Source: Limisalsivibrio acetivorans (GTDB lineage Bacteria > Chrysiogenota > Deferribacteres > Deferribacterales > Geovibrionaceae). Taken from it: a DNA stretch of 64,000 nt. Within the stretch, counting starts at the first letter, position 1. Each line of letters begins with the position of its first letter. A model generated the notes under the pieces. It did not search any database. It was not told the origin of the DNA and worked only from the letters and a program-made list of their open reading frames with translations. A program made the translations under genes and the position numbers. Location: assembly GCF_000421105.1 (NCBI RefSeq), contig NZ_ATWF01000001.1:2057407-2121406 (forward strand), in the 5' to 3' direction. Shown one piece after another: positions 1 through 64,000 of this stretch.

Positions 1-38
1 AAGGCTGGATAGGGCTAGAAATATAATGGAGGTTCATC

Positions 39-695
39 ATGGCAAAACAATCTAACGTAACAGAAGCGGCAGCGGAAGCTCCGCAGGTTTCAATGACGGT
101 TTCCGAGGCGGCATCCGTTGCGGAGACGATAATCAAAGACACAACTGCAAACCCCGCTCCTCTGGGTCTTATGGGTTTCGGTCTCACAACTATTCTGCTT
201 AACCTGCACAATATCGGTCTTTTTGGTATAGGCAGTATGATACTTTCCATGGGTATCTTTTACGGCGGTGTGGCACAGATTATCGCTGGTCTTATGGAGT
301 GGAAGAAGAAGAACACCTTCGGCACCGTTGCTTTCACATCATACGGCCTTTTCTGGATAAGCCTTGTGGCTATGATTGTGCTTCCCAAGTTCGGCTTTGC
401 AGATGCACCGGAGACGAATGCTGTGGCGGCGTATCTCTTCTTCTGGGGATTCTTCACTCTCATCCTCTTCATAGGAACCTTTAAGACAAACATGGCAACT
501 GTTGTTGTCTTCTTTCTTCTTACAATCCTCTTCTTCCTTCTCGCAATCGGCGATATGTTTGAAAGCCCCACCATAAAGGTTATTGCTGGTTATGAGGGAG
601 TTATCTGCGGTGCGTCCGCTATCTATGCAGGTGCTGCTCAGATACTGAATGAAATATACGGGAGAGAATTGCTCCCTTTGGGAACTTTCAAGTAG
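39..695 (+). CDS. Acetate uptake transporter family protein (AceTr / YaaH-SatP)
   Basis: Inner-membrane transporter of the GPR1/FUN34/YaaH family, which in bacteria moves acetate and sometimes succinate with protons. The family signature NPAPLGL is at residues 38-44 and is followed by about six hydrophobic segments, the normal architecture at 218 aa. The first 35 residues are a polar, Ala/Thr/Glu-rich cytoplasmic tail longer than that of E. coli SatP. GGAGG lies about 7 nt upstream of the ATG, which supports the start. A small hypothetical gene follows after 8 nt and is probably cotranscribed up to the hairpin at 1017-1041. Substrate is inferred from family only. Confidence 0.9.
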
Positions 696-703
696 CAGAC
701 GAG

Positions 704-964
704 ATGATAGATTTCGCGAAGGTGGAAACAGGCCCACTTTCCTTCGCAGGCTGGACAGTGTGCATCTCCCAAGGCAGGGGGGATGTCACTGATTCCGGCG
801 GTGAAAGGGTTGCCGAGTTTACTATTACCGATGACGGCAACATAAGACTCACCAGCGGCGAAGCAAAGTATAAGGATATGGCCGTTGTTGCCTTCCGCTC
901 GTTCCTGCGCAGAAAAGGGATCTACCCCGGTGAAAACACACTGCTTGAGCAGAAAACAGGCTGA
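704..964 (+). CDS. Small hypothetical protein
   Basis: An 86-residue soluble protein with no signal peptide or membrane segment; I do not recognise the family. It begins 8 nt after the acetate transporter stop and ends before a strong hairpin terminator, so it looks like the second gene of that transcript. The composition (several short beta-type stretches, then a basic segment near residues 66-72) does not point to a function. It is accepted as real because of codon usage similar to its neighbours, spacing and terminator position. Confidence 0.6.
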   Translation: MIDFAKVETGPLSFAGWTVCISQGRGDVTDSGGERVAEFTITDDGNIRLTSGEAKYKDMAVVAFRSFLRRKGIYPGENTLLEQKTG

Positions 965-1016
965 GTAAGGTTTTTCACTGCGCAACTGCTACTTGATGCT
1001 ATCAGGCGAATTACTC

Positions 1017-1041
1017 AAAGGCTCCCTTTACAGGAGCCTTT
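1017..1041 (+). terminator. Rho-independent terminator after the acetate transporter unit
   Basis: Perfect 9-bp arms AAAGGCTCC and GGAGCCTTT separated by 7 nt, with the T-rich end running into TTTTTATT. It lies 50 nt after the stop of the small hypothetical gene. Confidence 0.85.
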
Positions 1042-1059
1042 TTATTCATCACATTTAAT

Positions 1060-1550
1060 GTATGGAATTTTCCATCCATATAATCAGGGAAATTCATCAT
1101 CCTGAGAATTTCCCTGCCGCTCCGCTTGGCAAAGCCTTCATGTATGAAAGCGAACTACACATCAATCATTATAATAATTATCAAAATGGGTTTTTAAGGG
1201 GATCTTAAGGGGAAAGTTTTCCCTAAAAATTTCCCCTTAGTATTAATATTATATATGGAATTTACCATCCATGGAAATTCCATCGTTGTTCGGGCAGGGT
1301 AACCCTGCCCTCTCGTACTTCCGGCTGCGTGAATTGAGCAGAGCCCAATTCAGCTTCGCCTCCAGAGCCAACATCCATGTTGGCTTTATCCGCTTCAAGC
1401 TCAAACGTATGATTAGCATAAGCTTTCATGGATGAAAGTGTACTACACATCAATCATTATAATAATTATCAAAATGGGTTTTTAAGGGGATTCTAAGGGG
1501 AAAGTTTTCCCAAAAAATTTCCCCTTAGTATTAATATTATAAATGGACTT
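1060..1550. repeat. Hairpin-rich tandem repeat region, no gene
   Basis: This stretch between the transporter unit and the feoA unit has no credible gene. Two imperfect direct copies of about 125 bp (1136-1260 and 1425-1549) share the core CATCAATCATTATAATAATT and a dyad with CTAAGGGGAAA/TTTCCCCTTAG arms. The motif ATGGAATTTTCCAT or close variants starts three segments (near 1064, 1256 and 1544). Other inverted repeats are at 1085-1116 (CAGGGAAATTC/GAATTTCCCTG), about 1291-1309 (GGGCAGGGT A ACCCTGCCC), and near 1368-1387 (AGCCAACAT/ATGTTGGCT). It could be a decayed small mobile repeat or a family of structured intergenic elements. Confidence 0.75.
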
Positions 1551-1665
1551 TTCCATGAATGTGAAATAATTCAGATAGGTAGAAATGGGTTTTCAAGTGG
1601 TGCTTGCTTCTGAAAAAGCACTCTTAATGTCTGTTCAAGAAAATTATAAAAAACTTACTTTGCTG

Positions 1666-1854
1666 TTATTTCTTTACTAATGGCGTTTCTTCGATTCTTT
1701 CGATGGTATTTTCCAGTTTGCAGGAGCCGGAGGAGGGGCATGAGGCGCAGGAGGTGCACTCATTCTCAGATTTTTTGAAGTATCTAGAGTAGAGGTACCA
1801 TGAGGCAGCACCAACGATAAGTAGTGTTAGGGCGAGGTCTATGTATTCAATCAT
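1666..1854 (-). CDS. FeoB-associated Cys-rich membrane protein
   Basis: A 62-residue protein with one N-terminal membrane segment (about residues 4-22), then a short cytoplasmic tail containing the Cys cluster ECTSCASCPSSGSC. This matches the small Cys-rich membrane proteins usually encoded just after feoB and thought to help ferrous iron uptake. The ATG at 1854 is chosen because it directly follows the feoA stop (TGA at 1858-1856) and has AGAGG upstream; an in-frame ATG at 1875 would add seven residues inside feoA. No feoB lies between the two genes. Confidence 0.75.
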   Translation of the reverse strand: MIEYIDLALTLLIVGAASWYLYSRYFKKSENECTSCASCPSSGSCKLENTIERIEETPLVKK

Positions 1855-1855
1855 A

Positions 1856-2209
1856 TCAGTTTTTATCCTCTTCATTGGAGACTTTCAGGGCACAGCGGTT
1901 TTCATGGTTGCATCTTCTACCGAGTCCCATTCTTCTTTTCTTTCTTTTACCGCATGGTGCAATGCGCATCTTCTCAGAAAGGTCGCTACAAATGCAGAGC
2001 CTGTTTCCATCTATGCTAACAGTCACATCGCCGTTTGACGTGGAATCGATTATCTCAATTCGTTTGCCGCGTACAAACCCTATATCGAGCAGTCTTCTGG
2101 CTGTTTTACGGTCGCAGTCTTCGCAAAAGCCTCTGAATTCGCATTCTTCACCTCTGCCTGTTTGGGAGAGGACATTCTCTTCGCATTCTGGATTAAACAA
2201 TCTGCCCAT
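1856..2209 (-). CDS. feoA: FeoA-domain protein with Cys-rich flanks
   Basis: A 117-residue protein whose centre (about residues 34-85) is a FeoA/SH3-like domain, recognisable by the ARRLLDIGFVRGKRIEII block. FeoA normally works with the FeoB ferrous iron permease in the cytoplasm. Unlike plain 75-residue FeoA, this one has extra Cys residues before the domain and a basic, Cys/His-containing tail. TAGGA just upstream of the ATG supports the start. The next gene on the strand encodes a FeoB-associated type protein, but there is no feoB nearby. The Fur-family gene is divergent, so the 270-bp gap probably holds the promoters of both; I found no clear Fur box there. Confidence 0.75.
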   Translation of the reverse strand: MGRLFNPECEENVLSQTGRGEECEFRGFCEDCDRKTARRLLDIGFVRGKRIEIIDSTSNGDVTVSIDGNRLCICSDLSEKMRIAPCGKRKKRRMGLGRRCNHENRCALKVSNEEDKN

Positions 2210-2482
2210 TTCCTACACCTGAATGAATATACTACCGTATAGCTAAACATCTTAGCCATCGGATTATATCTGTCTTCCTTATTATGTATTCTATTTCCCC
2301 AACTAAGTTTGTCAATCCAAAGTTTTCAAGCCATGCTGAATAATCTTTCAGATTCAATCTGTCGTATTTTCGAAATATATTGCCGAAAGCATCTTATAAT
2401 GGTAAATTCGGATAAATAAAGGGCACAATGATGTGCGCATGTGCTCAAAACTCAAATACACAAAAAAAAGCGAGCAGTGATT

Positions 2483-2938
2483 ATGAAAAAGAGAATGCAG
2501 ACATTAGCCAAAAAGAGGCTTATTGACTTTCTCTCTGACAGGAAACTGAGGCTTACCAGCCAAAGGGACTTCATTCTGAAACACTTTCTTGATACGGAAG
2601 GACAGCTTACAGCCGAAGAGCTTTATGAACTTCTTAAGAAACGTGACGAAACCATAGGGCACGCCACCGTATACCGCACCCTTCGTCTCTTTGTAAACGC
2701 CGGGATCGCCCGAGAGCTACATCTAGGCGATGGTTCTGTACGCTATGAGGCAGATATCGAAGGTATCCGCAAGGGTTACCTGGTATGCAGCGAGTGCGGA
2801 AAACGTGTTGAGTTTTCCGATGATGAAATGGACAGCCTGGGCAAAAGGCTCTCTAAAGAACACGGCTTCAGTATAGACAACAGGAGCGTTGTGTTCTTCG
2901 GAATATGCCCTGACTGTCAGCAAAACGGGATGCGCTGA
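2483..2938 (+). CDS. Fur-family transcriptional regulator, atypical metal site
   Basis: A winged-helix Fur-family DNA-binding protein: RLTSQRDFILKHF, then TAEELYELL and GHATVYRTLRLFVNAGI form the N-terminal domain, and the dimerisation domain has two zinc CxxC pairs (VCSECGK and GICPDCQ). The His-rich HHDHLIC-type regulatory metal segment of Fur, Zur and PerR is replaced by RKGYLVC, and the His of the usual HxSAE motif is Gln. Metal sensing is therefore doubtful. The ATG at 2483 is preferred; a GTG at 2441 would add a basic 14-residue leader. The gene is divergent from feoA. Confidence 0.85.
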   Translation: MKKRMQTLAKKRLIDFLSDRKLRLTSQRDFILKHFLDTEGQLTAEELYELLKKRDETIGHATVYRTLRLFVNAGIARELHLGDGSVRYEADIEGIRKGYLVCSECGKRVEFSDDEMDSLGKRLSKEHGFSIDNRSVVFFGICPDCQQNGMR

Positions 2939-2966
2939 TTACTCCAAGCTCTAGCTGAATCTCTGG

Positions 2967-5900
2967 TTATTCCATATCAACTGGAAGGTTATTGTTATCT
3001 GAACCCGATTTGCCATTTTTAGCGACCTTTTTAAACAGACCGGTAGCAGCCCAGCTGTAGAGAACCGGAACCACTATCAGTGTAAGCATTGTGGCAACGG
3101 CTAGTCCATATATGATAGCAACGGCCATAGAGCCCCACCACTGTGCGGATTCAGCGCCGATTTCCCAGCTGAGATCCCTAAAATTGAAGCTTATTCCCGC
3201 CGCCATCGGCAGTAGGCCCAGTATAGTTGTTACTGCAGTAAGCATGACCGGACGGAACCTTACACGTCCAGCTGTAATCACAGCATCGATAAGCTCCATA
3301 CCTGACTGCCTGAGCTGGTTTGTATAATCGATGAGCACGATGGCGTTATTTACAACAACGCCGGCAAGGGATACCACGCCGACACCTGTCATAATGATTC
3401 CGAAGGGCATCGCCATGATGATAAGCCCGAGGAACACACCGGAGAGGGAGAGTATGACGGATGTAAGCACTATCCCGGCCTGCAGGATAGAGTTAAACTG
3501 GGTTATAAGCACAAGAGCGATGAGGAAAAGTGCTATAAGGAAGGCCTTGGAAAGGAATGCGGAGGCCTTTTTCTGCTCTTCCTGCTCGCCTGAGTAGTCG
3601 ATATTGTATCCAGCGGGTGTCTCCAGATTGCTGAGTTTCTGCATAACATCTTTGAGCACCTCGTTGCTGTTTCTGCCCGTTACATTGGCGGTTATTGTGA
3701 CAACCCTTTTCGAATCAATCCTTCGGATGGAGCCGAACCCTGAGCCCATTTTAACGTCCGCAACCGTGGAAAGCGGAACAGGTTTGCCGAGGGAGGAGGG
3801 TATAAGCAGACTGCTTATATCGCTCATGCTCATCCTCCTGTCTTCAGGCATGCGGGCGGTTATATCGTATTCATCCTCCCCCTCACGGTACACGCCGAGC
3901 TTGTAGCCCCCCATTGCCGCTTTTACGGTGTTTGATATATCAGAGGTTGAGAGACCGAGCAGGGTAGCTTTCTCCCTATCAACGGAGACACTTATCTCCG
4001 GTTTTGACTTAACAAGATTGTCCTTAAGGTCCACAAGCCCCGGAATATCCTTTATCATATTCTTGGCCTTATCAGTTATAACTGAGAGCACCTCAACGTT
4101 TTCACCGCTTATCTCTACGCTCACCGGCGCACCAGTGGGTGGCCCACCCTCTTCCTTCTCAATCTTCAGCTCTGCACCGGGGAAGTGGGACAGGTGTTCA
4201 CGCATCCTGTCCAGCACAACAAAACTGCTCTCCAGCCTATCGTCCTTCTCCTTGAACCTTATGCTCACCTTAGAGTAGTTTGACAAGGTATTCGCTCCAG
4301 CTTCGCCGCTGGGGGATACGCCTACCTCTGTTACAGCGAAGAGTACATCGGGCTCGTTCAGAATCACCGATTCCACACGAAGCGCAAGGGAACGGCTTCT
4401 CTCTATGTTTGTCCCTTCCGGAGCCTTGATCTCTACATAAGCCCTTTCGGGCTCCACATCGGGGAAAAGTTCCACACCGTGACCGAGCTTCCCATAGAGC
4501 ATGGCTACAAATACGAGAAAGCCGACAGCGCTAAGAAAGGCCAGCCAGCGCATGCGCAGTGCACGAACTAGGGTTTTTTCATATAGCCTTATAATCAAGG
4601 GGTCTCTGTCACTCTTTACAGCCTTTTTTGATACCGTCATGAAGGATGAGCATATAACGGGGTTTATAACAAGACCCACAAACAGTGAGGCCGAGAGGGT
4701 TATTATAAGCGTCATAGGGAGGAATTTCATATATTCCCCCATGATATCCGGCCAGAAGAGCATTGGGAAAAATGCGCAGAGAGTTGTCACTGTGGAGCTA
4801 ATTATTGGCCAGCCCACCTCTGTGGCGGCGGTTCTTGCCGCATCGTTTCTGGATTTTCCTTCGGTCATATGCCGGTAAATATTCTCCACGATAACGATGG
4901 CATTATCCACAAGCATGCCGAGAGCTAGGATAAGACTGAACAGCACAACCATGTTCAGGGTCATCCCGAGGACGTAGAGTACGCCGAAGGTTATGAGCAT
5001 GGAGAAGGGTATCGCAAGGGCGACAAAGAGAGAGTTTCGTTTACCGAGAAACATGAAAAGGACAAGTATAACAAGGATAAGACCGGAGAGGATGTTGTTT
5101 TCGAGTTCTCCAACCATATCCCGTATCTCATCGGACTGGTCCTCATTTATGGTTATGCTCACAGCATCGGGAAGCCTCTTCTCCGCCTCCTTTATGAGCA
5201 GCCGGACCCTGTCGGAGACCTCTATGATGTTTTCGCCGGTTCGTTTCTTAATGGCCAGGGATATTGCTTTCTTGGCATTAAGCCTTGCAAGGCTCTCCCT
5301 GTCTTCATACGTGTCCACAACCTGGGCGACATCCTTGAGGTAAATAGGTCTTCCGTTTCTGGAGACGAGAACAAGGTTATCTATTACAGATGGATCGCTG
5401 AACTCGCCGGGGATTCTGAGAAGGTATTTCCCGCTTCCTATATCCATTGTGCCGCCTGGTATGTTCACATTCTCCCGCTGGATCGCCTGCAGTATCTCCA
5501 CAAAGGAGAGGTTGTATGCGGCCAGACGCTCATGATCGAAAAGAACACGTATCTCACGCTCCCGCCCGCCGGAGAGGATAACCTCAAGAACTCCCGGAAT
5601 ACCCTCTACCTCGTCCTTTAGATCCTCCGCTATCTTTTTCAAAACCGGCTCGGACACACTTCCGTGCACAGCCACATTCATGATGGGAAATTCGGAAAGG
5701 TTTATCTCAAGAATCTGAGGATCCTGCTCAAGGTCTGACGGAAGATCACCCTTCGCCTGATCGACCTTATCACGAACCCACTGCATGGCGTTGTCGATAT
5801 TTGTGTCCGGGGTAAACTCTATGGTTATCATGGAGCTCCCCTCTGCACTTGTGGAGCGGATCTCCTTAACGTTCTTTATCCCCTTAAGCTTCCTTTCGAT

Positions 5901-6098
5901 GGGAAGGGTTATAAGGCTTTCAATATCCTCCGGCGCAACCCCCTCATAGGGTGTCACAACGAGAACATAGGGTATCGTGATATCCGGGTCCGACTCTCTG
6001 GGGAGGGATACATAACTATACACGCCCACGATTATAACAAGGAGCATCAGCACGAAGATTGTGCTTTTTCGGTTTACTGCGGCATCGGTTATTAGCAT
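2967..6098 (-). CDS. RND-family efflux transporter, inner-membrane pump (AcrB/MexF-like)
   Basis: A 1043-residue HAE-type RND pump, full length for the family, with TM1 at the N-terminus, two large periplasmic loops and two sets of six TM segments. The TM4 proton-relay motif reads GMLVDNAIVIVEN, with one Asp followed by Asn where AcrB has Asp-Asp. It starts 4 nt after the upstream membrane-fusion gene, so the two form an operon. No outer-membrane channel gene is adjacent; a TolC encoded elsewhere, possibly the one at 19958, would be needed. It converges with the Fur-family gene. Substrate unknown. Confidence 0.92.
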   Translation of the reverse strand: MLITDAAVNRKSTIFVLMLLVIIVGVYSYVSLPRESDPDITIPYVLVVTPYEGVAPEDIESLITLPIERKLKGIKNVKEIRSTSAEGSSMITIEFTPDTNIDNAMQWVRDKVDQAKGDLPSDLEQDPQILEINLSEFPIMNVAVHGSVSEPVLKKIAEDLKDEVEGIPGVLEVILSGGREREIRVLFDHERLAAYNLSFVEILQAIQRENVNIPGGTMDIGSGKYLLRIPGEFSDPSVIDNLVLVSRNGRPIYLKDVAQVVDTYEDRESLARLNAKKAISLAIKKRTGENIIEVSDRVRLLIKEAEKRLPDAVSITINEDQSDEIRDMVGELENNILSGLILVILVLFMFLGKRNSLFVALAIPFSMLITFGVLYVLGMTLNMVVLFSLILALGMLVDNAIVIVENIYRHMTEGKSRNDAARTAATEVGWPIISSTVTTLCAFFPMLFWPDIMGEYMKFLPMTLIITLSASLFVGLVINPVICSSFMTVSKKAVKSDRDPLIIRLYEKTLVRALRMRWLAFLSAVGFLVFVAMLYGKLGHGVELFPDVEPERAYVEIKAPEGTNIERSRSLALRVESVILNEPDVLFAVTEVGVSPSGEAGANTLSNYSKVSIRFKEKDDRLESSFVVLDRMREHLSHFPGAELKIEKEEGGPPTGAPVSVEISGENVEVLSVITDKAKNMIKDIPGLVDLKDNLVKSKPEISVSVDREKATLLGLSTSDISNTVKAAMGGYKLGVYREGEDEYDITARMPEDRRMSMSDISSLLIPSSLGKPVPLSTVADVKMGSGFGSIRRIDSKRVVTITANVTGRNSNEVLKDVMQKLSNLETPAGYNIDYSGEQEEQKKASAFLSKAFLIALFLIALVLITQFNSILQAGIVLTSVILSLSGVFLGLIIMAMPFGIIMTGVGVVSLAGVVVNNAIVLIDYTNQLRQSGMELIDAVITAGRVRFRPVMLTAVTTILGLLPMAAGISFNFRDLSWEIGAESAQWWGSMAVAIIYGLAVATMLTLIVVPVLYSWAATGLFKKVAKNGKSGSDNNNLPVDME

Positions 6099-6102
6099 GG
6101 AA

Positions 6103-7140
6103 CTACTCTGACCTTACGGGCTGGGAATCCACAAGGAACTGCTGCCCCTGAACGATGAGCCTGTCGCCAACGTTAAGCTCCCCTTTTATTACCACACGTG
6201 AGCCGGTAACGGCGCCTGTTTCCACCATAACGAGACGAGCCGTTCCGTTGTCCTCCAGAAAGACCCCTCTGTTGTCCCCTCTGTCAACCACTGCGTAGAA
6301 GGGGACAGCGAAGGCGTCCTCAATGGTTCTTCTCAGGAAGCGTGTCCGGACTATCATACCGGGACGAAGTATGTGGTGTCCATCGATGAGCTCAAGCTTA
6401 ACCCTGTATGTGCGGGATACCTCATCGGCACTTTTTGATATGTGTATAATCCTTGCCCTGTATTCCTCAAGGTTTTCATTCACAAGAGCCCTTGTAACGG
6501 TTACGTTATCGCCGTTTTCAAGCCATGCAACATCCTTTTCGGGAACCTCGGTTATTACCTTTAGCCTGTCGGTCTGCACAAGCTCTGCTATCTTTGTTCC
6601 GGGTGAAACAAACTCCCCTTCGTCCACATATATTCTGTCTACCCAAGCGGAGAGGGGGCTTTTAAGTGTTCCCTTAGACAGTTCCGACCGGAAATACTGA
6701 ACATCCGCCTCTGCCGTCTTATAGTCCGCAAGGGCTTCATCATAGGTTTTGCGGCTTGCACTCTTTCCTTTATAAAGCTTTTCTATACGCTCCAGGTTGG
6801 CTTTCTTAAGCTCGAGCAGAGCACGGTTTTTGGCAAGGGAGGCTCTTATACTGTCCATATTTAGCTGCAGAAGTGTCTCTCCGCTTTTGATTCGCCCACC
6901 CTCCTCCTTGGTGATAGTTTCAATAACTCCGCCAGCCTCTACGGTCAGGGACACATCCTCCCAGGGCTGAACATCACCGGGGAGCGTAAAATACTCTTCG
7001 ACTGTTTCGGTTCGAAGGGGGAGAGTAACAACATCAACGGGTTTGGGGCCGGAGGGGGCTTCTTCTTCAGGAGCCTTATCCTCACCGTTTCCGCATGCAA
7101 CGGCGGCAAGGACAACCAGAGCGGCGAGCAGTATGCGCAT
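6103..7140 (-). CDS. RND efflux periplasmic adaptor (membrane-fusion lipoprotein)
   Basis: A HlyD/AcrA-type periplasmic adaptor linking the RND pump to an outer-membrane channel. The N-terminus is a lipoprotein signal ending in LAAVAC, so the mature protein should be lipid-anchored. A lipoyl half (around EEGGRIKSGETLLQL), a short coiled-coil hairpin and the second lipoyl half (VDEGEFVSPGTKIAEL) follow, then beta-barrel and membrane-proximal domains. The ATG at 7140 is chosen over one at 7170 because GGAG lies 8 nt upstream and the signal peptide then begins correctly. It is the first gene of the two-gene pump operon. Confidence 0.9.
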   Translation of the reverse strand: MRILLAALVVLAAVACGNGEDKAPEEEAPSGPKPVDVVTLPLRTETVEEYFTLPGDVQPWEDVSLTVEAGGVIETITKEEGGRIKSGETLLQLNMDSIRASLAKNRALLELKKANLERIEKLYKGKSASRKTYDEALADYKTAEADVQYFRSELSKGTLKSPLSAWVDRIYVDEGEFVSPGTKIAELVQTDRLKVITEVPEKDVAWLENGDNVTVTRALVNENLEEYRARIIHISKSADEVSRTYRVKLELIDGHHILRPGMIVRTRFLRRTIEDAFAVPFYAVVDRGDNRGVFLEDNGTARLVMVETGAVTGSRVVIKGELNVGDRLIVQGQQFLVDSQPVRSE

Positions 7141-7235
7141 TTTTGAACTCCAAATAATGATTAATTTCAATAAAAGTAACCGATTGATTTATAGCACCAA
7201 AAGATAATATGGAAAACAGGAATTATGAACAAAGT

Positions 7236-9938
7236 TCATATAATAAGGATGACTCTGCGCAGGTAGTCTGAGAGCTGTTCCGTAAGCTCTTCAATCTTAT
7301 CGAAATTACCTTGGACAGCGGCGCCGTGCAGGAAAAGACCGATATCGCTCACAGGTTCAAAACCGAAGGAGGAAGCCTCCCCCTTCATCCGGTGGCCGAT
7401 AACCTGGATTGTTTCGAGGTCCTTCTCCTCAACCGCACGCTTAATATTCTCTACATTATCCTTAAGCGATTCGAAAAAGCGGGGTGTGATGTCCCTGAAT
7501 TCGGAGTTTACCCTGATGTATATCGCATCGGGCTGGGACTGTATGTTCCGCACATTTCCAAGGGGGCTCCACGCCTCCTCTTTCTGTACAGTTTCCTCCT
7601 CTACCTTGAAGTAGCCCCCCACAGCGTTCATAAGGTTCTCTTTGGTCACAGGCTTAGCCACATAGCCGTCGCATCCGGCATCGAAGCATCTTTTGGCGTC
7701 CCTTTCAAGAGCATAGGCAGTTATGGCTATTATGGGAGTGTGGCCGGAGAGCTGCTCCCTCTCAATGTTTCTAATCTCTCTTGTGGCTGAATAGCCATCC
7801 ATCTCCGGCATCTGGATATCCATAAGGATGAGATCGTATCTGTTCTGCCTGAACTTTTCCACAGCCTCACGCCCATCCTCGGCGATATCAATACTGCAGC
7901 CGGTGTCTTTGAGGTATGATTCCACTACGAAACGGTTGTATTCCGAGTCATCGGCTAGGAGTATATGAAGGCCCTCAAGTCTGGCGGAGGGATTGTTATC
8001 TGTTTCAACCTTTTGAGCAGGTGTTTCCTCGGGCTCCGCTTTAGCTGTTTCCGCCATTATACCGAAGCTGCCTATGAACACAAACGTACTCCCCTCTTTG
8101 GGGGCACTGCTCATGAAGATGCTTCCGCCAAGCATCTGAGCCACCTTTTTGGTAATACTCAGCCCCAGACCTGCACCGGAGGATTTCACTGTGTTATCCT
8201 CATCAAGCCTTGAGAATTGATCAAAAATCTTGCTCTGTTTGTCCAGGGGGATACCTATGCCGGTGTCTTCTACGATGAACCTTAGCTGAACCGATTTTTC
8301 TGAAGAGGCATCAATACATTCGCATTTAACGCTGATATTCCCCTCGTTGGTGAATTTAACTGCATTGGAAATAAGGTTTACAAGTATCTGGCGCAGCCTG
8401 AATGAATCACCGCTGAGGATCTCAGGGACATCTGGAAATATGGAGCACTCTAATTCCAGGCTCTTCTCACTGGCCTTGGCCGAGAATACGGAGCAAATAT
8501 TCTCCATAAGTGCCCGGATATTAAAGCTTACAGGCTCCAGAACCATCTGCCCTGTGTCCGCATTGGATATATCAAGGATATCGTTTATCAGGCGCATAAG
8601 GTTTTCGCCGGAGTTATTTATTATATCCAGATACTCCTTCTGGGTCTTTGTAAGAGGTGTTGAATCAAGCATTTCTCCCATGCCGAGAATGGCGTTCATG
8701 GGTGTTCTCAGCTCGTGGCTCATAGCTGCCATGAATTCACTTTTTTCGAAGTTTGCCTTCTCCGCCTCTTCCTTGATTGAGCACATCTTCTCCTTTTCCG
8801 CCTGAAGGTGTTCCTCTCTGGCCCTAATCCTGGAGGTCATGGTATTCACCTGCTGGGCAACCCTGCTGAGCTCGTCTTCCCCCTCCATATCGATATTGGA
8901 GGAGTAGTCACCCTGCTCGAGCTTTACTATTCCACGCATAAGCTTGGTTACCTTGCTCAGGAAGAATCGGTTTATTAGGTATGAGGCGATTATTCCAACA
9001 ATCAGGATAATGATAAACGTGGAGACTAATACGGATATGAAAACATTTGTAATAAAGCCGGAAGCTATACCGAAATCGTAAACGATCTCCACATAGTAGC
9101 TTTCTGCAAAGTCGGAGCGTTTGTTGCTGAGCTGAAAGGACTTGTATGTAGTTACAATGTCCCCTTTTTTGATTATGACACGCTCCCCGGCCTTCAGCCG
9201 TTCGATCTTGTCATGGGGGAGTTTGAACTCCTTGCCCGGGTTTATGAAGGAACGTCCTGAGTTTGCAAAACGGGTGTAAACATCCACATTCTTTACAAAA
9301 GAGCCGTGTTCCCTCTCGCTCAGGAAGAAATCACGGAAAAGGAAGCTGAAGTAATCCTCGCCGTACTTGGCCTTTATGAAGTCTTGGAATTTTATGGAAA
9401 ATTCAAGGATGTACTCGCTCCCTTCGGGGGAGTAGTAGGAGTACATATTGATGAGGTTGCTGTTTTTTGCAACGGTTAGCCGACTGTGGAATATCCTCCC
9501 CTTACCCTGGACACTTTTAAGAAAATCTCGGTAGGAGCCGCCAATCCGGAAAAGGTTAAGGCCCAGATCGGTCTCAAAGGAGGTATTAAAAACGACTCCA
9601 TCGGGGTCTATTATGTACACCTCATCCACATTATAATCCTTGATAAGCCCGTCGAGGTCTTTGGATGAGAAGTATTTTGCAGGTTTAGCTCCATGGAATA
9701 TCTCATCCTTGAGCCCTTCGACGGCTTCTATGGATGCGGTCTCCATCTCCTCGGTGATTATACCGACAATGTAGTCAAACGCCTTTAGCTTCTCTTCTAT
9801 ATGTTGCTGAACGTTGTCCCTATCATCCTCAAGGATCTGGTTGATTCGTGAATAGGCAAAATACGCCGTGGTAAGGGCGGATACAGCAGTGGAGAACACT
9901 ATGATAATTATTGTCATTAAGAAGAGCTTTTTTCTCAA
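7236..9938 (-). CDS. Hybrid sensor histidine kinase (Cache-HAMP-HisKA-HATPase-REC-Hpt)
   Basis: A 900-residue membrane phosphorelay sensor. TM1 is about residues 8-28, followed by a periplasmic sensor region to about 295 (double-Cache like), TM2 about 300-325 and HAMP to about 385. The HisKA phosphosite is in SHELRTPMNAILG (near residue 408). HATPase N/G1/G2 boxes (DTGIGI, GAGLGLSI) follow, then a receiver with phospho-Asp in LILMDIQMPEMDGYS, and a C-terminal Hpt with VIGHRMKGEASSFGF. The REC and Hpt closely resemble those of the kinase at 14304-19478, pointing to a shared origin. The output regulator is not evident nearby. Confidence 0.92.
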   Translation of the reverse strand: MRKKLFLMTIIIIVFSTAVSALTTAYFAYSRINQILEDDRDNVQQHIEEKLKAFDYIVGIITEEMETASIEAVEGLKDEIFHGAKPAKYFSSKDLDGLIKDYNVDEVYIIDPDGVVFNTSFETDLGLNLFRIGGSYRDFLKSVQGKGRIFHSRLTVAKNSNLINMYSYYSPEGSEYILEFSIKFQDFIKAKYGEDYFSFLFRDFFLSEREHGSFVKNVDVYTRFANSGRSFINPGKEFKLPHDKIERLKAGERVIIKKGDIVTTYKSFQLSNKRSDFAESYYVEIVYDFGIASGFITNVFISVLVSTFIIILIVGIIASYLINRFFLSKVTKLMRGIVKLEQGDYSSNIDMEGEDELSRVAQQVNTMTSRIRAREEHLQAEKEKMCSIKEEAEKANFEKSEFMAAMSHELRTPMNAILGMGEMLDSTPLTKTQKEYLDIINNSGENLMRLINDILDISNADTGQMVLEPVSFNIRALMENICSVFSAKASEKSLELECSIFPDVPEILSGDSFRLRQILVNLISNAVKFTNEGNISVKCECIDASSEKSVQLRFIVEDTGIGIPLDKQSKIFDQFSRLDEDNTVKSSGAGLGLSITKKVAQMLGGSIFMSSAPKEGSTFVFIGSFGIMAETAKAEPEETPAQKVETDNNPSARLEGLHILLADDSEYNRFVVESYLKDTGCSIDIAEDGREAVEKFRQNRYDLILMDIQMPEMDGYSATREIRNIEREQLSGHTPIIAITAYALERDAKRCFDAGCDGYVAKPVTKENLMNAVGGYFKVEEETVQKEEAWSPLGNVRNIQSQPDAIYIRVNSEFRDITPRFFESLKDNVENIKRAVEEKDLETIQVIGHRMKGEASSFGFEPVSDIGLFLHGAAVQGNFDKIEELTEQLSDYLRRVILII

Positions 9939-10015
9939 TTCCGCCCCCGTGAGTGCAGAGAAACATTATCTTATTATCACAAAGAATAACGCTGGAACAG
10001 ACGTTTGACGAAAAT

Positions 10016-10882
10016 TTAATCTTTTCTGAGAAGTTCCACGAGGCTGGAGGTATCCCAGCGCCCCTTTCCCCTGCGGGAGAGATCGAGATAAAACTGCTGT
10101 ACCGTGGAGGTTACCGGAAGGACAGAACCGTTCCTGCGTCCCTCTTCCAGGCATATGCCGAGGTCTTTTATCATCCAGTCCAGAGCAAAGCCGTAGTCGA
10201 ATTTTCTGTCCGCCATGGTCTCCCCTCTGTTCTCCATCTGCCATGACTGGGCTGCACCTTTGGATATAACATCTAAAACCTTTTTGACATCGAGGCCGGA
10301 ATTCTCTGCAAAGCTTACCCCTTCGGAGAGGGCCTGAACAAGTCCGGCTATGCATATCTGGTTCACCATCTTCGTTTTCTGCCCCGATCCTGCGGGACCC
10401 ATGAGCGTAACAGCTTTTCCGTAAAGTTCCATTGCGGGTTTGGCTCTGTCGAAGATCTCTTGATCCCCTCCCACCATAACGGTGAGAGCGCCTTTTTCTG
10501 CCCCCGCCTGTCCGCCTGATACCGGGGCATCAAGGAAACCGACCCCCTTATCCCTGCATTCACCGTATAGTTTTTCTGCTATACCCGCAGAGGCTGTGGT
10601 GTGATCCACTAATATTGAACCTTTCTCCATGGCGGAGAGTGCGCCGTGCTCGCCAAGGACAACCTCTTCTATGTCCTTATCTTGACCTACACACATAAAA
10701 ACGATCTCAGCTCCCTTGGATGCATCACCGGGTGTTGGTGAGGCGAGTCCTTTATATTCTTCCAGCCACTTCTCCGCTTTATCAAAGGATCTGTTGTAAA
10801 CCGTTACTTCGTGACCTGCATTGGCAAGGTGACCTGCCATGGGGTATCCCATAACTCCGAGACCGAGAAATGCTGTTTTCAT
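10016..10882 (-). CDS. NAD(P)-dependent beta-hydroxyacid dehydrogenase (3-hydroxyisobutyrate dehydrogenase family)
   Basis: A 288-residue cytoplasmic oxidoreductase of the 6-phosphogluconate/3-hydroxyisobutyrate dehydrogenase superfamily. The N-terminal Rossmann motif FLGLGVMGYPMAGHLANAGH is followed by the substrate-binding DAPVSGGQAGAEKGALTVM loop, and the catalytic Lys lies in GSGQKTKMVNQ (near residue 170). Likely reactions include interconversion of a 3-hydroxyacid and its semialdehyde, such as glyoxylate/succinic semialdehyde reductase activity; the substrate cannot be told from sequence. It lies in a minus-strand run, 50 nt after the EamA gene. Confidence 0.88.
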   Translation of the reverse strand: MKTAFLGLGVMGYPMAGHLANAGHEVTVYNRSFDKAEKWLEEYKGLASPTPGDASKGAEIVFMCVGQDKDIEEVVLGEHGALSAMEKGSILVDHTTASAGIAEKLYGECRDKGVGFLDAPVSGGQAGAEKGALTVMVGGDQEIFDRAKPAMELYGKAVTLMGPAGSGQKTKMVNQICIAGLVQALSEGVSFAENSGLDVKKVLDVISKGAAQSWQMENRGETMADRKFDYGFALDWMIKDLGICLEEGRRNGSVLPVTSTVQQFYLDLSRRGKGRWDTSSLVELLRKD

Positions 10883-10932
10883 AATGAAACCTCTCCTGAA
10901 TTAAAACTTTAAAGTTATTGTAACACAGAAGT

Positions 10933-11811
10933 TCAGGCTTCTCTAACCGTTCCGAGATAAATTGCAGCTAGGGAGAGTGCAGCGCCGGCTACGTCGAGCA
11001 TGTAAAAGGGCTTGTCGAAGATCATGACATCCCAGACCCAGGCGAGGGTTGGCTGAAGAAGGAGCATAAGCCCGGCAACGGAAAGGGAGGTTCCCTTCAT
11101 CCCTGTGGTAACCACCATCCAGCCGAAGCCCTGGCATATAAGACCATACAGCACAAGCCATATGAGCGATTCGGTATTGGGTATATGGATGCCGTTGTAG
11201 CCTGTGAAGGCGATTATCCCGAGAACTATGCCGGAGGATACGGATACCACTGCCATAGATTCATTATTATTCAGCTCGCCGGTGATCCCCGATTTTTTGA
11301 GGAAGAGGAAGAAGAGCGAGTAGTTGAACGCAGCGGCCAGCCCGAAGAACACCCCACTTTTAAACTCACTCCCCGTGCTCCCCCAATCACGACCTATAAG
11401 TATGTACAGCCCCGCCACAGCAAGTACAAGAGCGGCCTTAAGCTTGGGGGAGGGGGGCTTTTTAAATAGGACCGTGTCGTAGCCTGCAAGGAAGAACACT
11501 TGAAAGTTCGCTATGAGTGTGGCAAGACCGGGCCCGATAAGCTCTATGGATGTGTGCCACAGATACATATCAATGGCGAGGAAGAAGCCAGCAATCGAGG
11601 CGAGTGCAACAGGTCGCCCGGGACGTATCCCCGTTTTACCCTTTCGTTTGGCATATAAAACCACCACCGGAATAAAGAACAGAAGGCCGAAAAGCATTCT
11701 GTAAAAGCCGTTTGCTGCAGGGCTAGCCTCGGAAAGTCTTGAAAATATGGACGAAAAGCTAATAACAGCCGCACCGGCTGCCAGTATAGCGATAGAATTT
11801 TTTTGTTCCAT
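10933..11811 (-). CDS. EamA/DMT-superfamily transporter
   Basis: A 292-residue polytopic inner-membrane protein with ten hydrophobic segments arranged as two EamA repeats, the normal size for drug/metabolite transporters of the RhaT/YdcZ type. Such proteins usually export amino acids or other metabolites. The start lies 5 nt after the stop of the upstream unknown membrane protein, so cotranscription is likely. The substrate is unknown. Confidence 0.88.
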   Translation of the reverse strand: MEQKNSIAILAAGAAVISFSSIFSRLSEASPAANGFYRMLFGLLFFIPVVVLYAKRKGKTGIRPGRPVALASIAGFFLAIDMYLWHTSIELIGPGLATLIANFQVFFLAGYDTVLFKKPPSPKLKAALVLAVAGLYILIGRDWGSTGSEFKSGVFFGLAAAFNYSLFFLFLKKSGITGELNNNESMAVVSVSSGIVLGIIAFTGYNGIHIPNTESLIWLVLYGLICQGFGWMVVTTGMKGTSLSVAGLMLLLQPTLAWVWDVMIFDKPFYMLDVAGAALSLAAIYLGTVREA

Positions 11812-11816
11812 AAGCT

Positions 11817-12932
11817 TCAGGCACCCGCCTCCTCAAATGGGGGCATCTCTTCATAACCCCTTGAAAAAAAGAGATTATAGACAAAGAAGGCGTAGGTTAC
11901 AATGGCCAGTACGGCGAAGTATGCCGAGTAGTATCCTGCGGGAGCCAGGATAACAACGATTATCCAGTGCAGAACGATGAGCTTGCCGGAATGCAGACGG
12001 ATAGGAAAGTCGTTAAACCGGCATATGACAGCCAGGCCGCTCAGATTCCAGCCATAGAGGGATACGATCCTGTGGTAGCTGAGGATAAGCTCCTTCTGTG
12101 CCTGGGAAGGCTCAACAAAAAAGTATAGTGATATATAGAGGATACCGGTTATCGCCGTTGCTATTAGGAAGACGATACCAGAGGTCAAAAACGACTTCTG
12201 CTGTTCCTTCATTCCAAGGTTTATATAGAGGATAAAGACCGTATAGACCGCAACAAAAAGGATAGATGATATAGCGAACTCAAGTATGATCGATTCGAAT
12301 AGTATGAAGATAAAGAATATTATTACACCAAGGGTTATTGTCCAGAAGCTACCCACCTTGATAAGCCTTTTAACCCTGCTTCTACCCTTGTGCATAAGGG
12401 TAAAAATCAGACTGAATGTTATGAGGGAGAGGGGGAAGGAGAAGCCGAGAAAGAATGTATTAAGCTCAAGCTTGTCGAAATCTGCAAACTGGTAATAAAC
12501 ATCGTTTATGATGGCAAAGCTCGATATAACAAGCCCCATGGAAAGGCATAGAAGCGAGGCCTGATGAAACTTCATTGCAGTTGTCGTCTTCAGGGTAAAG
12601 AAGTCCATGGGGAAGAAGCGGCCGAACTTCCGTATGCGCACAGCCTCAACTACGGGAACCATAGCAAGGGCCACCACGATGGAGAGGGAGTAGATCTCCA
12701 TAAAGGCGAGTATGGCGTATATAAAAGAGAGTATGAAGAAGGCCCATGTTTTTGGGGTCATACGCCATTCCCCTTCGGTGAAGAAGAGGATTATTGTGCC
12801 CCCCGTGCAGAGGTTGAACAGGAAGATATGGAGCCGCTCGAAGTTGTATGCATCTGTTAAATGGTGGGCGTAACCGAAACCGAGGGCCACGGTCATCATC
12901 ACCATAAAAAGGACTCTTAAGTAAACGCTCAT
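11817..12932 (-). CDS. Polytopic integral membrane protein of unknown function
   Basis: A 371-residue protein with about ten to eleven hydrophobic segments and short polar loops. The conserved-looking feature is HHLTDAYNFERLHIFLFNLCTGG near the N-terminus. I do not recognise a family with a known role. Its ATG directly follows the TAG stop of the TIGR01777 gene, so translation is probably coupled, and the EamA gene follows after 5 nt. It could be a sensory or transport-type membrane protein; nothing in the sequence decides this. Confidence 0.75.
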   Translation of the reverse strand: MSVYLRVLFMVMMTVALGFGYAHHLTDAYNFERLHIFLFNLCTGGTIILFFTEGEWRMTPKTWAFFILSFIYAILAFMEIYSLSIVVALAMVPVVEAVRIRKFGRFFPMDFFTLKTTTAMKFHQASLLCLSMGLVISSFAIINDVYYQFADFDKLELNTFFLGFSFPLSLITFSLIFTLMHKGRSRVKRLIKVGSFWTITLGVIIFFIFILFESIILEFAISSILFVAVYTVFILYINLGMKEQQKSFLTSGIVFLIATAITGILYISLYFFVEPSQAQKELILSYHRIVSLYGWNLSGLAVICRFNDFPIRLHSGKLIVLHWIIVVILAPAGYYSAYFAVLAIVTYAFFVYNLFFSRGYEEMPPFEEAGA

Positions 12933-14303
12933 CTACCCTTCCCTCTTGCCGAGAAGATGCCTCAGCGCAGATTCAAGATGAGGATAGCGGAATTCATAGC
13001 CTGTATCCAGCATTTTCTCAGGGTAAACCTTTGCGCCGGATAGGAGAACCTCTTCCCCCATCTCCCCGAATACATGTCTTATGAGGGGAGCAGGGATAGT
13101 GAAACGCCTGCCGAAGCCTGTCACACTTAAGAACTTGCGTGCAAAATCATTCATGGTGAGCGGTTCGGGGGAGACCGCATTCACCGCACCAGTAACATCC
13201 TTATTATAAAGGGCGTGGGCTATGCTCCCGAGCAGATCATCCATGGATATCCAGCTGAGGTACTGTTCACCGTTCCCCGGCACAGCCCCTATCCCCATGC
13301 GGTAGAAAGGGAGGAACCTCTCGAGGGCTCCACCCGAGGGTGAGAGCGCAACACCTATACGAAGGAAGACAACACGTATACCCTTATCAATGGCCGGCTC
13401 GGCTGCCTTTTCCCATTCACGGCATACATCGGCTATAAAGCCTTCTCCAGCGGGGGAGTCCTCGGTTATATCCTCTTCTCCCCTGTCGCCGTAATATCCT
13501 ATGGCGGAGGCGGTTATGAACGTCTTCGGAGGGTTGTCCATGGAGGCGAGCCTTTCGGCGATGAGCCTTGTACCCTCTATTCTGCTCTCAAGTATTATCT
13601 TCTTCTTCGCTGTGTCCCATTTACCTCTGCCTATTGGTTCTCCTGCGAGGTGAATAACTGCGTCCATGCCCGGAAAGCAGTCTCCGAGGCGACACTGGAT
13701 CGGGTTCCAGTATTCTTCATCGGGGGATGACACCTCTTTACGGACAAGTCTCTTGAGCGAATGCCCCTGGGTTGTGAGGAACGGGACAAGGTATCTCCCC
13801 ACTTCCCCACCTGCGCCGGAGACAACAATATTCATAGGTTCAGGTTTATATTTCTTCAGAATCTGCAGATCCCCTGCGGTTACCCTGTGACGGTACCGGA
13901 ACATGGAGGCGAGCTTCTTTTTTACGAAAGGGGCAGCAAAGGGGTATGCTATGGTGTTGAAGGGGAGTTTGAACTCTATCCGCTCCTCAAGGGAGCTTTT
14001 ATCACCTTTCTCTTCGAATAAATGGGTATGCTCCCAGGACTTGAAGGGGCCGTATTCCATCCTGTCCCTGAACATTCTGTTCTCTTCGTATGCGGTGTGG
14101 ACAGCCTTCCACTCCTTGCTGAAAGGGCCTATCTTAACCTTGAATACGGCAGAGGAACCCTCTGCGATCCCCCCCTTCTTCTCTACCATCTCCACACTTT
14201 CCCACGGAGGAACAAGGCGCAGAAGTGCACCCTCCCGCTTGTGCCAGTCGAAGAGATCCTTAACAGGGGCATCAAAATCAGATTTAAAGGTAAACAGGGG
14301 CAT
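12933..14303 (-). CDS. SRPBCC + TIGR01777-family NAD-dependent epimerase-like protein
   Basis: A 456-residue fusion. Residues 1 to about 145 are a START/SRPBCC-type ligand-binding domain (TFKSDFDAPVKDLFDWH start). The rest is an extended SDR of the TIGR01777 family with VVSGAGGEVGRYLV as nucleotide-binding loop, YYGDRGEEDITEDSP as the active-site segment, and a C-terminal DUF1731 (VLLSGAKVYPEKML). These proteins are often misnamed cell-division inhibitor SulA/YfcH; their reaction is not established. The ATG abuts the stop of the upstream sensor kinase. Confidence 0.87.
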   Translation of the reverse strand: MPLFTFKSDFDAPVKDLFDWHKREGALLRLVPPWESVEMVEKKGGIAEGSSAVFKVKIGPFSKEWKAVHTAYEENRMFRDRMEYGPFKSWEHTHLFEEKGDKSSLEERIEFKLPFNTIAYPFAAPFVKKKLASMFRYRHRVTAGDLQILKKYKPEPMNIVVSGAGGEVGRYLVPFLTTQGHSLKRLVRKEVSSPDEEYWNPIQCRLGDCFPGMDAVIHLAGEPIGRGKWDTAKKKIILESRIEGTRLIAERLASMDNPPKTFITASAIGYYGDRGEEDITEDSPAGEGFIADVCREWEKAAEPAIDKGIRVVFLRIGVALSPSGGALERFLPFYRMGIGAVPGNGEQYLSWISMDDLLGSIAHALYNKDVTGAVNAVSPEPLTMNDFARKFLSVTGFGRRFTIPAPLIRHVFGEMGEEVLLSGAKVYPEKMLDTGYEFRYPHLESALRHLLGKREG

Positions 14304-17300
14304 CTATAACAGCCTTACCCTGTCCAGATAGTCGATAAGTGCATCTGTGGCTTTCTTAACACCGTCGTGATCGGAGTTATCAGCTGCGAACTGAATCTCC
14401 GCACCGTATTGGCTTATCTTGTCAAAGCCGAAGGCAGAGCCTTCCCCCTTCATGGAATGGCCGATGATATGAATGGAGTCATAGTCCCCTTTTTCCAGAG
14501 CCTCAACAGCCTCTGAGCTTTTACCTTTCACAGCATCCAGATACCTGGGCGCTATCTCCTTGAAGTCATCCGGTACACGAACATAGATCTCGTTTCCGTC
14601 CATATTTTCCCTTTCCGCTCCCTTTTCCTCAGCAATACCGCCGGAGCCGGATACCGCTGAAATAAGTTCATTTCTTCGTATAGGCTTTGCCAAGTACATA
14701 TCGCAGCCTGCGCTGAGGCATTTGTCCTGATCCTCCCGGAGTGCATATGCGGTCATAGCGATTACACGGGAGGGGTTCCTCCCTTCACTCTGCTCAATAC
14801 GGCGTATCTCTTCTGTGGCTGTGTAGCCGTCCATTACCGGCATCTGCATATCCATCAATACCGCATCATATTCCCTGTTACGGAACATATCAACAGCTTC
14901 ACGGCCGTTTTCTGCAATATCCATGGACCATCCCGTATCTTTTATGTATGACTCCACCACGAAACGGTTATATTCCGAATCATCCACCACAAGGAGTGTA
15001 ATGCCCTTTGCATCACTATCCAGTTCATAACTTTGTTCAGCATTGTAGGGGGATGATTGTGCATCGCTCAATAGAGCGGCAAGCTCTCCTCTTCGAACAG
15101 GCTTACTCAGGGAGTTCAACCTCAGATCCGCCATCACCTCAAGATCAGAAACACACTGGAAACTAGAGCAGAGTGCTACCAGACGGAATGAGCCAGCAAA
15201 AGATCTGAATGTATCCATGGCCTCTGCTTCGGAATTATGCACCGAAGCACTGTCGCATAGGACGGTATCAGGCTTTAGCACCTCTATCCGCATCAAAGCG
15301 CCATCAATACCCGGGACGTACTCTGCGTATGCTCCCCATGAACTGAGCAGCTCTACTAAAGCATCTCCGGCGTGGGGGCTTTCATGCACAACAAGGATGC
15401 TTCGACCGGAGAGGTCCAGCCTGCTCCTATCGGCCACAAGGTCATCAGAGGCGGGTTTCAGGGGAACGCTGAAGCAGAACCTGCTACCGCTGAACTGTTT
15501 GCTTCTAACATCGATTGTCCCGCCCATAAGCTCTGCAAGGTGCTTTGAAATGCTCAATCCAAGCCCCGTACCTCCGTAACGCTTCCTTATGGAGCTGTCC
15601 ACCTGGGAGAAGCGTTCGAATATATCTGTGAGCTTATTCGGAGGGATACCTATACCTGTATCCTCAACGGCGAAGGCAACACTGTCCCTGTCCTTAAAGA
15701 TATTAATGAAGATCTCACCCTTTTGGGTAAACTTGTAAGCATTCCCCATGAGGTTCACCAGAACCTGTCTGATCCTCTGAACATCGCCTGTGTAGTGAGT
15801 TTTGAGCTCCGGATCTATCCGGCAGCTGAGATCGAGTCCTTTGTCATGGGCTTTATAGGCGAAGAAGTCGCAAACGTTCTCACCAAGGGTAATTATATCA
15901 AACTCTTCATTGACGATATCCACCTGCCCCGCCTCGATCTTGGTTATATCAAGTATATCGTTAACTATGGTGAGCAGGTTGTCACTGGCGCTGTTAAACA
16001 CCTGCACATATCTTTTCTGCTCCAGAGTAAGCTCTGTACTGTTGAGAAGCTCTGCCATCCCCTGAATTGCATTCATCGGGGTTCTTATCTCATGGCTCAT
16101 GGAGGCGAGGAACTCGGTCTTCGCCCTTGTTGCCTTTTCCGCCTCCAGCTTTGCCCTGCGGAGCTCCTCCTCTGTCTGCACACGATCGGTTACGTCTCTG
16201 GTGTTCAGAATTATACCGCCGATGGCAGGTGTGCGGAGGTGGTTGGCAGCGGTGCTTTCGCAGATGATCCAGCTCCCGTCGGCCTTGCGGAAGCGGTAGG
16301 TAAAGGCGAGGCTGTGCTCCTCTTCAAGGGATATCTTGTTAAGCTTGAGACGTATCAGGCTGTCCTCATCCTCATGGAGAAAATCGTCCAGCTTTTTGTC
16401 TCTCAGCTCTTTGGGGGAGTAACCTGTAAAACGGAAGAATGCGGAGCTTGCGAACATAAACTCACGTTCGGCGTTGATAACGGAGATCATATCTGCAGAG
16501 TTATACGTGAGCTGACGGAAACGCTCCTCCCTCTTTCTCGTCTGCCTGTTCCAGAAGAATGCTGTAAGCACAATGAATAGAAGAAACGCTCCGGCGGGTA
16601 CTGCAATGCGAAGTATCTCCTCCCTGTTTATCCTTCTTTCGTATGTAATGGAGATCCATTTGTTGAATATCTCGTTCTGCTCAGCTTCTGAGATCGTGTT
16701 CAGTGACTTCTGCACTATGCTTATAAGCTCCGGCCAGTCCTTTCTTGCGCCAAAACGTAGCTCAAATCGGTAGTCAGTGGGTGCGGCGGCCTTTATGTTG
16801 GCGAAACCGTTCTGCTTTATCATGTAGCTAACTGAGGCCAGATTGCCCACATAAGCATCTACCTGTCCAGAGGCAAGGGCATTCAGCAGACTTTTCAGGT
16901 TCTCAAACTCAATATAATTGAATGCGGGGTGGTCGTCTCTCAGCATTTCGGTTATGGCAAAGCCTCTGATAACCCCGATTCTGCTTCCGTACAGATCATC
17001 AAGATCACCCACAAAGGGGTGATTGGTTCCTGTGAATATAACAACGGGGAAGCTCAGGTAGGGCTCGGTGAAGTCCATATATCTGCTTCGCTCAGGGGTT
17101 TTGAGTGCACATGTGTAGGCATCGAGCTCGCCGTTTTCACCCATCTCAATTACTTCCTGCCAGTTATCCGCATCCACAGGCTCGAATATCATGCCTGTTT
17201 TTCTCGTCACCATCTCCATGAACCCGGTGCTCATCCCCGTGAAGGTGCCGTTATCCAGCCTGTATTCAAAGGGTGGCCAGTCCGGATCCATACCGACCCT

Positions 17301-19478
17301 TATGACGGGGTTTCTCCGGATGAAATCAAGCTCCTTCGCTGTAAATCTCTCGCTGAGTTGTGTATTCGAAAGTGTTTCGCTATGGTAGGGGAGCCAGCGG
17401 GATATAATAGTATCCAATTCCTCTCTGGTGATTAGGTTTATACCTTCGTTCACCACCTCCATCATCTCGGCATTACCCTTGGCAATCCCCGCTCTGTGGT
17501 GGTTTGTGAAAAGAACCCTGTCATCGGGTTTCAGGCTTCCTGCTACCCCTTCCTTCATCAGAATGGTTCTGATTACAGGCTCCTCACCCAGAATAAGGCT
17601 TACTTCGCCCAGAATTGCACCCTTAACCATGGAAAGGTCATCGGAATAGGTAACGATGGTAGCTTCGGGGTAGTTGTTTTTGAGATACTCATGCTGAAAT
17701 GAGCCGCTCACAGTTCCCACACGAACACCCTTAAAGGTCTGGGAACTGTCGGGTTTACCGTAGAAGGGGTTATAGAAGAACCTCGTCTGTACCTTCAGGA
17801 CGGGCTGAGAGAAGTCGATGAACTCCCTGCGGCTGCTACTCGTGAAAAGAGCGGAGTGGATATCCACTTTCCCGGTTCTGATATCTTCAACAGTCTCGGA
17901 CCAGCTGCTCATCCGAAAACGTATCCTGTTACCCGTCTTCTTGCTCCAGAGCTTCCAGAAATCGACCAGTATACCGCTGGGTCTCCCATTTACATCTGCG
18001 GAGGAGAACGGGGGATACCCGGAGGAGACGGCAATCTCAAGGGTGTTCTGGCTTAGGTCTTTAAGGGAGGGATACCTGTCTCTGATCGCATTTTTTTCAT
18101 GGTTTGTTATCAGCTTCATTCCCCGGTTCACCTCATCGAGTAGTGATGAGTATCCCTCCTTTACCGCGGGCTGATAGACCGCAGAGACTGACTCCCTTGA
18201 CGTGGCAGCGATATCAGCCCATTTACTGCTGTCTTTGCTCATGTAATGGGCGGCAACATCCTCCTCCAGGGTGAAGAAGCTTACATGCCTATCCTGAACT
18301 GCCTTAAGCAGATCCTCGACCCGGGGATATTCTATAAAGCTTATCTCCTTGTGGTTCGCTTTCAGGTACTGGATGATGAAGTCATCCTTCAAGGCGCCCA
18401 GTGTTAACCCACCCAGATCCAGGGGGACCTTCACAGCAGGGTTGGATGAGAAGACAGCCGCCCTCGTGGGCTCCATAACAATGCCGTAGTCAAGGTACTT
18501 GTCCCTCTCTTTGGTATAAACAAGCCCGGCATGGGCATGGGCCTTGCCTTCATGAACATTATTCAGACTCCGGCTCCATGTGGAAAGCTCAAAGCTTACC
18601 TCTATACCTGTTTTGGATGACCACAGCCGCCAGTAATCCACCAGGATACCCGCAGGCATACCCTTATCATCCCTGTATTCAAAGGGATAAATATCCTCCG
18701 CCACTGCAACCTTTATGCTGTCGGGGATCCTCGTTTCTGTGTAAAGGCTGTTGTGCATCCATTTCTGCAAAAGGCCTTGCATCTCCCCTTCGCTGATACG
18801 TGAAAGCCCGTTGTTTACAATGTTCAAGAGCTCTGAGTCACCCTTCTTAACAGCTGCCCGGTAATAGTCAGTGTGGAGATAGGGGGTTAGTATCCCTGCT
18901 ACATCATGGAGGTTATATTTCTCGATATAGTTGATAACTGCAGGGATCTCCATGGCGATGGTATCCACTCCGCCGGTGCGGAACTCCCTGAGCATCTCTG
19001 GGTATGCATCAAAACGTACAATTTCAGCTTCAGGATATTTCTGGGCAACTCCTTTTTCAGCGTAGTCGCTGACCACGACACCTGTCCGCACCCCCGCCAT
19101 CCGCTCAGGTGTTAAGGGCTCCATCTTATCCTTCCTGTAGAAGACAGCACTGCTCTCCCTGTGGAAGGGGGTTGAATAATCAAGGATTTCAGAACGTCCC
19201 GGAGTGTAGTACAGGCCGCCGTGGATATCGATATCACCCCTGCCTACAGCCTCTATCCCCTCCTTCCATTTGAGAGTTTTGAAAACAACCTCATTACCCG
19301 TCTTTTCAGCCCAGAGCCTCCATATATCAGGCAGGAAGCCCCGGACATCTCCGTTTTCCGATGTGAAATAGAAGGGTGCGTACTCGGAGTATGTGATGGA
19401 GTAGGTCTTAGCCTTAACTGCTCCGGTTAGAAGCAGGAAAAACAGAGCTGTAAGGGCATAAAAATAATATTTTTTCAT
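14304..19478 (-). CDS. Hybrid histidine kinase with four tandem periplasmic solute-binding domains
   Basis: A 1724-residue membrane phosphorelay protein related to BvgS/EvgS. After a signal segment come four consecutive SBP_bac_3 (venus-flytrap) domains, starting near residues 25, 255, 485 and 725. The first three share a W(R/K)LW(A/S) block after GxLxDxW; the fourth is more like canonical EvgS modules (MDPDWPPFEY). A TM segment lies near 957-977, then PAS, HisKA (SHEIRTPMNAIQGM, near 1129), HATPase, a weak receiver (near 1357-1470), a canonical receiver (LVVDDSEYNRFVVESY; phospho-Asp in VLMDMQMPVMDG) and an Hpt (IIGHSMKGEGSAFGF). Four flytrap domains are more than the usual one or two. It is first in a tightly packed minus-strand run. 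Confidence 0.9.
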   Translation of the reverse strand: MKKYYFYALTALFFLLLTGAVKAKTYSITYSEYAPFYFTSENGDVRGFLPDIWRLWAEKTGNEVVFKTLKWKEGIEAVGRGDIDIHGGLYYTPGRSEILDYSTPFHRESSAVFYRKDKMEPLTPERMAGVRTGVVVSDYAEKGVAQKYPEAEIVRFDAYPEMLREFRTGGVDTIAMEIPAVINYIEKYNLHDVAGILTPYLHTDYYRAAVKKGDSELLNIVNNGLSRISEGEMQGLLQKWMHNSLYTETRIPDSIKVAVAEDIYPFEYRDDKGMPAGILVDYWRLWSSKTGIEVSFELSTWSRSLNNVHEGKAHAHAGLVYTKERDKYLDYGIVMEPTRAAVFSSNPAVKVPLDLGGLTLGALKDDFIIQYLKANHKEISFIEYPRVEDLLKAVQDRHVSFFTLEEDVAAHYMSKDSSKWADIAATSRESVSAVYQPAVKEGYSSLLDEVNRGMKLITNHEKNAIRDRYPSLKDLSQNTLEIAVSSGYPPFSSADVNGRPSGILVDFWKLWSKKTGNRIRFRMSSWSETVEDIRTGKVDIHSALFTSSSRREFIDFSQPVLKVQTRFFYNPFYGKPDSSQTFKGVRVGTVSGSFQHEYLKNNYPEATIVTYSDDLSMVKGAILGEVSLILGEEPVIRTILMKEGVAGSLKPDDRVLFTNHHRAGIAKGNAEMMEVVNEGINLITREELDTIISRWLPYHSETLSNTQLSERFTAKELDFIRRNPVIRVGMDPDWPPFEYRLDNGTFTGMSTGFMEMVTRKTGMIFEPVDADNWQEVIEMGENGELDAYTCALKTPERSRYMDFTEPYLSFPVVIFTGTNHPFVGDLDDLYGSRIGVIRGFAITEMLRDDHPAFNYIEFENLKSLLNALASGQVDAYVGNLASVSYMIKQNGFANIKAAAPTDYRFELRFGARKDWPELISIVQKSLNTISEAEQNEIFNKWISITYERRINREEILRIAVPAGAFLLFIVLTAFFWNRQTRKREERFRQLTYNSADMISVINAEREFMFASSAFFRFTGYSPKELRDKKLDDFLHEDEDSLIRLKLNKISLEEEHSLAFTYRFRKADGSWIICESTAANHLRTPAIGGIILNTRDVTDRVQTEEELRRAKLEAEKATRAKTEFLASMSHEIRTPMNAIQGMAELLNSTELTLEQKRYVQVFNSASDNLLTIVNDILDITKIEAGQVDIVNEEFDIITLGENVCDFFAYKAHDKGLDLSCRIDPELKTHYTGDVQRIRQVLVNLMGNAYKFTQKGEIFINIFKDRDSVAFAVEDTGIGIPPNKLTDIFERFSQVDSSIRKRYGGTGLGLSISKHLAELMGGTIDVRSKQFSGSRFCFSVPLKPASDDLVADRSRLDLSGRSILVVHESPHAGDALVELLSSWGAYAEYVPGIDGALMRIEVLKPDTVLCDSASVHNSEAEAMDTFRSFAGSFRLVALCSSFQCVSDLEVMADLRLNSLSKPVRRGELAALLSDAQSSPYNAEQSYELDSDAKGITLLVVDDSEYNRFVVESYIKDTGWSMDIAENGREAVDMFRNREYDAVLMDMQMPVMDGYTATEEIRRIEQSEGRNPSRVIAMTAYALREDQDKCLSAGCDMYLAKPIRRNELISAVSGSGGIAEEKGAERENMDGNEIYVRVPDDFKEIAPRYLDAVKGKSSEAVEALEKGDYDSIHIIGHSMKGEGSAFGFDKISQYGAEIQFAADNSDHDGVKKATDALIDYLDRVRLL

Positions 19479-19596
19479 CTAATAATTTCCTGATAAGCGA
19501 GTCAAAATCCTATACGGTCAGTCGTCTATAGATAAATTAGCACCCTATCGTCGAAAAATCCATGATCACAGAGCAAAAATTAATGTGTATAAAAAG

Positions 19597-19625
19597 TTGA
19601 CAGTGGCCCCTGTGCAATATATATA
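19597..19625 (+). promoter_or_regulatory. Sigma70-type promoter of the arsR efflux operon
   Basis: TTGACA (19597-19602), a 17-nt spacer and TATATA (19620-19625) lie about 60 nt upstream of the arsR-type start. The -10 region is embedded in an AT-rich near-palindromic stretch (ATATATAAATATATAGAT), a plausible operator for autoregulation by the ArsR protein. Confidence 0.65.
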
Positions 19626-19682
19626 AATATATAGATATAATTTCAGCAGTTTATTTCATTCATTAAATTATGGAGGCTCCCT

Positions 19683-19988
19683 ATGGATACTAACTGGTAC
19701 GATCTTTACGCTGACAAGCTGAAGGCTCTCGGTCATCCTGTTCGTCTTAAACTTGTAATCGGTCTTATGAATAACGAATGTAACGTAACTAAGATATGCA
19801 AAGGGCTCAACATCCCCCAGGCGACGACCAGTCAACATCTTGCGATACTCAAAAACAAGGGTATCATCAAGGGTAGAAGGGATGGCACCAGTATCTGCTA
19901 CAGCATCGAGGACGATGGTGTCCGGGAGATGTTGAATAAGCTTTTGGAGGCTACTGAATGCGAACTGGAAGACTGTCAGCAGGCATAG
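19683..19988 (+). CDS. ArsR-family transcriptional regulator
   Basis: A 101-residue winged-helix repressor of the ArsR/SmtB family: ALGHPVRLKLVIGL starts the fold, QATTSQHLAILKNKGIIKGRRDG is the recognition helix and wing. Cys residues occur at NNECNVTKIC and at the C-terminus (ECELEDC), placed where a thiol-based sensor site could form, but the canonical ELCVCDL metal motif is absent. GGAGG lies upstream of the ATG. The gene overlaps the TolC gene by 31 nt and leads an efflux operon, so it most likely represses that pump until an inducer binds. Confidence 0.9.
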   Translation: MDTNWYDLYADKLKALGHPVRLKLVIGLMNNECNVTKICKGLNIPQATTSQHLAILKNKGIIKGRRDGTSICYSIEDDGVREMLNKLLEATECELEDCQQA

Positions 19989-21277
19989 CCGCTCTACTGA
20001 TTGCTCTCTCCGCCTCTGCCGAGGCCAAAAGGATAGACTACGGCGAAGCCAGAGAAACCGCCCTTGATTACAGCCGCCTCATTAAGGCATATGAGGCTGA
20101 GGCAAAGGGTGCGGAGTACCGTCGCAGGCAGGCTGTGGGAGCATATCTGCCCAAGATCAACCTCAGCGAAACCTATACCAGCACCGATGAGCCTGCAAAT
20201 GCCGCATTCTCAACCATGGCGCAGGGTGAATTCGATATGCCCTATTTCATGAACCAGCTCGCCGATCCGGACAGAATCGATAACTTCCGAACCAAGATCG
20301 AAGTTCTCCAGCCCGTTTATATGCAGGGGAAGATACGCTACTCCATTAAGCAGGCAAAGCTTGCTGGAGACGCCTCCAACTTAACGACCGAGCGTGTGCG
20401 GCAGAATATAATATATAACCTGAACCGTGCATTCTTTGGTACTGCCCTTGCGGAGAAAGCTCTTGATGTTGTCCGAACCTCCGAGAAGAGAACCAGACGC
20501 TACTACGAGATGACAAAGGACTTCTACGAGAACGGCCTTGTTGTGAAGAGCGATCTTCTCGTGGCGGAGACCTATCTGCTCATGAACGAGCAGGCTCGAA
20601 AGGATGCCAAAAAGGAGCTTGCTGTGGCTGTGAGCCATCTGCAGAGGCTTCTTGATACCGACGAGGATCTTTCTATCATATGGGAGGATCCGGGCTACAG
20701 GACAGATAAATCACTCAATGAATATATAGATACCGCCATTACAGAGAGGCAGGATCTTGCTGCAATGGAAAAGCACGAGAAAGCCGCGCAGTATGAGGTG
20801 GATAAGTCCAAGGGGGCATATCTCCCGGAGGTTGCCGTTTTTGCAGACTACCAACGCAACGATGAAGAGTTTCTTGGTGATTCCGGAGAAGGGGTAACCT
20901 TCGGAGCACAGCTTAAGCTGAACCTCTTCAACGGCGGTGCCGATCACTATAAGATCAAAGAGAACAAGGCGAAGCATCTCGCCATGCTCCACCGTGTGGC
21001 GGATAAGCGTCTTGCCGTTAAATCGGAGGTAAAGTCCGCATTCTACGGTGTCGAAGCCGCCTCCGCACAGCTTGATGCAGCCAGAAAACGTGTGGAGTCC
21101 ACCTCCACCGCCCTTGAGATCACCGAAAACAGGTTCAGGGAAGGGCTTGCAAAGATCACTGAGCTCCTCGACAGGGAGGTGGATCTCCAGAAGGCTGAGC
21201 TTTCCCTTTATATGTCCGAATACCAACTAATTATCAGCAGAGCCGGGCTACTTTACGCCTCCGGCGAGCTGAACTGA
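19958..21277 (+). CDS. TolC-family outer-membrane efflux channel
   Basis: A 439-residue outer-membrane factor with a cleavable signal peptide (ends near ALSASAEA) and two long helical-hairpin repeats typical of TolC/OEP proteins (for example LVVKSDLLVAETYLLMNEQ and LAKITELLDREVDLQKAELS). It forms the channel partner for the following adaptor and RND pump. The start lies inside the end of arsR and has GGAGG about 8 nt upstream, so translation is likely coupled. Confidence 0.9.
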   Translation: MRTGRLSAGIAALLIALSASAEAKRIDYGEARETALDYSRLIKAYEAEAKGAEYRRRQAVGAYLPKINLSETYTSTDEPANAAFSTMAQGEFDMPYFMNQLADPDRIDNFRTKIEVLQPVYMQGKIRYSIKQAKLAGDASNLTTERVRQNIIYNLNRAFFGTALAEKALDVVRTSEKRTRRYYEMTKDFYENGLVVKSDLLVAETYLLMNEQARKDAKKELAVAVSHLQRLLDTDEDLSIIWEDPGYRTDKSLNEYIDTAITERQDLAAMEKHEKAAQYEVDKSKGAYLPEVAVFADYQRNDEEFLGDSGEGVTFGAQLKLNLFNGGADHYKIKENKAKHLAMLHRVADKRLAVKSEVKSAFYGVEAASAQLDAARKRVESTSTALEITENRFREGLAKITELLDREVDLQKAELSLYMSEYQLIISRAGLLYASGELN

Positions 21278-21297
21278 TTCTTCCACGGAGTTCTTCA

Positions 21298-22473
21298 ATG
21301 AAAAAGCTGATTCTATTCCTATCGATGATTGTTGTTGCTGCCGGTTGTTCCGGCGGGGGCGAAAAGGAGAGCGAAAAACCTGAAGCCAGAACGATGAAAG
21401 TCACCCTCGGTAAGGCAGAGACAACCAGCATGCCCGCCTCACGCTCCTTTTCCGCCACGGTATCCAGTGATAAAACCGCAATGCTCATACCCAAGGTTGT
21501 GGGTTATGTGGAGGCTATCCACGTCTCCCCCGGTGAGAGCTTTGAGAAGGGAGATCTGCTCGTAAGCATTAAGAGTACCGAGCTGGAGGAGAAAAAGCGG
21601 TTCGCCGAATCCGCCGTTCAGGAGGCTGAAAGCGGGTTTAATCAGGCGGAGATAGGCCTGCGCATGGCGGAAGGTCAGCTTAAGCAGGCCGAATCCAACT
21701 TCGAGCTGGCAAAAAAGACCTATGACAGATACTCCAATCTTATAAAAAACGACTCCGTGAGCAAGCAGGAGTTCGATCAGGTGGAATCGAAGTATGAGCA
21801 GGCGAAGGAACAGGTTAATATCGTCAGAGAGAACGTGAGCCTTGCCAAGGAAAAGATGCAACAGCTCAGGCTCAAGAAACAGCAGGCGGAGGCTATGCTT
21901 GCAGAGGTACAGGCGTATCTCTCATACACTGAAATCAGAGCCCCCTTCAACGGCGTGGTTCTCGAAAAGCTTCTCGATACAGGCAACCTCGCCGCCCCCG
22001 GTAACCCGATCCTTAAGATAGGCAACAACGAGATGGTGGTTTACGCCTTCCTCAATGAGAGCCTTATCAATGACATCTCTGTGGGCTCCAGGGCGGAGAT
22101 AACTGTGGATTCACTCAACTTCACATGCTCAAGCACCGTACTGCAGATAAGCCCCGATATCGATGCGGCCACAAGGAACTTCAAGGTTAAGCTCTCCGGC
22201 CACGAGCGTTTTGTTCCCGGCATGTATGCCAAGGTCAGCATCGCCACCGGAGAGGACAGCATCGTTACAGTACCCGAGAACGCCCTTGTTCAGCGAGGAC
22301 AGCTGAGCGTCGTTTTCGTGGAAGAGAACATGAAGGCGGATATGCGTATAGTAAAGACGGGGCGTAATTTCGAGGGGGTCATCGAGATTCTGAGCGGCGT
22401 CAAGGCCGGTGAGAGTATTGTAGTTCAGAATGCAGAGGCGCTTAAAACGGGCGATAAACTGGAGACCGAGTAG
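21298..22473 (+). CDS. RND efflux periplasmic adaptor (membrane-fusion lipoprotein)
   Basis: A 391-residue HlyD/AcrA-type adaptor. The signal ends in VVAAGCSGG, a lipobox. The first lipoyl half (VHVSPGESFEKGDLLVSI-type) is followed by an unusually long alpha-helical hairpin of about 120 residues rich in Gln/Glu/Lys, then the second lipoyl half (LDTGNLAAPGNPILKI) and beta-barrel domain. It bridges the TolC-type channel and the RND pump encoded on either side; only 2 nt separate it from the pump gene. Confidence 0.9.
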   Translation: MKKLILFLSMIVVAAGCSGGGEKESEKPEARTMKVTLGKAETTSMPASRSFSATVSSDKTAMLIPKVVGYVEAIHVSPGESFEKGDLLVSIKSTELEEKKRFAESAVQEAESGFNQAEIGLRMAEGQLKQAESNFELAKKTYDRYSNLIKNDSVSKQEFDQVESKYEQAKEQVNIVRENVSLAKEKMQQLRLKKQQAEAMLAEVQAYLSYTEIRAPFNGVVLEKLLDTGNLAAPGNPILKIGNNEMVVYAFLNESLINDISVGSRAEITVDSLNFTCSSTVLQISPDIDAATRNFKVKLSGHERFVPGMYAKVSIATGEDSIVTVPENALVQRGQLSVVFVEENMKADMRIVKTGRNFEGVIEILSGVKAGESIVVQNAEALKTGDKLETE

Positions 22474-22475
22474 TT

Positions 22476-25400
22476 ATGGAAGAGAACAGGAAACAGGAAA
22501 CAGAAAAGCCTAACCTCGCATCCCGTCTCGCTTCCGGGCTTATCACCAGCAAGCTGACACCACTGCTTATCATCGCCACACTCTTTATAGGTGCGGCTGC
22601 GGTCATCATGACCCCGAAGGAAGAAGAGCCGCAGATTACCGTTCCCATGATAGATATTTTCGTTCCTTACCCTGGAGCGAATGCCAGTAATGTGGAAAAA
22701 ACCGTAACCGAACCCCTAGAGGAGATCATGTGGGAGATCCCGGGAGTGGAGTACGTTTACAGCACGGCCATGAACGATATGGGCATGGTGGTTGTGCGCT
22801 TTAAGGTTGGCGAGAGTGAAGAGGAATCGATCACCAAGCTGAAGATGAAGATTGATTACAACATGGACCGAATGCCCCACGGCGTTGTCCCTCCCATAAT
22901 AAAGAGCCGTTCCATCGATAATGTGCCCCAGATGGCCGTTACCCTGTGGTCGGATAAACACGACTCCTATGAGCTCCGCCGTATCGCTGTGGAGACGGAG
23001 AAGCACCTCAAAGAGGTTCCCGATGTCTCAAAGACAAGCATACTGGGTGGATATAAGCGGGCTCTGCGTATAGAACCCGATATGGAGAAGCTGAAGGCGT
23101 ACAATCTCGATCTTTTCATGGTTTATGAAGCCCTTAAGATGAATAACGCCTCTCTGAACACCGGACAGATCGTTCAGAGCAATGAGGTTATCTACATCAC
23201 CGCAGGCGGCTTCTACAACACCTCCGCCGAGGTACGTGACACTGTAGTTGGAGCGTACGGCGGCAAGGCCGTACACCTTAAGGATGTTGCCGAAGTCATC
23301 GACGGACCGGAGGTACCCGATTCCTATACCCTCATGGGCTTCCACGAGAGAAAAACGGACGAAAGGTTCCCGGCTGTTACAATCTCCCTATCAAAGCGAA
23401 AGGGTAGCGACATAGTTGTTGTCGGAGACGATCTTCTCAGCAAGCTTGAGGGTCTCAAGGGGTATGTTATCCCCGATACCGTTAACACAACAGTTACGAA
23501 GAACTACGGCAAAACAGCCTACGAGAAGGTTAAGCTCCTTATGGAGCATCTTTTGGGTGCGATTATTGCCGTTATCATAGTTATGACTGTTACGATGGGG
23601 TGGCGTGCCGGCTTTGTGGTGTTTGTTGCACTACCCGTAACCTTCGCCCTCACCCTTTTCGTTTACTATATGCTCGATTACACCCTTAACCGGGTTACGC
23701 TTTTCGCCCTTATATTCGTCGCAGGGCTTGTTGTGGATGATGCGATCATCGTTGTTGAGAATATGGAGCGGCACTTCAAAATGAGCCGCAAAAACCTTCT
23801 CCAAAGGGCTATCTATGCCGTCGGAGAGGTGGGCAACCCCACGATCCTCGCAACGCTCACCGTTATCGTAGCGCTATATCCCATGGCGTTTGTACGGGGG
23901 CTGATGGGGCCTTACATGAAGCCTATGCCCATAGGTGCATCCCTTGCGATGATATTCTCCCTACTTGTGGCGCTCATGATTACTCCGTGGCTATCCTTTA
24001 AGCTCCTCTCGAAGATGAAGATCAAAGGTGAGGCAAAGGAGCTGAGCGAGGATGAATACGTCCGAGGTACGAGGCTGTATAAGTTTTACAAGGCTTTCCT
24101 GACCCCCTTTATGCACAGCCGGCCGAAGCGGTACATGCTCATGGGCTTTATGGTCCTTCTCTTCGCAGGGGCCTTCCTCTTCGTTCCCGCAAAGCTTGTG
24201 GTAATGAAGATGCTCCCTTTCGACAACAAGAATGAGCTTCAGGTTATTATAGATACCCCCGAAGGCACCCCTCTGGAGCAGACCACCCAGCTGGCCAGCG
24301 AGATAGGGAGCTATCTGGGAACTGTGGACGAGGTGGAGAACTACCAGATATACGCCGGAGGGCACGCTCCCTATAACTTCAACGGCCTTGTGCGCCACTA
24401 CTACCTCCGCTCCGAGGAGAATCAGGCGGATATACAGGTCAACTTCGTGCATAAATCCGAAAGGAATCTGAAGAGCCACGGTATAGCAAAGAAGATAAGA
24501 GGCCCCATCGCAGAGATTGGGGATAAATATAACGCCAGCATAAAGATAGCAGAGGTTCCCCCGGGACCTCCCGTTCTCTCCACCCTTGTGGCAGAGGTTT
24601 ACGGACCGGATGAGGAAACGAGGCGGGGTGTTGCCTCGAAGGTAATGAATATCTTCGAGAATACCGAAGGCGTCGTGGATATCGACACCTACGAGGAATC
24701 GAACATGAAGAAGCTCGATTTCAAGGTGGACAAGGAGAAGGCTGCACTTGTTGGGGTATCCTCCGAGATGGTCTCCAAGACCCTCTATATGGGGCTTAAG
24801 GGGATGAAGGCAGGCGTGCTCCATACAGGTACGGACAGAGAGGACGTGGATATTACAGTCCAGCTCTCCGAAGACCGAAAGAACGCCGTAACCGCACTTC
24901 GGGACATACACCTCATGTCGAAGAACGGCAAACCCGTTCCACTGGGTGAGCTGGTTACAGTTAAAGAGACCCAAAAGGAAAAGGCTATCTACCATAAAAA
25001 CATGCAGCCTGTAACCTACATAACTGCAGACGTTGCCGGCGTTGAGGAGAGCCCCGTTTACGCAATCCTCAAGATGAAGGGTGATGTGGAGAAGCTCACC
25101 CATAACGGCAAATCCATAAAGCAGTACTGGACAAAACAGCCTGAATTCACCCAGGAGCCCTCCATCAAGTGGGACGGTGAATGGCAGATTACCTACGAGG
25201 TTTTCAGGGATCTCGGCCTCGCCTTTGCGGCTGTACTTGTCATAATGTATTTCGTCCTGGTGGGGTGGTTCAAGTCCTTCATAACGCCGATTATCATGAT
25301 GATACCGATCCCGCTTAGTCTGCTCGGCATCATCCCCGGTCACTACCTCTTCGGGAAGTTCTTCACCGCCACCAGTATGATAGGCTTTATCGCACTGGCG

Positions 25401-25703
25401 GGAATCATGGTGCGGAATGCGGTTCTCCTCATCGATTTCATAGAACACGGCCTCAGAAACGGCAAAAGCCTTGAGGATGCAGTGATAGAATCCGGTGCAA
25501 TACGAACAAGGCCCGTTTTCCTTACAACGATATCGGTAATCGTTGGCGCCCTCTTCATGCTGCCGGATCCCATATTCGCAGGGCTGGGTGTATCACTTAT
25601 TACAGGTGCATTCGTTTCAACGATCCTTACGTTGGGTGTAATACCACTCATATATTATCTGAACTATAAATTCCTGGAGAAATTCAGGAAGAAAGGAGCG
25701 TGA
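22476..25703 (+). CDS. RND-family efflux transporter, inner-membrane pump
   Basis: A 1075-residue RND pump with complete two-fold organisation of twelve TM segments and two periplasmic loops. TM4 has the classic Asp-Asp proton relay in AGLVVDDAIIVVENMERH. It belongs to the group found with ArsR regulators and DUF2892 proteins. It forms a full tripartite system with the upstream TolC and adaptor genes, and the following DUF2892 gene starts 2 nt later. The substrate is not evident; ArsR control hints at a metalloid, thiol-reactive or oxidised-sulfur signal. Confidence 0.92.
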   Translation: MEENRKQETEKPNLASRLASGLITSKLTPLLIIATLFIGAAAVIMTPKEEEPQITVPMIDIFVPYPGANASNVEKTVTEPLEEIMWEIPGVEYVYSTAMNDMGMVVVRFKVGESEEESITKLKMKIDYNMDRMPHGVVPPIIKSRSIDNVPQMAVTLWSDKHDSYELRRIAVETEKHLKEVPDVSKTSILGGYKRALRIEPDMEKLKAYNLDLFMVYEALKMNNASLNTGQIVQSNEVIYITAGGFYNTSAEVRDTVVGAYGGKAVHLKDVAEVIDGPEVPDSYTLMGFHERKTDERFPAVTISLSKRKGSDIVVVGDDLLSKLEGLKGYVIPDTVNTTVTKNYGKTAYEKVKLLMEHLLGAIIAVIIVMTVTMGWRAGFVVFVALPVTFALTLFVYYMLDYTLNRVTLFALIFVAGLVVDDAIIVVENMERHFKMSRKNLLQRAIYAVGEVGNPTILATLTVIVALYPMAFVRGLMGPYMKPMPIGASLAMIFSLLVALMITPWLSFKLLSKMKIKGEAKELSEDEYVRGTRLYKFYKAFLTPFMHSRPKRYMLMGFMVLLFAGAFLFVPAKLVVMKMLPFDNKNELQVIIDTPEGTPLEQTTQLASEIGSYLGTVDEVENYQIYAGGHAPYNFNGLVRHYYLRSEENQADIQVNFVHKSERNLKSHGIAKKIRGPIAEIGDKYNASIKIAEVPPGPPVLSTLVAEVYGPDEETRRGVASKVMNIFENTEGVVDIDTYEESNMKKLDFKVDKEKAALVGVSSEMVSKTLYMGLKGMKAGVLHTGTDREDVDITVQLSEDRKNAVTALRDIHLMSKNGKPVPLGELVTVKETQKEKAIYHKNMQPVTYITADVAGVEESPVYAILKMKGDVEKLTHNGKSIKQYWTKQPEFTQEPSIKWDGEWQITYEVFRDLGLAFAAVLVIMYFVLVGWFKSFITPIIMMIPIPLSLLGIIPGHYLFGKFFTATSMIGFIALAGIMVRNAVLLIDFIEHGLRNGKSLEDAVIESGAIRTRPVFLTTISVIVGALFMLPDPIFAGLGVSLITGAFVSTILTLGVIPLIYYLNYKFLEKFRKKGA

Positions 25704-25704
25704 C

Positions 25705-25896
25705 ATGACAGTTAAGTATATCCTCAGACTGGTTCCGGGGATCATGATCCTTGTGAGCCTTGCCCTTGGTCTCACTGTAAATCAATGGTGGTTTGCCCTC
25801 GCGGCATTCGTGGGATTGAACCTTATTCAATCAGCATTCACAAAATGGTGCCTCCTTGAGTCTATCCTGATAAAGATAGGCGTACCGGAGGAGTAG
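25705..25896 (+). CDS. DUF2892 (YgaP-like) small membrane protein
   Basis: A 63-residue inner-membrane protein with two TM segments (about residues 7-24 and 27-44) and the C-terminal motif FTKWCLLESILIKIGV, which matches the membrane domain of YgaP and the DUF2892 family. It is the last gene of the ArsR-TolC-MFP-RND operon, a recurrent combination. Its role is unknown; the conserved Cys may be functional. Confidence 0.85.
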   Translation: MTVKYILRLVPGIMILVSLALGLTVNQWWFALAAFVGLNLIQSAFTKWCLLESILIKIGVPEE

Positions 25897-25909
25897 AATA
25901 TTTTATGGC

Positions 25910-25930
25910 GGGCTCCTTTAGCGGGAGCCC
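25910..25930. terminator. Hairpin between the convergent RND operon and gntR-type gene
   Basis: Arms GGGCTCC and GGAGCCC separated by 7 nt lie in the 35-nt gap between the DUF2892 stop and the end of the minus-strand GntR gene. T-richness on either side is modest, so it may act in both directions with moderate strength. Confidence 0.65.
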
Positions 25931-25931
25931 T

Positions 25932-26846
25932 CTATTCTCCGCTGGTTGAAATATCCAGTATTACCTCTGCGTTTATCTTCTCTCTTAGGGAGCGTTTCAG
26001 ATGCTCACGGAGAAACTCGCTCGCCTCAACATACCAGCCGGAGAGTATTATCTCAATGAGCCGGACGTGCTCGGCGCACTGCCCCTCCACCCTTTTTCTA
26101 TCCACACTCTGCAGAAGCTCCATGGCACGCCGCTGCATATTCACCCTGCGTACGGTTTGGAGTATGAAACGGTTATGACATGAGGCGGCGGGGAGCTCGT
26201 GCATCTCTGCACCAAGACTTACAAGGTCCATATCGGTGAAGTCACCGGAGCCGTTTTCTGCGATATGGCGCTGTATTTCAAGCATCCTCTTAAAGGCTTC
26301 CCTGTCCGGCTCGAAGGATGGAAGCATAACCACCTGAGGTTCAAGGAGTATTCTGAGTTCGTAGTTCTCCCGCAGGCTCTCCTTGGAATCGACCATTGGG
26401 AGGAAACGCCATCCGTGGAAGGCCTTCTGCTCGATCCACCCCTCCTCCGCAATCTGGGTTAGAACCCTCTTCAGCTGACCTCTAGAGATGTTGTATCTGC
26501 GCATCAGCTCATTCTCTGTCACGGTGTCCTCAAGTTGTCGCTTTATACGATCCCTTGCTATGTTCCTGTACAGCCCTTCGGGTGTGTCCGTATCCTCCGT
26601 AGGCGGGTTCTCCACCGTAATCTCCGAAGCATCCATGTTCAGGAAGCACCCCCTGTTCTGCTCCGCATAGGCAAAGCCGTTTTCGCAAAGCTCTTTCAGA
26701 GCACGGCGGACAGGGGTTCTTGATATGCCGAGGGATTCGGTAATCTCTGCCTCGGTCAGCCTGTCACCACGGCTCATACGCTTTATCCTCGCCTGCTGGA
26801 GTATACCTTCGGCAACCTTGCTCAGTTTTCCTGTAAATCTGCCCAT
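25932..26846 (-). CDS. GntR-family transcriptional regulator (tandem HTH, FCD domain)
   Basis: A 304-residue regulator with an N-terminal GntR winged helix (RLTEAEITESLGISRTPVRRALKELCENG), a second, more divergent winged-helix segment (VTENELMRRYNISRGQLKRVLTQIAEEGW), and a C-terminal FCD-type effector domain with conserved His residues (ELPAASCHNRFI, CAEHVRLIEIIL) that usually bind a metal and a carboxylate ligand. The ATG at 26846 follows AAGGAAGG; an upstream in-frame ATG at 26885 lies in the putative operator. It is divergent from the AbrB-like gene and is likely to sense a substrate or intermediate of the carboxylate locus. Confidence 0.85.
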   Translation of the reverse strand: MGRFTGKLSKVAEGILQQARIKRMSRGDRLTEAEITESLGISRTPVRRALKELCENGFAYAEQNRGCFLNMDASEITVENPPTEDTDTPEGLYRNIARDRIKRQLEDTVTENELMRRYNISRGQLKRVLTQIAEEGWIEQKAFHGWRFLPMVDSKESLRENYELRILLEPQVVMLPSFEPDREAFKRMLEIQRHIAENGSGDFTDMDLVSLGAEMHELPAASCHNRFILQTVRRVNMQRRAMELLQSVDRKRVEGQCAEHVRLIEIILSGWYVEASEFLREHLKRSLREKINAEVILDISTSGE

Positions 26847-26885
26847 AGTGTGACCGCCTTCCTTATTTCGCTGGAAGTATAGCAT

Positions 26886-26911
26886 ATGTATTTAGTCTAT
26901 GCAAAATACAT
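26886..26911. promoter_or_regulatory. Palindromic operator candidate between gntR-type and AbrB-like genes
   Basis: Perfect 8-bp arms ATGTATTT (26886-26893) and AAATACAT (26904-26911) with a 10-nt spacer lie about 40 bp upstream of the GntR start and 60 bp upstream of the AbrB-like start. Its position fits autoregulation by the GntR protein; no direct evidence. Confidence 0.5.
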
Positions 26912-26970
26912 TTACACGGTTTTGCGATTGTGCTATACGGTAATAAAGTACGATAGACGGGGTGTATCAG

Positions 26971-27471
26971 ATGGAAAGGCTTGTGATTATCATTGTGATG
27001 GGAATAATAGGAGGGGTTCTTGCTGATAAATACCATATCCCCGGCGGTGCTGTTGTGGGAGCCATGGCGGGCTCCGGCGTATGCTCCATACTCATCTCCC
27101 CCGGTATCGCAATGCCTTCATCGGTAAACACCACTATCCAGATCCTCCTCGGCATATCTCTGGGGATAACATTCCAACCCTCTTTTGTTAAGATGATACC
27201 CAAGGTTCTCCCCATTGCCGTTCTCAGCACACTTATCCTGCTCATCGTTGCCGTTGCCATGTCCTATCTTGCCAAAAGATTCGGGCTTATGGATTTCGGC
27301 ACGGCACTTTTCGGGTTTTCACCCGGCGGCATGTCCGGCATGGCGATAATTGCCAAGGAAGAGGGGCTCCAAACCTCTGTAGTGGCGTTTCTTCATGTGG
27401 TAAGGATTTTCACGCTGTTCGTTGTTGTTCCGATTATAGTCAGGCTTCTTTTTGTGAAAACACCAGATTAA
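26971..27471 (+). CDS. AbrB-family membrane protein (single AbrB_dup repeat)
   Basis: A 166-residue polytopic membrane protein with the repeat features LADKYHIPGGAVVGAM and FGFSPGGMSGMAIIA, typical of AbrB/YgbE-type transporters often found with tripartite tricarboxylate transporters. The usual family member of about 350 residues has two such repeats; this one has only one, so it would need to dimerise. The ATG at 26971 has GGGG nearby; a GTG at 26962 is the alternative. Its 3' end overlaps the convergent IclR gene by 4 nt. Confidence 0.75.
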   Translation: MERLVIIIVMGIIGGVLADKYHIPGGAVVGAMAGSGVCSILISPGIAMPSSVNTTIQILLGISLGITFQPSFVKMIPKVLPIAVLSTLILLIVAVAMSYLAKRFGLMDFGTALFGFSPGGMSGMAIIAKEEGLQTSVVAFLHVVRIFTLFVVVPIIVRLLFVKTPD

Positions 27472-28214
27472 AGGAGGGGGATGAAGGAGTTGAGCTTTCG
27501 CCCGTACTCCTGAACCATGGAGATCTCCGCATCACCAACGTTGATTTTGAACCTTTCAAGGGGTGCTGAGACGCTGAGAGAGCCGAAGATGTCTCCTCCA
27601 GCATCGAAGAGAGGCACGGCCACCGCCGCAAGGTAGGGGTCCCTTTCACCAAGAGTTACCGCATACCCTCTCTCACGAACCTCAGTGAGCTGTTTCTCAA
27701 GGACACTGGGATCGGGATAGGAGTTGCTTATATCCACACCTGAAAGGTATGCGTTGAAGAAAACCTTCGGAGCATAGGCCAGGATAACCTTCCCCGTTGC
27801 CCCCAGATGGAGGGGGAGCTTCTGCCCCAGGGAAACGCTCACACGCAGGGCGGTTTCCGCCTCATGACGCATAATACACTTCCTCTCAAGGCCGGCGAGC
27901 CGGTATATTGTCACCGTCTCACCTATCTTCCCCCCAAGCTCCTTCATAATCTGCTGTATGGAGGTGGGTGCGGAGGCGGAGTTAAGGTATATGTTGGCAA
28001 GTTCAAGCATTCGGATCCCGAGCCGGTAGGTCTGGTTTCTCGAATCCTTGGTGAGGAAGCCCTCTGCTGTAAGCGTTGAGCAGAGGCGGTACACACTCGG
28101 CTTTGATATGTTCAGCATAGAGCATATATCACCAAGGGATAGCTCACGTTCCTCCCCTGTAAAGCAGGTCAGTATCTGCAGTGCCTTTTCCACACTGCTT
28201 GATGTTGCGGGCAT
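27468..28214 (-). CDS. IclR-family transcriptional regulator
   Basis: A 248-residue regulator with the IclR N-terminal helix-turn-helix (VEKALQILTCF, LGDICSMLNISKPSVYRLCSTLTAEGFL) and the GAF-like effector domain (LHLGATGKVILAYAP, GYAVTLGERDPYLAAVAVPLFD). It is the third gene of the operon after the CoA-transferase and lyase, 3 nt behind the lyase stop. The shared palindrome upstream of that operon and of tctC is a plausible target. The ligand is probably the transported acid or its CoA derivative. Confidence 0.9.
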   Translation of the reverse strand: MPATSSSVEKALQILTCFTGEERELSLGDICSMLNISKPSVYRLCSTLTAEGFLTKDSRNQTYRLGIRMLELANIYLNSASAPTSIQQIMKELGGKIGETVTIYRLAGLERKCIMRHEAETALRVSVSLGQKLPLHLGATGKVILAYAPKVFFNAYLSGVDISNSYPDPSVLEKQLTEVRERGYAVTLGERDPYLAAVAVPLFDAGGDIFGSLSVSAPLERFKINVGDAEISMVQEYGRKLNSFIPLL

Positions 28215-28217
28215 TTG

Positions 28218-29129
28218 TCAGTCCGTCAGGTTCAGTTTTTCGATGAGGGGGTAGTGGACGGATATACGGCTGTTGAACTCACGCCCGTATATCCCCTTCG
28301 CCAGCTCAGCGGCTTTAACTATAGCACCCAGTGAGACGCTTTTCAACTCCCCCATGGACTGCAGCATGTACACCATATCCTCGGTGGCCTGATTTCCGGG
28401 GGCTCCCTTCATAAAGGGGCATCCCCCCATGCCGGCAACCGAGCTGTCGAAGATTACAGCACCACCCTCTATTCCGGCGAGGACGTTTGCCATCGCCATG
28501 CCGAAGGTGTCGTGCATATGAAGACCGAGGGGTCTGTCGCCGGACATGGCAGAGACTCTGCGGCAGATGCGCTCCACCTGAGCCGGTCTTGCAAAGCCCG
28601 CTGTATCGGAAAGACCTATCTCATCGGCACCCGCCTCCAGATACTTCTCTGTGAGGGTGTAAACCCTTTCCTCGTCCACCCTTCCTTCATAGTAGCAACC
28701 GAAGGCGGCCTGTATCCCCGCACGTACACGTATACCTGCGGAAACGGCCTCCTTTATCATATCGGTAATTCCGGGAAGTGCTTCTGCAATGCCTTTCCCT
28801 GTGTTCTCTCGGTTATGGGTATCGCTGGCGGAGATGGATATATTTAGAAGCTTAACGCCGCACTCCACCGCACGCTCAAGCCCCTTTCTATTAAGAACAA
28901 GGCCGGAAAAGAGTACACCATCTTTATCTGCATATCGTTGAAACAGCTCTTCAACACCGGCCATCTGAGGGACACGCTTCTCGTTCACAAAGGAGCCGAG
29001 CTGAATACGCTCTATCCCCGATTCCATAACCATATCAATAAGATTAACCTTCTGCTCCATGGTCAGTATCTCGGGATTGCTCTGCAGACCCTCACGAAGC
29101 CCCACTTCCTCAAGCTGTATTCTTCCCAT
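28218..29129 (-). CDS. HMG-CoA lyase-like enzyme (DRE-TIM metallolyase family)
   Basis: A 303-residue TIM-barrel lyase. Metal and catalytic elements are visible: VGLREGLQ at the first strand (Glu13 where HMG-CoA lyase has Asp), HMHDTFGMAMAN with the two ligand His, and the catalytic Cys loop GGCPFMKGAPGNQATED (near residue 235). The family cleaves 3-hydroxy-3-methylglutaryl-CoA or similar acyl-CoA by retro-aldol chemistry. RExxxQ instead of RDGxQ resembles citramalate/homocitrate synthase relatives, so the substrate may be another tertiary-alcohol acyl-CoA. The ATG at 29129 is chosen because GGAGG lies 10 nt upstream; a TTG at 29138 overlaps the CoA-transferase stop. Confidence 0.85.
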   Translation of the reverse strand: MGRIQLEEVGLREGLQSNPEILTMEQKVNLIDMVMESGIERIQLGSFVNEKRVPQMAGVEELFQRYADKDGVLFSGLVLNRKGLERAVECGVKLLNISISASDTHNRENTGKGIAEALPGITDMIKEAVSAGIRVRAGIQAAFGCYYEGRVDEERVYTLTEKYLEAGADEIGLSDTAGFARPAQVERICRRVSAMSGDRPLGLHMHDTFGMAMANVLAGIEGGAVIFDSSVAGMGGCPFMKGAPGNQATEDMVYMLQSMGELKSVSLGAIVKAAELAKGIYGREFNSRISVHYPLIEKLNLTD

Positions 29130-29134
29130 TCGTA

Positions 29135-30331
29135 TCAATCCTCCAGCGGGGCGAGTATGCCCGCATCTCTAAGTTCTTCCGCCCTCTTTCCATCTATCCC
29201 TATGCGTCTTAGAATGTCCGAAGCCCCTTCGTTAATTCTCGGCGGTGCACCTTTATCGCACTGCCTCCAGCTCCCTATCCTCAAGGGGAGGGAGGGGAGC
29301 TTAGCCTTTATTCCCCCTTCAAGCTCCGTTTCCACAAGGTTTCCTTCGGCGTTCATCTGCGGATCATCGAAGAGATCCCCCGGCTTTGAAACCTTGCCGT
29401 AGGGTATCTCCGCCTCCTCGCAACGCTTGAGTATCTCATCAAGGGGGAGCTCCTCCACACGATTCTCAAGCTCAACGATGAGCCATTCACGCTCATCGAG
29501 CCTGCTGTTGTTGGTGGCAAGCTTCTCATTACCGCACAGGTCATCGAAGCCAAAGGCTCGACAGAACCTCTGCCAGTGGCGGTCGCTGGTTATGCCTATG
29601 AAAATCCTGTCACCCTCGCTGCTCGTGAACAGATCGTATATCGACCACGCCCTTCCACGCTCGGGCATGGGGGGAACGGGAACACCCGTTATCGCCTCGT
29701 TTGCCATATGCTGACCCATGAGGAAAGCGGCGGATTCAAACAGTGTGGAGACTACATAGGTTCCGGCACCCGTAACCTGACGCTGGTAAAGAGCTGTGAT
29801 GATCCCGAGGGCGGCGTAGGTTCCACCCATAACATCAACAACGGATGCGCCTGCACGAAGGGGCTTGTTCCTTGGTCCTGTCATATATGCAAGACCGGAC
29901 ATCATCTGCACAACTTCATCAAGGGCGGCCCGCTTCTCATAGGGCCCCTTCATGAACCCTTTCATTGAGCAGAATATCACAGCCGGGTTTATCTCCCGGA
30001 CCGTTTCATATCCGAACCCCAACCGCTCTATGGTTCCGGGGGCGAAGTTCTCTATGAAAACATCCGCCTCCTTTACAAGGTCACGCACGATCCCTTTTCC
30101 TTCATCACTTTTCAGGTCGAGGCAGAGGCTCTTCTTGTTCCTGTTGTAGAAGCCGTAGAAACCTCTGGCGAAACCCTTTAGTCTTCGTGTATCATCGCCG
30201 TCGGTCTTCTCTATGCGGATAACATCTGCACCCATATCTGCAAGAATAAGCCCGCAGGTGGGACCCATTACGTTCTGCGTCAGTTCTAGTACCGTAATCC
30301 CCTGAAGGGGGAGTTCGGGATTGCTGGTCAT
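29135..30331 (-). CDS. Family III CoA-transferase (CaiB/BaiF)
   Basis: A 398-residue cytoplasmic CoA-transferase. Family III blocks are present: VLELTQNVMGPTCGLILADMGADVIRIEK near the N-terminus (shown as the family start block), RNKKSLCLDLKSDEG, and AALDEVVQMMSG, where the Asp (near residue 138) should be the catalytic residue that carries the acyl anhydride. It probably moves CoA from succinyl-CoA or acetyl-CoA to an imported carboxylate, which the downstream lyase then cleaves. It is the first gene of the minus-strand operon CoA-transferase-lyase-IclR and divergent from the two-component system. Confidence 0.88.
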   Translation of the reverse strand: MTSNPELPLQGITVLELTQNVMGPTCGLILADMGADVIRIEKTDGDDTRRLKGFARGFYGFYNRNKKSLCLDLKSDEGKGIVRDLVKEADVFIENFAPGTIERLGFGYETVREINPAVIFCSMKGFMKGPYEKRAALDEVVQMMSGLAYMTGPRNKPLRAGASVVDVMGGTYAALGIITALYQRQVTGAGTYVVSTLFESAAFLMGQHMANEAITGVPVPPMPERGRAWSIYDLFTSSEGDRIFIGITSDRHWQRFCRAFGFDDLCGNEKLATNNSRLDEREWLIVELENRVEELPLDEILKRCEEAEIPYGKVSKPGDLFDDPQMNAEGNLVETELEGGIKAKLPSLPLRIGSWRQCDKGAPPRINEGASDILRRIGIDGKRAEELRDAGILAPLED

Positions 30332-30359
30332 TATCTTTACCTCTTTCGCACTCTTTTTG

Positions 30360-30374
30360 TTTCATAATACAAAA
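30360..30374 (-). promoter_or_regulatory. Operator-like palindrome upstream of the CoA-transferase operon
   Basis: On the minus strand the site reads TTTTGTATTATGAAA and matches TTTCGTATTACGAAA upstream of tctC at 13 of 15 positions. Flanking bases (ATAT before and CAA after) also agree. It lies 29 bp upstream of the CoA-transferase start. Confidence 0.6.
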
Positions 30375-30557
30375 TATAATTTCACTAGACGATACACCCG
30401 CTACAGGTAGCAGTCAAGCATAAAGGAGCCGGCTTGGTAATTAAACGGTGTGTGGTATGGGCTTCGGGCTGATTTATGGTGCTTTTTTTCACTGGATTTA
30501 TTTATTCCCCAAAGCTAAGTTCATAGGGTAAGGATTTCCCATGGGGAAAGGGTGGCT

Positions 30558-32180
30558 ATGCTCAAAAGGATTATCGGTTTTATAAAGCCGAAAACATTAC
30601 AGAATAAGCTGATATTGATTATAAGCGGCCTTGTCGTTCTGCAGATGATCGCCCTGGGCACTATGTCGCTGCAGATAATCGCAGAGATTCTGGAAAACCA
30701 GATAGGTAAGCGAGCCCTTTCCGTCTCCAAGACAGTCTCCGAGATCCCCTCCATACGAAAAGAGATAATGCACGGCGATCCGGAGGGGAGGATACAGGGG
30801 ATTGTCGAGGGGATCCGGATTAAAACGGGTGCGGAATTCATCGTTGTAGGCAACCACGAGGGGCGCAGGTTCGCCCATCCGGACGAGTACAAGATCGGTC
30901 GGTTCATGGTGGGCGGCGACAGCAAAAGGGCCCTTCAGCGTGGTGAATCCTACGTATCCAAAGCTGTGGGAACCCTTGGACCCTCCATTCGGGGGAAGGT
31001 CCCTGTATTTGACGATAACGGCAATGTCATCGGCATCGTATCCACCGGCTACCTTATCAAAGAGGTGGAGGAGATCATAGGCAACTATCAGATGAGCCTC
31101 AAGTATCTGATAGCGATGATGGCACTCATCGGGGTTGCAGCCGCTGTATACATATCGAGGGGCTTCAAGAAGGCGATCTTCGGCCTCGAGCCAAGGGAGA
31201 TTGCAAACCTACTCGAGGAGAAGAATGCGATCCTCGAGTCTATACGGGAAGGGGTTGCGGCGGTTAACGAGGAGGGGCGTGTGACCATGCTCAATACTGC
31301 GGCTCTGAGTATCCTGAACCTCCCCAACGCCGATGATATCCTCGGTAGAAGGATTGGTGAATCCGAGCCGGAACGTCTTATGACTCAGGTTCTTAAAACA
31401 GGTAATCCGAAACAAGATCAGGATTTAAAGATCGGCGAGATCGCCGTCGTAATGAACATCTACCCTATTAAGCATAACGCCGATGTAATTGGAGCCGTGG
31501 CAAGCTTCCGCCGCAAGGATGAGATCTCACGCATGGCAAAGGAGCTATCAAGGGTTAAGCAGTACTCAGAGATGCTGAGAGCACAGACCCACGAGTTCTC
31601 CAATAAGCTCCACACACTGGCAGGTCTCATACAGATTGAGGCATACACAGAAGCCCTCGACATGATAATAACCGAATCCACCGGCTACTACGACTTCTTT
31701 AAGCTCATGAGCTCCACGGTGAAAGATCCGATGCTATCTGCCATAATCATAGGGAAATACAGCTATGCACAGGAAAATAATATAGAGGTAACAATATCCG
31801 GAGAAAGCAGTATGAAGGATATCCCCGAGCATATCGACAGGGAGAGGCTGGTAACCATTCTCGGCAACCTCTTCGACAACGCCTTCGATGCTGTCCGTGA
31901 GGAATGTGCTGTTGAGAAGAAGGTGCATCTCCTCATGATGGACTACGGCAAGGAGCTTATATTCGAGATAGAGGATTCCGGCTGCGGTATAGATCCCGGC
32001 ATGGAGATGCGAATCTTCGAAAAAGGGGTAACCACAAAGGATGAGCAGGGGAGAGGCTACGGCCTACACCTTGTAAGGCGTATTCTGGAGGAGATGGGTG
32101 GCTATATAACCGTTTCCGAAAGCAAACTTGGCGGTGCTCTTTTTACGGTAGCGCTCCCGAAGGAAGGGCAGGATGGATAA
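30558..32180 (+). CDS. Sensor histidine kinase, DcuS/CitA family
   Basis: A 540-residue membrane kinase: TM1 about residues 13-35, periplasmic single-Cache/PDC domain to about 165 (contains the R-x-G-x-FIVVGNHEGRRFAHP type ligand region), TM2 about 170-190, cytoplasmic PAS about 210-310, SPOB-type phosphoacceptor with His in RAQTHEFSNKLHTLAGLI (near 344) and HATPase (DSGCGIDPG, GRGYGLHLV). The family senses di- and tricarboxylates in the periplasm. The ATG at 30558 follows GGGAAAGGGTGG. It overlaps its response regulator gene by 8 nt and faces tctCBA, so it very likely induces that transporter. Confidence 0.93.
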   Translation: MLKRIIGFIKPKTLQNKLILIISGLVVLQMIALGTMSLQIIAEILENQIGKRALSVSKTVSEIPSIRKEIMHGDPEGRIQGIVEGIRIKTGAEFIVVGNHEGRRFAHPDEYKIGRFMVGGDSKRALQRGESYVSKAVGTLGPSIRGKVPVFDDNGNVIGIVSTGYLIKEVEEIIGNYQMSLKYLIAMMALIGVAAAVYISRGFKKAIFGLEPREIANLLEEKNAILESIREGVAAVNEEGRVTMLNTAALSILNLPNADDILGRRIGESEPERLMTQVLKTGNPKQDQDLKIGEIAVVMNIYPIKHNADVIGAVASFRRKDEISRMAKELSRVKQYSEMLRAQTHEFSNKLHTLAGLIQIEAYTEALDMIITESTGYYDFFKLMSSTVKDPMLSAIIIGKYSYAQENNIEVTISGESSMKDIPEHIDRERLVTILGNLFDNAFDAVREECAVEKKVHLLMMDYGKELIFEIEDSGCGIDPGMEMRIFEKGVTTKDEQGRGYGLHLVRRILEEMGGYITVSESKLGGALFTVALPKEGQDG

Positions 32181-32859
32181 TTTCAGGATACTCATTGTCG
32201 AAGACGATATAAAGATATCAAAGATCCACAGCCTCTATGCAGAGAAGGTGGAGGGCTTCGAAGTGGCGGGCATTGCGAACACTCTTGAGGACGCAGGGGA
32301 TATGTACTCTATCCTAGAGCCGGATCTGATACTGCTGGACCTTTACTTCCCCGAAGGAAACGGGCTCGAGTTCCTGAGAAAGGTGCGCAGCGGCAATGCT
32401 CAGGCGGACTTCATACTCATCACGGCGGCAAAGGAGATGAAATCACTACAGGCGGCACTGTATGGAGGTGCCTTCGACTATCTTATTAAACCGGTTATAT
32501 TCGACAGGTTCCAGGAATCACTCATACGTTTCAGAGAACACAGAAGAGGCCTTGCCTCTTCGGATACAGTTGAGCAGAAGGATGTTGACAGGTATTTCAG
32601 TATAACAGCAAGTCCGCCACAAACTGAAACATCCGTGCCTAAAGGTGTGGATCCCTTAACGCTCAAGAAGATCAAAAAAGTGTTCAAAGGCTCTACTGGT
32701 GAAGGTTTCAGCGCAGAGGCTGTAAGCGAGATATCGGGGGTAAGCCGTTCCACAGCTCGAAGATATCTTGAATACCTCATAAGCATTAACTATTTATACG
32801 CTGATCAGGTCTACGGCACAGTGGGGCGTCCGGAGCGGAAGTATTTCAAGATGAAATAG
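32173..32859 (+). CDS. Response regulator, DcuR/CitB family
   Basis: A 228-residue regulator with an N-terminal receiver (phospho-Asp55 in DLILLDLYFPEGNG; conserved Thr and Lys in LITAAKE and DYLIKPV) and a C-terminal helix-turn-helix (SAEAVSEISGVSRSTARRYLEYL). It is the partner of the kinase just upstream, with GGAAGGGCAGG as ribosome binding site inside that gene. A likely target is the tctC promoter region 100-300 bp downstream. Confidence 0.92.
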   Translation: MDNFRILIVEDDIKISKIHSLYAEKVEGFEVAGIANTLEDAGDMYSILEPDLILLDLYFPEGNGLEFLRKVRSGNAQADFILITAAKEMKSLQAALYGGAFDYLIKPVIFDRFQESLIRFREHRRGLASSDTVEQKDVDRYFSITASPPQTETSVPKGVDPLTLKKIKKVFKGSTGEGFSAEAVSEISGVSRSTARRYLEYLISINYLYADQVYGTVGRPERKYFKMK

Positions 32860-32963
32860 AAAATACGAATATCACCCATTCCCGTGGTTTTTATGAACAA
32901 AATAACCTTTAAGCTTTAAATCCAGAATATTCCCAGAAACTTTACTAATCAAAAAATTCAAAT

Positions 32964-32986
32964 ATTGTTCTAAGAAAGAGAACAAT
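32964..32986. promoter_or_regulatory. Inverted repeat upstream of tctC, possible response-regulator site
   Basis: Perfect 8-bp arms ATTGTTCT and AGAACAAT with a 7-nt spacer, centred about 115 bp before the tctC -35 element. The position suits an activator such as the DcuR-type regulator encoded upstream. No direct evidence. Confidence 0.45.
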
Positions 32987-33088
32987 TGATTGCGTACCGT
33001 TTTAATACGCTGTTTTTTGTCCTTTTATCCACTGTCATATTGGCATTTGTCGATAACAGCGGAGGAATCACACGATTATATATTTGAG

Positions 33089-33117
33089 TTGACATACCAA
33101 CTATGTTTTGGTATTTA
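33089..33117 (+). promoter_or_regulatory. Promoter of tctCBA with internal TACCAA/TTGGTA dyad
   Basis: TTGACA at 33089-33094, a 17-nt spacer and TATTTA at 33112-33117. The spacer contains the inverted repeat TACCAA (33095-33100) and TTGGTA (33108-33113), where a bound protein would block RNA polymerase. Confidence 0.65.
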
Positions 33118-33125
33118 AAACTATA

Positions 33126-33140
33126 TTTCGTATTACGAAA
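33126..33140 (+). promoter_or_regulatory. Operator-like palindrome TTTCGTATTACGAAA upstream of tctC
   Basis: A perfect 15-nt palindrome with one central base just downstream of the -10 element, so it covers the predicted transcription start. A close copy is found before the CoA-transferase operon, which ends in an IclR gene; an IclR-type repressor is the simplest candidate. Confidence 0.6.
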
Positions 33141-33157
33141 CAACACAGGAGGCACAG

Positions 33158-34150
33158 ATGTCAATGTTCAGAAACCTCGTAAGAATCGGTTTTATAACCC
33201 TTGCCGCAGTTATGTTTATGACAGCGGCTCCCTTCCAGCAGGCTTCTGCGGAAGAGATCGATGAAATTCACTTCCTTATCCCCGGCGGCGCAGGCGGCGG
33301 CTGGGACGGTACCGCAAGGGGTGTGGGTAAAGCACTTCTCGATTCCGGCCTAATCGAAGAAGCATCCTTCGAAAACATGTCCGGCGGTGGCGGCGGTAAG
33401 GCAATCAACCACCTTATCTCCACAGCGAGAAGACAGAAGAAGACTATGATGGTTAACTCCACCCCCATCGTAATCCGTTCTCTCACCGGCGTTTTCCCCC
33501 AGTCCTTCAGGGACCTCACTCCCATCGCATCTGTTATTGCAGACTATGCAGCATTCGTTGTACCTGCAAAGTCCAAGTATCAGAGCTGGGGCGATGTTAT
33601 GGCGGATTTCAAAGCAGACCCCAAGAGCGTAAAGATCGGCGGCGGTTCTGTTAAGGGTGGTATGGATCACCTCGTTCCCTCACTCGCCATTCAGGCAGCA
33701 GACGAAGACCCACTTAAGCTCACCTACATCCCCTACGATGCAGGTGGCAAAGCTATGGCCGGCCTTCTTTCCGGCGATACTCAGGTTCTCGCCACAGGAT
33801 TCGGCGAAGCCCTCGGCCTTGCAAAGCAGGGTGAGGTTCGCATCCTTGCGGTAACCGCAGAGGAAAGGCTCGATGTTGCACCCAATACTCCCACCCTTAA
33901 GGAGCAGGGTTTTGACGTAACATTCGCAAACTGGAGAGGATTTTTCGGACCTCCCAACCTTGAGCAGGAAAGGGCGGATGCACTTCGTGCCGTACTTAAG
34001 AAGATGTACGACACACCCGAGTGGAAGGACATCAAAACCAAGCGTGGCTGGCAGAACCTCTATCAGCCCGGTGATGAATTCGTAGCGTTCCTTGAGAAGC
34101 AGGAAAATGAACTCGGCGGAATCATGCGCAAGCTCGGCTTCATAAGATAA
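33158..34150 (+). CDS. tctC: Tripartite tricarboxylate transporter substrate-binding protein (TctC)
   Basis: A 330-residue periplasmic binding protein with a Sec signal peptide (cleavage near ASA, residue 31). The mature part has the TctC/Bug fold hallmarks: IHFLIPGGAGGGWDGTARGVGKAL, VENMSGGGGGKAIN-type loop (FENMSGGGG) and FANWRGFFGP near the C-terminus. It binds a carboxylate and delivers it to TctA/TctB. AGGAGG precedes the ATG. A strong hairpin separates it from tctB, as expected for a binding protein made in excess of the membrane subunits. Confidence 0.93.
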   Translation: MSMFRNLVRIGFITLAAVMFMTAAPFQQASAEEIDEIHFLIPGGAGGGWDGTARGVGKALLDSGLIEEASFENMSGGGGGKAINHLISTARRQKKTMMVNSTPIVIRSLTGVFPQSFRDLTPIASVIADYAAFVVPAKSKYQSWGDVMADFKADPKSVKIGGGSVKGGMDHLVPSLAIQAADEDPLKLTYIPYDAGGKAMAGLLSGDTQVLATGFGEALGLAKQGEVRILAVTAEERLDVAPNTPTLKEQGFDVTFANWRGFFGPPNLEQERADALRAVLKKMYDTPEWKDIKTKRGWQNLYQPGDEFVAFLEKQENELGGIMRKLGFIR

Positions 34151-34172
34151 TATCTAACATTCGTTAATGAGC

Positions 34173-34192
34173 GGGGGAGCATTCGCTCCCCC
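34173..34192 (+). terminator. Hairpin between tctC and tctB (partial terminator)
   Basis: Perfect arms GGGGGAGC and GCTCCCCC with a 4-nt loop followed by ATTTTAATTT. Its position between genes of one operon suggests partial termination or mRNA 3'-end protection for tctC. Confidence 0.75.
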
Positions 34193-34223
34193 ATTTTAAT
34201 TTGTTCAGTTAAAGGAGTTATAC

Positions 34224-34709
34224 ATGACCAGAGAAAAACTCGGCGGACTTGTTATGCTGATTTTCTCCATCGCTTACGGCATACAGGCCTTCCGGCTCCC
34301 ATTGAGCTTCCTAGCACAGCAGGAGAGCTTCAACTCAAGGACAATGCCCCTAGCGCTTGCCGTTGCAGGGATAGTCTTTTCCCTGGCGATACTAATCCTC
34401 CCCACGGTGGATCCCGACGGCAAGCCCACCCTTGGCCAGGTTACTAAAGGTATGGAGTTCAAGAAAACAGGACTCCTCATAGTTTCAATGATCATCTACG
34501 GACTGATAATGAAGTGGATAGGCTTCCTTATCTCCTCGGCGATCTTTCTTATGGCAGGATTCTATATCCTCGGCGAGAGGAGGATCAAGATTATGCTTCT
34601 TGGCGCAATACCCCTTGTTATTGTGCTTTGGATAATAATGTCGCTTCTCCTCGGCGTATATATCGCACCGGGCGAGCTGTTTTACATAATGGGGATAATC
34701 GATGTTTGA
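34224..34709 (+). CDS. tctB: Tripartite tricarboxylate transporter small membrane subunit (TctB)
   Basis: A 161-residue protein with four hydrophobic segments (about residues 8-24, 43-62, 79-98 and 118-150) and the size of TctB subunits. AAAGGAG lies 8 nt before the ATG. Its 3' end overlaps tctA by 8 nt, so translation is coupled. It forms the membrane complex with TctA. Confidence 0.9.
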   Translation: MTREKLGGLVMLIFSIAYGIQAFRLPLSFLAQQESFNSRTMPLALAVAGIVFSLAILILPTVDPDGKPTLGQVTKGMEFKKTGLLIVSMIIYGLIMKWIGFLISSAIFLMAGFYILGERRIKIMLLGAIPLVIVLWIIMSLLLGVYIAPGELFYIMGIIDV

Positions 34710-36228
34710 GTCAATGATATCAGGAATGACAACGGGGATAACGCAGACCTTTGTCCCCATAAATATAGCAATGGTGCTCTTCGGCTGTTTCATGGGAAGC
34801 TTCATCGGGATGATGCCCGGTCTTGGCCCTATCACAGCCGTTGCACTGATGATTCCCGTTACCTATGGGCTTGACCCCACAACGGGAATGGTACTTCTGG
34901 CAGGCGTATACTACGGTGCAATCTTCGGAGGCTCTACCTCTTCCATCCTTATCAATGCACCGGGCGAAGCGGCAACGGTTGCCACATCGCTGGACGGATA
35001 CCCGCTGGCACGCTCAGGAAAGCCCGGCAAAGCCCTTGCAATTGCGGCATATTCCTCATTCTCTGGCGGAACTGTGGCTGTTATTCTGCTCATGTTCTTT
35101 GCTCCGATGCTCGCCTCCGTATCCAAGAGCTTCCAGTCGGTGGACTACTTCGCCCTTATGATACTGGGGCTCACCGCAGTCTCCGCCTTTGCAGGCAGGG
35201 GCGGCTTCCTCAAGGCGATGCTCATGACCGTGCTCGGGCTTATGCTTTCCACCGTTGGTACGGACCAGACATCAGGAACACAGCGGTACACCTTCGGTTC
35301 CCTTGAACTGCTCGACGGTATCGAATTCCTTATGCTTGCCATGGCAACATTCGCCCTCACAGAAGCACTCCTCCTTGTTATGAAAAGGGACGCCTCATCC
35401 GACAGCCTCGATCCGAAGTCGATCACATTCAAGGACCTCAAGGTTACTAAGGATGAGTTTAAGAATATAGCACCCACCATAGGGCGCTCTTCACTTCTCG
35501 GTTTCTTCGTCGGTGTTCTCCCCGGAGCGGGTGCAACACTCGGTTCCTTCATGTCCTACGGTATGGAGCGTAACCTTGCTCCGCCAGAGGAGCAGAAGAA
35601 GTTCGGAAAAGGCTCGCTCAGAGGTCTTGCCGCACCCGAAACAGGCAACAACGCTGCCAGCTCCGGCTCCTTCGTACCCCTTCTCACCCTCGGTATTCCC
35701 GGTTCTGGAACCACTGCGGTGATGCTCGGTGCCCTTATAGCCTATGGTATAGAGCCAGGCCCCCGTCTATTCGTCGACAGTCCGGAGGTCTTCTGGGGCG
35801 TTATCATGTCGATGTATCTCGGGAACGTGTTCCTCCTAGTGCTGAACCTTCCCCTGATCCCCTATTTCGCAAGACTGCTCGCTATACCCAGGGTAATCAT
35901 GATACCGGCGATACTGTTCTTCTCGATCATGGGTGTTTACCTTGTTACGTTCAACACCTTCGATATACAGATGATGGTTATATTCTGCGTATCAGCCCTT
36001 GCGCTAAGACTTATGAATATGCCCATGGCTCCACTGCTTCTTGGGTTCATCCTCGGTGGACTGATGGAGGACAACCTCCGAAGAGGACTCGCCATATACG
36101 ACGGCTCCGTTTCTTTTATGTGGGAAAGACCCGTTACACTGGCGATTAACCTGCTCACAATATTCGTTCTCATGTTCCCCCTTATGAGAACCTTTATGGC
36201 TAAGAGAAGAGAACTAAAGGCGGGCTGA
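34702..36228 (+). CDS. tctA: Tripartite tricarboxylate transporter large membrane subunit (TctA)
   Basis: A 508-residue permease with about twelve TM segments. The family signature is seen twice: GMMPGLGPITAVALMIPVTYG with GGSTSSILINAPGEA in the first half, and GVLPGAGATLGSFMSYG with GNNAASSGSFVPLLTLGIPG in the second. It imports a di- or tricarboxylate with sodium or protons. GGGG upstream within tctB supports the start. It ends about 55 nt before a strong hairpin. Confidence 0.94.
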   Translation: MFESMISGMTTGITQTFVPINIAMVLFGCFMGSFIGMMPGLGPITAVALMIPVTYGLDPTTGMVLLAGVYYGAIFGGSTSSILINAPGEAATVATSLDGYPLARSGKPGKALAIAAYSSFSGGTVAVILLMFFAPMLASVSKSFQSVDYFALMILGLTAVSAFAGRGGFLKAMLMTVLGLMLSTVGTDQTSGTQRYTFGSLELLDGIEFLMLAMATFALTEALLLVMKRDASSDSLDPKSITFKDLKVTKDEFKNIAPTIGRSSLLGFFVGVLPGAGATLGSFMSYGMERNLAPPEEQKKFGKGSLRGLAAPETGNNAASSGSFVPLLTLGIPGSGTTAVMLGALIAYGIEPGPRLFVDSPEVFWGVIMSMYLGNVFLLVLNLPLIPYFARLLAIPRVIMIPAILFFSIMGVYLVTFNTFDIQMMVIFCVSALALRLMNMPMAPLLLGFILGGLMEDNLRRGLAIYDGSVSFMWERPVTLAINLLTIFVLMFPLMRTFMAKRRELKAG

Positions 36229-36283
36229 GAATAAGCCTGCGCTCCATAAACAGTAAACCTTTTTGCGTAACCCCTCCCAGATG

Positions 36284-36309
36284 GCTCCCCGATTTTATGG
36301 TCGGGGAGC
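36284..36309 (+). terminator. Hairpin after tctA
   Basis: Perfect 9-bp arms GCTCCCCGA and TCGGGGAGC with an 8-nt loop, about 55 nt past the tctA stop. The downstream T-run is poor, so it may be a 3'-end stabiliser as much as a terminator. Confidence 0.65.
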
Positions 36310-36329
36310 TTACGCTTGCATTTTACTTG

Positions 36330-36481
36330 AGAAGAAATTGAGCCTTATCACCACAACAGCTGAAACCCAGCTGGAACTCCTCCACAATAAGCACTCCCTC
36401 CGGGTGGAGTGGTATATCGTTATCCTCATCGTCGTGGAGATCCTGCTCACACTTTACGAGATGTTTATCAGACATGTTTAG
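36330..36481 (+). pseudogene. C-terminal remnant of an RMD1/YagE (DUF155) family gene
   Basis: The translated stretch ending ELLHNKHSLRVEWYIVILIV plus a hydrophobic tail resembles the C-terminus of RMD1/DUF155 proteins, which end in a R-x-EW motif and one TM segment. Only about 50 residues remain; the rest of a protein normally 250-400 aa is missing, and the frame upstream runs through the tctA hairpin, so no proper start exists. It is interpreted as a degraded gene end, perhaps left by an old rearrangement. Confidence 0.55.
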
Positions 36482-36681
36482 CGGCGGGAGAGCCGTTTAA
36501 CAGCGACTATTATGTGGTATATAAGCACCGAATTCATTATATAGAACAGAAGGCTTATTGACTCAATGCCGTCAATAAGTCCAGATTTGAAATGCACCGC
36601 TTAGCTGCTTATGCTTATTCGTCTGATGGTGTTACCAGTTTTTTGGTAAAATGATTTTCGATAATTTATTGGAGCTGTGAT

Positions 36682-37092
36682 ATGAATCATTCAGGGTCAT
36701 GCCTTTGTGGGAAGATTGTCTTTAGGATCGACGGTGTTTTTGATAACTTCTTCTTATGTCATTGCGAGCACTGCCGCAAGGACACTGGGTCAGCACATGC
36801 CGCAAGTCTGTTTTCCGCCTCTGCAAAACTGAAATGGATCTCTGGTGAGAGTTTTGTCAAAACATTCGATTATAAATCCAGCGGACATATAAAGAGTTTT
36901 TGTACTGAGTGCGGTTCAGCATTACCTAATATCCAGATGGATGGAGCACTCCTTGTTGTACCAGCCGGAAGTCTGGATGTTGAAGTAAATATTAAGCCTG
37001 ATGGACATATATTCTGGGCTAACAGAGCAAACTGGGATAATGAGCTTCAAGCTATTAATAAGTATGATAAATTGCCGAATATCTCTGAATAG
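36682..37092 (+). CDS. GFA/CENP-V family zinc protein
   Basis: A 136-residue GFA-domain protein (glutathione-dependent formaldehyde-activating enzyme family). Zinc Cys motifs are visible: SCLCGKIVF at residues 6-14, CHCEHCRKDTGS near 33-44 and FCTECGSAL near 75. Family members bind two zinc ions; their reaction is mostly unknown. The gene is single, between the tctA hairpin and the left boundary of the genomic island. A GGAGCTG stretch precedes the ATG. Confidence 0.85.
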   Translation: MNHSGSCLCGKIVFRIDGVFDNFFLCHCEHCRKDTGSAHAASLFSASAKLKWISGESFVKTFDYKSSGHIKSFCTECGSALPNIQMDGALLVVPAGSLDVEVNIKPDGHIFWANRANWDNELQAINKYDKLPNISE

Positions 37093-37164
37093 GATAATTA
37101 TTTAAATATAACAGGCGGCATCTACTGGCATTGCCTTGAGATATGAAGGTTGAAAACTGCTTAA

Positions 37165-37182
37165 AAATGCCGAGACCGGAAT
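37165..37182. repeat. Left attachment site (att-like repeat of tRNA-Leu 3' end)
   Basis: AAATGCCGAGACCGGAAT here matches AAATGCCCGAGACCGGAAT at 49643-49661 except for one missing C. The right copy is the 3' end of tRNA-Leu, so this is the displaced end left by integration. Confidence 0.8.
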
Positions 37183-37241
37183 GTAAGTCGTCTTGTATGT
37201 TATTGGAAGGGCTGTGTAAATACTCTATCGGTATGTTCTTG

Positions 37242-37261
37242 TACCGTCATATGTACCGTCA
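37242..37261. repeat. Left arm-type recombinase sites (TACCGTCA x2)
   Basis: TACCGTCA occurs twice with 12-bp periodicity. The same pair with the same spacing is found at 49510-49529 near the other end, the pattern expected for integrase or excisionase arm sites. Confidence 0.65.
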
Positions 37262-37386
37262 AGAAATCTATGCTATATAATTATTATCAAAAATAGATAA
37301 TCATACACCCTATAGGCCATCACCGATTATTGGGCATATTTGACACGTATTTAACTTGATTACATAACACGTTGCTTGAGTATAGA

Positions 37387-37998
37387 CTATAGAGATACGA
37401 TCCCCCCCTCCCTTTTCACCATAAACTTGAAGTTGGCTAATTCAAGCATTTCAAGATCTCCAGAACCATTACCGTAAGCATAAATATCGGTATAGTCTTC
37501 TAGCTTTAGTAGCTCTTTTATTCTTTTGGCTTTTTCGAAACCGTTGCAATTATGCCCCTTTATCTTACCTGTTAATTTGCCCTGTGTGACTTCGATTTTA
37601 GTTGAAAGGAGTTCTAGGCCTTGTTCCTTACACCATATATGCAGGTAGTCATTTAGCGAGGCTGAGACCACAATAATACGGTCTCCGTTCTCTCTATGCT
37701 GATTAAGAATCTTTGTTGTGTCTTCTCTTAAAATTGTGGGGATAATATACCTTGAATAGTTGCAAGCCTTATTTTGGAACTTATCATATATTTCACCAGC
37801 AAAAAATAGACTCAGAAATATCTCTTTCATTCTATGACCACTTATCAGTTTGGTCTTATACATAATTAATAGTGGTGATAGAGCTGTCATGAATAAATAG
37901 AACAACCAACGGCCTTTGTAATATTTTGCAAAGTCTAACAAGCTATCTGTATTTGTAAGAGTCCCATCAAAATCAAACAGCACTAGAGTTTTATTCAT
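37387..37998 (-). CDS. HAD-IB family phosphatase, predicted polyprenyl-phosphoribose 5-phosphatase
   Basis: A 203-residue HAD hydrolase with motif I LFDFDGTLTNTDSLLDF, motif II in VVSASLNDYLHIWCKEQG, and motif III/IV in YAYGNGSGDLEMLELA. A hydrophobic segment near residues 30-47 suggests membrane association. It is the last gene of the cargo operon, 1 nt after the DprE2-like gene. In the mycobacterial arabinose-lipid pathway a phosphatase removes the 5-phosphate from decaprenyl-phosphoryl-phosphoribose; this protein could fill that step although it is of a different fold from Rv3807c. Role is inferred from context. Confidence 0.8.
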   Translation of the reverse strand: MNKTLVLFDFDGTLTNTDSLLDFAKYYKGRWLFYLFMTALSPLLIMYKTKLISGHRMKEIFLSLFFAGEIYDKFQNKACNYSRYIIPTILREDTTKILNQHRENGDRIIVVSASLNDYLHIWCKEQGLELLSTKIEVTQGKLTGKIKGHNCNGFEKAKRIKELLKLEDYTDIYAYGNGSGDLEMLELANFKFMVKREGGIVSL

Positions 37999-37999
37999 G

Positions 38000-38731
38000 C
38001 TAAATGCTGAGTCTTTTAAATATAGATTCCGGTATATGCCTTATTATAAACATTATAATCCTCCAGATTCCCTTAGTGTAAAGTATGTTCTTTCTCTTTT
38101 GCTGATACTTATAGATGGCACTAGCCACCTCATCAGGCTGGGCAGTTAACTTTTCCGGCAGGTCCATGTCTTGTGTCATTCTTGTATTTACAAACCCTGG
38201 CTTAACTGTAAGAACAGGTACATTCGAGTTATTTAGCCTATTTCTAAGGCCGCTGAGGTATGCTGTTAAACCTGCTTTTGCGCTCCCATATAAGTAGTTT
38301 GTCTTACGCCCTCTATCTCCAGCAACAGAGCTGACAGCAACAATAAAACCATTCCTATGTTTCTCATAGTCATTGGCAATAATATTCAACAAGCTCACAC
38401 ATCCAGTAAAGTTAGTGTTTATTGTCTTTAAGGTCTCATCTAGTTCTGCTTGTGCTATCTCCTGATCAGCCATATATCCAACACATATTATCGTACCAAC
38501 GGGTCTTTCAGGTAGTTTATCGTAAAACTCAACATGCTCTTCTAAGTTGCACACATCAAGCTCAAATAGTTTAACAGTATTACTACTTCTTAAGGATATA
38601 TCGTTTGCAAAAGCCGTAAGTTCCTCATGTTCACGAGCTGCAAGGTACAGGTTGTAGCCATTTTCCGAATACTTTCTAGCAACTGCTTTAGCAATATCAC
38701 TCTTAGCGCCAACAATTAATACATAGCTCAT
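38000..38731 (-). CDS. SDR oxidoreductase, DprE2-like (decaprenylphosphoryl-2-keto-ribose reductase)
   Basis: A 243-residue short-chain dehydrogenase: cofactor loop LIVGAKSDIAKAVARKYSENG at the N-terminus and catalytic Tyr/Lys in TNYLYGSAKAGLTAYLSGL. Length is close to mycobacterial DprE2 (254). It overlaps the DprE1-like gene by 4 nt (ATGA type), the same gene order as dprE1-dprE2 in mycobacteria. It should reduce the 2-keto intermediate to polyprenyl-phosphoryl-arabinose, completing epimerisation of ribose to arabinose. Confidence 0.85.
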   Translation of the reverse strand: MSYVLIVGAKSDIAKAVARKYSENGYNLYLAAREHEELTAFANDISLRSSNTVKLFELDVCNLEEHVEFYDKLPERPVGTIICVGYMADQEIAQAELDETLKTINTNFTGCVSLLNIIANDYEKHRNGFIVAVSSVAGDRGRKTNYLYGSAKAGLTAYLSGLRNRLNNSNVPVLTVKPGFVNTRMTQDMDLPEKLTAQPDEVASAIYKYQQKRKNILYTKGIWRIIMFIIRHIPESIFKRLSI

Positions 38732-40020
38732 AATCCAAGTCTCCTTGACTGTAAAGAGTTGAGGTGTTTGTCCATCTTATAATCCATCCTCAAGGCTCTG
38801 AAGTCCTTGAGCTTATGGTATCCAGCTGCAAATGCTTCGCTGCTTACTCTTACATCTTTGGTCAAATAGATCCTTCCACCATGCTCGAGAACGATTCTAT
38901 CCAACTCATCCAGAAGTCTAAAAAGTCCTCTTTCTATTTTAAAATCAAGTGCCAGGGAGTAACCCTCTATTGGAAATGAAAGGTAGTTATCATTTGCTTT
39001 CCCATAAAGTTTGAGAACGGCAAGAAAAGATCCTTTACCACTTTTTGATATAGTGTCTAATATTTTTTTAAGCCCATCGTAACTTCTTTCTTTTGGAAGA
39101 ATGAATTGATACTGGGTGAAACCTTTTCGCCCATAAATTCTATTCCAGTTGCCTATAGAGTCCAAAGGATAGAAAAAGCTATCAATGTCAACCTTTTGCT
39201 CGGAAATGCCTTCTGGAGCCTTGCGATAATAGAGTGTATTAAAAAGAGAGACAGAAGCTTTATTAAGGGAGATGGATGGAAATTCGAATGGTATTCCTAA
39301 GCCGCCTTTTGGCTCATATTTAAGCTTTCCTCTTTTACAAAAATCACCAACCATGAGGAGGCACTTACCAATGTTTGGTTCTTTTGCTAAGCAGTCTATC
39401 CAGGCAACAGAGTATGGCAAGTGAGAATAAGCTTCAAACGCCTCAAACGTTTCTTTAAGATTCTTTGTTTTAATTGTTGTCTGTTCAATTGTGCTTGATG
39501 GAATTTTCTTTAACTTAAGCTTAGCAGTTAGAATAACTCCAGTAAGCCCCATCCCTCCACAAGTGGCCTTAAAAAGCTCGTCACTCTTTGCGCACTTTAC
39601 AACTCTGTTATCTGGTAAAAGCAATTCCATTTCCTCAACACAAGAGCTGAAACAGCCTTCTATGTGGTGGTTCTTGCCATGTACATCGCTTGCAATAGCT
39701 CCTCCAACAGTTATTAATTTAGTACCAGGAGTTACTGAAAGAAACCAGCCTTTTGGAACGAATGCGGTTAAAATATCGGAAAGCATAGCTCCGCTTTGAC
39801 AGTGCAGTGTTCCATCACGATTGTCAAAGCTTAGAAAATAGTCATACTTGTTACAAGCTAAAATATTATCTGCAAGAGCGCTGTCACCGTAACTCCTACC
39901 GTTACCGTAAGGTATAAAGTCAGTTCCAGAATTATACAGCTCTTGTGCAGTCTCAATATTCCTTAGTTGCTTAACATTTGATTCTATTACAGGGTATTTT
40001 CCCCAGCCGCATACTTTCAT
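38728..40020 (-). CDS. FAD-dependent oxidase, DprE1-like (decaprenylphosphoryl-ribose 2-oxidase)
   Basis: A 430-residue VAO-type flavoenzyme. FAD-binding PYGNGRSYGDSAL (near 38-50) and GGAIASDVHGKNHH (107-119; His114 aligns with the His of the same motif in mycobacterial DprE1) are clear, as are SFLAVLKLYG and GGRIYLTKD, with the Lys needed for catalysis. The residue aligned to Cys387 of M. tuberculosis, the covalent benzothiazinone target, is Ala357. It would oxidise polyprenyl-phosphoryl-ribose at C2. Tight spacing to GtrA upstream and DprE2 downstream. Confidence 0.88.
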   Translation of the reverse strand: MKVCGWGKYPVIESNVKQLRNIETAQELYNSGTDFIPYGNGRSYGDSALADNILACNKYDYFLSFDNRDGTLHCQSGAMLSDILTAFVPKGWFLSVTPGTKLITVGGAIASDVHGKNHHIEGCFSSCVEEMELLLPDNRVVKCAKSDELFKATCGGMGLTGVILTAKLKLKKIPSSTIEQTTIKTKNLKETFEAFEAYSHLPYSVAWIDCLAKEPNIGKCLLMVGDFCKRGKLKYEPKGGLGIPFEFPSISLNKASVSLFNTLYYRKAPEGISEQKVDIDSFFYPLDSIGNWNRIYGRKGFTQYQFILPKERSYDGLKKILDTISKSGKGSFLAVLKLYGKANDNYLSFPIEGYSLALDFKIERGLFRLLDELDRIVLEHGGRIYLTKDVRVSSEAFAAGYHKLKDFRALRMDYKMDKHLNSLQSRRLGL

Positions 40021-40022
40021 TT

Positions 40023-40412
40023 CTAACCCTTAAACACATATTTCTTATCTAACTTATACTTTATTAAATAGCCTATAGAAAGACCGGTCACTGCCCCTAA
40101 ATACTTTGCTAGTTTAAAGTCAAAAATGTAGTTAAAACTAATCTCAAAACTCCAGAATATTAGTGTAGTGATTACACCCATAGAAGTGTAAAGGATAAAC
40201 TTAATACTATCATCAAGTTTATTCTTTGTTATGTAATAAAAGATATATCTTTTATCAAGGATATACTTAGTCACCAGCCCAAACAAAGTTCCCCAGAATA
40301 TTGCGATATATAAAGAGTATGTACCTGCGTATATCTTGAGTGAAAGGAACTGTGAGGAAAGATTAACGATTGTTGAGATTCCTGCAAAGATTATATATTT
40401 AACTGCTATCAT
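40023..40412 (-). CDS. GtrA-family membrane protein
   Basis: A 129-residue protein with four TM segments (FAGISTIVNLSSQFLSL start, GLVTKYILDKRYIFYY loop), typical of GtrA/DPMS_TMD flippase-like proteins. The ATG at 40412 overlaps the UbiA stop as ATGA, so coupling is clear; a longer frame from 40448 would run inside the UbiA gene and is rejected. The mycobacterial arabinose-lipid locus contains Rv3789, also GtrA-like and of similar size, next to dprE1. It probably helps move or organise polyprenyl-phosphoryl-arabinose at the membrane. Confidence 0.85.
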   Translation of the reverse strand: MIAVKYIIFAGISTIVNLSSQFLSLKIYAGTYSLYIAIFWGTLFGLVTKYILDKRYIFYYITKNKLDDSIKFILYTSMGVITTLIFWSFEISFNYIFDFKLAKYLGAVTGLSIGYLIKYKLDKKYVFKG

Positions 40413-41269
40413 ACGAGCTTTACCAAGACAAAGAACAACGTTATCCATAGAAAGATTGTGACTTGTAGAAATCTGTCTTTTATAACAATCCTTGTCGGGC
40501 TACCGCTATTTTGTTCTACAAAAGTTATTTGCATATAACGCATTATTCCAAGAACAACAAAGAAAGTAGTGATAAAAAGGTTATCAGTACCAAGTCGCTC
40601 AATAACTGAAGGTGATACAGAGTAGAGTAAGTAGGCAACAATAACTACCCCTGACATTAAAACCATAGTTGCATTAACAAACTCTAAGTTATAACCATCA
40701 ATGTTTTTTCTGGTCTGATGTCCCCGAGTTGAAAGCAGAACGTCATCTCTTCTCTTTGCCACAGCAAGGAAGAGGGCTAACAGAAAAGTTACAACAATAA
40801 TCCATTTAGAAAGCTCAATATCGGTAACTGAGTTTCCTGCATATAGCCTTAATACAAAACCAGTAGCAATAATTGCAATATCAACAATAGCAATATGCTT
40901 AAGTTTGAAGGAATAGGCAATATTAAGGACAAAGTATATCAGGAAAACCAGAAGTAGATTACTTGAAAGAAAAAAAGCAGATATAAACGCAGTCAAAGCT
41001 AGGGTAATAGATGTTAAGGCTGCTGTGAATGGTTTGATTATTCCAGAAGCAATTGGCCTATGTTTTTTTACTGGGTGTTTTCTATCTTCTTCCAAATCTT
41101 TAATGTCATTTATTATATAAATCGAGCTTGCTAAAAGAGAGAACAGAGCAAATACAATAAACGTCTTAAATATAATGTAGATATCGAGATTGAATGAGAA
41201 AAAAACGGGAGCGAAAACAAATAAGTTCTTTATATATTGATGCGGTCGAAGGAGCCTAAAAAATCCCAT
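40409..41269 (-). CDS. UbiA-family decaprenyl-phosphate phosphoribosyltransferase-like protein
   Basis: A 286-residue prenyltransferase with about eight TM segments. The first Asp-rich motif is in YIINDIKDLEEDRKHPVKKH (near 65-85), followed by RPIASG, and a second site near YNLEFVNATMVL, matching Rv3806c-type enzymes that join phosphoribosyl pyrophosphate to polyprenyl phosphate. The start RPHQYIKNLFVFAPVFFS block is also typical. ATG 41269 is chosen with a GGTGA motif upstream; it lies 1 nt after the preceding stop. This is the committed step of the predicted arabinose-lipid pathway. Confidence 0.85.
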   Translation of the reverse strand: MGFFRLLRPHQYIKNLFVFAPVFFSFNLDIYIIFKTFIVFALFSLLASSIYIINDIKDLEEDRKHPVKKHRPIASGIIKPFTAALTSITLALTAFISAFFLSSNLLLVFLIYFVLNIAYSFKLKHIAIVDIAIIATGFVLRLYAGNSVTDIELSKWIIVVTFLLALFLAVAKRRDDVLLSTRGHQTRKNIDGYNLEFVNATMVLMSGVVIVAYLLYSVSPSVIERLGTDNLFITTFFVVLGIMRYMQITFVEQNSGSPTRIVIKDRFLQVTIFLWITLFFVLVKLV

Positions 41270-41270
41270 T

Positions 41271-43222
41271 TTAGTCACCACTATTTCCTATTATAAAATG
41301 TCCTATTGAGTACTTTTCATCTCCGTCCTCTGGAACTATAAATACTTCATCTGCGATTACTGGGTTATCGAAGAGTACTTCTTTTCTATTAAGTCCAGTA
41401 GAACCATATTGTCCATAAACTCTTACATTTTCGACGATTTTATCTTTGTTTACAAATATAACTGTGTAAAGATCAGTGTGGTCATATGAGATATCAAACG
41501 ATTTAATTGACATCGCCGTATTTAAGTTTATGACAAGATAGTGTTCTGGTTTTATTATAACGGTATTTTGATTCCATATATGGCCGCTTCTTTTGGGGGC
41601 TTGAAGCTTTGAAATGTCTATTTTTTGAGTTTCAAGATACTCGATTTTATAGGTGTTAAACTTAAGGTATTCTTCAATATAATGATTATACAAACCTATG
41701 TTTAAATACAGTATATGTTTTAATCTTTCTAAGGTAAATACATCGCCTCTTGTAATACTTCTAATTGTGTCATAATACTCTGATAAATCATCATTTATTA
41801 TTAGATTCTTATTGCTTTGTATAGACTCTTTATAGCCATATGGAAGACTTCTTACGAAATGCCCGATTCTCCAGTTAGTGTTAAAGTCTTGTGGTATTTT
41901 TGACAACAATGGATCTACAAGTCCACACTTATCAATAATATAGTGCTCTGGTCCGTGCCAAACGCCAAAAAAACCTATTCCGGCTTTTCTTGTGTGTACA
42001 TTGGCATAACTATTACCAATATTAGTATCGTAAACACTCTCTTTATAATTCAAGCCGTAGTTGTTTGAGAGACTAGCAAAAAGGCTTCTTTTCCTTGAAG
42101 AGTAATATTTTCTCTCATCAGCTATTCCAGTTCCTCTGATGTTGTCTTTACTAGCAGTGACCAACCCATTTCTCATAACCTTAGGAGAGTTGATATTTAT
42201 TGACGAAAGCCCAAATAGTAAGATGATGAAAAAGAAAATATTTATATTTTTAAGACGGTGATAATTAAAACTAGACACTACTAACGCTGTAGCAAAAAAA
42301 GGTACTGCAAAAAATCTTCCAGACATAAAATCGCCGCCTATTTTTAGGATATAGAGCAAATAGAGCAAGACGCCAAATGATAAAAGCTTGTGTAGTATGC
42401 TTCTGCTGACTATTGATGCGATTAGTGCTGTAATAATGACACCTATTGTAAATGGATCGAACTGAATTACGTCGATATAGTACAAGATACCTTGCTTCAT
42501 AAGTTCATACTTTGGTAGACCTGTATTCAGTTTGGCATATGCAGTATTAGGGAGAGGGAGGCCGTAGTAGACTAATGAAAAGAATTCCCATATTATAAAC
42601 GGAATTGAGCCAACAAATAAACATTTAAGCGCATTTGTAGTATTATTGACTTTTAGCTGTTGATAAACGATATATATTTGTGAAGGAAGTGCTATTAATA
42701 TTAAATCTGGCCTGTTGAGGAACATAAAAAAAACAGTAACCAACTCGTAGAGATACTTTTTTCAAAGTTTGAATCTGTAATTTTTGCAAAGTTAACTATG
42801 TAAAATGAAATTAGCAAGAATGATAAAGGGTTTTCTAATCCAGATGTTGAGTAATCAATGAATGCTTGTGAGAAGAACAGTATAAGCAAGAAAATTATAG
42901 AACATGTAATATCTTTGAAGTAGTATTTTATTGCAACTATCAGAGATGCCAAAACTGTTATAATTGATATTGCGATAGTTGAGTAATATATATGTCCAAA
43001 AATAAGATAAGCAAAAGTAAGAACAATAAACCAAAGAGTGTGAGTATAAGCCTGAACTCTTTCTCCAACATTAAATACTGGACCAAAACCGTGTGTAAAA
43101 TTCATCACACTTCTTAATGTAATTGCAGCATCATCTGAAATCCAAGAAGTTCTAAGAATGGTAATAAGCAGTAAAGATAATAAGAATGTTACTGCAACTA
43201 TGTTAGTAAAATTCTTATTCAT
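41271..43222 (-). pseudogene. AftB-like arabinofuranosyltransferase (GT-C), split by a frameshift at T8
   Basis: Two overlapping frames (43222-42701 and 42743-41271) make one protein. The N-terminal part has a first TM and then SWISDDAAITLRSVMNFTHG, GERVQAYTHTLWF, the loop with catalytic-type Asp pair and GYTNPLW-like motif of AftB and relatives. The second frame continues with NRPDLILIALP, more TM segments and a C-terminal periplasmic domain. The frame changes at a run of eight T on the coding strand (A8 at 42726-42733); one extra T would give a single 650-residue protein, close to mycobacterial AftB (about 627). It could be a mutation, phase variation, transcriptional slippage or a sequencing error. 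Confidence 0.75.
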
Positions 43223-44372
43223 GAGAATTCACACCTGTTATTAGTTTTTCTTTAGAGTTACTGTTTGCAACATTTCGTATGTAACTGTCTATATAGAACA
43301 AGAAAAGAGGTATGATTATTGGGTAAATAATTCCTAACGTCCTAGTCTTTTGGCCAGATAGAAGTATTATTACTGTCATTATGACAGGTATCGCTAAAGA
43401 GCTTTTTGCAAGAAATCTTGATTTGTTTATATTAAGAAGCCCTGCCCAGACAAAAGAAAATGCACAAAAGAAAGCTATTAATGTATCAATAAAACCATTC
43501 CAGGAAAGGAAATGGTTTAGATAACCTTTAGGGAATTCACCTTCAAGAAGATTATAGCCGTAGTTTACTTCAGCCAAACCTCCACCTAAAAAATACCTCA
43601 GCAATACAAAGGTTATTCCTGGTATACTGGCTATTATAAGAGTTTTGAAATTCATCGATGAAAATAGATTTCTTAACGATAGATTGTGAAAAATCCATAA
43701 GAAAGATGCAACAAGTAAAATCTCCTTTGTCATCACACCTAGAACTGACGAAAATATAAAAAGTAGCACATTTTCCCTTTGAATAGAGATCATAATTAGT
43801 ATCATCCAAAAGAAACTAAATATCTCAAGCATGGGCAATATTAAAGTATTTGTTGTTGTTACCATCGTAACAAATAGAATATTGCCGAATAGTGTAGTTA
43901 CATGATTGAAGCCAAGCTTTAAAAGATAGTCTCTAAATATGAGAACGATGGCTGTTAAAAGTATAATATTAAGTATTAGGTATGCCTTATAATAGCTAGT
44001 ATTAAGTATATGTTTTATGAGTTTTGCTATTGAAGTAGGTAGGATTCTGTACTTGTAAGGTGGTTTACCACTGGACTGTTCAATTGTTTGAGCTAAATAG
44101 AATCTTGAATCTCCACTGAAAAGAGTCCATTCTTTACTGCTGACCTTTAACTGTTCTTTATATTGATGAAACTTGCCAATATCGTCAAAGAATTTTTTGG
44201 GCATGTAGTTAGCAGGTAGTTTTTGCCAATAATATCTTGTAGTTATTCTAGTCTCACTCTTATCATATATTAGATGCAACGATGTTGAGTATATTATTGT
44301 AAACAGTATTAAAAGCTCTAATATGATGAATTGATATTTATGACTATTTTTTAGCATTGTCTTGAGTCTCAT
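43215..44372 (-). CDS. Polytopic membrane protein, possible second GT-C glycosyltransferase
   Basis: A 385-residue protein with an N-terminal TM, a soluble loop (about 40-130) containing GDSRFYLAQ and PPYKYRILPTSIA, and then eight to nine TM segments. The layout (short TM, large first periplasmic loop with acidic residues, many TMs) is that of GT-C glycosyltransferases, but I cannot name the family. It overlaps the esterase gene by 29 nt and the AftB-like gene by 8 nt. It may add another sugar from a polyprenyl-phosphate donor or recognise the acceptor. Confidence 0.65.
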   Translation of the reverse strand: MRLKTMLKNSHKYQFIILELLILFTIIYSTSLHLIYDKSETRITTRYYWQKLPANYMPKKFFDDIGKFHQYKEQLKVSSKEWTLFSGDSRFYLAQTIEQSSGKPPYKYRILPTSIAKLIKHILNTSYYKAYLILNIILLTAIVLIFRDYLLKLGFNHVTTLFGNILFVTMVTTTNTLILPMLEIFSFFWMILIMISIQRENVLLFIFSSVLGVMTKEILLVASFLWIFHNLSLRNLFSSMNFKTLIIASIPGITFVLLRYFLGGGLAEVNYGYNLLEGEFPKGYLNHFLSWNGFIDTLIAFFCAFSFVWAGLLNINKSRFLAKSSLAIPVIMTVIILLSGQKTRTLGIIYPIIIPLFLFYIDSYIRNVANSNSKEKLITGVNSHE

Positions 44373-45249
44373 AGCCCATTAGAAATGTTCGAATTACATT
44401 TAGCAGGCTTATTCTTTTTGTCAAATTCTCATAATAATAACCATGAACAAGTGTTCTTGAATTACAGAGGTATGAAGTATTACCAGCTTTATTAATCTTC
44501 ATATTTGTATCCCATGAGTCTTCATACGGCACTGTGTTATCTCTGTCACCATGGACAATAAGCGTGGTAGGCAGACCAGGTGAAATATAATTATATGGCT
44601 CAATAAATCTTGCATTCACTCTATAATCTTTTCTGTAATAACCACCTTCCCTTAAGCGTGTTACTGGATTTATAAGGACAAGTTTACTCGGCTTAACATT
44701 AAGATTATATGAAAATAAGGGTATTGTTAGCATAGAAAGCGCTAAGTGCCCGCCCGCAGACTCTCCACCAACAATAAAGTTATCGACATAGCTTCTGGTT
44801 CTATGTTTGTTATATGCCCATAGATATGCATATTTTGCATCTCTGACTGATATAAAAGGCATATGAGAGTCCCATACTTTTGTGTACTCTGGAAGGTGTA
44901 CAGCGAAGCCTAGGCTCGCAAAATACTCTCCTATGAAAGATATTTGTTCAGGCTTGCCTCCAGTCCAGCCACCACCGTGGAAAAATACTATTACACCTTT
45001 GGGCTTATTCAAAGGATAATATGAAATGACTCCTATGTACTTATCTTGAGCCTTGTATTTTTCTTTTTTTATTGTGTAGCCGTTTTTTTCAAATTGCTCG
45101 AGCGGTACTGGGTTATAGTTGTATATTTCGGTAAAATTACCAGTGCATTGATAACGAATAATGTATGGAGAAAGATCGTATGCCTTAGCCATATGATTGT
45201 TAGTAACTAAAAGTAACAAGGCAATTATTAAATTTAAAACTTTTTGCAT
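44344..45249 (-). CDS. Secreted alpha/beta hydrolase (esterase/lipase family)
   Basis: A 301-residue hydrolase with a signal peptide (about residues 1-23, ending MAKA). It has the HSL-type oxyanion motif FFHGGGWTGG, the nucleophile elbow GGESAGGHLAL, an Asp in VHGDRDNTVPYE and a late His (LVHGYYY). It should act in the periplasm or at the surface as an esterase, perhaps trimming or moving acyl groups on the glycan made by this operon. It is the first gene of the cargo operon, so its upstream gap should carry the promoter. Confidence 0.8.
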   Translation of the reverse strand: MQKVLNLIIALLLLVTNNHMAKAYDLSPYIIRYQCTGNFTEIYNYNPVPLEQFEKNGYTIKKEKYKAQDKYIGVISYYPLNKPKGVIVFFHGGGWTGGKPEQISFIGEYFASLGFAVHLPEYTKVWDSHMPFISVRDAKYAYLWAYNKHRTRSYVDNFIVGGESAGGHLALSMLTIPLFSYNLNVKPSKLVLINPVTRLREGGYYRKDYRVNARFIEPYNYISPGLPTTLIVHGDRDNTVPYEDSWDTNMKINKAGNTSYLCNSRTLVHGYYYENLTKRISLLNVIRTFLMGYETQDNAKK

Positions 45250-45350
45250 ATTATACCTTCAAGCATTTCATTGTTCTGTTTATCACTATTAGAAAAGAAA
45301 TGGTATCCCTGTAAACATCTAGTCAATAATGATGAGGTGCTTCAATTAAA

Positions 45351-45463
45351 GAGGTTTTATAGGTTTTTAGCCCTATACGCATACCTGAATATGTTGACTT
45401 TTATTGAGCATATTGTGGAGGTGTCTTTACACACTTAGATACAGATACAAACTATAAAACCTC
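45351..45463. repeat. Long-range inverted repeat and AGGTTTTA-type repeats in the island
   Basis: In the 319-bp gap between the esterase and DUF3987 genes, GAGGTTTTATAG (45351-45362) and CTATAAAACCTC (45452-45463) form a perfect 12-bp inverted repeat 89 bp apart. Each arm is followed by a further partial copy (AGGTTTTTAG; CTAAAACCTA). The gap holds no other gene. It may be a regulatory or replication/excision site of the island. Confidence 0.5.
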
Positions 45464-45568
45464 TAAAACCTACAGAACTATACATGTGAAACTGAACGTG
45501 GAGTAAATAGAGAGAAGGACAGAGCCCCGGAAAGAACCAGGTCTCTGCCCCTCTGCTCTGGGGGGGGG

Positions 45569-47203
45569 TTAAATCTTCTTAACGTTAGGGTTTATATAAT
45601 AGTCTAGTCCTTGCGGTCTGCCGCCTTTACTGCCTCTGTTAGTTGGCTTGACACTTTTTATCCAGTTAAGCTGTTCTAAGTATTCAAGAGCATCTTTTAT
45701 TACTTCAGTATTTTCCAGCATTGACCAGCCCTTACGTTTAATATCGGCCACCTTAAACGGTGTAGGTAAATCATTATCTTCATTTCTAAGCTTTTTAGAT
45801 AGGCTCTTAGATACATTATATATATAATCTTCATTAATATCATACAAACGCATTGCGTGACTCTCTAAGTATTCGCACCATTGAATAGCCAGTTTCAAAC
45901 TTTCTACAGAAATGTTTTTTTCAAAGTTTTCTGAACAAATATCTGTTAGATGGAATATCAGAGCCAGCGAAGGCAGAAGAGATTCATATTTGCTGATATG
46001 TTGTCCGAGCATACAGCTATCCATTTCTACAGTACGGGCAATAAGCTCTTTGTCCCAGTCTTCAAAAACTTTCTGAGCCTCTGAATTAAATCTAATGATG
46101 TTATCATTTCCAGACTTTGATTCTAAGCTATCAAAAATTGATCTGTAATCAAGAAATGTAAGTTTGTTAAGTATACTGTATACAGTCTCTTGTGCTTTAT
46201 CATTATTGCTCTCATCAGTGTATTTGCGTTCTGCTGTGTCAGGATAGACCATGAGTTGAAATCGTTGAATAAACCCGTCATTACCTTTCTTACGTAATGA
46301 TTCTGAGATATGTTGTATAAGAACTTCCGGCTGGATACCACCCACAATAGATAAACAGGCATGCTCTACTTTTATGCTTTTTCTGCCTATCCGGTGGTCA
46401 TGATAGGGAGAGTCACCATTCCATGATTCTAGCAGAATTGTCTTCTTTTGTTCATAGCCTTTCTTGTTTAAACTATCAAGCAGAGCGGATATTTCATCAC
46501 GATAGTAGAGCAAGCCCTGAGGGTTTTCGCTTAACAACTCCATCAGCGCCTCAGCTGTTACATCATTTATTTTTAGTTGTCTTTTCGATGGAATGCTAGA
46601 AAGGTTTTCTTTATGCTTACGTATTTCCATGGTGATATTTCTTGCTTCTTGAATAGTAGTAGCTTTACATTTCTTAACCTCTAAACCCTTAATTACAGTA
46701 TTAATGGCATCCCTCTCATTCTCATATTTTTCTGAGTAGTGCTTACTAATTTCATTCTCTAAATACCTTATAGGCCTGTTAAGAGCTGCTGTTAAAGCAG
46801 GGCTTTTCTTAGTTGAAGGATCTCCCACTACTATACCCCAAAGGTTTGGAACAACTTTCCATGAAGTATCTTTGCGTTTCGGTATAACTTTTAACTCTCT
46901 GCCAATTAATGAGCCTGTGAGAGTAATCAAAGGTACTGCAATATACTCTAGTGGAACTTGTAATCGGTATGACACATCAACAATAAAGTCTCTGTATGCT
47001 TTCGGTAACATACCACTTGTTAATTTAATAACAGGCCTGAGACCCTTTTCAAATTCTTCAGGTCGCTGCCATTCGAATGTATCAGGGTCTCCAATTAATT
47101 CTTGATTGATTGACGAATAATAGGTAACATCATTTATTGTATTGGTGTTTTTTTGAAGCTCATGTACAGTCGCACCTGCCATGGGCTTTTCCTTTTGATT
47201 CAT
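45569..47203 (-). CDS. DUF3987 family protein (YfjI-like, mobile-element replication type)
   Basis: A 544-residue DUF3987 protein. Visible features are VPLITLTGSLIGRELKVIPK, the Walker-like GVVGDPSTKKSPAL region (IVVGDPSTKKSPAL), LLYYRDEISALLDSL and SIVGGIQPEVL, characteristic of the family found in phages, ICEs and P4-like islands and thought to work in DNA replication or mobilisation. It overlaps the AlpA-like gene by 4 nt. A run of nine G directly follows the stop and lies outside the coding frame. Confidence 0.8.
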   Translation of the reverse strand: MNQKEKPMAGATVHELQKNTNTINDVTYYSSINQELIGDPDTFEWQRPEEFEKGLRPVIKLTSGMLPKAYRDFIVDVSYRLQVPLEYIAVPLITLTGSLIGRELKVIPKRKDTSWKVVPNLWGIVVGDPSTKKSPALTAALNRPIRYLENEISKHYSEKYENERDAINTVIKGLEVKKCKATTIQEARNITMEIRKHKENLSSIPSKRQLKINDVTAEALMELLSENPQGLLYYRDEISALLDSLNKKGYEQKKTILLESWNGDSPYHDHRIGRKSIKVEHACLSIVGGIQPEVLIQHISESLRKKGNDGFIQRFQLMVYPDTAERKYTDESNNDKAQETVYSILNKLTFLDYRSIFDSLESKSGNDNIIRFNSEAQKVFEDWDKELIARTVEMDSCMLGQHISKYESLLPSLALIFHLTDICSENFEKNISVESLKLAIQWCEYLESHAMRLYDINEDYIYNVSKSLSKKLRNEDNDLPTPFKVADIKRKGWSMLENTEVIKDALEYLEQLNWIKSVKPTNRGSKGGRPQGLDYYINPNVKKI

Positions 47204-47406
47204 ATTTGAGCCTCATTGTTTGTTCTGGAATCATTAATTCTCTGGTCAATCCACTCAATTACTTCACTCTCTAGCCACCCGACTGAACGTGTGCTGAGCT
47301 TGATTGACTTAGGAAAGGTTCCTTTTTCCATCTTCGCATAAATTGATGATCTGGATAGGCCTGTGATTGCTTCGACTTGCTTACGCCGTAAAAGATTTTT
47401 TCTCAT
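47200..47406 (-). CDS. AlpA-family DNA-binding regulator/excisionase-like
   Basis: A 68-residue helix-turn-helix protein: LLRRKQVEAITGLSRSSIYA, MEKGTFPKSIKLSTRSVGWL and ESEVIEWI are the standard AlpA/MerR-like excisionase blocks. In P4-like islands this protein activates the integrase or works as recombination directionality factor. It is coupled to the DUF3987 gene by a 4-nt overlap. Confidence 0.88.
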   Translation of the reverse strand: MRKNLLRRKQVEAITGLSRSSIYAKMEKGTFPKSIKLSTRSVGWLESEVIEWIDQRINDSRTNNEAQI

Positions 47407-47504
47407 ACTTTTCCTCGTTTTATTTTGTGTAGATAACGATATATTATGAAAAGTAAATAAGCGTATGCAAAATACTATGTTGTTATTTTACCAACAGAGA
47501 AAGA

Positions 47505-48272
47505 CTAAAAATTAAAGTCACTGGTACGTTTGATCATGTGTGCAAGATACTCATGGCGCTCATTTTTGTTTAGTGAGTCAAAATGATTAAGTATCTGATT
47601 TATTTTCTTTTTGTCTAAATAAAATGAGTTAACCTTATCTCTGCGGTGACCTAAAATTGAGTCATAAGATGAACTAAGCTTCTTCGCTAAATAATCACAA
47701 CCGGATTCCTTTAATTCAGTAGCATTATTCTTTGTAGGCGGGATATTCAGTATAAACTCTAATGCCCATAAGGCTAATGCCACATCAGCACTGATATAAT
47801 AGTAATCTGTCTGAGGGGTTCTATCCTCAATATTTTTCCCTCTGCCAACCTTCTTGAGTGTGCCTGCTGTATTATCAACACAATAGGCAATGACTGATTC
47901 GGGGAGTTGTTGATATTGGTGACCTGCTTCTAGATTTTCTTTAATAGCAGAACTCAAAACATTTCTTATAAATTTATTTTTTTTGTTATGAGCTAAGTAA
48001 TCTAAATAATCAAAATTACCAATCATAGCTTTATTATGTTCTGTTGTTAAGTCATCTATTGGTTCTTTTCTTTTGTGGAATATCAACTGGAGTATGATAT
48101 CAATTATCTCCTCTTTCGATATTTCCTTTATTTGGTTATTATCTCCATCGAAAAGCTCAAGGCTAGCAATATAGCACTTATACTCCTCCCAAAACATAAG
48201 AAGTTTTGCACACCTTGTCAGCTCCTTGAAATTTAGTTTGATTTTAATCTTTCTAGACAATCCGACCACCAT
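47505..48272 (-). CDS. Island-encoded protein of unknown function
   Basis: A 255-residue AT-rich, Lys/Asn-rich soluble protein with no recognised domain. It has no signal peptide or TM. Its first 40 nt overlap the end of the integrase gene if the first start is used; a later Met (MFWEEYK, about residue 27) is also possible. It lies between integrase and AlpA-like genes, a position often held by island accessory or regulatory genes. Confidence 0.6.
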   Translation of the reverse strand: MVVGLSRKIKIKLNFKELTRCAKLLMFWEEYKCYIASLELFDGDNNQIKEISKEEIIDIILQLIFHKRKEPIDDLTTEHNKAMIGNFDYLDYLAHNKKNKFIRNVLSSAIKENLEAGHQYQQLPESVIAYCVDNTAGTLKKVGRGKNIEDRTPQTDYYYISADVALALWALEFILNIPPTKNNATELKESGCDYLAKKLSSSYDSILGHRRDKVNSFYLDKKKINQILNHFDSLNKNERHEYLAHMIKRTSDFNF

Positions 48273-49414
48273 TGCATCATTTTCGTGCGTTCCTTAAGGT
48301 ATTGAGCATGGTTATATGCTGCTTTAACTTTATTCTTTTCCGCATGTGCAAGTTGCATCTCAATTATATCAGAGTTCCATCCATTTTCATGTAAAAGCGT
48401 TGAAGCCATAGCCCTGAAACCGTGACCTGTTATCTGATCTTTTTCAAATCCCATAGTACGCAATGCTGAGTTGATTGTGTTGTTACTCATCGGTCTAGTC
48501 TTTCTGTTTACTGAAGGGAATACGTATTTTTCATTGCCAGATACTTTTTGGATATCCTCGAGTATGCTTACTGACTGAGTTGATAGAGGAACCATATGTA
48601 TCCTGTTCATTTTCATCTTTTCAGCAGGGATTTTCCATATAGCATTATCTAAGTCTATCTCACACCATTCAGCATTTCTAAGTTCTCCAACCCTAGTAAA
48701 AACATTTGGTAAAAGCTTTAAAGCACAGATTGTAACATAACTGCCTTGATAGTCTTCAATAGCCCTTAGAAGCGCTCCTACAGCCTTAGGCTCAGTAATT
48801 GTAGCCATGTTCTTATTACGTTTTGGCTTTAGTGCACCTGCTAATGCTTGGCTAGGATCGTTATCGCATCTATCAGTAATAATACCGTACCTGAAAATCT
48901 CTCCGCAGATACCTTTCACTCTGTGGGCTATCTCTATTGCACCTCTATTTTGTATACGGTTTAGTACAGTCAAAAGCTCTCTTGAGGTTATATTGTTTAT
49001 AGGGCGATTACCGATATAGGGTAAGGCATCCTTTTCCAGAAAATGCCACTTTCGTTTTGCTGTATCAGGGTTATACTTTGAAACTGCCTTATCGAACCAC
49101 TCTTTAGCAACATTCCCGAAGCTGTTGATAATATTTTCTTCAGCTTTAGCTTTCTGGTTCTTCTTCTCCTCGTTAGGATCAATATTCTTGGCAATGAGCT
49201 TTCTAGCTTCGTCTCTGCTCTCTCTAGCTTCTTTTAATGAGATGTCAGGATATACTCCTATAGCAAAAGTTTTCCGTCTTCCATGGAACCTATAATCAAG
49301 CCTGAAATATTTGCCTGATTTAGTTACAAGTAGGTACATGCTTTTCTCGTCAGTGATCTTATAATTCTTATCTTTAGGCTTTGCATTTTTAATGACAGTA
49401 TCTGTAAGAGCCAT
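48233..49414 (-). CDS. P4-type tyrosine integrase
   Basis: A 393-residue integrase with the N-terminal DUF4102 arm-binding domain (LTDTVIKNAKPKDKNYKITD) and catalytic domain with Arg in RVGELRNAEW, HGFRAM as His-x-x-Arg, and the nucleophile Tyr in KAAYNHAQYL. It lies 229 bp from the tRNA-Leu 3' end, as usual for islands that integrate into tRNA genes. Copies of TACCGTCA or its complement lie at its start (49414-49421) and in the gap up to the tRNA, likely its arm sites. Confidence 0.93.
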   Translation of the reverse strand: MALTDTVIKNAKPKDKNYKITDEKSMYLLVTKSGKYFRLDYRFHGRRKTFAIGVYPDISLKEARESRDEARKLIAKNIDPNEEKKNQKAKAEENIINSFGNVAKEWFDKAVSKYNPDTAKRKWHFLEKDALPYIGNRPINNITSRELLTVLNRIQNRGAIEIAHRVKGICGEIFRYGIITDRCDNDPSQALAGALKPKRNKNMATITEPKAVGALLRAIEDYQGSYVTICALKLLPNVFTRVGELRNAEWCEIDLDNAIWKIPAEKMKMNRIHMVPLSTQSVSILEDIQKVSGNEKYVFPSVNRKTRPMSNNTINSALRTMGFEKDQITGHGFRAMASTLLHENGWNSDIIEMQLAHAEKNKVKAAYNHAQYLKERTKMMQWWSDCLERLKSN

Positions 49415-49509
49415 GACGGTATAACCTCGGTTATTTTTAATTGATACCGTTAAAACATTATCTATGATTAGATACGCTTGACGGTATAGGATATGTCTGA
49501 ATTATATGG

Positions 49510-49529
49510 TACCGTCACATCTACCGTCA
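49510..49529. repeat. Right arm-type recombinase sites (TACCGTCA x2)
   Basis: TACCGTCA occurs twice with 12-bp periodicity, the same as at the left end (37242-37261). Related copies are TGACGGTA at 49479-49486 and 49414-49421 and TACCGTTA at 49445-49452, all between integrase and tRNA. Confidence 0.65.
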
Positions 49530-49642
49530 ACAGAAGCTGGATATAGCAGGAATATTATGGAATGCATTGGCTCACGAGGCCTTGCAAAAGGCTGTATTTC
49601 ATGAATTTTATAGCTTTCTACAGAACTACCAGGATGCTGCCT

Positions 49643-49661
49643 AAATGCCCGAGACCGGAAT
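49643..49661. repeat. Right attachment site (att-like repeat overlapping tRNA-Leu 3' end)
   Basis: AAATGCCCGAGACCGGAAT; all but the first three bases belong to the tRNA-Leu 3' end. It pairs with 37165-37182 at the left boundary. Confidence 0.8.
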
Positions 49662-49730
49662 CGAACCGGTACAGAGCTTCGCTCCGAGGGATTTTAAGTC
49701 CCTTGCGTCTACCAATTCCGCCACTCGGGC
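49646..49730 (-). tRNA. tRNA-Leu (anticodon UAA)
   Basis: An 85-nt class II tRNA. The acceptor stem GCCCGAG pairs with CTCGGGC, the D-loop reads TGGCGGAATTGGTAGACGC, the anticodon loop CTTAAAA has TAA, and a long variable arm (TCGGAGCGAAGCTCTG) precedes GGTTCGATTCC. Discriminator A is at 49646. CCA is not encoded. The island uses its 3' end as integration site and leaves the gene intact. Confidence 0.96.
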
Positions 49731-49748
49731 AGGCAGTTGTGAACCTGT

Positions 49749-49778
49749 TTTATACGCTCTTTTCAGCTTTGGTGTCAA
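49749..49778 (-). promoter_or_regulatory. Promoter of tRNA-Leu
   Basis: On the minus strand TTGACA (49778-49773), an 18-nt spacer and TATAAA (49754-49749) end about 18 nt before the tRNA 5' end. Confidence 0.7.
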
Positions 49779-49813
49779 TATGCAATAGGTGTATGTTGAT
49801 GGTGCAGTGAGAA

Positions 49814-50851
49814 TTATTTTATTACTACAGGTGATTCGCCGCCTGGCAGGACTGTACCGATAACCTCTACGTGGGGATACCCCGAATCCTTCAGTGTGCT
49901 GAGCATCCTCTCAGCATCGTCCTCGCAAACCCCTATGAGCAGGCCGCCGGAGGTCTGGGGATCGAAGTATATTATGTGGGAGTTATCCTGCATCTGCTCA
50001 TATGTGCAGTCAGTACCAAGGAATTGCTGATTGGAGAGTGCGCCGCCGGGTATGACGAACTGGGAAGCAAAATCCGCCGCACCCTCCATGACGTGGATAG
50101 CCGATTTGTTTATCTCTATGCTGAGTCCAGCCCCCTTAGCCATCTCACATGCATGCCCTGTGAGCCCGAAGCCTGTGATGTCGGTAACGGCTGATACATC
50201 GTAGCTTCTGAGCAATTCCGCCGCCATCCGGTTCGAAATAAGCATCTCTTTAGTAACTTCCTCAGCCTGTTCATTGGTGGCTTTGCCAGCCTTTATGGCC
50301 GTTGTGAGGATGCCGATTCCGATGGCTTTTGTGTATATGAGAACATCGCCTGGGCGCAGGTCGCAGTTGCGGTAGTATTTATCGTCTTCGATAACGCCGG
50401 TTACGGCAAAGCCCGCCTTGATCTCATCATCGCTTACGGTGTGCCCCCCCAGAAGAGTACACCCCGCATCGGTGAGCTCATCGCAGGCCCCCTGCATTAT
50501 CTCACGGATAAGCCCTTCTTCGGCGGAGCAGTTGTAGCTGAAAACGGACATGGCTGTAATGGGTATGCCGCCCATGGCGTATACATCGCTCATGGAGTTG
50601 AGCGCAGCTATACGGCCGAAGGTGTGCGCATCATCCACCACTGGTGTGATGAAGTCCACCGTCTGAACCAGTATCCTGCCGTCGGGCATTTTGAACAAAC
50701 CAGCATCGTCGCTTGTTTCAAAGCCCACAAGCAGTCGTTCATCCCGGTAGCGGGATAATCCATCAAGCATTCCTGCCAGGTCCGCCGGACCCAGTTTAGC
50801 CGCTCAGCCCGCCGCTTTGGCGTATTCTGTCAGCCGTTTCTTATCCGCCAT
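49814..50851 (-). CDS. selD: Selenide, water dikinase (SelD), itself a selenoprotein with UGA at codon 16
   Basis: The gene makes selenophosphate from selenide and ATP. The open frame visible from 50770 lacks the active-site N-terminus, but continuing upstream gives MADKKRLTEYAKAAG, then TGA (50806-50804), then AAKLGPADLAG, which matches the SelD start where the catalytic residue is Cys or selenocysteine. The ATG at 50851 has AGGAG 5 nt upstream, giving 345 residues. A hairpin follows the UGA at the expected distance. The rest is typical (SDDAG, VDFITPVVDDAHTFGRIAAL, GGHTVSDDEIKAGFAVTG). This shows that the organism decodes UGA as selenocysteine. Confidence 0.95.
50779..50806 (-). promoter_or_regulatory. 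Predicted bacterial SECIS element in selD with its Sec UGA
   Basis: TGA at 50806-50804 is followed after about 12 nt by a hairpin with arms GGTCC and GGACC and a GGC loop (50791-50779), the usual placement of the SelB-binding hairpin in bacterial selenoprotein mRNA. Confidence 0.75.
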
Positions 50852-50888
50852 AATCTCCTCTAGTATAATCCAAAAGGTGATAATGCAA

Positions 50889-50913
50889 AAGGGGGAACCA
50901 TAGGCTCCCCCTT
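50889..50913 (-). terminator. Terminator downstream of the aminotransferase gene
   Basis: AAGGGGGA and TCCCCCTT arms, with inner CC/GG pairs, form a strong stem; on the minus strand it is followed by TTTTGC. It lies between the aminotransferase stop and selD. Confidence 0.8.
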
Positions 50914-50943
50914 AAGCGTATAGGATTCTACAGGGTTTAGTTA

Positions 50944-52251
50944 CTACTTAGCAAGATCCTTGCATCCGGCGAAGATTCCGTCCAGAAGCTCTTCTGTATC
51001 CGAAGCCTCCACGCAGGAGAAAGCGATCCTCAGATCTGTTTTGTTAACGGATATCGTTCCGATTCCGTAGTTATCAAGGAGGTGGACACGAAGCTCTTCT
51101 GCGTCCACATTCTTGAGCTTAAGGCACATGAAGTAGCCGGAGTTGAAGGGGTAATACTCGAACTGCTCGAGGTATTTGCCAGTGTTAAGCACCTCTTTGA
51201 ATTTAAGGGCCCTTTCCTTCATAAGCTCAAACTTCTGCTGTTTCTGCTCCTTGAAGCATTCGTCATCAAGGCTGTTGAGAACGAATGTCTGTGAGGGGTG
51301 GGGGCAGTTTGAGATGGTTCCACGGATAAGTCCGGTAACCTTCTTCTCAAGTGCCGCCATCATATCCTTCTGCTCGGAGCTTTCCGTAGCGCCGAAGGTG
51401 ATGAATCCCACACGGAATCCCCAAACGAACTCCTCTTTTGTGGCTCCATCGAGCTTAACTGGGAGAAGGTTTTTGCTTCTGCCTGTAAGAAGGCCGAAGA
51501 TGGATTCCTTTATAGTGTCCTCATAGAAGAGGGTGAAGTAAGCATCATCTGTAACAGCGATTACCTTGATACCCTTCTCTGCGATGGCAGTGAGTCCGTC
51601 TGCAATGGCTGTTGCCTCTGCAACGGTGGGCGTGTATCCGCTGGGGTTGTTGGGGAAGTTAAGGATCGCAACGGCCTTGCCTTTGATCCTTCCGCACTCC
51701 TCAACCTTGTCGAGAAGAGCCTGAACGTTGAAGCCCCCTTCCTCTGTGAAAGTCTCATACGTTGCGATCTCAGCACCGCCGATAACGGAGAAGCCTAGCC
51801 TGTAGTTGCCCCAGAATTTATCGGGGAGAACAACGTAGTCCCCTTTATCAAGGAACATGTCGCCCACAACGTTAAGTCCGTGGGTAAGGGCGTTTGTCAC
51901 AACGGGGTTGCTCGTAGCCTTGCCGCTGAGAGTCGGGTTTTCGTCGAATATCTTCTGCTTCCATCTCTTGCGGAGTTCAGGTTTACCCGAAGAGGGTGCA
52001 TAGGGGAAGATATCCTTGGGTGCGTATTTGCTGAGATTGTCGTATACGCACTGAAGATACATCGGCTGACCGTTTTCCAGGGCGATGCCGATAGTTGCGT
52101 TGAACTTATGTGCTTTTTCCTTTGCTTCTGCGGACTGGGTTACGATACCCTTGGGCATGAAAAGATTCTTGCCCAGCTCAGAGAGCATTTCAAGCACTGC
52201 CGGGTTGTCTTTGGCGATAAGTTCGTTAAGTTCCTTTGCGAGAGCGTTCAT
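50944..52251 (-). CDS. PLP-dependent aminotransferase, class I/II
   Basis: A 435-residue fold-type I aminotransferase. Features include PYAPSSGKPELRKRWKQK, the GDYVVLPDKFWGNYRL region, NFPNNPSGYTPT (Asn of the PLP pocket), VTDDAYFTLFYED (Asp/Tyr contacting PLP), and KLDGATKEEFVWGFRVG with the Schiff-base Lys. It resembles aspartate/aromatic-type enzymes with a long N-terminal extension. The amino donor and acceptor are not evident. It is monocistronic, with its own terminator. Confidence 0.88.
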   Translation of the reverse strand: MNALAKELNELIAKDNPAVLEMLSELGKNLFMPKGIVTQSAEAKEKAHKFNATIGIALENGQPMYLQCVYDNLSKYAPKDIFPYAPSSGKPELRKRWKQKIFDENPTLSGKATSNPVVTNALTHGLNVVGDMFLDKGDYVVLPDKFWGNYRLGFSVIGGAEIATYETFTEEGGFNVQALLDKVEECGRIKGKAVAILNFPNNPSGYTPTVAEATAIADGLTAIAEKGIKVIAVTDDAYFTLFYEDTIKESIFGLLTGRSKNLLPVKLDGATKEEFVWGFRVGFITFGATESSEQKDMMAALEKKVTGLIRGTISNCPHPSQTFVLNSLDDECFKEQKQQKFELMKERALKFKEVLNTGKYLEQFEYYPFNSGYFMCLKLKNVDAEELRVHLLDNYGIGTISVNKTDLRIAFSCVEASDTEELLDGIFAGCKDLAK

Positions 52252-52337
52252 TTAATTAGCCTCCGAATAAAGCTATGTTTGCTTGCAGGATAGCAATTAA
52301 ATATACAAAATAGTTACAAATTTTGAAAGAAGAATAT

Positions 52338-52343
52338 TATAAT
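52338..52343 (+). promoter_or_regulatory. Possible -10 element of the rubrerythrin-like gene
   Basis: TATAAT lies about 40 nt before the start. The -35 region is poor (TTACAA-like, 18 nt upstream), so an activator or other signal may contribute. Confidence 0.4.
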
Positions 52344-52382
52344 GTATATGTGCAAAACAGGTAGTAAAAAAAGGAGGCAAGA

Positions 52383-52892
52383 ATGAACTTGGAATTACTT
52401 CAAGCACTAAAGACGGCTTACAACGCAGAGGTTGAGGGTATGCGTGCATACCTGAAATTCGCAAAACAAACAGAGGTTGTAAGCGGCAAGAACATGCTTA
52501 TTCAGCTTGCACTCGATGAAATAGACCACATGGAACTCGTGGGTAAGTTCATGGAGAAGATGATCAAGGGTGAGGTATACGAAGGCGCAGAGGTCCCCAA
52601 GGGAAGGCTTAGCGGCTTTATGCCCGATGTGAGCGATGCCAGCCTCCAGAAGACCGAGAAGGCTACGGTTGGTGATGACGAGGCGCTCAAGATAGCCCTT
52701 GTACACGAGGAGAAGGCGAGAGACTTCTACCTTGAGCAGGCGGAGAAGGCTGACGACCCGGCGGCGAAGAAGCTTTTCAGCGATCTGGCCGCAGTTGAGC
52801 AGAAACACTTCGAAATCATTCGTGCAGAAATGGAATTCATCCAGCAGGATGGCTTCTGGTTCGACATGATGGAGTTCTCTCTGGAGAAGTAA
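52383..52892 (+). CDS. Rubrerythrin/ferritin-like diiron protein
   Basis: A 169-residue four-helix bundle with two ExxH-type half-sites: Glu in YNAEVEGMRAYLKFA with LALDEIDHMELV, then ALVHEEKARDFYLEQA with AAVEQKHFEIIRAE. There is no C-terminal rubredoxin domain, so it is a rubrerythrin-like or YhjR-type ferritin-family protein likely involved in peroxide or iron handling. AAGGAGG lies 6 nt before the ATG. An oxygen-protection role fits the desulforedoxin-like gene 300 bp away. Confidence 0.88.
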   Translation: MNLELLQALKTAYNAEVEGMRAYLKFAKQTEVVSGKNMLIQLALDEIDHMELVGKFMEKMIKGEVYEGAEVPKGRLSGFMPDVSDASLQKTEKATVGDDEALKIALVHEEKARDFYLEQAEKADDPAAKKLFSDLAAVEQKHFEIIRAEMEFIQQDGFWFDMMEFSLEK

Positions 52893-52955
52893 AACGGGTT
52901 AAAATCAGTTAATTTACAGAAACTTCCGCTGTCGGGGATTTTTTTTAAAATCTTA

Positions 52956-52984
52956 TTGACAAAGAAAGGGCGTGTTGATATAGT
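52956..52984 (+). promoter_or_regulatory. Promoter of tRNA-Asn
   Basis: TTGACA (52956-52961), 17-nt spacer, TATAGT (52979-52984), with the tRNA starting 18 nt later. Confidence 0.8.
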
Positions 52985-53001
52985 CCTATCTCGTTAATCA
53001 A

Positions 53002-53074
53002 TCCCCGGTAGCTCAATCGGCAGAGCGGGTGACTGTTAATCACTAGGTTGGCGGTTCAAGTCCGTCCCGGGGAG
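53002..53074 (+). tRNA. tRNA-Asn (anticodon GUU)
   Basis: A 73-nt cloverleaf: acceptor TCCCCGG/CCGGGGA, D-arm GCTCAATCGGCAGAGC, anticodon loop CTGTTAA with GTT, T-arm GGCGGTTCAAGTCCGTC, discriminator G. CCA is not encoded. A strong terminator follows 30 nt downstream. Confidence 0.97.
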
Positions 53075-53104
53075 TTTCTTTAATCCTGTAGAATCCATTT
53101 CATA

Positions 53105-53131
53105 AACCCCGCCTTTTCGGCGGGGTTTTTT
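53105..53131 (+). terminator. Terminator after tRNA-Asn
   Basis: Perfect arms AACCCCGCC and GGCGGGGTT around a short T-rich loop, followed by a six-T run. Confidence 0.9.
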
Positions 53132-53157
53132 AGTTGGTGAAACAATAAACAATAAAA

Positions 53158-53178
53158 AAGCCGGGGAGTACCCGGCTT
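53158..53178 (-). terminator. Terminator of the desulforedoxin-like gene
   Basis: AAGCCGGG and CCCGGCTT arms with a 5-nt loop; on the minus strand they are followed by a T-run (TTTTTTA). It starts 6 nt after the gene's stop. Confidence 0.8.
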
Positions 53179-53183
53179 AGTAA

Positions 53184-53348
53184 TTATCCTTCCTTTTCCA
53201 TCGCCTGACCGCAGCATTTGAGCTCGGTCTTGCAGTTAGTGTTGCCGTCGGTTATGCCGCATGTGCACTCTGTGAGAACCTTCACCTCAAGGCCGCATAT
53301 CTTGCAGACATAAATATCATCCTTTTTCATATTTCCGCAGTTTGTCAT
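53184..53348 (-). CDS. Small desulforedoxin-like iron protein
   Basis: A 54-residue protein read directly from the sequence. It begins MTNCGNMKKDDIYVCKICGL and has CKIC near residues 15-18, CTCG near 28-31 and LKCCGQAMEK near the end. The CxxC plus CCGQxM pattern is the desulforedoxin / desulfoferrodoxin N-terminal Fe(SCys)4 site. AGGAGGAC lies just upstream of the ATG. It has its own terminator and stands alone. Probable role is electron transfer in oxygen-stress defence; the middle insertion with extra Cys residues is unusual. Confidence 0.8.
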   Translation of the reverse strand: MTNCGNMKKDDIYVCKICGLEVKVLTECTCGITDGNTNCKTELKCCGQAMEKEG

Positions 53349-53519
53349 CTTTTGTCCTCCTCAATAATATTTATATAACGATCCTAACACACTGAGAGGC
53401 TGTGTCAGGTGAAATCCTGCTCCCTGTATGCAACCTCAGCCTTGAGATCGAGCAAGGTTACTGCTATTATTACCAGCATTCTTTTTTAATATTTTCCATA
53501 AACAATACGGAGTGATTCG

Positions 53520-54905
53520 ATGAGCGATAAACCATGGGCGGGGCGCTTCAAGCTACCCACCAACAAGTTCGTTGAGGAATTCAACGCATCTATCCATTTC
53601 GATAAAAGGCTTTATAAATACGACGTAAACGGAAGCATCGCCCATGTGCGCATGCTCGCCGCCTGCGGTATCGTCACCGATGAAGAGGCGGACTCTATCG
53701 TCGAAGGGCTCGGCAATGTCCTTCAGGAGATCGAGGACGGAACCTTTGAGTTCCGCACAGAGGATGAGGATATCCACATGGCTGTGGAAAAGCGGATGAC
53801 CGAGCTTGTGGGTCCAGTGGGTGGAAAACTCCACACAGCCAGAAGCCGCAACGATCAGGTAGCTCTTGATATGCGGATGTATCTCCGTGCCGAGATAGAG
53901 ATCATCAGGGGCTATCTCCTTGAGCTAATCAAGGTCTTATGTGATAAGGCGGAGGCTGAGATGGGCGCGGTTATGCCCGGCTACACCCATCTGCAGACTG
54001 CCCAGCCTATCCTTTTCTCCCACTATATTATGGCGTACTGCCAGATGTTGAAAAGGGATTACGGTCGCTTTACGGACTGCGCCGAACGGATGAACCTTTC
54101 CCCCCTCGGCTCCGGAGCACTCGCAGGAACAACATTCCCCATAGACCGTGACAGAACAGCGGAGGCCCTCGGCTTCGATGCACCCACGGAGAACAGCCTC
54201 GATTCCGTTAGCGATCGTGATTTCGCCCTCGAGTTCCTGAGTGCCGCCTCCATATGCCAGATGCACCTCTCCAGACTCTCCGAGGAGCTTATCATATACT
54301 CCACTTCGGAGTTCGATTTCATAGAACTCAGCGATGACTTCTGCACAGGAAGCTCCATCATGCCCCAGAAGAAGAATCCGGATATGCCCGAGCTAATAAG
54401 AGGAAAGACCGGCAGGGTCTATGGTTCGTTGATGGGCATGCTCACAACGATGAAGGGACTCCCCCTCGCATATAATAAGGATATGCAGGAGGATAAGGAG
54501 CCTGTATTCGATACTGCGGATACCATTAAAGCCTCACTCAAGATCTTCATACCCATGATGGAGAAGATGCAGATAAAGCGTGAGAAGATGCGTGAATCCG
54601 CCTCCCTGGGATTCTCCACAGCCACAGACCTTGCGGACTACCTTGTGCGCAAGGGTGTTCCGTTCCGTCAGTCCCACCATATCGTGGGTAGTGCTGTGGC
54701 AAAGGCTCTGGATAAGGGGTGTGATATCAGCGAGCTGACAATTGAGGAACTGAAATCCTTTTCCAACCGTATAGATGAGGATGTATACTCCTATATAACC
54801 GTTGATGCCTCCGTAAACAGCAGAGCCGCAAAGGGTGGCACAGCGGAGAAATCGGTCAAGGAACAGATAGATAATGCGAGGAAATTCATTGAGGACAACT
54901 CTTAG
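53520..54905 (+). CDS. argH: Argininosuccinate lyase
   Basis: A 461-residue enzyme splitting argininosuccinate to arginine and fumarate, the last step of arginine synthesis. The fumarase/aspartase superfamily signature [12 protein letters not shown] carries the catalytic Ser. [18 protein letters not shown] and [16 protein letters not shown] are also typical, and length matches the family. The 3' end overlaps the following lipoprotein gene by 32 nt. Confidence 0.97.
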
Positions 54906-55776
54906 GCTTCTTATTGCCGCACTGCTTATCGTCCCCCTTCTTTCCTGCGGGAAGAAGACGGAGCCGGTGGTGAAGAAATACATCGAAGTGCCTGTACCCT
55001 CGGAGTATGAGATCTTTAATACCAGGGAGGGCGTAATGTTCCGTAGCGGACAGAGCAGTTACCTTCTGCATATATCCCGTGCGGAGTATGACCCCGAGTG
55101 CGGTTGCCTCTCGGAGTATAAGCCGCTTACGTCCATGAAGGGGGGCGAAGTGTTTACCGATACAGATGTTGCGGAGAATGTCCGCTATGTCTACAAGCTG
55201 AGGAATGAGCATATCCCCTATAAGATCCTCTCCGATGAGGCGAGGGAGGTGGTCATCTATGCAGAGCCGATCTTTATTGAATCTGTTCAGGCATCGGAAC
55301 TTCCCGGAAGACGCTACACCTTTGAGGTGGAGACAAACCGCCCCTTCGAGCGGCTAATAGCCTTCGCCGGCGACAGGAAAGCGGCCTCTACCATAGAGGA
55401 TGAGTTCACTGTAAACTTCACCGAAACGGATACAGGAACCCTTACCATCTATGCCTACGATGAATACGGCAACGCAGGTGAGCCGAAGGTTGTGTCCATA
55501 TTTGCAGAGGGGGGGAACAAGCCGGACGCTCCATTCAGCCTCAAGACCATCTCTGCGGAGGGGAAAACCACCATCTCATGGATGGAACCCGAAGGGGTGT
55601 GGCTCTACAACGTATACAGGATGAAAGGGGATGCATATGAGTACGTTACAAGGGTAGACCTCCCCTATTATATGTTTCGTACGGGGGATGAGCCGGGTTG
55701 CAGTATGTTTGCGGTATCTTCGCTGAAGAACGGGGCGGAGTCGGAGAAGACGGTCATAGAGGTCTGCTATCCCTGA
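54874..55776 (+). CDS. Predicted lipoprotein with fibronectin type III-like domains
   Basis: A 300-residue protein with a lipoprotein signal ending in VPLLSCGKK. The mature part is beta-rich: a first region about residues 40-130 and a C-terminal part ([27 protein letters not shown]) that looks like a fibronectin type III fold. It overlaps argH by 32 nt. A TTG at 54889 with GAGG upstream is an alternative start. The position after argH recalls the small LptM-type lipoproteins found near arginine/lysine genes, but this one is much larger. Function unknown. Confidence 0.75.
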
Positions 55777-55854
55777 TTTCCCTTGAAAAAGAGTCCTGCG
55801 GGTAATATAATCCCGCTTTGCAAAATAATAACTAATAATCCAGGAGTCTTATAA

Positions 55855-56574
55855 ATGCTTACTCTCCTCATTTCCGTAGCAGTTTCCGTAGCCGCTTCCC
55901 TAGGGCTTTACTACGCCACATACAGCTTCGCCTGGGCAATCGCTCTGGCGGTACTGCTCATCATCCTAATCAACGTTCTTATGGGAAGGCACTTCCTCAA
56001 CAAGCTAAAGGGTCTCTTTGCCTCTGTGGAGAAGGATCTCAAAGCTGGCAGAAACGAAAAAGCCATTGAAAAGCTTAAGGATGGATACCAGTATGCAAAC
56101 TGGCAGTTCTTCGTAAAGGAGCAGATCAACTCCCAGATAGGTATGATCCTCTATGCCAATAAGAAGTTTGAGGACGCAAGACCGTATCTTGAGAAGGGCT
56201 TCAAAAAGAACTGGATGGGTCTTGCCATGCTCGCCGCCCTTTACTATAAGGATAAGAATATGGAGAAGGCGATAAAGACCATGGAAACCGCCGTTAAGAA
56301 CGCTCCGAAGGAAGGCTTCCCCTACAGCTTCCTCGCCTGGCTCCACGTTCAGAACAACGAGACGGATAAGGCTATCGATGTTCTCGGTAGGGGAACCAAG
56401 AAGAACCCCCTTGATGAGAGGCTTGAGTCCGATATAGAACTGCTTAAGAACGGTAAGAAGCTCAAGATGGAGCGTTATGGAACGGTCTGGATGCAGCTTC
56501 ACCTCGGCAAACTCCCCGAGGGGGCAAAGCACTATCAGCAGTTTCTTGCAAATCAGCGCATTAAGAGAAAGTAA
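55855..56574 (+). CDS. Membrane-anchored TPR protein
   Basis: A 239-residue protein with two N-terminal hydrophobic segments (residues about 2-22 and 24-42) followed by about four TPR-like helical repeats (AIEKLKDGYQYANWQFFVKE, ARPYLEKGF, AIKTMETAVKNAPKEGFPYS, AIDVLGRGTKKNPLDERL). It probably acts as a protein-interaction scaffold at the inner membrane. It is followed 2 nt later by folE2 and may be cotranscribed with it. Confidence 0.75.
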   Translation: MLTLLISVAVSVAASLGLYYATYSFAWAIALAVLLIILINVLMGRHFLNKLKGLFASVEKDLKAGRNEKAIEKLKDGYQYANWQFFVKEQINSQIGMILYANKKFEDARPYLEKGFKKNWMGLAMLAALYYKDKNMEKAIKTMETAVKNAPKEGFPYSFLAWLHVQNNETDKAIDVLGRGTKKNPLDERLESDIELLKNGKKLKMERYGTVWMQLHLGKLPEGAKHYQQFLANQRIKRK

Positions 56575-56576
56575 TC

Positions 56577-57383
56577 TTGCGTGATATACAAAACGAGTAC
56601 GACAGCAGGAATATATACATCGACAAGGTGGGGATTAAGGACATTGTCTACCCCATCGTACTTGATGATAAGCAGAAGGGGAAACAGCATACAAACGCCC
56701 GCATAAATATGTATGTGCGCCTTCCCCATGATTTCAAAGGGACCCACATGTCCCGTTTTGTGGAGGTTCTGAACCGTCACAGGGAGAAGATGGGGATCTC
56801 CTCTGTCTGGGATATACTCAAAGAGATGCGGGAGAAGCTTGAGAGTGAGGAATCCCACATCGAGCTTTTCTTCAAGTATTTCGTAGAGAAAACCGCACCC
56901 GTATCCGGTCTAGCCTCCATGATGGACTATACTTGCGAATACTACGCCTCCAGCACCGGTGAGGAGAAGGACTTCATCCTCTGCGTAAAGGTCCCGGTTA
57001 TGACCCTCTGCCCCTGCTCCAAGGAGATCTCCTGCCACGGAGCCCACAACCAGCGGGGTGAGATATCAATCAAGGTACGTTTCCGTAAGATGCTTTGGAT
57101 AGAGGAGCTCATCGACATAGCCGAATCCTCGGCAAGCTCGCCCGTATACCCCCTCCTTAAAAGGGAGGATGAGAAATTTGTCACCGAAAAATCCTATGAA
57201 AACCCCGCCTTTGTTGAGGATGTTGTTCGCAACTGCGCAGAGAAGCTTATGAAAGAGCCCAGAATAGACTGGTTTGAGGTCTCCAGCGAGAACTTTGAGA
57301 GCATCCACAACCACAGCGCCTATGCCGTTATCGTTCGTGATAAAAGGAATCAAAAAGCCCTGGGCGAATCGGGTCGGATTTAA
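56577..57383 (+). CDS. folE2: GTP cyclohydrolase I type 2 (FolE2)
   Basis: A 268-residue enzyme that makes dihydroneopterin triphosphate from GTP for folate and queuosine-type pathways. FolE2 hallmarks are IYIDKVGIKDIVYPI at the start and the metal-site segment MTLCPCSKEISCHGAHNQRG. The start is TTG at 56577, 2 nt after the TPR gene stop; no ATG fits. FolE2 does not need zinc, which may matter under metal limitation. Confidence 0.95.
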   Translation: MRDIQNEYDSRNIYIDKVGIKDIVYPIVLDDKQKGKQHTNARINMYVRLPHDFKGTHMSRFVEVLNRHREKMGISSVWDILKEMREKLESEESHIELFFKYFVEKTAPVSGLASMMDYTCEYYASSTGEEKDFILCVKVPVMTLCPCSKEISCHGAHNQRGEISIKVRFRKMLWIEELIDIAESSASSPVYPLLKREDEKFVTEKSYENPAFVEDVVRNCAEKLMKEPRIDWFEVSSENFESIHNHSAYAVIVRDKRNQKALGESGRI

Positions 57384-57456
57384 TCATTTTTCTGTTTGAA
57401 CATTCCTTTATTCGGAGTAGAATAGTTTGAATGTTTGATACGGATTCTCTTATACA

Positions 57457-59301
57457 ATGAAGCTCCTCAAAAGGATAACACTCCACAGCGCCGTATTCGC
57501 TCTGTTTATCGCATTGAGCGCAATGGCATCTGCCTACTTCTTCTTCAGCCACACAGTGAAAGAGCGTGCAATCAGCCAGCAGACCGAATGTCTCAGCATC
57601 TCTGAGGTGAGACTACTGGAAAGCCTTGATTCCTTGCAGGTTTACCCCGGCATCGCAGGCTTTACCGTTCCGGACAACGAGATTGGCTACACCTTCTCAC
57701 GCAGACAGCTTCAGTCCGTTCTGGAGGGCTACAGCGAGATTAACGCCATAGCAGCAGCTGATTCATCGGGGGAGATATGGTTTTCGATGAGCAAGGATAA
57801 GCCCCTTTTCATTGACGACAACATAGGTGATCGACCTATTTTTCAATCCCCCCTCCGAACCGGCTCCGGATATGTTGCTGGTGTTCAGCGAACGGTTGGC
57901 GGCGATGTTTTTATGGACATATCCACACCGATGTATAATCCCAATATCGAAGGGAGTGCAGTGGGAGTGAGCGTCTTCAGGCTGTCTCTGGAACCACTTA
58001 ATACAGCCCTCACATGCCCCGGAACTAGCGGGGAGAGGATGTTTCTTTTCAATACAAAGACGGGCGACCTTGTTCTCGGCGATATGGATGAAACGCTCTT
58101 TCCGGGTATATACCGTAGTGTATCCTCCATGCAGGACGATTCCGGTGTTATAGATAAATGGGGGGAGAGCATAGCATACTCAAGATTCTCATACCTTAAC
58201 CTCAATCTCACCCTTGCATCGGTTCGTGAAAAGGCCGCCGTTATGAACACTTTAAATGCCCCCTTTGCAGGTTTTGCCGCCATAACGCTCTTTGCATCCC
58301 TTGCTGGGATATATTTCTTTTTTATATCAATCAAAGGTAATTTTGCCCCGCTCAGGGAGGCTCTTTCAAACTGTACAGCCATACTTGGCAGGATTGAAGC
58401 GAAGCAGACTCGCTCGGATAACGAACTCGAGACCATCGCCGCAGGCACCGGAGCCGTTCGGTTGCGCATAGAAAGCCTTTTGGACCAGCTGGAGCGAATG
58501 GAGGAGGAAATAGAGGAAAGAGTGAAGCTTCGGACCGAGAGCCTGCAGGCCCTTGTATCTGAACTTGAGGGGAAGCTTGAGGATGAGGCTGGCAAGAGCG
58601 TACGTAAAGACCAGCTTATGGTTCGCCAATCACGCCTTGCCGCCATGGGAGAGATGATAAGCAACATCGCCCACCAGTGGCGCCAGCCCCTTAACGCACT
58701 CGCCCTTACAGTGCAGGATATCGAGGATACCTTCCGCCACGGTGGTATTGATGAGGACTATATCGTTGATGTTGTGGAAAACTCCATGGAGCTTATCCAG
58801 CATATGTCCACCACCATTGATGATTTCCGCAACTTCTATAGAACAAATAAGGAGGTTGTTGAGTTTGATGTACGTGAGGCCGTTGATGAGGCGGTTAATA
58901 TTATCCACGCAAGTCTGGACAACTTCCGCATAGAGCTGATTATGGATGCCGAAGACGGTGTAATGGCCAAAGGCTTCCCCAACGAGTTTGCCCAGGTTGT
59001 ACTTAATCTGCTCAGCAATGCCAAGGACGCAGTTATTGAGAACAGGCGCAAGGAAAGATACATAAAGATAAGCATCGCCTCCCTTGGGGAGAAGAGCCTT
59101 GTGCGTATTCTGGACAACGGAGGCGGAATCCCCGAGCAGATCCTCGTGAATGTGTTTGAGCCCTATTTCACAACCAAGGAGCAGGGGAAGGGTACAGGAA
59201 TAGGCCTGTACATGTCTAAGATGATAATCGAGAATAACATGGGCGGAAACATCAACATAGAGAACAGGGAGCATGGAACCGAAGTGAGCATTGTTCTCTG
59301 A
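57457..59301 (+). CDS. Sensor histidine kinase (Cache-type, HWRQPLNAL class)
   Basis: A 614-residue membrane kinase with TM1 about residues 10-30, a periplasmic Cache-like region to about 265, TM2 about 270-290, and a coiled coil of about 80 residues. The phosphoacceptor is in RLAAMGEMISNIAHQWRQPL (His near 404), and the HATPase has NLLSNAKDAV, DNGGGI and GTGIGLYM boxes. It has no receiver. No response regulator gene is adjacent, so it is an orphan kinase. Confidence 0.9.
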   Translation: MKLLKRITLHSAVFALFIALSAMASAYFFFSHTVKERAISQQTECLSISEVRLLESLDSLQVYPGIAGFTVPDNEIGYTFSRRQLQSVLEGYSEINAIAAADSSGEIWFSMSKDKPLFIDDNIGDRPIFQSPLRTGSGYVAGVQRTVGGDVFMDISTPMYNPNIEGSAVGVSVFRLSLEPLNTALTCPGTSGERMFLFNTKTGDLVLGDMDETLFPGIYRSVSSMQDDSGVIDKWGESIAYSRFSYLNLNLTLASVREKAAVMNTLNAPFAGFAAITLFASLAGIYFFFISIKGNFAPLREALSNCTAILGRIEAKQTRSDNELETIAAGTGAVRLRIESLLDQLERMEEEIEERVKLRTESLQALVSELEGKLEDEAGKSVRKDQLMVRQSRLAAMGEMISNIAHQWRQPLNALALTVQDIEDTFRHGGIDEDYIVDVVENSMELIQHMSTTIDDFRNFYRTNKEVVEFDVREAVDEAVNIIHASLDNFRIELIMDAEDGVMAKGFPNEFAQVVLNLLSNAKDAVIENRRKERYIKISIASLGEKSLVRILDNGGGIPEQILVNVFEPYFTTKEQGKGTGIGLYMSKMIIENNMGGNINIENREHGTEVSIVL

Positions 59302-59349
59302 GGAAACTTTGCATTGACTAACTGAAGGGGAGTATTCTAAAACAACACC

Positions 59350-60978
59350 ATGTCATACCTCGCACTCGCCAGAAAACTCAGGCCGCAGAACTTTGATGAG
59401 ATAGTCGCACAGGAATTTGTGGTGACTACCCTCAAAAACGCCATGGAGATGGACAGACTTGTCCACGCCTACCTCTTCACAGGCCCCCGTGGCGTGGGTA
59501 AAACCTCCACTGCACGTATATTCGCAAAGGCTCTCAACTGTCTCTCACCAAAGGGTGTTAATCCGTGTAACGAGTGCGAAAACTGCCTTGAGATAACAGG
59601 CGGAACATCCATGGATGTGATAGAGGTGGACGGTGCCTCAAACAGGGGTATCGATGAGATTCGTGACCTGCGTGAGGCGGTTAAATTCTTCCCTGTGAAG
59701 TGCCGGAAGAAGGTGTACATCATCGATGAGGTGCACATGCTCACCGAGCAGGCGTTCAATGCCCTGCTCAAAACCCTTGAGGAACCTCCAGAGCATGCCC
59801 TATTCATCCTTGCAACAACCGATCCCCAGAGGATTCCTGCAACTATAATATCCCGTACCCAGAAATACGACTTCCGTAAGATACCCTTTGAAAGGATGTA
59901 CTCATCACTCAGCGAGATCCTTGCCAAAGAGGGGATCGAGTACGATGAGGATGCCCTTAACCTTGTCATACGAAACTCGGACGGATGCATGCGGGATTCC
60001 CTCTCCATGCTGGATCAGATAATAGCATACACCAACGGGCGTGTGGATGAATCGAACACGGCCTTCCTCCTCGGCTACTCCGAGGCGAGTATCATCGTAG
60101 AGCTTTTCAAGGCTATCCTTGAGGAGCGTAAGGAGGATATAGCAGGGCATATCACCGAGCTGACCTCAAAGGGTGTTAATCTCAAATTTGCCGCAGAGAG
60201 CCTCATAGAGCATACCCGCAATCTGCTTTTCTATATGACTGGCGGGGGAACCCTCAAGGGCTTAACAAGCTATGAGGAGGAGCTTTACAGTGATCTCTCC
60301 TTAAGGGTTACAGAGCATCGGCTCTTCGCCCTCTTTCAGATATTCCAGAAACTGCTCAACGATTTGAAGTTTTTCAGCTTCGATCAGTATGTTTTCGAGT
60401 TCGCCATGTATAAGGCGGCCTCTTTCTCTGCTGTTATCCCTGTCACGGGGGGAACACCCCAGGCTGCGGTATCATCTGCCAGGCAGTCCCCGGCGAGAAG
60501 TGCCCAGCAGTCCCCTTCCCATAAAGCCCCACGGCAGGAGAGCCCATCCCAGGGGGGTGGTGACAAATGGCAGGAGATGATAAAGCATATCTCCGAAGAG
60601 AACGCTCCCGTAGCCTCATATCTCAGCAACGTTTACCTCTCCCGTGTGGAAGGAGATACGCTCTATATAGGTGTTGCAGAGGAAAAGCGATTCTACGTGC
60701 AGATGCTTGAGAAGCCGGAGACGAGGGATTACCTGAACAAAACTGCCGGTAAGTTCTATCCTGGTGTTTCATATATCAAGGCTGTTCTGGATTCGGAGCC
60801 GAAAAAAAAAACGGTAACTGAGAAGAAGAAGGAAAGGGAAACCTACTACGAACGCAAGACAAAGAAGGAAGCCGGAGAAAACGAGGTCGTTAAACAGCTC
60901 AAGCAGGAATTCGAAGGCGAGATTCTTGATATAAAGGTTCTAGGAACACCGGACGGCGATTCGGAACAGACTGAATAG
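59350..60978 (+). CDS. dnaX: DNA polymerase III subunits gamma/tau
   Basis: A 542-residue clamp-loader ATPase: Walker A GPRGVGKTSTARI, zinc Cys cluster NPCNECENC, Walker B YIIDEVHML, sensor segments TTDPQRIPATIISR. Domain III follows, then a Pro/Ser/Gln-rich linker (about 375-400), and a short C-terminal region ending EVVKQLKQEFEGEILDIKVLG, which matches the tau C-terminus. A run of ten A (60802-60811, codons 485-488) is followed at once by stops in both other frames, which suggests a shorter gamma product by slippage. No good ribosome binding site lies close to the ATG. Confidence 0.95.
   Translation: MSYLALARKLRPQNFDEIVAQEFVVTTLKNAMEMDRLVHAYLFTGPRGVGKTSTARIFAKALNCLSPKGVNPCNECENCLEITGGTSMDVIEVDGASNRGIDEIRDLREAVKFFPVKCRKKVYIIDEVHMLTEQAFNALLKTLEEPPEHALFILATTDPQRIPATIISRTQKYDFRKIPFERMYSSLSEILAKEGIEYDEDALNLVIRNSDGCMRDSLSMLDQIIAYTNGRVDESNTAFLLGYSEASIIVELFKAILEERKEDIAGHITELTSKGVNLKFAAESLIEHTRNLLFYMTGGGTLKGLTSYEEELYSDLSLRVTEHRLFALFQIFQKLLNDLKFFSFDQYVFEFAMYKAASFSAVIPVTGGTPQAAVSSARQSPARSAQQSPSHKAPRQESPSQGGGDKWQEMIKHISEENAPVASYLSNVYLSRVEGDTLYIGVAEEKRFYVQMLEKPETRDYLNKTAGKFYPGVSYIKAVLDSEPKKKTVTEKKKERETYYERKTKKEAGENEVVKQLKQEFEGEILDIKVLGTPDGDSEQTE
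60802..60811 (+). promoter_or_regulatory. A10 slippage tract in dnaX
   Basis: The in-frame codons are CCG AAA AAA AAA ACG GTA ACT. Loss of one A reads CGG TAA and gain of one A reads AAC GGT AAC TGA, so either shift terminates within four codons. The Thermus thermophilus dnaX gene makes gamma by transcriptional slippage at A9. Confidence 0.6.
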
Positions 60979-61043
60979 CCCCGGAAAAAAGGACCTCCCC
61001 CCTATTCCCCGGTATTATCTATATATCTATCCTTAATAACTTT

Positions 61044-62342
61044 TTATGAACCAACAGCCTCAATGAGATTTACGGATTTCTTAGCCTTCTGTTTCTCGGC
61101 GTGTTTTGCCATCTTGTCATAGTCTGGCTGCTGGCGGCAGTTGAAGTAATCACAAGCCTTGTAGTAGCGCAGATCCTCCATCCAGAGGCGGAAGAACTGC
61201 TTATCGTTAAGCACACGGCTCAGAAGACCGGCGGGGTGCTCGAAAAACTCCGTTACAGGGCCCATAAGCGTAGATGGATCACGAAAGCACTCCCAGTCGC
61301 AAATGCGGCAGTCCGCCTTGGGAACTCCGCCGGTTGTGTCCAGATTCTCATAAGGGCCAAAGTCATCATTTGCCCTGAATCCGCATGGGTAGGCATGCCC
61401 CTTAACTCCGTCTATATAGAAGAAATCAAGACCGCCACGGCAGGCGTAGTCTGCATAGTCATCCCCGCTGTACTGCCTGATAAGGCTAAGGAGCGATGTT
61501 CTGGGTGTGAAGATACGGAGCTCGGAGCGAAACTCGGGGATTGTATCGTAGAGTGCGCTGAAGAGCTGTATCTTCTCTGTCTTTGTGAAGCTCACCATCA
61601 TATCGGCGGATTCCGCCTGATAGACCGCATTCTCCTCTGCACTCATCGGATAACAGGCGTTTACTATGGTGAAACCGAGGCCGGCGGCGTTGCGGTAAAA
61701 CCTTTTGAAACCCTCACGGAAGGAGCTGTAGAACGTTTGTTTTGCATCTTCGCTGTCGAGCTTTTCCGGAAGCTTGCCGCAGGCAACGTGGCGGTTTATC
61801 CCTAGGTTTGCCGATGGATGTATGCCGAATTCGTGGAAGATAGGGAGTGCCTTCTCCATACCCTTCACAACGCCGGGAAGTCCACGGCTCTCTTCATGAA
61901 CCTCCGCATTCCATGAATCGAGGCTGAACCATATGGTGTATAGCTCAGTGGACGCAAGCTTCTCCGCGAGACGCTTTATCTTGTCCTCAAAGTCGGGCTT
62001 CTCGCTCCCCATGCAGAAGAATGCGTTTGTGCCAGTACGTATGAACCTTATGCCGGCCTTTGAGGCGTGGTTTATGTGGCCTATGAGTTCATCTGTATGG
62101 AGAAAGGGCTCTCCGCCTGTGAAGGAGAGAGCGGTTACGCTGTTTTGGGCGGCACGGTCGATGATCCTGCGTACCTTATCCTGCTCCAGCTTGCTCCGCT
62201 GGAACTTCTCTTGAACACGCATGCCGCACTGGGGGCATTTTGCGTTGCAGTAGTCTGTCATCTGTATAATGACTTGACCGGGCATCCTTCCCCTCAGGAA
62301 GGTTCCTGCCTGATTCATGAAATCCTTTGCATTTATGGACAT
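61044..62342 (-). CDS. Radical SAM protein with C-terminal Cys-rich (SPASM-like) region
   Basis: A 432-residue radical SAM enzyme. The 4Fe-4S motif is CNAKCPQC near residues 32-39, with the SAM-binding FTGGEP near 75-80. The C-terminal part has CRGGLDFFYIDGVKGHAYPCG and CRICDWECF, suggesting an auxiliary iron-sulfur cluster. The substrate is unknown. It is 20 nt downstream of the glycosyltransferase gene on the same strand, so a role in modification of a lipid or surface polymer is possible. Confidence 0.88.
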   Translation of the reverse strand: MSINAKDFMNQAGTFLRGRMPGQVIIQMTDYCNAKCPQCGMRVQEKFQRSKLEQDKVRRIIDRAAQNSVTALSFTGGEPFLHTDELIGHINHASKAGIRFIRTGTNAFFCMGSEKPDFEDKIKRLAEKLASTELYTIWFSLDSWNAEVHEESRGLPGVVKGMEKALPIFHEFGIHPSANLGINRHVACGKLPEKLDSEDAKQTFYSSFREGFKRFYRNAAGLGFTIVNACYPMSAEENAVYQAESADMMVSFTKTEKIQLFSALYDTIPEFRSELRIFTPRTSLLSLIRQYSGDDYADYACRGGLDFFYIDGVKGHAYPCGFRANDDFGPYENLDTTGGVPKADCRICDWECFRDPSTLMGPVTEFFEHPAGLLSRVLNDKQFFRLWMEDLRYYKACDYFNCRQQPDYDKMAKHAEKQKAKKSVNLIEAVGS

Positions 62343-62362
62343 TAATTCACCTTGGTTATTAT

Positions 62363-64000
62363 TTATGCCACCGAGAACCTGCGTCCCGGTTCTTCTCCGT
62401 TTTCTCCGGAGTTTTCCTGGCTAAGCTCCGGCTTCTTTTTAAGGAAGATATCCTGCAGTACCTTATCCCAGTTGAAGACCTCCATAACCCTTGCTCTGGC
62501 AGCTATGGAGTATTTTTCATATTCCGCAGGACTGGTTCTGGCCATCTCTATGAGAGAGCTGATGCGCTCCTCCCACTCCTCAACATTATTAGCTGTGCAG
62601 ACGAATCCGGTTTCGCCATCCTTGATGATCTCCTTCGGTCCACCTTCATCGGAAACGACGGCTGGAACTCCGCAAGCCTGAGCCTCCAGAACAACCATGC
62701 CGAAGGTATCCGTGTTGCTGGGGAATACAAACAGATCCGAAGAGGCGTACATCTCGGGCATCCTGTCGTGCTCAATCTCGTTAAGGATCTCCATATTGCC
62801 CAGTTCCTTGGCTGCAGATTTCGTTTCATCGATGAACGGGCCGTCACCCGCCATGACAAAGCGGATATTGTCGAAGCGTGCGTTTATCCTTTTGCAGAGG
62901 TCAAAGTAGAACTCGAGGTTCTTATCCTTTGATATACGCCCTGCATAGGCGATAACAAAAGGGTCATCCGCAGTTTTTTCGCGCTTGACAGGGCGGAAGA
63001 GGCGTGTGTCGATCCCTCTGTTAAAGACGCTCATCTTCTCGCGGCTTATCCCCCTGCGCTCCATATAGAGCATGTATTCCCTTGAGGTTGTCTTAAGCTC
63101 AACTACGGCATCGAAGAACCAGCGAGTGTATGATTCCACAAGGGTTTTGAGGGAGTCGTTACCAGTGATCTCGTAGCACTCTTTGGTGAAGTCGGTGTGG
63201 TATATGCCGTAGCTCTTAACGCTCAACAGCTTCGATGCGAGAAGCCCGAGCAGGCCCACAGGGCCGGGTGTTGATATGTAGACCTCATCAGGATCGAAGT
63301 TGTAGATGTCCTCCAATGACTTAAGCACAGAGGGGATCTTAACCAGAAGCTTTTCGTAGTACGGCAGTTTAAAGGCGTGGACGGGTTTGAGATTCACAAA
63401 GTTTTCAGGAAGGCGGTGATCTACTTCATCATCGGTAAGTGAGCCGATGAGCTTAAGGTCGTATCCCTGCTCGGCGGCGAGTCTTCCTACGGTTCTTAAT
63501 GTTACCGATACGCCGTTTAGGTCATTAATAGTGTCTGTGAACCAGAGGATACGTTTTTTGTTGTTTACGCTTCTGATGGAGAATCGTCTCTCGAGTTCGT
63601 CCAGAATGCCCCTGTCTTTGTACATATGAGTGAAGGATGTGAAGAAAGGAACGCTCAGGAAGATCCCGGGAAGAACGGAGTTTATGCTCTTAAGTAGTTC
63701 ATCCAGTTTGAAATTGTTCTTATCAAGGTTAACACCGGATATCGCCATCTTAAGGTATTCATCGGCAATGTTAGCCGCTTTGTCGTAAACTACTTCAAGC
63801 TTCTTGTTCGTATTTGTATCGGATATGCCTCGAACTTCTTCCACAAGCTCAATAAGCTCAGCCCTCACACGGCTGGCATCTCTGGATCTGTTCCTGTTCT
63901 TTATCTTGAAACCCTTCATGCGGAGTCTTTCCATGAATGTGGGCTTGCGGTCGGTGAATATCTGGTTTGTTATATTGTTGAACAGGCTCTCAGCACCAGC
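62363..64000 (-). CDS. GT4-family glycosyltransferase, 5' end beyond the window
   Basis: The frame stays open from the Met at 63934 to the window edge (22 more codons, no stop), so the protein continues beyond the visible 545 residues. Residues from about 165 on form a GT-B fold of family 4: ILWFTDTINDLNGVSVTLRT as N-terminal part, IAYAGRISKDKNLEF, VMAGDGPFIDE, and the C-terminal donor site ASSDLFVFPSNTDTFGMVVL with EAQACGVPAVVSDEGGPKEI. The upstream helical extension (RELIELVEEVRG-type) is not a standard GT4 part and may belong to a further N-terminal domain. The radical SAM gene follows after 20 nt. Confidence 0.88.
   Translation of the reverse strand, partial: AGAESLFNNITNQIFTDRKPTFMERLRMKGFKIKNRNRSRDASRVRAELIELVEEVRGISDTNTNKKLEVVYDKAANIADEYLKMAISGVNLDKNNFKLDELLKSINSVLPGIFLSVPFFTSFTHMYKDRGILDELERRFSIRSVNNKKRILWFTDTINDLNGVSVTLRTVGRLAAEQGYDLKLIGSLTDDEVDHRLPENFVNLKPVHAFKLPYYEKLLVKIPSVLKSLEDIYNFDPDEVYISTPGPVGLLGLLASKLLSVKSYGIYHTDFTKECYEITGNDSLKTLVESYTRWFFDAVVELKTTSREYMLYMERRGISREKMSVFNRGIDTRLFRPVKREKTADDPFVIAYAGRISKDKNLEFYFDLCKRINARFDNIRFVMAGDGPFIDETKSAAKELGNMEILNEIEHDRMPEMYASSDLFVFPSNTDTFGMVVLEAQACGVPAVVSDEGGPKEIIKDGETGFVCTANNVEEWEERISSLIEMARTSPAEYEKYSIAARARVMEVFNWDKVLQDIFLKKKPELSQENSGENGEEPGRRFSVA

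Follow-up and report, generated by a model that had tools for sequence, protein, structure and literature searches.

A tRNA-Leu integrative element of Limisalsivibrio acetivorans carrying a putative D-arabinofuranosylation module with an interrupted AftB-like transferase

Introduction

The locus described here raises the question of whether enzymes resembling those of the mycobacterial decaprenyl-phosphoryl-arabinose pathway have been carried by a mobile element into an anaerobic Gram-negative bacterium, and whether they can still act in their present host. It lies within a stretch of 64,000 nucleotides of the Limisalsivibrio acetivorans genome that was analysed as a whole (hereafter the window; all positions refer to it). 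Our analysis points to a small integrative element at tRNA-Leu that probably carries a D-arabinofuranosylation module as cargo, by which arabinofuranose (Araf) would be put on a periplasmic surface glycan when the glycosyltransferase of the module (GT-C) is in frame.

Results and Discussion

An integrative element at tRNA-Leu

The island extends from 37167 to 49661 and is recognised by a P4-type integrase, an att duplication at tRNA-Leu, paired arm repeats and low G+C (∼0.32–0.39 inside the island versus ∼0.45–0.54 in most flanking kilobases). The features found outside the operon were as follows:

49645–49731, minus strand: tRNA-Leu(TAA), the integration site; att is its last 17 nt (49645–49661)
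49509–49530, plus strand: paired TACCGTCA repeat within the island end next to the tRNA
48233–49414, minus strand: P4-type tyrosine integrase (Pfam integrase domains; PRK09692, 5.6e-87)
47505–48272, minus strand: island ORF, function unassigned (no match in Pfam, NCBIfam, PHROGs or PADLOC)
45569–47203, minus strand: DUF3987 replication-type protein of the island (Pfam, 4.4e-71; PHROGs DNA helicase, 3.1e-35)
37241–37262, plus strand: paired TACCGTCA repeat within the distal end of the island, probably an arm site of the integrase
37167–37182, minus strand: ATTCCGGTCTCGGCAT, the distal att copy, which repeats the 3' end of tRNA-Leu but for one missing G (13-nt exact copy)

The integrase is located immediately downstream of tRNA-Leu(TAA). 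The 13-nt exact att core occurs in just two places, with none expected in shuffles, and the 22-nt TACCGTCA pattern is likewise confined to 37241–37262 and 49509–49530 (none expected). A reading of the extra island genes as a defence system was discarded, as no PADLOC match was obtained. In three family members without this island the tRNA-Leu adjoins selD, while the distal flank is not syntenic; at the same tRNA, genomes G008 and G005 have no such insert and genome G002 has a different A+T-rich sequence. These comparisons fit a role of the tRNA-Leu site as an integration hot spot.

Operon layout and donor-pathway enzymes

All genes named in an initial annotation of this DNA were located on the minus strand between 37387 and 45249, in a single tight operon of nine ORFs in which neighbours overlap or lie at most 2 nt apart; together with the att copies and arm repeats, this bears out the view of one operon within a tRNA-Leu island. 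A simple scan detected no sigma-70-like promoter directly upstream of the operon. In order of transcription, the ORFs (and the T8 tract discussed below) are:

44344–45249, minus strand: secreted alpha/beta-hydrolase (BD-FAE/Abhydrolase_3), an esterase and candidate glycan deacylase (Pfam, 2.8e-19; signal-like N terminus by eye)
43215–44372, minus strand: 385-aa polytopic membrane protein, orphan (weak match to the AZOBR_p60025 glycopolymer family, 5.1e-6)
42701–43222, minus strand: AftB-like GT-C, N-terminal piece (NF041481, 1.2e-14; 9dlf, 3.6e-12)
42726–42733, minus strand: T8 tract that breaks the GT-C frame; read as T TTT TTA by the N piece
41271–42743, minus strand: AftB-like GT-C, C-terminal piece including the C-terminal domain (NF041481, 3.5e-7; 9dlf, 4.5e-4 alone)
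40409–41281, minus strand: UbiA-type polyprenyl-phosphate phosphoribosyltransferase (PRK12324.1-4, 221 bits, over cut-off; 8j8j, 1.4e-46)
40023–40448, minus strand: GtrA-family protein, candidate donor flippase, Rv3789-like (NF037976, 2.7e-46, over cut-off; Pfam GtrA, 5.1e-7)
38728–40020, minus strand: DprE1-like FAD oxidase (NF053785, 1.9e-115, under the equivalog cut-off; 4aut, 1.1e-72)
38000–38731, minus strand: DprE2-like SDR reductase (NF053786, 4.3e-53, under the equivalog cut-off; top structure mycobacterial DprE2)
37387–37998, minus strand: HAD-IB phosphatase with GNGSGD, predicted polyprenyl-P-ribose-5-P phosphatase (TIGR01490, 117.9 bits, over its cut-off)

The best matches in NCBIfam and the PDB were not to unrelated oxidases, SDRs or prenyltransferases, and the top solved-structure match of DprE1, DprE2, UbiA and the GT-C was in each case a mycobacterial arabinan enzyme. 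UbiA matched the NCBIfam decaprenyl-phosphate phosphoribosyltransferase (8.8e-68) and passed one subfamily model (PRK12324.1-4, cut-off 207 bits); mycobacterial DPPR synthase (8j8j) was the sole molecule matched in the PDB, and alignment to it revealed that the NDxxDxxxD motif is kept. DprE1 scored 386.6 bits against an NCBIfam equivalog cut-off of 500. When aligned to mycobacterial 4aut it retains the motifs HGKNHH, QYQF and KDxR; the Cys to which benzothiazinones bind is replaced in it by Ala. DprE2, at 180.5 bits against an equivalog cut-off of 250, has the YxxxK motif and matched mycobacterial DprE2 (21gq_C) in the PDB at 1.3e-27; the next SDR, at 4.5e-14, lies 13 orders of magnitude behind.

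The phosphatase (HAD-IB, 6.5e-34 in NCBIfam) belongs to another family than mycobacterial Rv3807c. It contains DFDGT, yet its motif IV has Asn in place of the Asp found in 38 of 38 homologues; the enzyme thus appears to have lost a normally invariant metal-ligand Asp, which may be a second sign of decay beside the GT-C frameshift. The gene identities given initially therefore held for UbiA, DprE1-like, DprE2-like and GtrA, as judged from profiles and structures, but the AftB-like enzyme consists of two ORFs and the phosphatase is a HAD protein with a D-to-N change.

Going by these families, the 5-phosphate would be removed by the HAD enzyme, C2 would be oxidised by DprE1 and reduced by DprE2 to give polyprenyl-phosphate-D-Araf, and GtrA would present the lipid donor at the periplasmic face.

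The AftB-like GT-C and its frameshift

The two GT-C ORFs (42701–43222 and 41271–42743) are separated by a one-base frameshift at the T8 tract, where the coding strand across 42726–42733 reads CTG TTTTTTTT ATG. The N frame ends a few codons past the tract; the C frame is open for 490 aa, and its sequence can be aligned to homologues starting at LNRPD. The C piece is without stops over 482 codons, a length equalled by none of 2000 composition shuffles, and the GT-C is a single uninterrupted ORF in four homologues (L108, L109, L110 and L130).

A profile built from three intact homologues and the joined GT-C, with X marking the break, had AftB (9dlf, 7.6e-38) as its sole PDB match. Since the score against NF041481 (51.9 bits) is below that model's equivalog cut-off of 1050, the enzyme was filed as AftB-like and not as AftB. 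In AftB, D62 is the nucleophile, R221 and R372 bind phosphate, and T91, T274 and E172 contact the donor (PMC12041299). All six residues are identical in alignments across the two GT-C pieces, with D62, T91 and E172 on the N piece and R221, T274 and R372 on the C piece, so that the N product is missing two residues that AftB cannot do without, R221 and R372. By analogy the GT-C should be retaining and give beta-Araf; with the DD nucleophile and donor-binding residues of AftB, it would transfer Araf to a periplasmic surface glycan. The AftB profile matched the genome of the window itself and one of 14 control genomes, that of Corynebacterium glutamicum, in which arabinan production is known.

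Functional state of the operon

Because the GT-C is split at T8 and the phosphatase is without its motif IV Asp, the present assembly has the operon in an off, phase-variable or decaying state, and its function in the sequenced strain is doubtful. With the transferase out of frame and the phosphatase altered, final transfer in the sequenced cell is predicted to be off or weak unless T8 slips back, whether by phase variation or polymerase slippage. The initial picture of an intact module modifying its host now is thus not sustained.

Several explanations of the interrupted frame were weighed. The operon could be decaying island cargo, in which the donor enzymes may work while the transferase is a pseudogene, the phosphatase is degenerate and no Araf is displayed; the GT-C frameshift, the loss of an otherwise invariant Asp from the phosphatase and the 385-aa protein without orthologue in the genomes searched all favor this reading. 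However, the other genes are intact and the C piece has stayed open with its functional residues kept, so any decay would be recent, and we regard this account as a tentative one. An error of sequencing or assembly behind the frameshift, with the GT-C really intact, is somewhat unlikely: a one-base change in T8 is a classical error type and the four homologues are uninterrupted, yet other ORFs of the window with 7–10-base homopolymers (e.g. A10 at 60802) remain open, which gives no sign of general homopolymer error.

Full-length GT-C could also be produced at U8 (in frame, U UUU UUA), either by transcript slippage or by a programmed −1 frameshift, as moving back one base at T TTT TTA fuses both pieces where homologues predict. 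A structured frameshift signal was ruled out by folding, however, which detected no RNA structure 3' of the tract (z = +2.07; a fold of equal or greater stability in 198 of 200 shuffles). Moreover, similar-length tracts recur in the window and the heptamer arises from any T8 in that frame before A, making this mechanism very unlikely.

Distribution and origin of the cassette

A total of 79 DprE1 loci were called from a genome scan, in which contig ends make all counts lower bounds. DprE2 was present in at least 71 loci, UbiA in at least 68, GtrA in at least 49, HAD in at least 37, and all five in at least 29. In this gene-neighbourhood comparison, which the initial annotation had called for, UbiA, DprE1 and DprE2 occurred together in at least 61 of the 79 loci, mostly Gram-negative and with swappable GT-Cs. 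Co-occurrence with exchangeable GT-Cs is expected for a donor module combined with an acceptor-specific transferase.

Sulfurimonas and other Campylobacterota have UbiA-GtrA-DprE1-DprE2-(GT-C)-HAD cassettes, in which the five donor genes are the same and stand in identical order, with DprE1 up to 70% identical. These cassettes differ from the island in their GT-C, which is usually PMT_2-like and in many Campylobacterota lies between DprE2 and HAD. The DprE1 of the window groups among six Campylobacterota sequences (support 99/90), away from the cassette of the family relative G008, which adjoins sugar-nucleotide and glycosylation genes; because of this separate grouping, the two cassettes were probably acquired separately. 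GT-Cs of the close AftB-like type are rare, being present in 2 of the 199 relatives of a Nitratifractor genome; in one gammaproteobacterial locus an intact AftB-like GT-C immediately precedes DprE1, DprE2 and a phosphatase-like gene. Carriage by phage or plasmid was rejected, as DprE1 relatives were absent from phages and viral contigs and those on plasmids, many from rhizobia, were at most 49% identical. Taken with the profile and structure matches and the island borders, the nesting of DprE1 supports the proposal that a pathway for a polyprenyl-phosphate-D-Araf donor, with an AftB-like transferase, reached a Gram-negative host by horizontal acquisition on a tRNA-Leu integrative element.

Comparison with known systems

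The island shares its enzyme families with the mycobacterial pathway (Rv3806c, Rv3790, Rv3791, Rv3789 and AftB), along with the catalytic and donor-binding residues of AftB, but differs in having a HAD enzyme in place of Rv3807c and Ala instead of the benzothiazinone-binding Cys of DprE1; no Emb, AftA, AftC or AftD homologues were noted on it.

A general mechanism of pentofuranose modification was described in Citrobacter O antigens by Kelly et al. 2024 (PMC11127046), who reported DprE1/E2 homologues in Araf-containing systems and, for the beta linkage, had AftB as precedent and found no other beta-linked side-chain Araf. The island resembles these three-component systems in its PRPP-derived polyprenyl-P pentofuranose donor, HAD-type phosphatase, flippase and periplasmic GT-C. 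In the prototype UbiA and HAD are fused, the flippase is a MATE protein and a GT136 enzyme makes alpha links (PMC11127046); the island has separate UbiA and HAD, a GtrA flippase candidate and an AftB-like GT-C with predicted beta specificity.

The suggestion that related genes serve pilin arabinosylation in some Pseudomonas agrees with published work on P. paraeruginosa, where pilin-Araf genes are on genomic island RGP80 and pilin arabinosylation confers phage resistance (PMC12369383). This P. paraeruginosa system (PA7/Pa5196) resembles the one described here in having UbiA/DprE-type D-Araf donor genes on a genomic island of a Gram-negative; it differs in its pilin acceptor, in the TfpW transferase encoded at the pilin locus and in a reported phosphatase of another family. 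The claim of novelty made for the module was consequently too strong, given that the donor cassette is widespread in Gram-negatives and occurs on plasmids, that a prototype family is described (PMC11127046) and that RGP80 provides an island case (PMC12369383). Other Gram-negatives were already known to have the pathway; what is unusual here is the transferase, plus a new host group.

Acceptor and consequences for the cell surface

The genome encodes two Wzy/ligase-type proteins (O-antigen-type polymerase/ligase) and 18 N-methyl pilin-like proteins. The latter, together with the D-arabinosylated pilin of P. paraeruginosa (PMC12369383), might suggest that the module feeds Araf to pilin in a TfpW-like manner and not to a glycan. 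This seems quite improbable, since glycan-acting AftB is the sole GT-C that the enzyme matches in the PDB, the enzyme has a C-terminal extension common to other glycan-acting GT-C enzymes, and a pilin gene is absent from the island.

For a glycan acceptor, which we prefer, the first two genes of the operon may be relevant. Relatives of the 385-aa protein were found neither in 60 related genomes nor in 45 cassette-bearing genomes, and its predicted structure is of low confidence (pLDDT 46); it is possibly a second GT-C or an acceptor-determining protein. More speculatively, acceptor tailoring could fall to the esterase and this orphan membrane protein, which might trim or define the acceptor.

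It is conceivable, if improbable, that the element provides mobile, phase-variable beta-D-arabinofuranosylation, in which an AftB-type retaining GT-C outside mycolic-acid bacteria, switched by T8 slippage, would alter the surface glycan of the recipient Gram-negative and so its recognition by phages and antibodies. If functional, the module would be a transferable unit placing a mycobacteria-like sugar on a Gram-negative surface, and the beta linkage could be tested directly with an AftB-type enzyme that belongs to a Gram-negative donor cassette. For such work the intact L108, L110 and L130 are better study subjects than the split GT-C of the window.

Residues and candidate transferases of the predicted arabinose cassettes

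The DprE1-like protein of the window (38728-40020) carries an alanine at the position aligned to the benzothiazinone-binding cysteine of mycobacterial DprE1; with this replacement, natural insensitivity to benzothiazinones would be expected from the sequence. Motif IV of the phosphatase (37387-37998) reads GNGSGD, with GN at the position where 38/38 aligned homologues carry GD.

An independent UbiA-GtrA-DprE1-DprE2-HAD cassette was found in a relative from the same family (L107, 6121-12000), where a DUF6311 protein occupies the place of the AftB-like GT-C, which suggests DUF6311 as a candidate transferase family. Within two loci from Campylobacterota-type genomes (L110 and L130), the AftB-like GT-Cs are intact and bear C-terminal extensions that may bind glycan.

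Flanking sequence and integration site

A run of nine G lies at 45560-45568 of the window, directly past the DUF3987 gene, and the esterase gene begins ∼310 bp downstream of it. No broken ORF was seen at this run. Another family member (G002, locus L097) harbors a different A+T-rich insert immediately after the same tRNA-Leu, suggesting that this tRNA gene is a hot spot for integration.

Follow-up and report, generated by a model that had tools for sequence, protein, structure and literature searches.

The window analysed here is a stretch of 64,000 nucleotides that contains a 12.5-kb integrated island (37170-49661) seated in a tRNA-Leu(UAA) gene. The island is delimited by two copies of a direct repeat, encodes a tyrosine integrase and has a G+C content of ~35%, against 47-52% outside it (Table 1). 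It also carries a DUF3987 gene, directly past the stop codon of which lies a run of nine G (45560-45568; C9 on the coding strand) in an otherwise AT-rich island; the 464-kb genome sample described below has just one other G/C run of at least nine. On the other side of the tRNA gene, a SelD-like ORF (49814-50770, minus strand) seemingly lacks its usual N terminus, as judged from reading its translation only, and its start may lie upstream, via a Sec (UGA) or Cys codon. Within the island, eight overlapping or abutting minus-strand genes form an operon which encodes, in order, an alpha/beta hydrolase, a membrane protein, a transferase, a UbiA-type phosphoribosyltransferase, a GtrA-like protein, DprE1-like and DprE2-like proteins and a HAD phosphatase. 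The transferase gene, third in this order, is overlapped at its start by 8 nt of the membrane protein gene and at its stop by the start of the UbiA-family gene.

Table 1. Features of the island and of the dnaX gene in the window.
Feature	Position	Strand	Evidence or remark
Tyrosine integrase of the island	48233..49414	-	PF00589, PF13356
Direct repeat CCGAGACCGGAAT, island end	49649..49661	.	inside the 3' part of tRNA-Leu(UAA) (49645-49731)
Direct repeat CCGAGACCGGAAT, second copy at the opposite island end	37170..37182	.	att-like repeat, 13 bp; G+C drops from ~49% to 35% in the interval
Esterase-like alpha/beta hydrolase, first in the operon	44344..45249	-	PF20434 E=2.8e-19
Multi-pass membrane protein, encoded ahead of the transferase	43215..44372	-	weak surface-glycopolymer family match NF046093 E=5.1e-6
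AftB-like GT-C gene, N half, 173-aa ORF as written	42701..43222	-	NF041481 E=1.2e-14
T8 tract (A8 on the plus strand)	42726..42733	-	direct sequence
AftB-like gene, C half, other frame	41271..42725	-	NF041481 E=3.5e-7
UbiA-family polyprenyl-phosphate phosphoribosyltransferase (DPPR synthase-like)	40409..41281	-	NF008977 E=8.8e-68
GtrA-like small membrane protein, candidate lipid-linked sugar flippase	40023..40448	-	PF04138 E=5.1e-7
DprE1-like FAD oxidase	38728..40020	-	NF053785 E=1.9e-115
DprE2-like SDR reductase	38000..38731	-	NF005489 above cutoff; NF053786 E=4.3e-53
HAD phosphatase, candidate polyprenyl-phospho-ribose-5-phosphate 5'-phosphatase	37387..37998	-	PF12710 E=4.2e-32; family role PMC11127046
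dnaX	59350-60978	+	

The reading frame of the transferase is broken at a run of eight T. At this point the minus strand, which is the coding one, has the sequence TTA CTG TTT TTT TTA TGT TCC TCA ACA GGC CAG ATT TAA, so that the CTG-T8-ATG arrangement of the original prediction is found by direct sequence, as is the early end of the N-terminal frame, which starts at 43222 and meets a TAA at 42701 after 173 codons. The C-half ORF opens at 42743 in the other frame and extends to 41271 (490 aa). Moving by one frame inside the tract gives a single product of 650 aa, which with its stop makes the 651 codons that had been predicted. The break falls within residues 161-179, which are predicted to form a membrane helix, and leaves the catalytic DD motif (D30, D31) and E130 in the N half, with R171, D173, the GGDFMxGR motif (R303) and a C-terminal extracytoplasmic domain in the C half. 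For searches only, the gene was read through as a joined protein.

Each half alone matches the NCBIfam family NF041481 (AftB), the two covering consecutive stretches of the profile (13-145 and 192-286) with scores of 53 and 29 bits against an equivalog cutoff of 1050 bits, and by sequence the window transferase appears to be a relative of AftB and not AftB itself. The joined protein is colinear with mycobacterial AftB (PDB 9dlf/9dlh; E=1.3e-18) in one alignment that crosses the junction, residues 24-250 spanning it in the case of 9dlf, and shares 35% identity with a Leptospira protein across nearly its whole length; since both alignments proceed without interruption, joining the halves is biologically right. 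A scan of the collection with the joined protein returned 226 relatives, 79 loci of which were fetched, and 77 single ORFs drawn from these loci and the Leptospira homolog were aligned. The ORF is open through the break site in all 77, and an R-x-D motif right after the junction is invariant in 78/78 sequences. Across both of its halves the window gene retains 77 of the 79 positions that are conserved in at least 90% of the homologs, which is the modal score among intact family members. Together, the colinearity with 9dlf and with the 77 homologs and the retention of conserved positions uphold the earlier description of the gene as AftB-like with two conserved halves. Stops in three tblastn matches (L048, L065 and L069) were considered as further mid-gene breaks and rejected, as all three fall past the conserved core, close to the C-terminal end.

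In the alignment to McAftB, D62, E172, R221 and R372 correspond to D31, E130, R171 and R303, respectively. The DD motif follows TM1, with D30 present in 74 and D31 in 77 of the 77 homologs, and the counterparts R171 and R303 of the essential arginines, both encoded beyond the frame break, are found in 77/77. The AftB mutants D62A, R221A/E and R372A/E are inactive (PMC12041299). Because the break separates the catalytic Asp31 (the nucleophile) in the N half from the essential Arg171 and Arg303 in the C half, the 173-aa fragment made from the T8 allele is strongly expected to be inactive. No stop was seen within either half and, at 3% per-site neutral drift, only 5% of such genes would stay free of new stops; the break is therefore young or the gene still in use. 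No second copy of the gene was found in the source genome, no close homolog of the transferase within the phylum and no relatives among viral contigs, and a plasmid search gave distant matches only.

The genes that surround the transferase comprise a full set for the synthesis of polyprenyl-phosphate-arabinofuranose, a pathway that starts from PRPP and is known from mycobacteria and from the three-component systems of Gram-negative bacteria (PMC11127046). This agrees with the surface-glycan setting that had been proposed for the locus, and the split gene probably encodes a membrane enzyme that adds arabinofuranose to a bacterial surface glycan. Transfer of Araf from polyprenyl-phosphate-Araf is a candidate activity, suggested by the DprE1/DprE2/UbiA neighbours in the window and at the loci L009, L026, L035, L039 and L075. 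Homologs with UbiA, DprE1 and DprE2 genes within ~6 kb occur in Advenella, Aneurinibacillus, Lampropedia, Thiothrix and a gammaproteobacterial MAG. In G008 (L111, 5620-11227), which belongs to another genus of this family, the order of the UbiA, GtrA, DprE1, DprE2 and HAD genes is the same, with identities of 41-61%, and an unrelated DUF6311 membrane protein takes the place of the AftB-like gene of the island. The same donor genes beside another membrane protein suggest that the donor module is conserved and that the transferase is exchangeable.

The locus can be compared with several known systems. AftB, the mycobacterial terminal beta-(1,2)-arabinofuranosyltransferase (9dlf/9dlh, NF041481), shares its colinear GT-C core with the window gene, in which counterparts of the catalytic DD, R221, R372 and E172 are all present, and it uses a polyprenyl-phosphate-arabinofuranose donor, the synthesis genes of which adjoin the window transferase. 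Unlike AftB, the window gene lies far below the NF041481 cutoff, is frame-broken and belongs to an operon on a mobile island outside Actinobacteria. Three-component systems of pentofuranose addition, exemplified by Citrobacter youngae O1, include forms with DprE1/E2 that are predicted to act with Araf (PMC11127046). As in such systems, a polyprenyl-phosphate-pentose synthase of the UbiA type, a HAD phosphatase, DprE1/E2, a flippase candidate and a GT-C transferase are found together in one operon, although the GT-C of the window is AftB-like rather than an established GT136, the flippase candidate is GtrA-like and the transferase is broken. On the donor side only, the operon also resembles the D-arabinofuranose pathway of the type IV pilin in the Gram-negative Pseudomonas aeruginosa, in which, according to the account of Harvey 2011 given in PMC11127046, an ortholog of DPPR synthase was proposed to make polyprenyl-P-Araf.

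The tract itself is not special, and its length is as expected by chance. When synonymous versions of the gene were redrawn at island codon usage, 67% of them contained an A/T run of at least eight (P ~0.67), and the island as a whole has two such runs for 2.8 expected. None of the 77 homologs has an A/T run of this length at the T8 site, and 17 of the 77 have one elsewhere in the ORF. The genome comparison was based on a sample of 464 kb of the source genome, taken in stretches, in which 20 A/T runs of at least eight occur. About 15 others of this length are contained in ORFs that stay open across them (two or three of these ORFs being short or doubtful), which indicates that runs of such length are not generally unstable in this genome and makes a systematic homopolymer error unlikely. 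Similarly, 135 homopolymers of at least six in confidently coding sequence of the sample keep the frame, and the assembly is thus not generally wrong at homopolymers. Thirteen apparent within-gene frame switches elsewhere in the sample were inspected and rejected, all being ordinary gene starts or boundaries.

The slippery nature of the run in which the frame breaks means that full-length transferase may still be made in some amount. Bypass of frame-shifting indels is common when they occur in runs of 3-8 (PMC3812077), and in reporter expression insertion by the E. coli RNA polymerase restores 5% at T7 and ~10% at T8 (PMC6260861). By analogy with these figures, the rescue by transcriptional slippage envisaged in the original prediction is plausible at a low level. 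A minus-one ribosomal route, which may be added to the options then listed, would run through the heptamer U_UUU_UUA; the N frame crosses the tract as CUG UUU UUU UUA, the heptamer is in phase and has the X_XXY_YYZ form of a frameshift site, and a minus-one slip on it leads into AUG UUC CUC AAC AGG CCA GAU, the correct frame. The heptamer was considered as evidence for programmed frameshifting but rejected as independent evidence, because a T run that opens on a codon boundary and has ATG behind it automatically yields the heptamer when one T is lost. Intact long ORFs of this genome show no avoidance of the same 7-mer in phase, with 8, 2 and 6 copies according to phase. As a shift site in E. 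coli the heptamer is weak, far less shifty than A_AAA_AAG (PMC5009743). Slippage of RNA polymerase would be, by the same analogy, a likelier leak route at T8 than minus-one ribosomal frameshifting.

The T8 break is best explained, with somewhat better than even probability, as a real and recent slipped-strand deletion that produced a null or leaky allele. It is proposed that a T run which happened to occur in the coding sequence of a membrane helix rich in Phe and Leu, in an AftB-like GT-C arabinofuranosyltransferase, underwent a one-base slip that recently broke the frame, and that the T8 allele would yield a 173-aa fragment which has the catalytic Asp, lacks both essential Arg and should be without activity. 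Some full-length enzyme might be supplied by RNA polymerase adding an extra U, and some by minus-one slippage of ribosomes on U_UUU_UUA, in which case T8 would be an easily reverting leaky null and not an evolved switch. A gene without decay elsewhere, a tract that is not conserved and homologs that are intact lead us to infer a real deletion of recent date, and by analogy with E. coli a leak would occur. In the tssM gene of Citrobacter rodentium (A11; PMC4256274) and in the 'pseudo pseudogenes' (PMC1088944), the frame is likewise lost in an A/T run between intact halves, which makes rescue by polymerase slippage possible at T8 also; those tracts are however 9-11 long, and that of tssM was tested, whereas the window tract is a T8 and is not conserved. 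Among the four causes that had been left open, fresh mutation is thus favoured, phase variation and read error are less well supported, and slippage is retained as a low-level contribution. If the break is real, the strain has a full arabinofuranose-donor operon with a terminal transferase that is either off or leaky, and a surface epitope would thereby be silenced. The locus would also be a mobile AftB-like arabinosyltransferase operon outside Actinobacteria; apart from this operon context, the break looks like an ordinary slippage mutation.

The alternative that survives best, while being clearly improbable, is an error of assembly or consensus, the transferase gene being intact in the cell. 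The gene is otherwise perfect, the operon is intact, and the assembly, in 3 contigs, has at least one 10-N gap. The in-frame coding homopolymers of the 464-kb sample, the resolution of its apparent switches into gene boundaries and its unbroken ORFs with equally long A/T runs argue against this reading; of the read error that had been suggested, a systematic form is unlikely and a single one possible.

Surface-glycan transferases are typical phase-variable genes. According to a second and more doubtful alternative, the tract is a contingency locus that switches the transferase on and off, together with the donor genes that follow, on which it would act by polarity. The T8 belongs to the class of poly-A/T runs of at least seven that were noted near frameshifts as possible phase-variation sites in the GeneTack work (PMC3711429), and the gene is third among overlapping operon genes, a position from which its disruption could have polar effects on the donor genes. 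The tract is nevertheless short and of chance length, it has no equivalent at the site in any of the 77 homologs, similar tracts lie inside intact genes, and only five A/T runs of at least ten occur in the genome, which therefore lacks a rich set of contingency tracts. For the phase-variable transferase of the original prediction, understood as an evolved switch, there is no positive evidence. A weaker proposal, equally doubtful in our estimation, is that T8 acts as a leaky dimmer, a few to ~10% of transcripts or ribosomes regaining the frame and providing a low dose of transferase; the same tentative reading would add a reduced expression of the donor genes through the overlapping operon, and easy reversion would turn the tract into a de facto switch of surface arabinosylation on a mobile island.

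It is very unlikely that the site is a selected feature for programmed recoding, either by transcriptional slippage on U8 or by a minus-one shift at U_UUU_UUA. Such a feature would account for the exact phase of the heptamer, the correct frame it leads to and the conservation of both halves, and in its favour are also the ~10% slippage of the E. coli polymerase at T8 and the signs of slippage recoding at an A9-A10 run of dnaX in the lineage. The site is however present in 0 of 77 homologs, against 30 of 30 for the dnaX tract, and the heptamer is weak in E. coli, follows automatically from the loss of a T and is not avoided in phase. No stem-loop or pseudoknot stimulator was found by the tract: the 95 nt downstream, with an MFE of -1.2 kcal/mol, fold less well than shuffled versions (z = +2.3), and reading of the sequence before the tract reveals no obvious Shine-Dalgarno-like stimulator. 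Slightly less probable still is a split gene whose N and C halves assemble as two polypeptides into one enzyme, the second arising by coupled re-initiation at ATG 42725 or TTG 42743, C-frame start codons 5' of the N-frame stop at 42701, for the break lies within the predicted membrane helix, the 77 aligned homologs are all single ORFs at the site, and no ribosome-binding site is evident before either codon.

The look of a selected slippage site, which T8 does not have, is shown by the dnaX gene of the window. An A10 run is found at 60802-60811, at 0.89 of the coding length, and all 30 dnaX genes examined from the order (L112-L141) have an A9 or A10 run in the same part of the gene. In nearly all 30, a one-base slip either way leads to a stop within 4-8 codons. 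The tract is probably a conserved site of slippage recoding of tau/gamma, as in Thermus, from which dnaX slippage is known (PMC1088944). This suggests that the lineage makes use of slippage at long runs, so that a certain leak at T8 is plausible, and the order-wide dnaX tract may prove of more lasting use than T8. In two of the 30 genes (L123 and L138), the encoded frame itself stops and yields the short product, a slip being required for the long one.
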